A stretch of 32,271 bases of DNA from Chloroflexota bacterium (GCA_014360825.1 JACIWT010000023.1:1-32271), one strand, 5' to 3'. Shown: positions 1-32,271, numbered from the stretch's first letter. Numbers and translations are program-made. Notes: generated by a model from the letters alone, not told the origin.

Positions 1-120
1 AATTGGTTTCCTGGGGAAATTCAGGTAGCAATACCTAGCGAAGACGGAAAGAACATCCTAGATTTTAATGCGGATGATATCTTGAATCAGCGGGGGGATC
101 TTGTTTTCACTCTCCCTTGA
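1..120 (+). CDS. C-terminal end of cassette gene A1 (partial)
   Basis: An open frame from the first base runs 39 codons to TGA at 118-120. The tail contains PGEIQVAIPSEDG and ends DLVFTLP. It resembles the end of the ORF at 27366-28958 (PGSQAIISLP, then a hydrophobic finish ending VVFLVRSGS), and each is followed about 33 nt later by a homologous small membrane protein. I therefore read it as the end of a paralogue of that gene. The larger copy has an M23-like beta domain of uncertain function just before this tail. The gene starts left of the window. The assignment rests on gene order plus a short weak similarity. Confidence 0.6.
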   Translation, partial: NWFPGEIQVAIPSEDGKNILDFNADDILNQRGDLVFTLP

Positions 121-145
121 CAATAGAACCTCAATCTTTTATTCT
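117..145 (+). promoter_or_regulatory. Promoter for B1, near-leaderless
   Basis: TTGACA at 117-122 overlaps the TGA stop of A1. A 17-nt spacer leads to TATTCT at 140-145. The predicted transcription start (about 7 nt downstream, near 152) falls only a few bases before the ATG at 155. The B2 gene at the other end of the window has the same arrangement, which supports its being real. Confidence 0.6.
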
Positions 146-154
146 TAATGCAGG

Positions 155-707
155 ATGGAAACTGCCCAGGATTCTAAACTCCCCAAAATTGCCCTTTTTG
201 GTCTGATTTCTTTGATAATTGTCCTCATTGGGTTCAATCTTGCTCTCTCTCGCTATGGTGTCTTTTGGCGGAAACCCCAACCAGGGATTTCTTCACCCTC
301 TCCAGAGCCTCTCAAGGAGGTAGAATTCACCATCGGTTGTCCAGTGCCTCAAGATTACTGTCAGTCTGGAAAAGAAGTTTATTGGGAAGGGGAATTGGCA
401 GGAATAGAATTTATTTTACCTGAAGGAACGCCCTTGCTGGTAGCCTTTACGGGTGAGCCAAATCGGGGAGCGGGGAAAAACGAGGATGGAACACCTTTTA
501 AGGTAATTTCTTTAACTAGTCAAGAGGGCTATAAAGCCGTTTTTTTTCCAGGGAGAACCAGAGGTTTTACCCTTTGCCGTAAGGAAGGGTGACATTCTTA
601 CTCGGATAAGTGGTGAGCCAATTTTTTCTACCAGAGAAGTAAATTTTTATTTTAGTGTGGAAAAGGATGGAGAATCCCTGCCAATTACCGGCAATAGTTT
701 CCAATGA
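155..707 (+). CDS. Small membrane-anchored cassette protein B1, interrupted by a one-base frameshift
   Basis: The uninterrupted frame from ATG 155 ends at TGA 590-592 (145 aa). Removing one T from the run of eight T at 540-547 makes the frame continue to TGA 705-707, giving 183 aa against 184 aa for the paralogue at 28992-29546. The restored tail aligns with it (ILTRISGEP then TREVN, versus VLGRVSKEP then TREIN). The protein has a short cytoplasmic start, one membrane segment at about residues 11-31, the shared motif LSRYGVFW (paralogue MSRYGAFW), a Pro-rich stretch, and a beta-rich domain that could be a degenerate M23/lysostaphin-like barrel without metal ligands. There is no clear Shine-Dalgarno site. 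Its restored stop overlaps the start of C1. The frameshift may be a homopolymer sequencing error or a real mutation. Function unknown. Confidence 0.7.
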
Positions 708-1510
708 TGACTAAACGAATCTGTCAGATTTTCTTTTTCTTGCTTTTACTGGCTGGTTTCCTTTTCTGGCCCCAAAAAGCCTTGGCCGATACTTGCGGAG
801 AGGGCTGTACAGAAGTCTCTATGGCAGATTGCGAGAGAAATGGCGCTCTTTTAGAAAACAGGTGTTGTCAACCGGGCGAACCATGTGATGTTTGGACATT
901 TAAGTATGCTTATTCTTGTTGCAAATGTGGGGAATCCGGATGGTATTGGTGGATTTATTTGTATGCTTATTATCAGTGTGATGCTTCGGACCGGTGTGAA
1001 GGGGCGACGGGCGGAGGGAATACTGGTTATGCGGCCAATGGCCATGTGGTACCGGGGATTTGTAATGCCTCAAGTTACAATGGCACTGACCCGAATACCG
1101 CTTGTGTGAATGGGTCTTGGTATAAAACTTGCTGTACTCCGCCGGGCGTTTATCCAGTGACTTATTGTGAGGGCGGAAGGCCTGACCGCGATCTTTGTGC
1201 TAATTCGGGAGGAGTTTTGATTGACGGCCAGAGCTGCGGGACGGCGACTCCGCCGCCGGGGGCGACGCCGACGCCGACACCGACACCGGGAGAAACACCC
1301 GGGAGTTCAATTTGGGTGAATGTCAAAGGAGATGAGGTGATTAAGGGTTCTCGGGTTGAGATTGAGGTTTGCCAAAAACCAGCCCAATTATTTCACCAAC
1401 GACATAACGACAGGGCCAGTAATATGCAGTTTTCTCCCAATCTGGCTCGACCCGGGGATGAGGTTACCTTAACTTTTTCTACCCAGAATGTGGTCCGAGT
1501 TTTGCGCTAA
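704..1510 (+). CDS. Cys-rich secreted cassette protein C1, truncated
   Basis: The protein begins with a hydrophobic signal sequence (residues about 5-28, ending KALA-D). A Cys- and aromatic-rich module follows (repeated CC pairs, WYWWIYLYAYYQC), then a Thr-Pro linker at about 1248-1290, then IWVNVKGDEVIKGS and VCQKPAQ. The same order is present in the much longer C2 protein at 29548-31884. Right after VCQKPAQ the sequence jumps (LFHQRHNDRAS) to the Ig-like segment that lies about 190 residues further on in C2, so roughly 560 bp is missing. The ORF ends abruptly at 1510, just inside that Ig-like segment, where GC-rich sequence begins. ATG 704 overlaps the restored B1 stop (ATGA). ATG 707 is the alternative and matches the MTK start of C2. 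Likely surface-exposed; function unknown. Confidence 0.65.
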   Translation: MMTKRICQIFFFLLLLAGFLFWPQKALADTCGEGCTEVSMADCERNGALLENRCCQPGEPCDVWTFKYAYSCCKCGESGWYWWIYLYAYYQCDASDRCEGATGGGNTGYAANGHVVPGICNASSYNGTDPNTACVNGSWYKTCCTPPGVYPVTYCEGGRPDRDLCANSGGVLIDGQSCGTATPPPGATPTPTPTPGETPGSSIWVNVKGDEVIKGSRVEIEVCQKPAQLFHQRHNDRASNMQFSPNLARPGDEVTLTFSTQNVVRVLR

Positions 1511-1529
1511 GTCCTTGTCCTCCGCCCCA

Positions 1530-1559
1530 TTGACAAATCGCCATCCCACAGGGTAGAAT
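1530..1559 (+). promoter_or_regulatory. Sigma70-type promoter of the molybdenum hydroxylase operon
   Basis: TTGACA at 1530-1535, an 18-nt spacer, then TAGAAT at 1554-1559. It sits about 60 nt upstream of the first gene of the operon and just after the AT-rich segment ends, so the operon has a complete 5' end. Confidence 0.65.
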
Positions 1560-1619
1560 ACTCCTGTCCAGTGATTATGTATAAGGGTACATCAACTCCC
1601 AAAGATGAGAGGAGGGCAT

Positions 1620-2489
1620 ATGTTAAATATCGCTGCGTACCTATTTCCATCCTCTGTGGAGGAGGCATTGGAAATGCTGGCCGCCCACAGTGGGAACGCC
1701 CGGCTCATCGCGGGTGGAACCGATCTCGTACTGCAGAGCCAGCGGGGCCAGTGCCCCGCCGCTGTTTTCGTGGACATCACCCGCATCCCAGGCCTGGACA
1801 AAATTGAGGAACGCGACGGCTACATCTTCATTGGAGCCAACGTTACCCACGCCGCAGTAGCCAAATCACCGCTCATCCGACAGCGCGCTAACGTGCTGGC
1901 GGAGGCCTGTGGCATGGTCGGCGGACCACAGATCCGCAATGTGGGCACACTGGTAGGTAATGTGGTGAATGCGCTGCCTGCCGCTGACGGAGCAATTGCT
2001 CTTACCGCCCTGGACGCCGAAGCGGAAATCGCTGATGAGATGGGTCGGCGCTGGGCCCCTGTTATCGAACTCTACGAAGATGTGGGGATCTGCCGGGTCA
2101 ACCCGTGTGCTCAGATGGTCACAGCGCTGCGTTTTCACCCCCTGGAGCGCGGGATGAACGGTGCGTACCAGCGCCTGTCGCAGCGGAGAGCCTTGTGTTT
2201 GCCCATGCTCGCCGTGGCCACAGTGGTGGATATTGAGGAGGGACGCTTTCGCCAGGCACGCATCGCCATCGGACCCGTCGCGCCCCGGCCGTTGCGCCCG
2301 GCCGAGGCCGAAGCAGCGCTGGATGGGGTCCCAGTCAATGCAGAAAACATAGCCCACGCAGCCAGGCTGGCTGCGAAAGCATCGCACCCCCGCGATAGTT
2401 TGCTGCGCGGAAGTGCCGAATACCGCACAGCGATGGTCGAGGTGCTGGTGCGTCGTGCCTTGAGCAAAGCAGCCGGGTTGGAGGTGTAA
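1620..2489 (+). CDS. Xanthine dehydrogenase-type hydroxylase, FAD-binding (medium) subunit
   Basis: A 289-aa flavoprotein subunit of the molybdopterin hydroxylase family (CoxM/XdhB-like). It passes electrons from the iron-sulfur subunit to FAD. Seen: the FAD-binding loop AGGTDL at about residues 31-36, the second FAD motif IRNVGTLVGN followed by N-ALPAADG, and a C-terminal CODH_FAD_C-like region. ATG 1620 is preferred over ATG 1605 because GAGAGGAGGG lies immediately before it. The next gene begins 2 nt after the stop, so the three subunits form one operon. The family assignment is firm. The substrate is not known, because no purine-degradation or CO-oxidation partners are visible nearby. Confidence 0.92.
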   Translation: MLNIAAYLFPSSVEEALEMLAAHSGNARLIAGGTDLVLQSQRGQCPAAVFVDITRIPGLDKIEERDGYIFIGANVTHAAVAKSPLIRQRANVLAEACGMVGGPQIRNVGTLVGNVVNALPAADGAIALTALDAEAEIADEMGRRWAPVIELYEDVGICRVNPCAQMVTALRFHPLERGMNGAYQRLSQRRALCLPMLAVATVVDIEEGRFRQARIAIGPVAPRPLRPAEAEAALDGVPVNAENIAHAARLAAKASHPRDSLLRGSAEYRTAMVEVLVRRALSKAAGLEV

Positions 2490-2490
2490 C

Positions 2491-2973
2491 ATGCCTAAGA
2501 TTGAGATGACCGTCAATGGGAAAGCAGTCTCGGTGGATGTAGAACCAGGAGACTTGCTGGCCAACGTATTGCGCGACAAACTCGGTTTGATCGGCACCAA
2601 GATCGCCTGTGGAGAGGGTGAGTGTGGTTGCTGCACCGTCCTAGTGGACGGCGTGTCGGTTACATCCTGTATCTTCCCCGCGTTTAAGGCCGCCGGACGT
2701 GAGGTGCTGACCATCGAAGGACTATCGGAAGACGACCAACTCGATCCCATCCAGGAGGCTTTTAAGGAGAAAGCCGCAGCGCAGTGCGGTTACTGCACGC
2801 CAGGGATGATCATGTCCGCCAAAGCCCTACTGAACGAGAACCCACACCCCACTACAGAGGAGATCGAACAGGGCATTTCCGGCAACCTCTGCCGTTGCAC
2901 AGGCTACTATCAGATTGTGCAAGCCATTACTATGGCCGCCAGGCACATGGCAGAGAAAGGGGGTGCATCATGA
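2491..2973 (+). CDS. Xanthine dehydrogenase-type hydroxylase, 2Fe-2S (small) subunit
   Basis: A 160-aa iron-sulfur subunit with the normal two-cluster layout. The N-terminal plant-type ferredoxin domain has CGEGECGCC near residues 40-48. The C-terminal helical domain has CGYC and CRC motifs (QCGYCTPGM, then NLCRCTGY). It carries electrons from the molybdenum centre to the FAD subunit. Its stop overlaps the start of the large subunit by ATGA, pointing to coupled translation. Length and motifs are standard for CoxS/XdhC-type proteins. Confidence 0.95.
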   Translation: MPKIEMTVNGKAVSVDVEPGDLLANVLRDKLGLIGTKIACGEGECGCCTVLVDGVSVTSCIFPAFKAAGREVLTIEGLSEDDQLDPIQEAFKEKAAAQCGYCTPGMIMSAKALLNENPHPTTEEIEQGISGNLCRCTGYYQIVQAITMAARHMAEKGGAS

Positions 2974-5195
2974 GCGAGAGCATCATTGGCACGAGCGTCA
3001 CCCGCCTAGATATTCACACCAAAGTCCAAGGCCAGCGCAAATACCCTCAAGATTTCAACATGGACGGCCAACTCTACGCGGTCGTAGTATGGGCGGAATA
3101 CCCTCACTCCATTGTCAAGCACATTGATACCAGCGCCGCCGAGGCCTCGCCCGGCGTGGTGCGGGTCATCACTTACAAGGATGTGCCAGTGAACGAATAC
3201 GGCATTAACATCAAGGACCAGCCCGTGCTCGTGGCGGAGGGCGATAAAGTGCGGTGGATGGGCGACCGGATCGCCATCGTGGTGGCGGAGAGTCAGCGGG
3301 CCGCTGAACAAGCGCGCAAGTTGGTGAAAGTGGAGTACGAGCCCCTGCCTGTGGTCACCGACCCGCGTGAGGCTATGAAACCAGATGCACCCCGAGTACA
3401 TGAGGAACGGGGTGAGAGCAACGTCCTCCATCACATCAAAATTCGCAAGGGCGATGTGGAGGCAGGCTTCGCTGAGGCCGACGTGGTCGTGGACGGCTAT
3501 TTCATCACGCCGGCCGTCGAGCACATCTACATGCAGCCCGAGGCAGGCATTGGCTACATAGATGAAGAGGGCAGGGTAACGGTCATCGCCGCCGCGCAGT
3601 GGCCCCACGACGACTTGCATCAAATCGCCCACTTCCTGAACCTACCTGAGGACCAGGTCCGTGAAATCGTGCCAGCCGTCGGCGGAGCGTTCGGTGGGCG
3701 CGAGGATATGTACATCCAACACTTGCTGGCGCTGGCCGCTTATGTGGTGCGCCGCCCGGTCAAGATGGTGTGGACGCGAGAGGAATCCATCCAGTGCAGT
3801 GGTAAGCGCCACCCGTTCTACATGAAGTACAAAGTGGGGGCGAAGCGCGATAGCATGTTGACGGCGATGGAGATCGAGATCATCACCGATGCTGGCGCTT
3901 ATGCCTCCACCAGTATCCCGGTGCTCAGCAATGCTGCCACTTTCGCTGCAGGACCATACAAAGTACCCAATGCCAAAGTGGACGCCTACACGGTCTACAC
4001 CAACAACGCCGTGACGATGGCTATGCGCGGTTTCGGTGCCACTCAGCCGCCAGTGGGCTATGAATCCATGATGGACCGGATGGCCGAGGCCCTGGGGATG
4101 GACCCTGTCGAGTTGCGAATGAAAAACCTCCTTGATGAAAGTGATGTGGCCCTCACCGGCAATGTGATGCGTGGCGGGGTCGCAGGGCTCAAGGAGACAC
4201 TGCGCCAGGCAGCCCTCGCTGCCGGCTGGCGGCAAGTGGGTGGACGATGGATCAAGCCAGATCTAGGCCAAGCGTCGGCGACATATAAGCGGCGAGGCAT
4301 CGGCGTGGCTGTGGCTTACAAGAATGTGGGCTACAGCCTGGGTTTCGATGACAAGGCAACTTGTACTGTCGAACTAAGCCTGGCCCCCAATGGGGATATC
4401 CAGCGTGCACTGCTCAAGATCGGCGCATCGGATGTCGGTGAAGGGGTGTGGACTGCATTAGCGCAGATCGCCGCTGAGACGTTGAAAATTGACATGTCCA
4501 AAGTGCGGCTGGCTTTCCTCGATACGGCCAAGGTGCCTGATGCAGGGAGTTCTTCGGCCTCCCGGCATGTGTTTGTCTCGGGCAACGCCGTAGTGCGTGC
4601 CTGCCAAGAGGCGTTGGCGAAGCGCGATGCCATCCTACGCGCCGAAACAGGCGAGACGAAGGTAGTAGCCCAGGCAACCTACCACGGCCGAGAGGCACGG
4701 GCCACGACGCCATTTGATCCCCAGACTGGGCTCTGTGAGCCACACTGTGCCTACGGCTATGCCACACAAATCGCGTTGGTGGAAGTGGATACGGAGACGG
4801 GCGAAGTAGAGGTGCTGAAGATCTGGTCTGCCCACGATGTGGGCAAGGCCATCAACCTGGAAATGGTCGTGGGGCAGATCGGCGGCGGGGTACATATGGG
4901 TGTGGGCTACGCACTCACTGAGCACTTCATCCAGCAAGGTGGCCGGGCCCAGACAAGACACATGAGCGAATACTACATCCCCACGGTGCGCGATATGCCG
5001 CGGGAACTGGTGCCCATCATCGTGGAGGTGCCTGACCCTTGGGGGCCTTACGGCGCAAAGGGATTGGGAGAAATGACCACATTGCCAACCGCCCCAGCCA
5101 TACTGAATGCTATCCACGATGCGACAGGAGTGTGGATTGACTCGCTGCCGGCGACGCCGGAGCGGGTGTGGCGCGCTCTACAGAGAAAAGGTTGA
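2970..5195 (+). CDS. Xanthine dehydrogenase-type hydroxylase, molybdopterin-binding (large) subunit
   Basis: A 741-aa catalytic subunit. ATG 2970 is chosen because it overlaps the small-subunit stop (ATGA) and has AAAGGGGG upstream; the frame is open further upstream without a better start. Seen: the molybdopterin motif GGAFGG at residues 238-243, AMRGFGATQ, and GLGE ending in the expected catalytic glutamate E701. It lacks the AYRCSFR-type active-site loop of true aerobic CO dehydrogenase large subunits, so a purine- or N-heterocycle/aldehyde-oxidising enzyme is more likely. The exact substrate cannot be read from sequence. No XdhC-type maturation factor is seen in the window. Confidence 0.93.
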   Translation: MSESIIGTSVTRLDIHTKVQGQRKYPQDFNMDGQLYAVVVWAEYPHSIVKHIDTSAAEASPGVVRVITYKDVPVNEYGINIKDQPVLVAEGDKVRWMGDRIAIVVAESQRAAEQARKLVKVEYEPLPVVTDPREAMKPDAPRVHEERGESNVLHHIKIRKGDVEAGFAEADVVVDGYFITPAVEHIYMQPEAGIGYIDEEGRVTVIAAAQWPHDDLHQIAHFLNLPEDQVREIVPAVGGAFGGREDMYIQHLLALAAYVVRRPVKMVWTREESIQCSGKRHPFYMKYKVGAKRDSMLTAMEIEIITDAGAYASTSIPVLSNAATFAAGPYKVPNAKVDAYTVYTNNAVTMAMRGFGATQPPVGYESMMDRMAEALGMDPVELRMKNLLDESDVALTGNVMRGGVAGLKETLRQAALAAGWRQVGGRWIKPDLGQASATYKRRGIGVAVAYKNVGYSLGFDDKATCTVELSLAPNGDIQRALLKIGASDVGEGVWTALAQIAAETLKIDMSKVRLAFLDTAKVPDAGSSSASRHVFVSGNAVVRACQEALAKRDAILRAETGETKVVAQATYHGREARATTPFDPQTGLCEPHCAYGYATQIALVEVDTETGEVEVLKIWSAHDVGKAINLEMVVGQIGGGVHMGVGYALTEHFIQQGGRAQTRHMSEYYIPTVRDMPRELVPIIVEVPDPWGPYGAKGLGEMTTLPTAPAILNAIHDATGVWIDSLPATPERVWRALQRKG

Positions 5196-5211
5196 GTCAA
5201 CAAGCACTGGG

Positions 5212-5239
5212 ATAGGGGTGTGAGATATCGCACCCCTAT
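5212..5239. terminator. Hairpin between convergent genes
   Basis: ATAGGGGTG at 5212-5220 pairs perfectly with CACCCCTAT at 5231-5239 around a 10-nt loop. It lies between the stop of the hydroxylase operon and the stop of the permease, which falls inside the right arm. On the plus strand it is followed by a weak T-rich tract. Probably a bidirectional terminator. Confidence 0.6.
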
Positions 5240-7458
5240 TCCTTTTCCACCTTCTTGGCCTGGCGTCGAATCCAGGCAATGGCTGCGGGCTCGTACCGGC
5301 GTACTAAGAGTACTGAGCAAGGGGCCTGATCGGCGATCTGATCGTCAACGGAACCGAAGAGTCGTGTTTGAGAAGCCCACTCTTCCGAGGCTCCAGCCAC
5401 AATCAGGTCGTAGCAATGGCGCGCCGCTTCTGCCAGGATGCCCTCCATCACTCCTCTCGCCTGTGCCACGCGCATAGTTATATTGGCAGGAACATAGCCC
5501 AATTCATCTTCAATGACGTCGCGAAGCAGCAATATCTCATCTTGTACGTCTTCCGCTCCGGTTGCCCTACTATATGTGTGCAAGGCTGTGATATGAGCAT
5601 CCTCTTGCTCAGCGATCTCGTAGGCCAGGCGAAGAGCCAGACGCGAATGAGGCCCTCCCCCAACTGGAACCAAGATGTGGCGGATCTCTTTCAGACCCCG
5701 GTCCAATAAGACAGCAATGTTGGTGCGTGCTTTTTGGATCACGACTTTCACCGGATTATCGGCTAAAGTCTGCGGGTTCAATGGTCCTGGCCAGCCCATC
5801 AATATGATTTTGACATCGCCGTGATCTTTGATTTCGCTTAGGATCCCTGTAGAGATATCTGGCGAAGCGCGCATTTTGGTGTACAGCGGCACGTTTCGAG
5901 CCTCCGCGTCTTCAGCAATCTGATTGAGCAAGGATTTCTGTCGCGGGCCCAAGTGGTCTACCAGGCGCTTTACCATGCCCTGCGGAAGACGAGAGGAAAC
6001 ACGCACAATGGTAAGAACGCAAATGCTGGTGTCCTCGCTCGCCTGTGCTAAGATCGAGGCGAGGTGGACTAGGCGTTGTGCAGTGCGGGGGTTGGCCACC
6101 GGAACTAGTATTCTGTCCTTCGCCGGTTCTCTGGCTTTGATGCTAGATGAGACCATCCGGATAATCGGTGGATAAAGGTAGTAGAAAGCAGTGCAGACTG
6201 CAAGCACACCGGCACCAAACAGCAGCGCTCGCCAATGGGTGAAGACAACAATGAGGAGACAGGTCCCCGCCGCTAAGTACGCTGTGAGTGGGAAGAATGG
6301 GGCCCTGAAGGGCCGCTTCATGTCTGGATGAAGTTCCCTCAGGCGGACCATAGCCAGGCTGGCCCAAAACAACACGAACAAGTAGCCAGAACTAGAGATA
6401 TAACTCAGAAAATCAACGAGGCCGATGGCAGCAACGAACCCGGTGACTGTGCCAATCACCAGAATGGCCAGATAGGGTGTTCTAAACCGCCCCAATCGGG
6501 ACATGAAACGAGGCCAAGCGCCGTCTCGGCTCATGGTAAATGCCTCGCGTGTAGCGCTCAGCATAGCTGTGTTGATCGAAGTGAGGGTAGCAAGCATCCC
6601 GGCAAGAGCCATCATCGGCACGCCCCAGCCAGGCAAGAATCGCCTTGCCGCATCGGTCAACGCGGTCTCGGAGCCAGCGACTTCCTGCCAAGGAACTGTG
6701 CCCAATGTCACGAGCGCCGCCGAGACATAAATGAGGGTGATCAGCGTCAGACTGATCAGGATACCGCGGGGAATATTGCGGCCAGGGTCTTTGATCTCCT
6801 CGGCATCGTCGGCGATCACCTCGAAGCCAACGTACGCGTTATAGACCAAAGCGATGGTCGCCAGTATTTTTCTCAGATTTTCCCAACCCCCTCGATAAAT
6901 GAAAAATGTGCCGCCAGGTGCGAATACCTCCCATCGGAAGCCCTCAGCAAGAGTCAAGCCGAGGATGATGTAAATACCCAGGAGCGCTAGCAATATCCCG
7001 CCCAGTACGATCTGGGTATTTCCTACTTTGCTAACCCCGAGGAAGTTGAGCACTGTGAACACGCCGATCACAGCGAGAGCGGTAGGAACGATTGGCAAGG
7101 AGGGGACGAACACCTGAAGTGAATAGGCAAACCCCACCGCCGAGAGGGCGCTGTAGAAGGTGCTGGAGAGACAGTCGAGAGAGCCCACCAGAAATGAGAG
7201 GAGACCAGGGCCCCATGCCTCGCGGACATAGGTAAGTGCGCCTCCTGTCTCAGGAAAGGAAGTGGCCATCTCGCTGTAATTCAGGGCGATGCTATAACTC
7301 AGCAGGCCGCCAGCCAGGAGAGCGAGGACCACAGCGGGACCTACCATCCCAGCGGCATGTCCGGTTAGCACGAAAATCTCCGCAGCGATGGTTCCGCCGG
7401 CGCCCAGCATCACCACCTGTGCTAAGTTCAATTCTCTTCTCAATCGGCGCTTGCTCAT
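5236..7458 (-). CDS. APC-family amino acid permease with two C-terminal universal stress protein domains
   Basis: A 740-aa protein. Residues about 10-430 are an APC-superfamily transporter with about 12 membrane segments and the family loop GAGGTIAAEIFVLTG. Residues about 448-580 and 592-725 are two UspA-like domains, each opening with an ILVPV strand. The second keeps a late FGSV element but not the full G-2x-G-9x-G(S/T) nucleotide loop, so ATP binding is uncertain. Permease-USP fusions are known in bacteria and archaea. The cytoplasmic tail could tie amino-acid or cation flux to energy or stress status. A good minus-strand promoter lies about 50 nt upstream. There is no obvious Shine-Dalgarno site before the ATG. 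Confidence 0.9.
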   Translation of the reverse strand: MSKRRLRRELNLAQVVMLGAGGTIAAEIFVLTGHAAGMVGPAVVLALLAGGLLSYSIALNYSEMATSFPETGGALTYVREAWGPGLLSFLVGSLDCLSSTFYSALSAVGFAYSLQVFVPSLPIVPTALAVIGVFTVLNFLGVSKVGNTQIVLGGILLALLGIYIILGLTLAEGFRWEVFAPGGTFFIYRGGWENLRKILATIALVYNAYVGFEVIADDAEEIKDPGRNIPRGILISLTLITLIYVSAALVTLGTVPWQEVAGSETALTDAARRFLPGWGVPMMALAGMLATLTSINTAMLSATREAFTMSRDGAWPRFMSRLGRFRTPYLAILVIGTVTGFVAAIGLVDFLSYISSSGYLFVLFWASLAMVRLRELHPDMKRPFRAPFFPLTAYLAAGTCLLIVVFTHWRALLFGAGVLAVCTAFYYLYPPIIRMVSSSIKAREPAKDRILVPVANPRTAQRLVHLASILAQASEDTSICVLTIVRVSSRLPQGMVKRLVDHLGPRQKSLLNQIAEDAEARNVPLYTKMRASPDISTGILSEIKDHGDVKIILMGWPGPLNPQTLADNPVKVVIQKARTNIAVLLDRGLKEIRHILVPVGGGPHSRLALRLAYEIAEQEDAHITALHTYSRATGAEDVQDEILLLRDVIEDELGYVPANITMRVAQARGVMEGILAEAARHCYDLIVAGASEEWASQTRLFGSVDDQIADQAPCSVLLVRRYEPAAIAWIRRQAKKVEKE

Positions 7459-7505
7459 AGGATGAATTTCTGCCCAGTATTTAGGTCCGATTCAGACAAG
7501 ATTTA

Positions 7506-7534
7506 ACTTTATCACTCGGTGGCGATTTTGTCAA
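7506..7534 (-). promoter_or_regulatory. Promoter of the APC-USP permease
   Basis: Read on the minus strand: TTGACA (7529-7534), a 17-nt spacer, TAAAGT (7506-7511). The -35 box lies almost on the stop codon of the upstream glycosyltransferase gene (7540-7542), so the permease is transcribed on its own. Confidence 0.6.
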
Positions 7535-7539
7535 AGTGC

Positions 7540-9561
7540 TCAGGGTCGGCGCTCTGGCTGGCCGTGGACCGCACGCACTGTAATTATGCCCAGAAGCGCC
7601 CGGTCGTATGGAACGCGTTCGTTTCCCTCGTACATCTCCAGGCGCGGCATTCCCGGCTCCATGGGCCTGTACATGCCCACTTCAATGGTATACTGTCCGG
7701 ATTCGGTGCCAGCGGGGATGTGGATCCAGTGCCGGTCTTCCACTACTTCACCCACTTTCCAAGTCTTCGTGGGCCGCTGCCCACCCACCGGCTGAGAGTC
7801 GTGCTGTGCCAACATATGTTCATTTGGTGTTAAGAGGTGAGTGAAGACGGTGTAGTTTTTGTCCACCGGTGCGAGGGCCTGCCAAAAAAGTCGGAGCTCC
7901 ACCGTCTCCCCTGGCGCGAATATACTCCGCTCCAGTCTCGCGCCCAGTAGCCGAATCATCCCATTGCCCAGAATCGCTGTGCTGGGCCGGTCAATTATCA
8001 CCTCGGTGCGAATGAGAGCCCCCGGCGGTAGAAGGAAGTGTCGCAAGCCCACCCCGTGGAAAGTGCGCCCCACTGGCACCTCCCACCCCACATCCTCGAG
8101 CAACGCGATAACCACCCCACTGGGATCCACTATTTCGTTCTGCCAGAGCACCAGCCAGATCCCCTTACGCCCGACAATGAAGCGATTTATCTCCTGAGCG
8201 ACAGAGAAGTCCACTGGCACGTCCAACTTGAGCACAGGCGTATTGGGTATGAGAAGCCGCTCGGCATTGGGATAATAGTAGTCAAAGATAGGGAAAAAAT
8301 GCCCTGACACCAAGATGATGCTCTCGTCAGGGCCGATGTGTTTGCCTAGATAGCGGGTGACGCGCCGGAAATCAGGCCGGGCAAAATTCTCGTCGAAGAT
8401 CGCGTTACGTAACGAGTAGACTGAGGTCATCGCAATGAACCCGACTGCGAGTAGGCATAACGCCCGCGGAATAAGAGTGACGAGTCCTCGCCAGGCAGGA
8501 TGAGATCGCCACCCGGCACCGATGCCACCTGCTAAGAGCAGGAAATAGGGTGGTGAAGCCACCAAGGTGTAGCGGACACTGATTTTGGGGCGCTGGATGA
8601 AGACGAAGAGCATGAGGCCCAGTGGGATCACGAGATAAAGCACCAGGAAAAGCAGTCCGCGCCGCCGGAACCCGTTGCCGTGGCGCAGGCCCCACACCAG
8701 GCCTAACACACCACCCACCAGCAAAACCAGGTAGCCGAAGGTCAGTCGCTTGGCCAGGGCAGGCTCTACCGTGATCCCCGTACTCCACTCGGTGATGATC
8801 CGCGCTGCCGTTGCCACTACGCCGACGCGACCGGTCCAATAGCCAGTGTCCAGTGCCGCCTGGCGCAACAGCATCGGCACCCAGGGCAGGTATACCAGTG
8901 CCACTCCTGTTGCGACAGCCACTCCTTCCCGAAATAGCCCTGGCTCTCGGCCCCCCCGCCACCAGCACCAGAGGAAATACATGGCCATAGATGGCAGCAG
9001 GAACAGGGAGAAATAGTGTGTGTACATCGCCCCGAGGGTGACCAGGCCAAAGGCCACCCAGAGACGGCGGCGATGGGAGGGTGCCAGACCGCCCTCCAGG
9101 ACACGGACGAGCAGGTAAGCCGAGATGACAGTTAGGGATAGGACGAGGGCGTACATCCGGGTTTCCTGAGCGTACCAGAAATAGAGCGGAGAGAGCGCAG
9201 TGAACAAAGCCCCTAAGAGTCCTGCACCTGCATTGACCGTTCGCCGACCGAGCACGTACATTGCAGGCACGACCACCGTGGCGCATATCGCGGAGAGGCA
9301 GCGCACAGCGAATGACGTGACTCCTCCTAGCCGGATCCAAGCGTGGAGGAGCAAATAGTACAGAGGGGGCTGCATCTCGAAGGGGAAATGGGAAGCGGCC
9401 TCCTCCAGACTCATGCGGGCGATATAGATGCTGTAGCCCTCATCATACCAGAGGCTTTGAGCATCTATGCGGTACAGCCGCAGGCACCAGGCAAAGAGTG
9501 TGAGTGCGAGGATGATAACTGCTGTGATCAGTTCAGGCTGGGTTTTCTTGCTCACCATCAT
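7540..9561 (-). CDS. GT39/ArnT-like membrane glycosyltransferase with C-terminal beta domain
   Basis: A 673-aa integral membrane protein. The first extracytoplasmic loop carries the typical acidic pair in LWYDEGYS (D40-E41), followed by PPLYYLLLHAW, as in the PMT_2/dolichyl-phosphate-mannose mannosyltransferase group, which uses a polyprenyl-phosphate sugar donor. About 8-10 hydrophobic segments follow up to residue ~370. Residues ~520-665 form a soluble beta-rich domain (GETVELRLFWQAL, YTVFTHL) of the kind seen at the end of many Chloroflexota glycosyltransferases. The protein probably glycosylates a surface polymer or protein. The acceptor is unknown. The start could be either of two adjacent ATGs (9561, 9558); neither has a clear ribosome-binding site. 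Confidence 0.85.
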   Translation of the reverse strand: MMVSKKTQPELITAVIILALTLFAWCLRLYRIDAQSLWYDEGYSIYIARMSLEEAASHFPFEMQPPLYYLLLHAWIRLGGVTSFAVRCLSAICATVVVPAMYVLGRRTVNAGAGLLGALFTALSPLYFWYAQETRMYALVLSLTVISAYLLVRVLEGGLAPSHRRRLWVAFGLVTLGAMYTHYFSLFLLPSMAMYFLWCWWRGGREPGLFREGVAVATGVALVYLPWVPMLLRQAALDTGYWTGRVGVVATAARIITEWSTGITVEPALAKRLTFGYLVLLVGGVLGLVWGLRHGNGFRRRGLLFLVLYLVIPLGLMLFVFIQRPKISVRYTLVASPPYFLLLAGGIGAGWRSHPAWRGLVTLIPRALCLLAVGFIAMTSVYSLRNAIFDENFARPDFRRVTRYLGKHIGPDESIILVSGHFFPIFDYYYPNAERLLIPNTPVLKLDVPVDFSVAQEINRFIVGRKGIWLVLWQNEIVDPSGVVIALLEDVGWEVPVGRTFHGVGLRHFLLPPGALIRTEVIIDRPSTAILGNGMIRLLGARLERSIFAPGETVELRLFWQALAPVDKNYTVFTHLLTPNEHMLAQHDSQPVGGQRPTKTWKVGEVVEDRHWIHIPAGTESGQYTIEVGMYRPMEPGMPRLEMYEGNERVPYDRALLGIITVRAVHGQPERRP

Positions 9562-9689
9562 TATCGAGACGACAACGTAACCTTACTAGTTCCCCATCCG
9601 TGATATCGCCCATCTCATATAGCATTCGTCGTTGCACCTACTTTGTATGATACGTGAGAGCAGAGGGGCTGTCAATAGGCTTAGATATA

Positions 9690-9720
9690 GACCCTAAGGG
9701 TTTGGGAACCCCTCAGGGTC
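9690..9720. promoter_or_regulatory. Long hairpin between divergent genes
   Basis: A 31-nt inverted repeat opens GACCCTAAGGG and closes CCCCTCAGGGTC, with one mismatch in the stem. It lies in the 283-bp gap between the glycosyltransferase (minus) and the recombinase-like gene (plus), about 20 nt upstream of the latter's -35 box. It could be an operator or a terminator-like barrier. I see no other feature in this gap besides the promoter at 9742-9770. Confidence 0.4.
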
Positions 9721-9741
9721 AATGCATGCTACGCGCCATAT

Positions 9742-9770
9742 TTGACAATTTCCAGGCCATTTGCTATCAT
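9742..9770 (+). promoter_or_regulatory. Promoter of the recombinase-like gene
   Basis: TTGACA (9742-9747), a 17-nt spacer and TATCAT (9765-9770) make a near-consensus promoter. It overlaps the longest open frame, which begins with TTG at 9761. Translation must therefore start downstream, which supports the GTG at 9845. Confidence 0.7.
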
Positions 9771-9844
9771 TATGTAAAACGTTCTACGCGAAAGACATAG
9801 TTCTCACACTTTTTCCTACACAAAAGGTTATACGGAGGAACCTT

Positions 9845-10798
9845 GTGTCTGCCGAGCAATTGGAACTCTTCCCTGCCCCAAAGGCCTCAAGGGAGGAACG
9901 AAAGGTTGCCGCCAAACCACCTCTCACTTCCGCCTCGCCTCTCAGTGCGGCTATGCGCGGCTTCCACCAACATATGATAGAAGTGGAGTTCAGTCCCCAT
10001 ACCATCCGTTCATTCTCAGGCGACCTAAGTTTGCTGGCTCGCTACCTCGGTGCTGATACTGCGGTGGGCGAGATATCCATCGCCAAACTCCGCCAGTTCC
10101 TGCACTGGCTGCGGTATGAACGCGGTGTGCCCTGCAATGCCAAATCACTCAGTCGCCGACTCACCACCCTCAAAGTCTTTTTTGGCTGGCTGCAGGAGAC
10201 AGGCGTGCTCATCGAAGATCCCGCTGCCCCTCTCGTCCACCAACGCGTCTCCACCCCCTTGCCCCACATCCTGACTGACACCGAGGTTGAGCGCGTCCTG
10301 CAGACTACGGAGATGCTGCTGCATCACCCGGATGAACCAGACGCCCGACCCCATCTATTGGTGACACTCTTGCTCCATACCGGCATCAAGAAAAGCGAAT
10401 GCATGAACATCGCCCTCCACCACATTGAAACCGGCAACCCCGATTCACCGGTACTGTACATTCGTTACGAGAACCCCAGACAACATTATAAAGAGCGACG
10501 CCTGCGCTTGCCCTCTTCGTTCGTTGGGGCATGGCGGCTTTACTTGGACCAATACAAGCCCAGAGCAAAACTCTTCGAATGCACAGCACGGAATCTGGAG
10601 TATGTGTTGCACAATGTGGCCCGGCAGGCTGGGATAGAAGGGGGCATCTCCTTTGAGAGTCTGCGCTGGACTTGCGCCGTACGGGACTACCGCGGGGGAA
10701 TGGACGAAGAGACATTACGGCGGAAGATGGGGCTTTCCACCATCGCCTGGCCAGAGGTGCTGGAGAAGATTAAGATGCTCGTACAAGCACCGCTGTGA
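9845..10798 (+). CDS. Tyrosine recombinase-like protein lacking catalytic residues
   Basis: A 317-aa protein from GTG 9845, preceded by GGAGGAA at 9834-9840. Residues ~30-130 resemble the SAM-like core-binding domain of XerC/D (FSPHTIRSFSGDL, then KSLSRRLTTLKVFFGWL). Residues ~145-315 follow the catalytic fold. The active site is eroded: the first Arg is replaced by Lys (GIKKSE, K182), the HxLRH box reads ESLRW (E271, R274 kept, W275), the LGHSS box reads MGLST, and no tyrosine occurs near the C-terminus. The basic KERRLRLP hairpin remains. It is therefore probably a DNA-binding protein derived from a Xer recombinase, not an integrase. It has its own promoter, and I see no att sites or mobile-element genes around it. 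Confidence 0.8.
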   Translation: MSAEQLELFPAPKASREERKVAAKPPLTSASPLSAAMRGFHQHMIEVEFSPHTIRSFSGDLSLLARYLGADTAVGEISIAKLRQFLHWLRYERGVPCNAKSLSRRLTTLKVFFGWLQETGVLIEDPAAPLVHQRVSTPLPHILTDTEVERVLQTTEMLLHHPDEPDARPHLLVTLLLHTGIKKSECMNIALHHIETGNPDSPVLYIRYENPRQHYKERRLRLPSSFVGAWRLYLDQYKPRAKLFECTARNLEYVLHNVARQAGIEGGISFESLRWTCAVRDYRGGMDEETLRRKMGLSTIAWPEVLEKIKMLVQAPL

Positions 10799-10908
10799 AA
10801 GGGAAGCCAACCCAAAAGGCTCACCATAAGGGCTCAATTTTGGCTTTCTTGGCGTTTTTGTGTCTTAGTGGTTGGTCTCACTGGTCTCAGATAGCGTCAA
10901 ATAGCCGG

Positions 10909-11769
10909 TCATCTATCCAGCGGATAGTAACACACCCCAACTGTACCCGGGCCCGTGTGTACCGCCAGCGCAGGCGAAAGTTGTGTGATGATAGTCTCCG
11001 CGATCTGGACCCGCTCTGCTACCAGGGCGCGCAGTTCCTCTGCTGCCTCGTGGGCTGCGGCGTGGACCACAGCCAGTTTGACCGCCCGTGCTGCCGCATC
11101 CCGTTCCACCATCTCCGCGATGCATCGGTAAGCGGCTGGTCGCCCACGGGCCTGGCCCAGCGCCACAATGACCCCCTGTTCCATGCCAATGAGCGGTTTG
11201 ATGTTCAATGCCGAGCCCATCAAATGCGTCGCCCTGCCGATGCGCCCGCCCATGTACAAGTAACGCAATGTGTCAGCAGTCTGGATCATCTTCACCTTTG
11301 GCATGATCTCGGCAATAATGCCCATGATCGCGTCCGTGGTTTGGCCAGCCTGGGCGGCTCGAGCCGCTTCTAAAGTGATCCAGCCATGACACATCGAGAC
11401 GTTCAGTGTGTCCACCACTTCAATGCGAGCGCTCGGATAATCGGACAACACTGTATCTCGCGCCACGCAAGCCGCGCCATAGGCCCCGCTGCCGTGGGAA
11501 GTCATATGGATGGAGATTACATCGTTGCCCTGGGCCACAGCCGCGCGGTAAACTTCCTGGTAGTCACCAGGACCCGGGTTGGCCGTTTTAGGCAGTTCGG
11601 TAGCCCGGCCGAGGTAGTCAAAGAACTCTTCCCGTTGCACATCCACTAAGTCCCGCAGCTGCTGCTGGCCGATGTGGATATAGTACGGCACCATAGTAAT
11701 ACCATACTGCCCGTACATCTCATCGGGCAGGCTGGCACAACTATCCGTTACCACGACTGTTTTGCTCAT
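10909..11769 (-). CDS. DegV family fatty acid-binding protein
   Basis: A 286-aa DegV/FakB-like protein that binds a single fatty acid and, in Firmicutes, presents it to a FakA-type kinase. Seen: the N-terminal TDSCASLP strand-loop, the TSHGSGAYGAA lipid headgroup loop, TLRYLYMGGRIG, and the C-terminal HTGPGTVGV loop typical of the family. ATG 11769 is chosen over an upstream extension because AGGAG lies 7-8 nt before it. It starts 17 nt after the reductase gene, so the two are probably co-transcribed. No FakA kinase is visible in the window. Just past its stop is a 110-bp convergent gap with only a poor 7-bp inverted repeat. Confidence 0.9.
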   Translation of the reverse strand: MSKTVVVTDSCASLPDEMYGQYGITMVPYYIHIGQQQLRDLVDVQREEFFDYLGRATELPKTANPGPGDYQEVYRAAVAQGNDVISIHMTSHGSGAYGAACVARDTVLSDYPSARIEVVDTLNVSMCHGWITLEAARAAQAGQTTDAIMGIIAEIMPKVKMIQTADTLRYLYMGGRIGRATHLMGSALNIKPLIGMEQGVIVALGQARGRPAAYRCIAEMVERDAAARAVKLAVVHAAAHEAAEELRALVAERVQIAETIITQLSPALAVHTGPGTVGVCYYPLDR

Positions 11770-11786
11770 CTTGGTTCTCCTCGCAT

Positions 11787-13082
11787 CTACTTGCCACCGC
11801 CTACCGTCAGTGCGAACACTCGGAGGAAGCGTTCGTCGGTTCGTTGGGTTGGCGGGAAACGTTCGCGCATGCGGTAATTGCGGACCATGCGCCGACCCAG
11901 GTCGGCCTCCCACTGCTCCTGGTATTCACGGAGAACCGCTGCGGAGGCATCCCTCTGCCGGACAGCACGTGCTGCGACCTGCGCTGCCATTTGGCCGGCG
12001 GTCATAGCGTTGATGATGCCACCACCGGTGAAAGGATCCACCTGGTGCGCCGCATCGCCCACTAGCATACAGCCGTCAGTTACGATATCTGCTGGGGGCA
12101 GGCCAACGGGCACGCCACCGCTGATGAGAGTCACAGGGTGGCCTCGAGCAAGTGTCGGCTGGCTTTCCACGAAGCGCGTGAGATAGTCCAGTGCTGGGCG
12201 ATCCGCCAGATCGCACTGCACACCCAAGCCGACATTGGCGCATCCCTCGCCCTTGGGAAAGACCCAAGCATAACCGCCTGGTGCTATCTCGTAGCCGATG
12301 AAGAAGTAATTGCACTCGGGATCAATGTCAATACCCACCAAGTAAAACTGCGCACAGGACATCAAGTCGCGCGCAAGAAGGGTGGTGTCGAGTCCAGCCC
12401 AATGACCCACCTGTGACTCCACGCCATCTGCACCAATGACCACCGTAGCCGCGACATCGCGCTCGCCCCATGCGCTGCGCAGGCGCACCCCGCGCACCGC
12501 GCCTCCCTCGCGCAGAAGGCCGACTGCTGATGTCTTCACGACCACGTGAGCTCCGGCCAAGGCGGCTCGCTCGGCGAGCACTCGGTCGAAGATACGCCGT
12601 TCAAGAACGTAACCGTAAGGCTGCGGAGCCTCCAGGGTCATCTCGAGGCCGCTATCCAGAATGCGAATGTCGGCCCTGCGGATGTGAGCCGAGATCCAGT
12701 GTGGATCTGGTTCAATGAAGGCAGCCAGGGGTTCGTGGCCGACTCCTTCTGCACAGCGAACCGGAGAGCCAATCTCCTGACGCTTCTCCACCAGTAGCAC
12801 CGAGAGGCCCTCACTTGCCCCCCTCCATGCAGCCATCGAACCCGCTGGCCCTGCCCCAATAACCACCAAATCGTAGGTATCACGAATGGGCAAAGTGCCA
12901 GCCTTGGGTTGGGGCACATCCCGATAAAGAGCGCCCATCGGGCAGGCAGACAAGCATAACCCGCACTCGGTGCATTCCTCGGTAATCGTAAGATAGGTCT
13001 CGCGCAGGTCGAGTGCGCCCACTGGACAGACGCTGACGCATGAGCCGCAGTAAGCGCAGCGTGTGGTGTCTAGTGCAATCAC
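11787..13082 (-). CDS. Geranylgeranyl reductase-family flavoprotein with N-terminal 2x[4Fe-4S] ferredoxin domain
   Basis: A 431-aa protein starting at GTG 13082, with TGAGGT upstream. Residues 1-55 hold two ferredoxin motifs (CAYCGSCVSVCP and CTECGLCLSACP). From about residue 69 there is a Rossmann FAD domain (DLVVIGAGPAGSMAAW), then GADGVES, YAWVFPKGEG-ANVGLG and GDAAHQVDPFTGGG, all diagnostic of the geranylgeranyl reductase/ChlP/DGGGP reductase family. The fused ferredoxin could supply electrons directly. Neighbouring isoprenoid genes (IDI-2, prenyl synthase) make saturation of a polyprenyl chain plausible, such as a menaquinone tail, polyprenyl phosphate or isoprenoid lipid. The exact substrate is not determinable. 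Confidence 0.88.
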   Translation of the reverse strand: MIALDTTRCAYCGSCVSVCPVGALDLRETYLTITEECTECGLCLSACPMGALYRDVPQPKAGTLPIRDTYDLVVIGAGPAGSMAAWRGASEGLSVLLVEKRQEIGSPVRCAEGVGHEPLAAFIEPDPHWISAHIRRADIRILDSGLEMTLEAPQPYGYVLERRIFDRVLAERAALAGAHVVVKTSAVGLLREGGAVRGVRLRSAWGERDVAATVVIGADGVESQVGHWAGLDTTLLARDLMSCAQFYLVGIDIDPECNYFFIGYEIAPGGYAWVFPKGEGCANVGLGVQCDLADRPALDYLTRFVESQPTLARGHPVTLISGGVPVGLPPADIVTDGCMLVGDAAHQVDPFTGGGIINAMTAGQMAAQVAARAVRQRDASAAVLREYQEQWEADLGRRMVRNYRMRERFPPTQRTDERFLRVFALTVGGGK

Positions 13083-13115
13083 CTTGTTACCTCAATGTAG
13101 GTGCCCGAACAAACG

Positions 13116-13151
13116 ACAGGGATGCCCTCCATTCCGACAAGGCATCCCTGT
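13116..13151 (-). terminator. Hairpin between acpP and the reductase gene
   Basis: ACAGGGATGCC at 13116-13126 pairs perfectly over 11 bp with GGCATCCCTGT at 13141-13151. On the minus strand it lies 35 nt after the ACP stop and is followed by CGTTTGTTC, a modest U-tract. It may end the acpP transcript or only lower read-through into the reductase-degV pair. Confidence 0.6.
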
Positions 13152-13185
13152 TCTGTTCCTAATCCACGCTGTGACTTGAGAGGGC

Positions 13186-13443
13186 CTATGCCTTCACCAA
13201 GCGGGCGAGGATGTAATCCACCGCGTCGCCGACAGTGGCGATCTTTTGGGCATCCTCATCGGAAATCTCACCGCCGAACTCCTCCTCAAAGGTCATAATA
13301 AGTTCGACCAAGTCCAAGGAGTCGGCTCCCAAATCCTTTCGGAAATCCGCGTCTTCGGTGATCTTCGACTCCTCAATGCCAAGTTGCTCGGCCACCACCT
13401 TGCGGATGCGGGCCAGGACCTCCTCACGTGTCATACTTGCCAT
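13186..13443 (-). CDS. acpP: Acyl carrier protein
   Basis: An 85-aa acidic protein with the [12 protein letters not shown] phosphopantetheine attachment motif (Ser of DSL) and the usual length and helix pattern. It carries growing acyl chains in fatty acid synthesis, and acyl-ACP is a donor in phospholipid synthesis. GGAGGGG lies 3-5 nt before the first ATG. An in-frame ATG three codons on is the alternative. A strong promoter lies about 70 nt upstream. No FabF or other fatty-acid synthase gene is adjacent; it stands alone. Confidence 0.95.
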
Positions 13444-13513
13444 GTCCCCTCCTTCTCTTTATGTCCTGTGTGATGCCTGGGCAATATCACTTTCCCCCGA
13501 CAACTGGCTAAAT

Positions 13514-13542
13514 AGTATAACACCCTTACACCAGATAGTCAA
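13514..13542 (-). promoter_or_regulatory. Promoter of acpP
   Basis: On the minus strand: TTGACT (13537-13542), a 17-nt spacer, TATACT (13514-13519). It is about 70 nt upstream of the acpP start. Confidence 0.7.
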
Positions 13543-13589
13543 TTGTGGACCTGCGCTCGAGGTGTGGGCGGCCAATTACTCTCAGCGGT

Positions 13590-13618
13590 TTGACAATAGT
13601 CTGCAGCGCGACTATGAT
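13590..13618 (+). promoter_or_regulatory. Promoter of the fni-prenyl synthase-PBP operon
   Basis: TTGACA (13590-13595), a 17-nt spacer, TATGAT (13613-13618). It is divergent from the acpP promoter, with only 47 bp between the two -35 boxes. The 5' leader is about 65 nt. Confidence 0.7.
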
Positions 13619-13688
13619 GGATTCAGCGTTCTGCCCCATGCACTCATCTTCATAAACACCAGCAAGTGGGAGAGGTTTCGGAGGTACC

Positions 13689-14711
13689 ATGAGTGGGAAC
13701 TCCACACGCAAACTGGATCATTTGCGCATCTGCTTGGAAGAGGATGTCCACGCGCCCGTCCTCACGGCGGGTTTGGAACGTTACCATTTCCGCCACCAGG
13801 CCCTGCCCGAACTGGCCTTGAGCGATGTGCGCCTGGACACCACTTTCCTGGGCAAGCCACTCCGAGCACCATTGCTCATCTCGGCCATGACAGGTGGTGC
13901 ACCGGACACCGCAGCCATTAACCGGAACCTGGCCCGCGCAGCACAGGCTCTGGGCCTGGCCATGGGCGTCGGCTCGCAGCGGGCCGCCATCGAGGACCCA
14001 ACCCAGGCGCATACTTACCAGGTACGCGAGGTCGCGCCCGATATCCTGCTCTTCGCTAACCTGGGCGCGGTACAACTGAACTATGGTTATGGCTTGGAGG
14101 AATGCCAACAGGCCGTGGATATGATCAGTGCAGACGCACTGGTGCTACACCTCAACCCAATGCAGGAATGCCTCCAGCCGGGAGGCAACACGAATTTCGC
14201 TGGTTTAGCCGACAAGATCGCACAGATATGCCGTGGCCTGAGCGTCCCCGTAGTGGTGAAAGAAGTTGGCTGGGGCATCAGCGACTGGGTTGCGCGGTTG
14301 CTGGTCGAGGCGGGCGTGGCGGCGATTGACGTGGCCGGCGCCGGAGGGACATCGTGGAGCGAAGTGGAGAAACATCGCGGGCAGGGGCAGCGCAGCCGGA
14401 CTCTCGCCGAGCACTTCGCACACTGGGGCATTCCCACCGCGGAAGCCATCCAACTGGTGCGCGCCACCGCGCCGGACATCCCCATCATAGCCAGTGGGGG
14501 CATCCGCACCGGGCCGGATCTGGCGGTGGCCCTGGCGCTGGGGGCAAACATAGCGGGGATGGCATTGCCACTACTGGAGCCTGCGACGAGGTCCCCTGAG
14601 GCGGTGGTGGAAGTACTCAACGTGGTGATAGAGGGCTTGCGCATCGCTATGTTTTGCGCGGGGGCGGCTGATATCCCAGCACTGAAGGCAACGCCGGTGG
14701 AGGTGCGCTGA
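13689..14711 (+). CDS. fni: Type 2 isopentenyl-diphosphate delta-isomerase
   Basis: A 340-aa FMN- and NADPH-dependent isomerase interconverting IPP and DMAPP. Seen: RKLDHLRIC at the start, ISAMTGG, GVGSQRAAIED, LHLNPMQE, VVVKEVGWG, DVAGAGGTSW and ASGGIRTG, the expected order of FMN and substrate loops on a TIM barrel. GGAGGT at 13680-13685 precedes the ATG. The prenyl synthase begins 3 nt after the stop, so the pair makes allylic starter and then chain. Type 2 enzymes occur in archaea and many bacteria. Assignment is firm. Confidence 0.95.
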   Translation: MSGNSTRKLDHLRICLEEDVHAPVLTAGLERYHFRHQALPELALSDVRLDTTFLGKPLRAPLLISAMTGGAPDTAAINRNLARAAQALGLAMGVGSQRAAIEDPTQAHTYQVREVAPDILLFANLGAVQLNYGYGLEECQQAVDMISADALVLHLNPMQECLQPGGNTNFAGLADKIAQICRGLSVPVVVKEVGWGISDWVARLLVEAGVAAIDVAGAGGTSWSEVEKHRGQGQRSRTLAEHFAHWGIPTAEAIQLVRATAPDIPIIASGGIRTGPDLAVALALGANIAGMALPLLEPATRSPEAVVEVLNVVIEGLRIAMFCAGAADIPALKATPVEVR

Positions 14712-14714
14712 TCC

Positions 14715-15746
14715 ATGCCTATCACTGGTGCTCAGTTAGCGCCTTACATTGGGGCTGTGGAAGCGGAACTGCGCGCCCTCTGTCAGACCGATGACTCCGA
14801 TCTGGCTGATCTCTTCGGAATGATGGGGTATCACCTGGGCTGGCTGGACGAGCAGTTCCAACCAGTCCGTGCCGACACGGGCAAACGCCTGCGTTCGCTC
14901 TTTTGCCTGTTGACCTGTGAGGCCATATGCGGTGATTGGCGACCAGCTCTCCGTGCCGCCACAGCCGTTGAACTGATCCACAATTTCTCGCTGGTCCATG
15001 ATGACATCGAGGATGCGAGCGAGACGCGTCGCCACCGCCCCACCGTCTGGAAACTATGGGGCGTGGCGCAGGGTATCAACATCGGCGACGCGCTCTATTT
15101 CCTAGCACATGTGGCTCTGTGGCGTGAGAGAAAGCTGCCCGAACGGACATTATCGCGTGTGGTCCGCATTCTCGACGAGGCCGGTTTTGCATTATGTCAA
15201 GGACAGTATCTCGACCTGACTTTCGAAGAGCGTATGGACATCGCCGTGCCGCTCTACCTCAAGATGATCGAGGGCAAAACGGCAGCGCTTATTGCGGCGA
15301 GTGTGCAGATCGGCGCAGTGATCGGCGGCGCGACTGAGGCCGTCGCCGAGGCGTACCGACGCTTCGGGCTGGAGATCGGGTTGGCCTTCCAGATGGTGGA
15401 TGACCTGCTGGGCATCTGGGGCGACCCGGCGGTTACTGGCAAACCTGCGGCCGACGATATCCTGAGCCGCAAGAAGTCGTTGCCCATCGTCTACGCGTTA
15501 GAGCGGGGCCTGGGTGCGCCGGATCAGCCCATCGGGCGCATCTACCGTCAGACACAGGTGAGCGCTGATGATGTTGGCGAGGTGCTGCGGGTGCTTGAAA
15601 GCATCGGCGCACGCGAGTACGTCCGCGCCATGGCTGATGAAAGGCGGCAAAAGGCACTGGACGCACTAGACGAAACAGGACTTGCCAATCCGGCTCAAGA
15701 AATGCTGCGGGAATTGGCGTTGGCTGCCGCGGACCGCGCTTTTTAG
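14715..15746 (+). CDS. Polyprenyl diphosphate synthase (GGPP/FPP synthase type)
   Basis: A 343-aa trans-isoprenyl diphosphate synthase. The first aspartate-rich motif is HDDIED followed by RRHRPT. The second region reads MVDDLLGIWGD, a form common in actinobacterial and Chloroflexota GGPP synthases, where the classic DDxxD is shortened. It condenses IPP onto DMAPP/FPP. Product length cannot be read safely. It lies immediately after fni, with GGAGGT about 12 nt upstream of its ATG. The product could feed the ferredoxin-fused reductase encoded at 11787-13082, quinones or carotenoids. Confidence 0.9.
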   Translation: MPITGAQLAPYIGAVEAELRALCQTDDSDLADLFGMMGYHLGWLDEQFQPVRADTGKRLRSLFCLLTCEAICGDWRPALRAATAVELIHNFSLVHDDIEDASETRRHRPTVWKLWGVAQGINIGDALYFLAHVALWRERKLPERTLSRVVRILDEAGFALCQGQYLDLTFEERMDIAVPLYLKMIEGKTAALIAASVQIGAVIGGATEAVAEAYRRFGLEIGLAFQMVDDLLGIWGDPAVTGKPAADDILSRKKSLPIVYALERGLGAPDQPIGRIYRQTQVSADDVGEVLRVLESIGAREYVRAMADERRQKALDALDETGLANPAQEMLRELALAAADRAF

Positions 15747-15792
15747 GCCTCATCAGGGAACTTCCCTCTATCATCTTGCGTCTGCATAGTCA

Positions 15793-18273
15793 ATGAGTAG
15801 AATCGCTTTGCGCCGTAGAATCATATTATGTGCTCTCTTACTGGGAGCACTGTGCATGGTAACACTGGCTGCCAATGCACTGCTGGTGGATTTGCCATCC
15901 CTTGAGCGCGTAGGTGCCGGAACCATCGCGCCCACCACGCAGATCTTAGACCGCGACGGGAGATTGCTCTACGAGATCATGGATCCGCGTTCAGGTCGCC
16001 AGACACCGTTGCCGCTGGAGGAGATACCCCTCTACCTGCGCCAAGCCACCATTGCCACAGAGGACGCCAGTTTCTACACCAACCCCGGGGTGGATGCGCG
16101 GGCGATTCTGCGGGCCATTTGGATCAATCTGCGCGGCGGCGAAGTGTTGGCTGGAGGGAGCACCATCACCCAACAATTAGCACGCAATCTGCTCCTCTCG
16201 CCCGAAGAGCGCAGTCAACGCACTTTGGTGCGCAAGTTGCGGGAGAGCATCTTGGCCTGGCGACTCTCCCGGGCATTCACAAAGGACGAAATCCTCGCCC
16301 TGTACCTAAATACGACCTACTATGGCAACTTAGCCTATGGCGTTGAGGCAGCGGCCCAGGCCATTTTCGGCAAGCGTGCCCGTGATCTGGACCTGGCGGA
16401 ATGTGCACTCATCGCCGGGTTGCCTCAGGCTCCATCTCTTTACAACCCGCTCATTGATCCCGAGGCGGCTCACAAGCGCCAGACCGTCGTGCTCGATCTG
16501 ATGGTGAAGACTGGCTACATCACGCCGGAGCAGGCCGCACAGGCCAAGCAGGAGAAACTCTCCTTCGCTGCAACGCCCTTCCCTATTCGCGCCCCGCACT
16601 TCGTCATGTATGTGTGGGATCTCCTCAAGCATCGTTATGGGGAAGAGATGATTTACAAGCGCGGGCTGCGGGTTACCACCACCCTCGACCTGGATATGCA
16701 GGAGCGGGCCCAGGAGATCGTGCGCTACCGACTCTCGCTGCTCAACGAACCCAAGCCCGGCGCACCCCAGCACAACGTTACTGACGCCGCACTTGTGGCC
16801 CTTGACCCACAGAGCGGCGAGATCTTGGTCATGCTCGGCAGCCCGGACTATTTCGACCCGAAGATCGACGGCGCTGTGAATTGCACTCTCATGCCGCGCC
16901 AGCCCGGTTCCTCTATCAAGCCGGTAACCTATGCCGCTGCCTTCAGTGAGGATTATGCGCCAGCGACCGTGCTGATGGACGTGCGCACTGCCTTCACCAC
17001 GCAGGAGGGTGTCGCATACGTCCCCATCAATTATGACCTCAAATATCATGGGCCGACGTCGTTGCGCCAGGCGCTCGGTTCATCGTACAACTTGATTGCG
17101 GTGAAAGTGCTTGACCACATCGGTTTGGAGAAAATGATCTCGTTGGCCCATGCACTGGGTCTGAGCACCTTAGACGATCGAGGCAAGTTTGGTTTAGCGC
17201 TCACGCTGGGCGGCGGTGAAGTGCGGCTATTGGAATTAACAGCGGCGTACTCGGCTTTTGCCAACGGTGGCCGCCGGGTGGACCCAGTCGCTATCCTGCG
17301 GGTGGAAGATAGCGCCGGGCGACTGATTGACGCCTGGCAGCCAGCGCCGGGTGAGCCGGTACTGGACGAGCGGGTGGCTTATTTGATCACCCACGTTCTA
17401 TCGGATGACACGGCGCGCATACCCGCCTTCGGCGAGGGCAGCGTGCTCAAACTGTCGCGCCCGGCGGCAGTGAAAACCGGCACTACCAACGACTGGCGCG
17501 ACAATTGGACGGTAGGCTACACGCCCGATTTAGCCGTCGGTGTCTGGGTGGGCAACGCCGATAACTCGCCGATGCACAATGTATCTGGCATCAGTGGGGC
17601 AGCACCCATCTGGCATGATTTCATGGAAGAGGTGTTGAAAGGCACGCCCGTGCGAGAGTTCACCGAGCCGGCAGGGATAGCCCATGTGGAGGTGTGCGCA
17701 GAATCTGGTTTACGGCCCGGTCCGCTTTGCACTCGGCGGCGCACCGAGATATTCATAGCCGGGAAAGAGCCAACTCGCGAGTGCGATGCCCACCAACTCG
17801 TGGCTCTCGACGCGCGGACGGGCGAAGTAGCAGGACCAGACACACCGCCGGAGCACATCATTTGGCGCATCTTCACTATCCTGCCTCCTGAGGCTCAGGA
17901 ATGGGCGCGGGAGACAGGCTTTCCTCAGCCGCACGTGGCTATGACAGCACCAGAAGCCTCTGCGCAAAAAGGCGCCCGAGAAGAGGGAATCATTCTCACC
18001 GATCCTTACGCCTTCTCTGTATACCGGCTGATGCCGGACTTGCCGCCCGCCGACCAGCGCATTCTCGTTGCCGCGCGGCCGACCACCAGCACCCGCATCG
18101 CCCGTATGACATTCTACGTAGATAATCAGGCCATCGCCGAGGTGACAACGCCACCCTACTCGACCTTCTGGCCGCTGGCTCTGGGCAAGCACGCCATCCA
18201 CGCCGTGGCGACGGACATAGCAGGGCAACAACTGGAGAGCCCACGCGTGTTTATTGAGGTGCAACCATACTAG
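15793..18273 (+). CDS. Class A penicillin-binding protein (PBP1A/1C type)
   Basis: An 826-aa bifunctional wall synthase. Residues ~8-32 are a signal anchor. The GT51 domain has the catalytic ATEDASFY (E90) and GGSTITQQLARN (121-132). The transpeptidase has SSIK (S373-K376), a GSSYN box and KTGTT (561-565). A C-terminal extension after ~residue 650 ends in a beta-sandwich (RIARMTFYVDNQAIAEV to the end), as in PBP1C-type proteins. It is followed after 12 nt by an alpha-2-macroglobulin gene, matching the known pbpC-yfhM pairing. There is no good Shine-Dalgarno before the ATG. The 46-nt gap to the prenyl synthase suggests co-transcription, which would link lipid carrier supply to wall synthesis. 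Confidence 0.93.
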   Translation: MSRIALRRRIILCALLLGALCMVTLAANALLVDLPSLERVGAGTIAPTTQILDRDGRLLYEIMDPRSGRQTPLPLEEIPLYLRQATIATEDASFYTNPGVDARAILRAIWINLRGGEVLAGGSTITQQLARNLLLSPEERSQRTLVRKLRESILAWRLSRAFTKDEILALYLNTTYYGNLAYGVEAAAQAIFGKRARDLDLAECALIAGLPQAPSLYNPLIDPEAAHKRQTVVLDLMVKTGYITPEQAAQAKQEKLSFAATPFPIRAPHFVMYVWDLLKHRYGEEMIYKRGLRVTTTLDLDMQERAQEIVRYRLSLLNEPKPGAPQHNVTDAALVALDPQSGEILVMLGSPDYFDPKIDGAVNCTLMPRQPGSSIKPVTYAAAFSEDYAPATVLMDVRTAFTTQEGVAYVPINYDLKYHGPTSLRQALGSSYNLIAVKVLDHIGLEKMISLAHALGLSTLDDRGKFGLALTLGGGEVRLLELTAAYSAFANGGRRVDPVAILRVEDSAGRLIDAWQPAPGEPVLDERVAYLITHVLSDDTARIPAFGEGSVLKLSRPAAVKTGTTNDWRDNWTVGYTPDLAVGVWVGNADNSPMHNVSGISGAAPIWHDFMEEVLKGTPVREFTEPAGIAHVEVCAESGLRPGPLCTRRRTEIFIAGKEPTRECDAHQLVALDARTGEVAGPDTPPEHIIWRIFTILPPEAQEWARETGFPQPHVAMTAPEASAQKGAREEGIILTDPYAFSVYRLMPDLPPADQRILVAARPTTSTRIARMTFYVDNQAIAEVTTPPYSTFWPLALGKHAIHAVATDIAGQQLESPRVFIEVQPY

Positions 18274-18285
18274 GAGGATACTGAC

Positions 18286-21200
18286 ATGCCAAGACATCAA
18301 TTTGTGAAAGCAATTACTTGCATTTTGCTTGTGGCAGGGACGCTGGCCGGGTGTGTACCCAAACCCCAGCCCACGCCCATTCCCCTGCCCCCCACAGCGC
18401 CCGTTGTCTTGCACACTCAACCGGAGCGCGGCCAAGAGCATGGCCTGACTGATCCCATTGTCATCACCTTCGACCAGCCAATGGACCAAGCAGCCACAGA
18501 GGCAGCATTCACCATCGAGCCGAAGGTGGAAGGGACATTTTCGTGGGACGGCACGAACCTGCGCTTCACGCCGTCCGTGCCACTCCAGCGAGGCGCGACC
18601 TACACTGTTACTATAGCCGAGAGTGCCCGCAGTGCAAAGGGTATGGCGCTGGCCTTGCCCGTTGAACTGCGGTTCAAGACAGTCGGCTACCTGGAGGTAG
18701 CCAGTGTTCAGCCTGCGCCCGACACCACCGACATCGCCACCGACGTTACGATTGCAGTTATTTTCAATCGTCCCGTCGTGCCGCTCAGTGCCATCAGCGA
18801 GCAAGCTGGATTGCCCAGTCCGCTCTCCATCTCGCCGGAAGTGCAAGGCAAGGGCGAGTGGCTGAACACCGCCGCATACATTTTCAGGCCCGAAGTGGAA
18901 CTCCTGCCCGCGACCACATACACCGTCACTGTCCCTGCTGGACTGAAGGACACCACCGGTGGCGTGCTGGCCGAGGATTATGTCTGGTCTTTCACCACTG
19001 TGTACCCGGTTGTGGTCAGGACCACCCCCAGTGACGGCGACATTTATGTCGGGCCCAGCCAGGTGATCAGTGTTACCTTCAATCAGCCAATGAACCATCG
19101 CTCGGCAGAGGAGCATTTCAGCCTGCAAGCGGCCGAAGGTGGGCTACCTCAGATTCAGGGCACGTTCACCTGGGATGGGAACACCATGGCTTTCACGCCA
19201 GGCACGCCCCTGCGCATGGGGACGCGTTATCGCGGGCGCGTGGCGGCGGGAGCATTGGCCGCGACAGGCAATGCTGGCACTCAACAAGTATACGAATGGA
19301 CGTTTACCACCGCCGAATTGCCCCGCATCATAACCACTTATCCGAAGAATGGGACGAAGGACGCTGAACCTTACACTAACCTGGAGGTCACTTTCTCCAG
19401 CCCAATGGACCGCGATACCTTGCTGGATAATCTGACCATCTTCCCCACAGCCACGCAGGTCTACAGTTACTGGTGGGATTCCGACACCCAACTCTCGCTC
19501 TCTTTCGGTGCACAGCCGTCCACCAGTTACACGATCAGCATCGGCAAGGGGATGAAGGGTCGCTACGGGCACAACCTGGACAAGGACTACACCATTCGCT
19601 TCACCACCCGCGAGTTATATCCTTCTGCCTACCTGATGGGTCCCGACCGCATTGGCACGTTCAACGCCTACACTACCACCGTCGTCTATGCCAGTTATGT
19701 CAATGTTACGGAATTAAACCTGTCCCTTTACCGGCTCAATCGCGCCACCTTCGTGGCCCTCACCGGCCAGGATTGGTGGGAGAGATGGGACACTTTCAAA
19801 CCTTACAGTGGTAACCTGGTGCGCCAGTGGACAGAGGAAGTAGAGGCCCCGCTAAATGTAACGGCGCTGGCCCCCATTACCCTGACGGGTGCCAATGGCG
19901 AGGCGCTCGAACCAGGCTTCTACTATCTGGAACTGCGCTGGCCGAGCCGTGAAACAGAGGTCTCGCGGCAATTGCTCGTCATCTCGCGGGCAAACGTGAC
20001 CCTCAAGGCCACCCAAACCGAAGCGTTAGTGTGGGTAACGGACCTCAAAACAGGCCAACCCATCGCCAATACGGATGTGACTGTCCTAGGGCCCACTGGC
20101 GATATGTTGTCCTCAGGGCGTACCGATGGGGAGGGCATCTTTAGCACCAGTATCCCCAAGACCGATCCGTGGGCCACTATCTTCGCCTTTGCCGGCGGGG
20201 AAGAAGACCTGGGCGTGGCCCTTAGCGATTGGTCGAACGGCATTTCGCCTTGGGATTTCGACCTGAACAGTGAACCATACCAGGAGCCCTACACTGTTTA
20301 TTTCTACACGGACCGGCCCATTTACCGGCCAGGTCAGACCGTTTACTTCAAGGCCGTTGTGCGTGCTGACGACGACGCCCGCTACAGTCTGCCGGATCTC
20401 AAAGAACTGCGGGTCACCATCACGGACGGGCAAGGTAAGACGCTCTACGACCAGTCCTTGCCGCTGAACGACATGGGCACTCTAAATGGCGAGTTGGCAC
20501 TAAGCGAAGATGCCTCGTTAGGTTACTACTACATCAATGCCCAAATCGGCGAGCAGTACTTCGGCACAGGCTTCCAGGTAGCCGAGTATCGGAAGCCCGA
20601 GTTCGAGGTCCAGGTCAGCACAGATAAAGATAACTACATCCAGGGTGACACCATCCATGCTACCGTAGAAGCCAGTTACTACTTCGGTGGGCCGGTAGCC
20701 GAGGCCCAGGTACACTGGCGACTGATGCGTGAGACCTTTTTCTTCTCCTACCCCGGTAAAGGATGGTGGGACTTCACCGACTACGAGTACTTCGAGCCCC
20801 GTCGCTACACCGCATTCGGCGAGTTCGTCAGCGAAGGCTACGGCAAACTGGACAGCGCCGGTCGCCTCACCTTCTCCATACCCGCCGACATCGCTGACCG
20901 CAAGAACAGCCAGGTCTTCACCATTGAGGCCGAGGTCACCGACGTGAATAATCAGTCGGTGAGCGGGCGGACAGCGGCTGTTGTACACAAGGGGTTGTAT
21001 TACATTGGCCTGCAACCAGAAAGTTACGTCAGCCGGGTGGGCAAAGAGGCGGCAGTGAAGATCATCACAGTGGACGCCGAGGGCATCACCGTCACAAATA
21101 AGGCCCTCACCGTTGTCTTCATGGAGCACCGCTGGTACAGCGTCCAGGAGCGAGGCGACGATGGTCGTTTCTACTGGACAAGCAAGGTCGAGGATACACC

Positions 21201-24129
21201 TGTCTATACCACCACTATCACCACCGATGCGGCGGGCACCGCCCGCGCTGCCTTCATACCCGAAAAGGGTGGCACATACAAAGTACTGGCCACTGGTAAA
21301 GACGAGCGAGGCAACACGATCCAGAGTGCTACTTACTTGTGGGTGTCCTCCTACGAATTCGTCAGTTGGCGACGCGAGAACACCGACCGCATAGACTTGA
21401 TCGCCGACAAGAAAGAATACGCTCTCGGTGACACTGCGCAGATCTTGGTGCCATCGTCCTACGTTGGCCCGGTGAAAGCGCTACTCACCATTGAGCGGGG
21501 ACACATCATCGAGCATCGTGTTCTCACCCTGGAGACTAACAGTGACTTGCTCTCCATCCCCATCAAGCCCGAGCACGCACCGAATATCTATGTCTCCGTG
21601 GTCATTGTCAAAGGCCACGATGCGAGCAACCCGCTCGCTTCCTACAAGGTTGGCTATATCAAACTGCCGGTTTCCACCATCGAGCGGCAAGTCACCGTCA
21701 CCATCACGCCGGACAAAAGCACTCACTACAGCCCCGGCGAGAAGGTAACGTATAGCATCCAGGCAACAGACTACACCGGTAAGCCTGTACAGGCGGAATT
21801 GTCCTTGCACCTGGTGGACCTCTCGGTGCTTGCACTCACCGGTGGCGAGACGCGCACCAAGATCGTGGATCACTTCTACCATGAGCGTGGCGTGGGCGTC
21901 CGCACGGCAGCGACATTGGCCATTTCGGTGGATCACTTCAATGAGCGCATTGCGCCGGAAGCCAAAGGAGGTGGCGGCGGTGAACGAGCCCTGGTACAAG
22001 GTCCGGTACGTCGTACTTTCCCCGACACAGCCTACTGGAACCCTGTTGTGCGCACGGATGCCCAAGGGAAGGCCCAGGTAACTGTGGAGTTGCCCGACAA
22101 CTTGACCACATGGCGGTTGGGAAGCGTGGCGGTTACCGCCGACACGAAGGTAGGCGAGGCCACTCTGGACATCGTAAGCACCAAGGACTTGCTCATTCGG
22201 CCAGTTGCACCGCGCTTCTTCGTCATCGGCGACCAGGCCCAACTGGGGGCGGTGATCCACAACAACACCAATAGCGACGTCACGGTGGATGTTAGCCTGA
22301 GTGCTGAGGGATTGAGCGTGGACGGCGGTAGCCAGCAAGTGCAGATACCTGCCCTGGGCAAGACGGCCGTCAATTGGCAGGTCAGTGTAAAGCCCACGGA
22401 CAAGGCCGTGCTGCTCTGGAGCGCAAAGGCCGGCCATCTTACCGACGCCGTGGAGATCACCTTGCCCGTATATCACTTCAGTTCGCCGGAGGTCGTCGCC
22501 ACTGCCGGACAGGTGGAGAGCGGCGAGACTCGCCTCGAGGTGGTGAGCCTGCCACCGCGCTACGATCCGACCATGGGCGAATTGACCGTACAGGTAGATC
22601 CTTCTCTGGCCGCATCTATGCGCGACGGGCTCAAGTATCTGGAGCAATACCCCTACGATTGCATCGAGCAGACAGTGAGCCGTTTCCTCCCCAACGTCGC
22701 CACCTATATGGCGGTGAAACAGTTGGGCCTGGACAGGCCCGACCTAGCCGCACGGACGGCGCAATATGTGGGTGTCGGCTTGCAGCGCATCTATGCCCTG
22801 CAACACTACGATGGAGGCTGGGGTTGGTGGCTTACAGATCGCAGCAACCCGTACATCTCGTCCTATGTGCTTTTCGGCTTGGTACAAGCCAAGAAAGCCG
22901 GGTTTGCAGTGGACGAAGAAGTGATCCGCCGGGCAATCGGCTATTTGCAAGGCGCACTCAAGGATCAGCAGGATGTGTTGGCCTACCACAACTATGACTC
23001 GCGCGCCTACATCCTTTACGTTTTGGCCGAGGCTGGCAGCCTTCAGGGCGGCCTGATCGGTTCGCTCTACGAGAAGCGCGATAGCCTGGGCTATTACGGC
23101 AAAGCATATCTGGCTATGGCCATCCAACTGCTTGATAAGACCGATAGCCGGACCCAGACATTGGTAAGTGACTTGACCAATGGAGCGATACTGAGCGCAA
23201 CCGGCGCACACTGGGAAGAGGCGACCACAGACTACCGGACAATGAACACCAATACCCGCTCGACAGCCATCGTTCTGCAAGCCTTGGTGCGCCTGGTGCC
23301 AGATAATGCCCTGATTCCGAACGTCGTGCGCTGGCTGATGATGGCGCGCAAAGAAGGCCACTGGGAAAGCACCCAGGAAACAGCCACCGCCATCCTGGCA
23401 CTCACGGAGTTTATGGTATCGACTGGCGAATTGAAGGCTGACTATAATTATAGGGTGCGGGTGAATGGCAAAGAACTGGGCCGTGACACGGTAACAGCCG
23501 CGAACGTAGACGAGACCCGCAAACTGCAGGTGGCAGTGGCCGATCTGTTGGCCGACCAAGCCAACAGGTTGGAAATAGAGCGACCTATACCCGCTGCTGG
23601 CCAGACGGGAGCGGGACGGCTGTACTACTCCGCCTATCTGCGCTATTACTTGCCCGTCGAGGAAGTGAAAGCGCTGAACCGCGGCATCATCGTCTCACGG
23701 CAATACGCGCTGTTGGATGACCCGAAGCAACCTATCGAGAGCGCGGCCGTAGGCGATGTCATCCAGGTGAAGTTGACCCTGATCGCACCACAAGATCTGC
23801 ACTACCTGGTGCTCGAGGATCCGCTTCCTGCTGGTTGTGAGGCGCTGGACACCAGCCTGAAAACCACCAGCGCTGCTTACGAAGCGCCTGAACTACAGTC
23901 CGTGGATCGCTGGCGCTACTGGTGGTGGTTCTGGAACCACAGTGAATTGCGGGATGAGAAGGTGGCGCTCTTCGCCACGTACTTACCCAAGGGCACCTAT
24001 GAGTACACGTATTTGATGCGGGCTAGCGTGTCCGGACAGTTCCTGGTGATGCCGACATATGCCTACGAGATGTATTTCCCAGAGGTATTCGGGCGCGGCG
24101 ACGGGCTGAAATTCACCATCGCACGCTAG
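18286..24129 (+). CDS. Bacterial alpha-2-macroglobulin-like lipoprotein with thioester motif
   Basis: A 1947-aa lipoprotein. The signal peptide ends LAGC (lipidated C23), followed by a Pro-rich spacer. Residues ~40-440 hold about four Big_5-like Ig repeats (GLTDPIVITFDQPMD-type openings). MG2-type domains follow (YRPGQTVYFKAVVRA at ~684). The alpha-2-macroglobulin core WNPVVRTDAQGKAQVTVELP lies at ~1247. The reactive thioester motif is YPYDCIEQT (C1459, Q1462), inside an alpha/alpha toroid rich in Trp and Tyr. A C-terminal receptor-like beta domain completes it. The role known for this family is trapping foreign proteases at the cell surface, working beside a PBP1C that repairs wall damage. 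AGGAGG precedes the ATG. The intact CxEQ means it is likely a functional trap. Confidence 0.93.
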   Translation: MPRHQFVKAITCILLVAGTLAGCVPKPQPTPIPLPPTAPVVLHTQPERGQEHGLTDPIVITFDQPMDQAATEAAFTIEPKVEGTFSWDGTNLRFTPSVPLQRGATYTVTIAESARSAKGMALALPVELRFKTVGYLEVASVQPAPDTTDIATDVTIAVIFNRPVVPLSAISEQAGLPSPLSISPEVQGKGEWLNTAAYIFRPEVELLPATTYTVTVPAGLKDTTGGVLAEDYVWSFTTVYPVVVRTTPSDGDIYVGPSQVISVTFNQPMNHRSAEEHFSLQAAEGGLPQIQGTFTWDGNTMAFTPGTPLRMGTRYRGRVAAGALAATGNAGTQQVYEWTFTTAELPRIITTYPKNGTKDAEPYTNLEVTFSSPMDRDTLLDNLTIFPTATQVYSYWWDSDTQLSLSFGAQPSTSYTISIGKGMKGRYGHNLDKDYTIRFTTRELYPSAYLMGPDRIGTFNAYTTTVVYASYVNVTELNLSLYRLNRATFVALTGQDWWERWDTFKPYSGNLVRQWTEEVEAPLNVTALAPITLTGANGEALEPGFYYLELRWPSRETEVSRQLLVISRANVTLKATQTEALVWVTDLKTGQPIANTDVTVLGPTGDMLSSGRTDGEGIFSTSIPKTDPWATIFAFAGGEEDLGVALSDWSNGISPWDFDLNSEPYQEPYTVYFYTDRPIYRPGQTVYFKAVVRADDDARYSLPDLKELRVTITDGQGKTLYDQSLPLNDMGTLNGELALSEDASLGYYYINAQIGEQYFGTGFQVAEYRKPEFEVQVSTDKDNYIQGDTIHATVEASYYFGGPVAEAQVHWRLMRETFFFSYPGKGWWDFTDYEYFEPRRYTAFGEFVSEGYGKLDSAGRLTFSIPADIADRKNSQVFTIEAEVTDVNNQSVSGRTAAVVHKGLYYIGLQPESYVSRVGKEAAVKIITVDAEGITVTNKALTVVFMEHRWYSVQERGDDGRFYWTSKVEDTPVYTTTITTDAAGTARAAFIPEKGGTYKVLATGKDERGNTIQSATYLWVSSYEFVSWRRENTDRIDLIADKKEYALGDTAQILVPSSYVGPVKALLTIERGHIIEHRVLTLETNSDLLSIPIKPEHAPNIYVSVVIVKGHDASNPLASYKVGYIKLPVSTIERQVTVTITPDKSTHYSPGEKVTYSIQATDYTGKPVQAELSLHLVDLSVLALTGGETRTKIVDHFYHERGVGVRTAATLAISVDHFNERIAPEAKGGGGGERALVQGPVRRTFPDTAYWNPVVRTDAQGKAQVTVELPDNLTTWRLGSVAVTADTKVGEATLDIVSTKDLLIRPVAPRFFVIGDQAQLGAVIHNNTNSDVTVDVSLSAEGLSVDGGSQQVQIPALGKTAVNWQVSVKPTDKAVLLWSAKAGHLTDAVEITLPVYHFSSPEVVATAGQVESGETRLEVVSLPPRYDPTMGELTVQVDPSLAASMRDGLKYLEQYPYDCIEQTVSRFLPNVATYMAVKQLGLDRPDLAARTAQYVGVGLQRIYALQHYDGGWGWWLTDRSNPYISSYVLFGLVQAKKAGFAVDEEVIRRAIGYLQGALKDQQDVLAYHNYDSRAYILYVLAEAGSLQGGLIGSLYEKRDSLGYYGKAYLAMAIQLLDKTDSRTQTLVSDLTNGAILSATGAHWEEATTDYRTMNTNTRSTAIVLQALVRLVPDNALIPNVVRWLMMARKEGHWESTQETATAILALTEFMVSTGELKADYNYRVRVNGKELGRDTVTAANVDETRKLQVAVADLLADQANRLEIERPIPAAGQTGAGRLYYSAYLRYYLPVEEVKALNRGIIVSRQYALLDDPKQPIESAAVGDVIQVKLTLIAPQDLHYLVLEDPLPAGCEALDTSLKTTSAAYEAPELQSVDRWRYWWWFWNHSELRDEKVALFATYLPKGTYEYTYLMRASVSGQFLVMPTYAYEMYFPEVFGRGDGLKFTIAR

Positions 24130-24149
24130 GCGTGCTTGTGAGGGGAGGA

Positions 24150-24173
24150 TCGCCGTCTGGAGACGGCTCCCAC
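24150..24173 (+). repeat. Solo right half of the double-hairpin repeat
   Basis: The sequence TCGCCGTCTGGAGACGGC followed by TCCCACC is identical to the right half of the repeat element at 27104-27158. It contains the perfect hairpin GCCGTCT-GG-AGACGGC (24152-24167). The left half (GCAATCT-CC-AGATTGC) is absent. It lies between the macroglobulin stop and the terminator. Confidence 0.75.
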
Positions 24174-24182
24174 CAGATGAGC

Positions 24183-24215
24183 AAGAAGCCCCGACCAAAT
24201 AAGTCGGGGCTTCTT
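24183..24215. terminator. Bidirectional terminator between convergent operons
   Basis: AAGAAGCCCCGAC (24183-24195) pairs perfectly over 13 bp with GTCGGGGCTTCTT (24203-24215) around a 7-nt loop. It sits between the stops of the macroglobulin gene (plus) and the PlsY-like gene (minus), with T-rich flanks. Confidence 0.85.
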
Positions 24216-24253
24216 GTTGTGCCGGCTGGGATACCACGATCAGTTTCCTTTTC

Positions 24254-24853
24254 TCATGCTCCTGGGGGCAAAATGACCGGCGTTTCTGGTTTGCCGAAGT
24301 CAGGGACGTGCTTGAGGAAAACCGGAATGCTGGCCAGGAAACCCAAAGCCACCAGGTGCTCCGGCTGGCTCAATAAGAGGAGGGTTGGGCCGAGCACGAG
24401 GATCGCCAGCCCCATCGAGCGAGGGCGATGGCGCAGGGCAAGGTACAAGACCAGCCAGGCCAGAAATACCACAGGGATCACAAGCGGCTGTAAGAGCAGG
24501 AACAATCCGAACAGCAGTGAAAGTCCTATACCCCCGTAGAAGCCGATGAATGGCGACCAGTTGTGTCCAACGACGGCGGCTACACCGGCAATAGGGATTA
24601 CCCACAGGTCGCCGGGGACAAGTAACCGACAGAAGGTGAGAGCAACCACACCCTTGCTCGCGTCCACTGCCGCGGTCAGAACCCCTAACGCCAGGCCGCC
24701 CATTCTACTTACGTTCAGGCCACCTGTGTGACCACTGCCCTTGAAACGCGGATCTGGCCGACCTGAGATTCGTGTGAGGACTACTCCCGTGGGAAACGCA
24801 CCTATCAGGTAGCCGACGAATGCTGCCAGAACGTACGATAAGGGAGGTACCAT
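24254..24853 (-). CDS. PlsY-like glycerol-3-phosphate acyltransferase
   Basis: A 199-aa membrane protein with five or more hydrophobic segments. ATG 24853 is chosen because it lies 2 nt past the lipid-kinase stop and has GGAGAG upstream; the longer upstream frame is only an overlap. Motifs match PlsY in position but are altered. The G3P-binding loop normally SGNPGATN reads SGHTGGLN, and the acyl-phosphate loop normally GGKGVAT reads GGIGLSL. PlsY transfers an acyl group from acyl-phosphate to glycerol-3-phosphate at the membrane. The changes at conserved residues make activity or substrate uncertain. The operon with a lipid kinase fits phospholipid metabolism. Confidence 0.75.
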   Translation of the reverse strand: MVPPLSYVLAAFVGYLIGAFPTGVVLTRISGRPDPRFKGSGHTGGLNVSRMGGLALGVLTAAVDASKGVVALTFCRLLVPGDLWVIPIAGVAAVVGHNWSPFIGFYGGIGLSLLFGLFLLLQPLVIPVVFLAWLVLYLALRHRPRSMGLAILVLGPTLLLLSQPEHLVALGFLASIPVFLKHVPDFGKPETPVILPPGA

Positions 24854-24855
24854 TA

Positions 24856-25767
24856 CTACCACTCTCCAACGACAACCCGCAATGCCTGCGGGATGATTTC
24901 CAGTTCCATACGCTTGGCATCGGTGGCACAGACTTCGCCGTCGGCATGGGCGCACATGCCCTGTGGTGCATCGGTGGTCAACACCACGCGCCGTGCTCTG
25001 GCCATCGTCACATTGGGCTGGGTGGTGTGCGTGCCCTTGATGAAATGGGGTATGAGGCGCAAGATATTGAATTGGCTTACCTCACGGGCTATGCACAGGT
25101 CGAATAAACCATCGTCCATTTGCGCTTCGGGGGTTACCAGAAAGCCACCTCCATAGCGCCGCCCGTTGGCGATGGAAATCATCAGTAGTTTGGCAGTGAT
25201 AGTCTGCTCGTCGTATTGCATGGTAATAAGCGGGGCCTTGAAGTAGATGAATGTGGTTTGGAGCACAGCGACGAGATAAAGCGGCAGGCCGGTGAGGAAA
25301 CGGATTTTCTGTGCCAGAATAGTAACCATGCCGTCGAAGCCAACGCCCACACCGTTGCCAAAGTAGCGCCCGTCCACCACGCCGACGTCTATCACCCGCG
25401 AGCGGCCCTGCGCGACGGCATCGCAAGCGGCCTCCAGGTCCAACGGTATGCCCGCTCCCCAGGCGAAATCGTTGCCCGAACCGATGGGGATGGCCGCCAT
25501 CGTGCCCACTGTCTCGCCGGGGTGCCGACAGCGCATCATACCGTTGATGACTTCGTTTGAAGTGCCGTCACCGCCTACGGCCACAATGGTTTGGTAGCCG
25601 TTCTTCAGGCCCTCTTCTGCTAGATCCGCGGCGTGCATAGGTCGCTCCGTGTGGGCCACATCGAAATCTACACCCTTAGCGCGCAGCGTACTTTTGACCC
25701 GTTCTTCTCCACGCTCGCCATATCCACGCCCAGCGATGGGGTTGACGATGACCAATGTTTTTGCCAT
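24856..25767 (-). CDS. Diacylglycerol kinase family lipid kinase (YegS/BmrU/DgkB type)
   Basis: A 303-aa soluble lipid kinase. Seen: NPIAGRGYG near the start, the nucleotide motif VAVGGDGTSNEVING, PIGSGNDFAWG, and the C-terminal CAHADGEV box, all expected for DAGK_cat proteins. It phosphorylates diacylglycerol or a related lipid with ATP. Start ATG 25767 has GGGAGGAG immediately upstream; an in-frame ATG eight codons earlier lacks one. It is followed by the PlsY-like gene, giving a two-gene phosphatidate-forming pair. No separate strong promoter is evident. It may be read from the TrpD-like gene upstream through the weak terminator. Confidence 0.9.
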   Translation of the reverse strand: MAKTLVIVNPIAGRGYGERGEERVKSTLRAKGVDFDVAHTERPMHAADLAEEGLKNGYQTIVAVGGDGTSNEVINGMMRCRHPGETVGTMAAIPIGSGNDFAWGAGIPLDLEAACDAVAQGRSRVIDVGVVDGRYFGNGVGVGFDGMVTILAQKIRFLTGLPLYLVAVLQTTFIYFKAPLITMQYDEQTITAKLLMISIANGRRYGGGFLVTPEAQMDDGLFDLCIAREVSQFNILRLIPHFIKGTHTTQPNVTMARARRVVLTTDAPQGMCAHADGEVCATDAKRMELEIIPQALRVVVGEW

Positions 25768-25837
25768 GCTCTCCTCCCTACAGTTTCCCATGCTGTCCTT
25801 TTACTAAAACACGATCCGAACTCAAGGGTGACGCAAA

Positions 25838-25867
25838 AAGAGCCTCGAGATTAAGCCCGAGGCCCTT
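25838..25867 (-). terminator. Terminator after the TrpD-like gene
   Basis: On the minus strand, AAGGGCCTCG pairs with CGAGGCTCTT (one mismatch), followed by a run of five T. It lies about 40 nt past the TrpD-like stop and before the lipid kinase. Confidence 0.65.
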
Positions 25868-25906
25868 TTCTGCTAACGTGCCGAAATACCGACGGACTTA
25901 TCGGCT

Positions 25907-26935
25907 CTATTGCCCGACGCTTCGGGTGAACTCGATCAGTTCCTCTAGTTTGCGTGCCGCCGCGCCGGAATCCAGTGATTCCTCGGCCATCTTGACACCT
26001 TCGCGCAGGTGGCGCGCGCGTCCGCCAACTACCAACGCCGCCGAAGCGTTGAGCACCACGATGTCGCGTTGGGGCCCCTTCTGACCGGCCAAGACAGCGC
26101 GGGTGATGGCGACGTTTTCCTCTCTGCTCCCACCGGCAAGGTCCGTTAGCGAGGCCCTGGGCAACCCCAGTTCGGCAGCATCCAAGGCAAAAGTGGCCAC
26201 AATGCCCTCTGGATCCAACCGGCTGACTTTGTTCACGCCGGTAGTGGACAGTTCGTCCAGGCCATCCACGCCGTACACTACGTAAGCCGAGCGCACGCCC
26301 AGGTTGCGCATGGTATAGGCCAGTTGCTCGGTCAGCCCGCCAGCGTATACACCCACAAACTGTGCCTCGGCCGATGCCGGGTTGACCAACGGCTCCAGCA
26401 CGTCGAGGATAACGTGAAAGCCGATCTCGACTGCAGGTTGGAGGGCGTTTTCCAAGCCCGCCTGCAAGCGGGGGGCGAAGAGGAAGCCGATGCCCACCTG
26501 GTCAATGCAATCGGCCATCTGCTGGGGCGTGAGTTCCAGGTTGACGCCCATAGCCTCGAGTAAGTCGGCGCTACCGCAGCGACCGTGAGCGGAGCGGTTG
26601 CCGTGTTTGGCAACCGCGAGACCGGCACCCGCCGTCACCAGCGAAGCCAGGGTGGAGATATTGAACGTCCGCGGTCGGTTACGGCCGATACCACAAATGT
26701 CTACCAGGTCACGCCGCTTGGGTCGCACAGGGGTTACGCCGCGGCGCAGCGCCAGGGCACAGCCAGTCAACTCGTCCACCGTCTCGCCCTTCATGCGCAA
26801 GGCGGTCAGAAAGGCTGCCACTTGAGCCGGCGTGGCCGCACCGGCAATGATCTCACCCATCGCTGTCTCTGCTTCAGATACACTTAGCGATTCGCTCTCT
26901 ATCAGTTTTGCCAGTGCATCTTTGATTGTGGTCAT
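25907..26935 (-). CDS. Anthranilate phosphoribosyltransferase-like (TrpD-fold) protein with altered substrate loops
   Basis: A 342-aa protein from ATG 26935 (AAGGGGTG upstream). It aligns end to end with TrpD: an N-terminal helical domain (ATPAQVAAFLTALRMKGETV), then TFNIST, AKHGNRS, GSADLLEAMGV, GIGFLFAP, DGLDELS and AGQKGPQRDIVVLNA. Yet the binding loops are changed. The PRPP loop GTGGDG reads GIGRNR. The anthranilate loop HHPAMK reads RLQAGLE. The usual Arg of LGIRT is His (IGFHV), and LLGPL reads VLEPL. It stands alone, not in a trp operon. It is most likely a diverged paralogue with another substrate or a regulatory role; true TrpD activity looks unlikely. Fold assignment is firm, function open. 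Confidence 0.8.
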   Translation of the reverse strand: MTTIKDALAKLIESESLSVSEAETAMGEIIAGAATPAQVAAFLTALRMKGETVDELTGCALALRRGVTPVRPKRRDLVDICGIGRNRPRTFNISTLASLVTAGAGLAVAKHGNRSAHGRCGSADLLEAMGVNLELTPQQMADCIDQVGIGFLFAPRLQAGLENALQPAVEIGFHVILDVLEPLVNPASAEAQFVGVYAGGLTEQLAYTMRNLGVRSAYVVYGVDGLDELSTTGVNKVSRLDPEGIVATFALDAAELGLPRASLTDLAGGSREENVAITRAVLAGQKGPQRDIVVLNASAALVVGGRARHLREGVKMAEESLDSGAAARKLEELIEFTRSVGQ

Positions 26936-26956
26936 GAGCACACCCCTTGGCTTTCT

Positions 26957-26965
26957 ATTATACCA
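26957..26965 (-). promoter_or_regulatory. Extended -10 promoter of the TrpD-like gene
   Basis: On the minus strand TGGTATAAT is a consensus extended -10 element, 21 nt before the ATG. The -35 region is poor. This gives a leader of about 15 nt. Confidence 0.55.
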
Positions 26966-27028
26966 TGAGAGATTGTAAAACAAAGCGGGGCCGATGTCAA
27001 AAATTCCTCTTGGATGCCTCGTCCACAC

Positions 27029-27057
27029 TTGTCCAAGGCAACCTGCTGCGGTATAAT
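27029..27057 (+). promoter_or_regulatory. Promoter reading into the tandem repeat array
   Basis: TTGTCC (27029-27034), a 17-nt spacer, TATAAT (27052-27057). A ribosome-binding site GGAGGA (27090-27095) and an ATG at 27103 follow. In the 430-bp gap between the TrpD-like gene and the ORF at 27366, this promoter and the 182-bp repeats are the only features I can support. Confidence 0.6.
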
Positions 27058-27102
27058 CTGAGCCGCCAGCGATAAAACAGCGCGGCGATGGAGGAATAAT
27101 CC

Positions 27103-27162
27103 ATGGGAACAATCTCCAGATTGCGACGAGCGCATCGCCGTCTGGAGACGGCTCCCACCTGA
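27103..27162 (+). CDS. 19-codon ORF whose body is a repeat hairpin
   Basis: ATG 27103 with GGAGGA 7 nt upstream and a good promoter opens a 19-aa Arg-rich reading frame (MGTISRLRRAHRRLETAPT). It is made entirely from the double-hairpin repeat and ends at TGA 27160-27162. It may be the start of a gene overwritten by repeat insertion, a leader peptide, or chance. It is not a conserved family that I know. Confidence 0.25.
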   Translation: MGTISRLRRAHRRLETAPT

Positions 27163-27522
27163 GAGTAGGGACGGAGGGAGAACGCGAACCCCGAAGCACG
27201 AGGGAAAACAGCACTGGCCGCATTCATCGTAGTACTGGCAGCGATGGCTACCCTGGGCGCTGCGCCCGCCTCGGCTGGCCAGTCGTGGGAGCAATCTCCA
27301 GATTGCGACCAGAGTATCGCCGTCTGGCGACGGCTCCCACTTGAGAGCAGGGACGGAGGGAGAACATGAACCCTGAAGCACGAGGGAAAACAGCCCTGGC
27401 CGCATTCATCGTGGTACTGGCAGTGATGGCTGCCCTGAGCGCTGCGCCCGCTTATGCTGGCCAGTCGTGGGAGCAATCTCCAGATTGCGACGAGCGCATC
27501 GCCGTCTGGAGACGGCTCCCAC
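27104..27522 (+). repeat. 182-bp tandem repeat (2.3 units) with double-hairpin element and signal-peptide module
   Basis: Each unit is 182 bp, with equivalent points at 27111, 27293 and 27475. The hairpin part occupies 27104-27158, 27285-27340 and 27467-27522. The full form is GTGGGAGC, hairpin GCAATCT-CC-AGATTGC, 11-13 nt, hairpin GCCGTCT-GG-AGACGGC, then GCTCCCAC closing an 8-bp outer stem. The rest of each unit contains GGAGGG, a start site and a hydrophobic signal peptide (TALAAFIVVLA). The first unit has GCG (27184) where the second has ATG (27366). As 182 is not a multiple of three, successive units fall in different frames. Confidence 0.9.
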
Positions 27523-28958
27523 TTGTGAATACCCGCCACCGAATGGAATTCGGTGGCTACACCCGGGATGCAGGGACGACCGGCCGGTCGCCCCTATTGG
27601 AAATCGCATTTCCGGGCGCGGCCGGTAGCGAGATCCCGACCCACGCGGGTCGCCGGTGGATGAATCCACCGGCTGGTCTTGTCAAGTCCCGCTGGGACTG
27701 GGCCACGATGGGCCGCCAAACCCATTCACAGGCGTCCCCGCCCACCCAGATTGCCCCGACCGGATACATCTCTTACACCATCCGCCCCGAAGACATCGTT
27801 TCCCAAGAAAAAATCTTAGCCAATCCCTACTATCGGGAAAAAATAAACTCCACCTACTGGCTTCCGCCTTTTCGCGACAACGAGCGCCAAAAAGTAATGG
27901 ATGAGTGTATCTTCCGAGCCACTGTCTTTGGGATTATGGCCAAGAATAATCCCGAGATTGCCGCCATTACCGATCCTTATCAGCAGGCGTTAAAAATCCT
28001 TGAGGTGGCAGCGGTTGATCCCAATTTGGCCTCCATGATGCCCCACTTTAGAGGAGCAACAGGAATGAGCGTGGAGGAGGCTAGTCAGTGGCGGCAAAGA
28101 GTAGTCAATTGGTTGAAGGAAAATCAAACAAAGAATCCGGCCTCTTTCCGAGGCTGGGTGAACTGGCTTTTGGAAGGGGCAAAAGTCAGGCCCGGGGTGG
28201 TCATCCAAGTTCCCACCCCCACCCCCCAACGGCCACCAGCGACACCGGAACTTTTGGCGCCCAAAGTTGATTGGCTAAAGCCGGTGAGGGAAGGGGACAA
28301 AATTGTTTACCGCGCCGAGACGGGCAACCCCTATGGCCTGGAAGCCGGCGCTTATGCTGGCGAGACAATAACCTATAATTCCCAAAAAGAGATCGGCGTG
28401 GTTTTGGTTGCCGAAGTGGTTAAGGCTTTGATGGAGAAGGCAAATACTCCCGGATCAATCGCCAGGGGAGAGTACAAAGTTCCTCTTCCGCTCGATCCAA
28501 GAGGAGAAAAAACCCTGCAAATCGAGGAATTTGTGTGGTTTTGCAAGTATTATCAGCAAACATGGAAGCTTTTAGTAATAAAGGGGATTTCATCAAATGC
28601 TGTTTTTGTTTCTCCTCTTCCTGGAAAAGTGATGGTTATAGCAGCAGGCTCGCCTTGGTTTGGTCCGGCAATTGTTTTAGAGCTACCCCAGGAACGGATG
28701 TGGGGACAAGAGGGTCAGCTTAATGTAATTTATCCAAAAGGAAGTCAGGCCCGAGCGCATGGAGAGATGGTTCAGATGGGCAACCCTATTGTTTGGGGAA
28801 TAGAAGGAAAACTTACTAAGCCTGATGCCCCTCCTGGAAGCCAGGCAATTATTAGTCTACCCAAACCCGCTGCTGAGTTTGCTGGTTTTGACACCCCAAA
28901 TCATATTTTAAAAATTGATGAGGACGCAGTGGTCTTTCTTGTCCGAAGTGGTTCTTGA
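27366..28958 (+). CDS. Hybrid ORF: repeat-encoded signal peptide fused in frame to cassette protein A2
   Basis: A 530-aa frame starting at ATG 27366 with GGAGGG upstream. Residues 1-31 are a convincing Sec signal peptide (ends APAYA-G). Residues 32 to ~115 are translated hairpin repeats (WEQSPDCDERIAVWRRLPL and others) and are unlikely to be an evolved domain. From about residue 120 (27,740) base composition turns AT-rich and the true A2 protein begins: a helical region (YREKINSTYWLPPFRDNERQ), a Thr-Pro spacer near residue 280, and a beta-rich C-terminus (PLPGKVMVIAAGS, then YPKGSQARAHGEMVQMGNPI) laid out like an M23/lysostaphin barrel but without HxxxD or HxH ligands. It is followed by B2 and C2. 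The native A2 start is probably missing. Function unknown. Confidence 0.6.
   Translation: MNPEARGKTALAAFIVVLAVMAALSAAPAYAGQSWEQSPDCDERIAVWRRLPLVNTRHRMEFGGYTRDAGTTGRSPLLEIAFPGAAGSEIPTHAGRRWMNPPAGLVKSRWDWATMGRQTHSQASPPTQIAPTGYISYTIRPEDIVSQEKILANPYYREKINSTYWLPPFRDNERQKVMDECIFRATVFGIMAKNNPEIAAITDPYQQALKILEVAAVDPNLASMMPHFRGATGMSVEEASQWRQRVVNWLKENQTKNPASFRGWVNWLLEGAKVRPGVVIQVPTPTPQRPPATPELLAPKVDWLKPVREGDKIVYRAETGNPYGLEAGAYAGETITYNSQKEIGVVLVAEVVKALMEKANTPGSIARGEYKVPLPLDPRGEKTLQIEEFVWFCKYYQQTWKLLVIKGISSNAVFVSPLPGKVMVIAAGSPWFGPAIVLELPQERMWGQEGQLNVIYPKGSQARAHGEMVQMGNPIVWGIEGKLTKPDAPPGSQAIISLPKPAAEFAGFDTPNHILKIDEDAVVFLVRSGS
27535..27699. repeat. Array of six consecutive hairpins
   Basis: Stems in order: 27535-27544/27548-27557 (10 bp, 3-nt loop); palindrome CGACCGGCCGGTCG 27577-27590; GGAAAT/ATTTCC 27599-27613; CGACCC/GGGTCG 27637-27652; GCCGGTGGA/TCCACCGGC 27652-27673 with loop TGAA; AGTCCC/GGGACT 27685-27699. 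All are perfect stems. They follow directly on the third repeat unit and end where the composition changes. This looks like a mosaic of REP-type elements. Confidence 0.8.
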
Positions 28959-28984
28959 CAAATTAGGTCCTTCCTTTGTATCAT
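28955..28984 (+). promoter_or_regulatory. Promoter for B2, predicted leaderless
   Basis: TTGACA (28955-28960) overlaps the TGA stop of A2. An 18-nt spacer leads to TATCAT (28979-28984). The ATG at 28992 begins 7 nt after the -10 box, where transcription should start. There is no Shine-Dalgarno site. The geometry is the same as at 117-145. Confidence 0.65.
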
Positions 28985-28991
28985 AAACTTA

Positions 28992-29546
28992 ATGCTGCCC
29001 AGTAGTAAATCACAACTTTTCTTTCTTTCCTTCCTCATTGTTCTAATTGTTGGTTTACTTGGTTTCAACTTGGTCATGTCGCGCTATGGTGCCTTTTGGC
29101 AAAAGAAGGAGCCACTTGGTCAGGTCCCCCCCTCGGCTCAACCAACCCCCGCTTCTTTCCAACCGCCTTTGTTTAGTCCGCCGGTTGAAAAAGAGCATCT
29201 TGGGCAGGTCAAAATTACCCAGTTAGATTTAGGCCAGAATGACTTAGGGTTTTCCCTGCCCGAGGGAGCACCATTTTATGCCGGCTTTGAGGGAATTGTA
29301 GAAGTGGTAGGGGAGCCACCCCAACAGATTATTGCCTTAAATTCTCTGGACGGAAAAAGAAGACTCCATTATCTTTTTTCCGGAGTCGCGCTGGTTGTTA
29401 ACGGATCAAAAGTGACCGAGGGTGAGGTTTTAGGCAGGGTCAGCAAAGAGCCATTGCCCACAAGGGAGATTAATCTTATTGTTTCCTATTTTCAAAATGG
29501 AGAAAAAGTAAGTTTGAGCCAGGAGATTATTGAGGCCCTGGAATAA
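28992..29546 (+). CDS. Small membrane-anchored cassette protein B2
   Basis: A 184-aa protein. The N-terminus is cytoplasmic and short, with one membrane segment (residues ~9-28) followed by MSRYGAFW, then a Pro-rich linker (to ~residue 60) and a beta-rich domain (FSLPEGAPFYAGFEGIVEV, KVTEGEVLGRVSKEP, ending near EIIEALE). The strand-glycine pattern V-x-x-G-x-x-x-G recalls biotinyl/M23-type barrels, but no metal ligands are present. It is paralogous to B1 (183 aa after frame correction). It starts 33 nt after A2 and is followed by C2 after 1 nt. It could anchor or scaffold the secreted A and C proteins; that is inference from gene order and topology. Confidence 0.75.
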   Translation: MLPSSKSQLFFLSFLIVLIVGLLGFNLVMSRYGAFWQKKEPLGQVPPSAQPTPASFQPPLFSPPVEKEHLGQVKITQLDLGQNDLGFSLPEGAPFYAGFEGIVEVVGEPPQQIIALNSLDGKRRLHYLFSGVALVVNGSKVTEGEVLGRVSKEPLPTREINLIVSYFQNGEKVSLSQEIIEALE

Positions 29547-29547
29547 A

Positions 29548-31884
29548 ATGACTAAGAAGACATTGTTTGTTATTTTCATTCTTTTTTGTGCCTTATTTTT
29601 GTTTCCGAAGGACGTGGTTGAGGCGGCATATCTTTACGAGGATCCATGTGATTCTACAACCTGTCCTCCACCTCCCTCTAAAGATACCTATTGCTGCGAT
29701 ACTGGTTCAAGTTGTTCTCCCAATTTGGGCGGAAACTGTAATAATGTCCAGCCCTGGACCTATTGTTATAATCCAACATGTAAAATGATAACAGGAACGT
29801 GTCAGTGGGATTGGTATTATTACACCTGTGGGGCTTACGATACTTGTATTTCTTCTGATGGGCCTTATCTGCGGGCGGGTCGGTGTGGGCAAGGTACTGC
29901 CTGCGATACAACTGGCTGTCTATACGGTGGTATCTATAAGACCTGCTGCGCAGTTGACAGTAAAGGAAATTTAACCGGACAGTTAGGGGGAACTTGCTCT
30001 GGCGGCTGTCGTACCGGAACTTGTCCTTCAGGCTCAACGGCTGTTCAATGCGGTTTTGACAACAAGCCCGCCTGTGGGGTTTCTGCGTGCCAGGCGGGTG
30101 CGCCGACTTCCACCCCGCCGCCTGGGCCGACGCCGACGCCGACGCCAACACCCCAGCCGCCAGCACCTAGTTGGATCTGGGTTAATGTCCGGGGGGATGA
30201 GGTTATCAAGGGTTCTTCGGTTTCTATTGATGTTTGTCAAAAACCGGCCCAATGTTGGAATAAAGCCTGTTACTATGACTCGATTGAAGTTCGAAATGCC
30301 GCCAAGGGTTATCTTTCTCCTTATGGGAAGAAGATGTGTACTACAACTGGTTGGCAGAGCGGCGCTCACTGCCATGATTGTACTAATTATCCTGGTGATA
30401 AGACTAATACCGGATATCAAAAAACCTGCACTTGGAACACCACCAACTTTCCGGCCGGCTACTATAATGCCCGGGTCTATTATGGCGGGCATGGGCCGGG
30501 GACTTGTGAGGATGGGGCGAGGGAAGCCTTTGATCCGGTGATTCTTTGTGAACAAGGCACTTTTTACACAAACCCAAAATGCGGTTGGTCGGGTAACAAT
30601 TGGTGTGCTTTGCCAAATGGTTTAACTCCGCGCGATTGTAATACTGGTTGGGTTAGTGGACCGACTATTCCGGTTTGGTGTCCCTCTTTTGCTTATTTCA
30701 CCAACACTGGAAAATATTGTCCGGAAAATGCCGATAAACTTAAGAAATTTGAGGGTAAGGTTAGCCAGTGTATAGTGGATGATGGTTGTAATCCTCCAAG
30801 GTGCAGTAACTTGAGTCTTTCTCCAAACCCGGTGGAACCAGGAAAATCAGTAACAGTGACATTTAATACCAGCAATGTCCAAGAGTCCTGGTTGCATCTT
30901 TTTCAGGGAACGACCCAAGTAGCCCAGTATAAAATCTCCAGCGGACAGTCATTTCCTGCCCCCTCGACTACCGGCACCTATAGCGTTAAACTCAATGCCT
31001 ATTCTACTGGTTGTCAAGGGCTTTGTGGCTGGGATGGAAATTGGTATAAGGCTAACGACAAAACTTGCCCTTCAGGCTGGGTGACTAATCTTGGCTCTGG
31101 TTGTGGGGGATGCCAGGCGACTTTGACAGTTACAACTATCACGCCGACGGTAACTCCAACCCCGACGGTGACACCCGTACCTGGCTGTCCGGTAACAGAT
31201 GGCAATCCTTCGGCTGACGAATCTCCTACAGGAGTAACCGCTATCCGGGCTGGGTCAAATATCAATATCTCCTGGGTTGATAATGCCATTGGGGAAACCA
31301 GATTTAGGATCGAATATCAGGTTGATGGAGGAAACTGGCGGTTTTTAACTACAGTTGGGGCCAATACTACCAGCACTGTTCATACTAGTGTCGGCTCTTC
31401 ATCTTCCTATCGTTATCGAGTTCGGGCCGAAGACCCAACCTTTTCCGCAAACTGCTACACCAACTGGGGCTATAGCAATGTTGTTCCTGGAGTGACTCCT
31501 ACTCCTACCCCCACTCCCACCGGGGTTCCTTCTTGTAACATTTCTTTATCTCCGGCTGATTTGACTTTGGATCAGGGCGAAAGCGGGCCTCAGGTGGCCA
31601 GTGTTACTACTAGTCCGGCGGGGACAACTGTTAACCGGGTTCGCTTTTTGTCCTTGGACCAGAGGATTGCTTGTGTTTATCCGGTTGACAGCTGTGTTTC
31701 TTCGGTTGATGATTCTTCTTCGCCTTATTCAACCACTATCAGAGGAGTTTCCCCAGGCTCAACCCAAATCGTTGGTTATGCTTATTTAAATCCCGATGCG
31801 TTTTGGGCGTCGGTGGCGGGAAATCTCAATTGTGTTGGACGAAGGGCAGGTATACCCAGTAACTCACTGCGGGCTGATCCGTGA
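29548..31884 (+). CDS. Large Cys-rich secreted cassette protein C2, 3' end chimeric
   Basis: The start is ATG 29548 (MTKKTLF), one nt after the B2 stop; an in-frame ATG at 29530 inside B2 is less likely. A signal peptide (residues ~3-25) is followed by a Cys/aromatic module, a Thr-Pro linker (~30,115-30,160) and IWVNVRGDEVIKGS with VCQKPAQ. Next come a second Cys-rich region (~30,255-30,790), an Ig-like domain (LSLSPNPVEPGKSVTVTF), another Thr-Pro linker, an FN3 domain (~31,200-31,480), a third linker and a Big-like domain (ISLSPADLTLDQGES). The last ~20 residues read antisense through the peptidase gene at 31826, so the natural C-terminus is lost at a junction near 31,805-31,826. The architecture suggests a multi-domain surface adhesin; ligand unknown. 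Confidence 0.75.
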   Translation: MTKKTLFVIFILFCALFLFPKDVVEAAYLYEDPCDSTTCPPPPSKDTYCCDTGSSCSPNLGGNCNNVQPWTYCYNPTCKMITGTCQWDWYYYTCGAYDTCISSDGPYLRAGRCGQGTACDTTGCLYGGIYKTCCAVDSKGNLTGQLGGTCSGGCRTGTCPSGSTAVQCGFDNKPACGVSACQAGAPTSTPPPGPTPTPTPTPQPPAPSWIWVNVRGDEVIKGSSVSIDVCQKPAQCWNKACYYDSIEVRNAAKGYLSPYGKKMCTTTGWQSGAHCHDCTNYPGDKTNTGYQKTCTWNTTNFPAGYYNARVYYGGHGPGTCEDGAREAFDPVILCEQGTFYTNPKCGWSGNNWCALPNGLTPRDCNTGWVSGPTIPVWCPSFAYFTNTGKYCPENADKLKKFEGKVSQCIVDDGCNPPRCSNLSLSPNPVEPGKSVTVTFNTSNVQESWLHLFQGTTQVAQYKISSGQSFPAPSTTGTYSVKLNAYSTGCQGLCGWDGNWYKANDKTCPSGWVTNLGSGCGGCQATLTVTTITPTVTPTPTVTPVPGCPVTDGNPSADESPTGVTAIRAGSNINISWVDNAIGETRFRIEYQVDGGNWRFLTTVGANTTSTVHTSVGSSSSYRYRVRAEDPTFSANCYTNWGYSNVVPGVTPTPTPTPTGVPSCNISLSPADLTLDQGESGPQVASVTTSPAGTTVNRVRFLSLDQRIACVYPVDSCVSSVDDSSSPYSTTIRGVSPGSTQIVGYAYLNPDAFWASVAGNLNCVGRRAGIPSNSLRADP

Positions 31885-32271
31885 GCGCAGCCAGTTCCGC
31901 GATGGTGGCCACCACAGTGCGGGTGAATTCGGTGGCGAAAGATGTATCCAGGTACGCCAGCACATCGCGGGTGGTGTGGTAATGGGGGTTGAAGTCATTC
32001 AGGTCTTCGATGAGTAAAAGGGCAGGGTAGCCCTCATACCAGAAGGGGGCGTGGTCGCTGTTTGGAATTGCTCCGGCTGTGATTTTCTCGGGCGTGAGGG
32101 CAATGTCATAGCGTGATATGGCGCTGATCACCGCATCGCCGAGAGCGCTCGATTCCAGAACCAAATCCCCGCAGTGGATATCGGCGGCACGGTCACCGTC
32201 GCTGTCCCAGGCCACCATATCCAGATTGATCACGCCCAGGATGTGGTCGCCACGCCCAGCGGCCTCGGAGG
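31826..32271 (-). CDS. M28-family metallopeptidase, C-terminal part
   Basis: The gene enters from the right edge; 148 codons plus stop are visible. Seen: GVINLDMVAWDSDGD, typical of M28 (aminopeptidase Y/S-like) peptidases, SDHAPFWYEGYPALLLIED, and NPHYHTTRD with the final zinc-binding His. The protein ends VYLPFVQHN; a YLP[LF]V-type tail is common on secreted Chloroflexota proteins and may be a sorting signal. The frame is open to the window edge, and an internal GTG at 32233 is not the true start. The C-terminus is intact, so the junction with the AT-rich segment lies just beyond its stop. Confidence 0.85.
   Translation of the reverse strand, partial: SEAAGRGDHILGVINLDMVAWDSDGDRAADIHCGDLVLESSALGDAVISAISRYDIALTPEKITAGAIPNSDHAPFWYEGYPALLLIEDLNDFNPHYHTTRDVLAYLDTSFATEFTRTVVATIAELAALTDQPAVSYWVYLPFVQHN

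Follow-up and report, generated by a model that had tools for sequence, protein, structure and literature searches.

What is the low-GC, three-gene cassette at the right end of this contig, and how did it come to lie among genes of such different composition? The window, i.e., the whole stretch of 32,271 nucleotides analyzed here, is the entire contig C23 of a metagenome-assembled genome (MAG) of 2.9 Mb in 64 contigs that is 98% complete (G000). The original prediction described a duplicated cassette of three genes, A, B, and C, in a Patescibacteria setting. The latter can be ruled out as host, since the contig belongs to a Chloroflexota MAG from the same order as JACIWX010000003.1 'Chloroflexi bacterium MAG-37' (G003). 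We consider A-B-C a horizontally exchanged, polymorphic three-gene cell-envelope operon in Chloroflexota, with a probability of roughly 55%. This reading draws on the gene order, the split inside A, purifying selection, differing payloads at a common junction, and a near-identical linker found across families. Our confidence in the exchange of a polymorphic operon is fair, while for a function as surface stalk the odds are about one in three.

In the right copy, gene A (27366..28958, + strand, 530 aa; ORF, A5 profile E 1.9e-64) consists of a host-like leader that continues in frame as a low-GC, LytM-like domain at the C-terminus. It had been proposed to start at 27740, which is instead the switch from in-frame palindromic repeats to a conserved segment. 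A 182-bp unit in 2.3 tandem copies (27104..27525, + strand; Tandem Repeats Finder, repeat search) contains the ribosome-binding site of gene A together with its start codon, its signal peptide, and a palindromic repeat, and matches to the N-terminus of A lie in this region at 27071-27163 and 27187-27348. REP-like palindromes follow in frame within A (27467..27673, no strand assigned), with inverted pairs of 24, 12, 10, and 10 bp found by inverted-repeat search. Such in-frame repeats are part of residues ~33-125 of the A leader in G000, and short matches to residues 29-57 occur elsewhere in the genome on C4, C5, C11, and C31. Across the leader, the right copy shares 55-64% identity with paralogs on C19, C20, and C51. 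The middle segment of A (27741..28253, + strand, GC3 0.58), delimited by blastn and junction alignment and in some copies 82-90% conserved between loci at the DNA level (blastn), ends in a Pro/Thr linker that marks the start of the payload. There the low-GC part begins with the C-terminal domain of A (28284..28955, + strand, GC3 0.41; hhalign). Gene B (28992..29546, + strand, 184 aa) encodes a degenerate LytM/M23 domain preceded by a single membrane helix at the N-terminus, as judged from hydropathy and profile match. Gene C (29548..31800, + strand, ATG at 29548) comprises a signal peptide, a Cys-rich domain (29548-30105; Cys columns), Thr-Pro linkers, and Ig/fn3-like segments (Big_2). Its own sequence is lost near 31800, the last similarity to the C26 copy lying at 31798, and the frame continues in host DNA to the first stop (31801..31884, + strand; delimited by the C32 junction), overlapping the 3' end of the adjoining host gene. 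This gene (31826..32271, - strand; ORF) is the 3' part of an M28-type peptidase gene, a family name given by inspection and not by profile search; the contig end cuts it, and the full gene is found at L047:2112-3131.

A second copy at the left end is present as predicted, and its similarity to the right one is beyond chance: right-copy B and C find it with E values of 5e-10 and 1.7e-15, and the motifs IWVNV-GDEVIKGS and CQKPAQ are common to both C proteins. However, the cassette in segment 1-1510 is damaged. Only the final 39 codons of A remain (1..117, + strand; the frame 1 translation aligns with A of G003, and the DNA is 81% identical to the C20 copy), B (155..592, + strand; ORF, three-frame translation) loses its frame at a T8 tract past ~130 codons, and a short C (704..1510, + strand; ORF, A6 profile E 5e-58) enters host DNA upstream of xanthine-dehydrogenase-like genes. 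The closest kin of this copy are G000:C20 (81% DNA identity over 1117 bp) and G003 (75% over 1257 bp), and it is not the right copy's closest relative. The anticipated family expansion goes well beyond two copies, since a search of G000 with the right-copy proteins returned 9 B, 8 C, and 27 A matches. Whole or near-whole sets lie on C19, C20, and C23 and near the end of C8, while contig ends carry five A stubs and several payload-only stubs, as expected because repeats break assembly. We estimate ~10 A-B-C loci in G000, scattered over unrelated places. All genomes compared here are fragmented MAGs with many cassettes at contig ends. Damage was seen in the left copy of the window, in B of C51, and in A of C8, whereas C19 holds an entire cassette within a 38-kb contig, flanked on both sides by host genes. 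The order around C19 upstream of hutI is not kept in relatives.

The topologies proposed for the three proteins fit our results. A profile of B matched solved structures, best DipM (7qrl, E 8.9e-8) and further 5kqb (E 2.2e-5), with active M23 enzymes among the matches. Four of ten B sequences match PF01551 below E 0.1 (best 6.4e-8), the B protein of the window staying under the Pfam cut-off. In the B alignment no column holds His or Asp in half or more of the rows, i.e., the zinc ligands are absent. B is thus probably a membrane-anchored, catalytically dead LytM/M23 domain. On profile alignment (hhalign, A5 vs. A7: 89% probability, E 2.2e-6), the A end is a distant relative of B, while it had no Pfam match itself. 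AlphaFold2 models of B alone (pLDDT 45) and of the A end (three rows, pLDDT 39) were both too poor to use. In C, 12 Cys columns are conserved in at least 9 of 10 copies, next to a predicted signal peptide and Thr-Pro linkers. The C protein of G003 matches fn3 (E 4.6e-13), that of the window weakly Big_2, and the Cys domain has no relative among solved structures. As anticipated, neither B nor C matches a well-annotated family over its full length, and for C and the A end no covering family was found in the libraries searched. Toxin, defence, and PHROG families gave only generic fn3/repeat matches to the cassette, and we found no description of an A-B-C operon in the literature.

The predicted adjacency of the three genes in other genomes was borne out by a search of every ORF in the retrieved loci with the profiles built here (A5, A6, A7). 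At each of the 13 loci that have a recognizable C and enough upstream sequence, the gene immediately preceding C is B. These loci come from four genomes, each of a different family: C19, C23 (right and left), C26, C20 (both ends), C8, C32, and C10 of G000, the G003 locus, C19 and C3 of G022, and the G175 locus. A was recognized upstream of B by profile match at 9 of the 12 loci reaching that far and by tail homology at two more (C23 left, G022 C3); the ORF in the A position of G175 is not reached by the A profile. Downstream of C, no gene is common to the loci and the neighbor differs each time. The order A-B-C is also present in further families of the class (G003, G022, G175), with fragments elsewhere. 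The family is rare and patchy: a sample of 396 genomes from the class gave matches to B in 9 genomes and to C in 7, several of them weak or single-gene, and in the phylum sample C occurred in 2 of 400 genomes. Phages, plasmids, and viral contigs yielded no relative of the C Cys domain, and plasmids and viral contigs none of B. A scan for [LM]SRYGAFW in genome contigs of 84,980 species returned solely G003, which argues against a close sequenced Patescibacteria donor with this motif and leaves a distant donor unaffected. No clean empty site was found for the G003 locus; its sister genome G002 has other genes between matching flanks.

Three features escaped the original prediction: a compositionally foreign payload, swaps at fixed loci, and host leaders that differ by lineage. 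Host genes have a GC3 of 0.65-0.75 (~0.7 in those sampled between 3 and 24 kb of the window) and A leaders 0.55-0.72, whereas the payload (A end, B, and C) has mostly 0.40-0.50, whatever the host. On C23 and C19, A leaders of 0.67-0.72 meet payloads of 0.41-0.47 (for C19: A end, B, and C Cys domain). The leaders of G003 and G022 (both 0.55-0.57) are lipoprotein-like and unrelated, yet the same step is seen toward their payloads (0.40-0.47 and 0.40-0.50, respectively). In G175 the composition is nearer to that of the host. At the joint itself, the linkers of G000:C51 and G003 share 43 of 44 residues (PTPERPTPSAEAPELS..GSEA) and are 90% identical in DNA, while identity falls to background just downstream of the linker. 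Between the same two genomes, host genes are saturated (dS >2), whereas payload dS is 0.85-1.15. Taken together, a near-identical linker and a lower payload dS beside saturated host genes point to horizontal transfer and are hard to explain otherwise. The payload is under purifying selection, with dN/dS of ~0.2 for B, 0.20-0.30 for the C Cys domain, and 0.18-0.33 for the A end, compared to 0.27-0.49 for the A leader. Part of this payload signal could have been set in the donor.

In our reading, copies, strains, and even families probably exchange the low-GC interior of the cassette, and the neighboring genes stay in place. The clearest case is mutS2, where the cassette lies downstream of the gene in two relatives and the payload types differ. 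G000:C10 and G076:C94, the latter probably binned in error and derived from a relative of G000, share the mutS2 neighbor (dS 0.41) and the cassette-mutS2 junction. However, their C proteins are only 54% identical over the best alignment, and C of G076:C94 is 86-89% identical to C of the G000 C8 locus. We take the mutS2 case to be a swap between lineages. Beside the M28 peptidase gene the payload type probably differs as well: the C-host junction of the right copy recurs at G000:C32:2057-2557 with 97% DNA identity, whereas A, B, and C differ, the break lying near the last 15 codons of C. C23 and C32 are either allelic or a recent duplication, and could thus be paralogous loci instead of alleles. 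Every C seen has lost its 3' end, at a different point each time, and its frame runs into host DNA. Such a truncation at every locus is odd for a selected surface protein.

How might such an operon work? The sequence upstream of A, its export signal, and its initial part would come from host DNA, the leader serving to export the protein, while the exchangeable payload would consist of the LytM-like A end, the dead LytM anchor B, and the secreted, Cys-rich C. By analogy with DipM, the LytM-like domains of A and B may bind or regulate peptidoglycan without cutting it. The complex would be tethered to the membrane by B, with C displayed outside the wall and made rigid by its disulfides and Thr-Pro stalks. 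The suggestion that B anchors, A scaffolds, and C projects is plausible. Swapping the payload, presumably through homology in the A leader and linker, would alter the face shown to phages, predators, or partners. Integration that is homologous on one side and illegitimate on the other has been described (PMC3240628). The truncated C proteins may stem from such an event, followed by swaps from the homologous 5' leader. One might go further and envision a dedicated surface-diversifying system of Chloroflexota, in which a repeat-rich host leader offers a landing place through its conserved docking linker of 44 residues and payloads of dead-LytM anchor and Cys-rich exoprotein are swapped at ~10 loci from a pool shared across families, but we regard this as doubtful.

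Other origins of the cassette have to be weighed. The sharp GC step inside A and the many cassettes at contig ends might indicate an assembly chimera, in which low-GC pieces of another organism, e.g., a Patescibacterium, were joined to Chloroflexota contigs at repeats common to both, for instance REP palindromes or Thr-Pro linkers. Indeed, the C frame of G135 passes a palindrome into a yvcK that lacks its N-terminus and is the only yvcK match there. However, the C19 cassette sits whole between host genes, the in-frame host-payload joint of A is found repeatedly, in several contigs and under purifying selection, and the mutS2 junction is common to two assemblies that have diverged to dS 0.41. 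In G044, hemA has its own stop, followed by a terminator-like hairpin ahead of the cassette; a fusion of hemA with the cassette is thus ruled out. An assembly chimera is consequently unlikely for G000, single contig-end cases such as G135 excepted. Somewhat less improbable, though still no more likely than the dedicated system, is foreign DNA that entered by one-sided homologous, one-sided illegitimate recombination, is being lost, and bears the traces of selection in its donor. A common 5' region with variable 3' ends fits homology-facilitated illegitimate recombination (PMC3240628), the native end of C is always missing, and several copies carry frameshifts, while G045 keeps B as a 73-aa stump. 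Against decay, the A, B, and C frames are mostly open at ~10 loci, leader and payload remain in frame, the leader has a dN/dS <0.5 although it is host DNA, and an open C was kept in both lineages despite the age of the mutS2 junction.

Alternatively, a few expressed loci might be refilled by gene conversion from archive copies, i.e., dedicated antigenic variation within the genome. This would fit ~10 related loci with homogenized leaders (dS ~0.2-0.28) and divergent payloads, and the C8-type C at the mutS2 locus of a relative. Yet neither a recombinase nor a reverse transcriptase is linked to the loci in our annotation, many loci have leaders and starts that look intact, which leaves no clear silent archive, and payloads are common to different families too. 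We thus hold this reading to be improbable, slightly more so than a chimera. Cargo of an unrecognized transposon, possibly one of REP palindromes and a Y1 (RAYT-like) transposase, is very improbable. Palindromic repeats do precede the payload within A and also occur at the junction in G135, and the C8 cassette has a Y1-type transposase-like gene in its vicinity (Y1_Tnp E 7.7e-4, below cut-off). Transposons and insertion sequences are recognized by constant ends and their own transposase, whereas the 5' partners of the cassette vary by family, all its 3' ends differ, most copies lack an adjacent transposase, and no REP stack was seen at the G003 junction. Polymorphic toxins and contact-dependent inhibition systems pair a toxin domain at the C-terminus with a neighboring immunity gene. 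The cassette showed no toxin or defence match, its C ends in host DNA, and the gene that follows varies by locus.

Returning to the exchanged envelope operon, its B protein resembles DipM of Caulobacter, a degenerate LytM factor (PMC10336132; PDB 7qrl), in its LytM profile alignment (E 8.9e-8), the absent zinc ligands, and an export signal or anchor. DipM-like LytM activators bind and activate cell-wall hydrolases. B differs in that it is membrane-anchored, paired with the LytM-like domain of A and a Cys-rich secreted partner, fast evolving, and multi-copy. Likewise, B shares profile similarity with peptidase family M23 (PF01551), but lacks the catalytic His and Asp. The cassette as a whole is best read as a miniature analog of replacement flexible genomic islands, which usually encode exposed structures, are tied to phage recognition, and presumably exchange their content through homologous recombination driven by phages (Lopez-Perez et al., 2014; PMC4033161). 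Both share a fixed chromosomal place with content that differs among relatives. This was found at mutS2, while the allelic status of the M28 locus is uncertain. For the cassette, the predicted signal peptides, membrane helix, and linkers may indicate exposure. In contrast to these islands, the cassette is ~3-5 kb and not a large cluster, occupies ~10 places per genome, has its boundary inside a coding sequence, and always comprises the same three genes.

Taken together, A-B-C looks like a rapidly diversifying cell-surface structure, with the surface role suggested by its sequence features. The gene boundary across in-frame REP repeats and a Pro/Thr linker provides a concrete model of how foreign domains gain host export signals. 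If the surface reading is right, the cassette would represent a compact, countable case of a surface that diversifies by exchange, in a phylum that is for the most part uncultured. It would further predict proteins that vary between neighbors of one community, which loci of the mutS2 type make testable.

The start of gene A (27366..28958, + strand) in the right-hand copy of the cassette is itself repetitive. Its ribosome-binding site, its start codon and the signal-peptide sequence all lie within a 182-bp unit that occurs in 2.3 tandem copies at 27104-27525, so the gene has start sites to spare. Protein A includes, in addition, the in-frame translation of palindromic REP-like repeats (27467-27673), the first of which recurs at several other sites in the genome. 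REP-like palindromes are numerous in this genome, and a Y1/RAYT-like transposase gene with an MPNHVH motif lies near a cassette on its contig C8 (L046:1582-2238; Y1_Tnp, E 7.7e-4, below the cut-off).

Contig G076:C94 (locus L100) is very near the window's own genome, G000, and its mutS2 protein is 93% identical to that of G000; the bin that holds it is the genome of a different family, and the contig is probably misbinned. In G135:C294, a C fragment runs in frame across a palindrome into yvcK lacking its N-terminal part (L103:4344-5582), the sole yvcK match found in G135. This joint might be a chimera or a real disruption. A lone 73-aa B remnant adjoining an IS transposase-like gene (L074:6895-7113, G045:C10) is possibly a decayed cassette in another family.

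A stand-alone lipoprotein (L076:407-1240, G140:C191) combines an extended Thr-Pro linker with a LytM domain resembling that of B (E 2.4e-9) and could be a single-gene relative. Finally, single-pass B-like and Cys-rich C-like proteins of low GC (0.38-0.43) are encoded 3' of hemA in G044:C8 (L104:2687-3235 and 3440-4381), where the protein in the A position is unrelated to A; this gene set may represent a distant version of the A-B-C operon.
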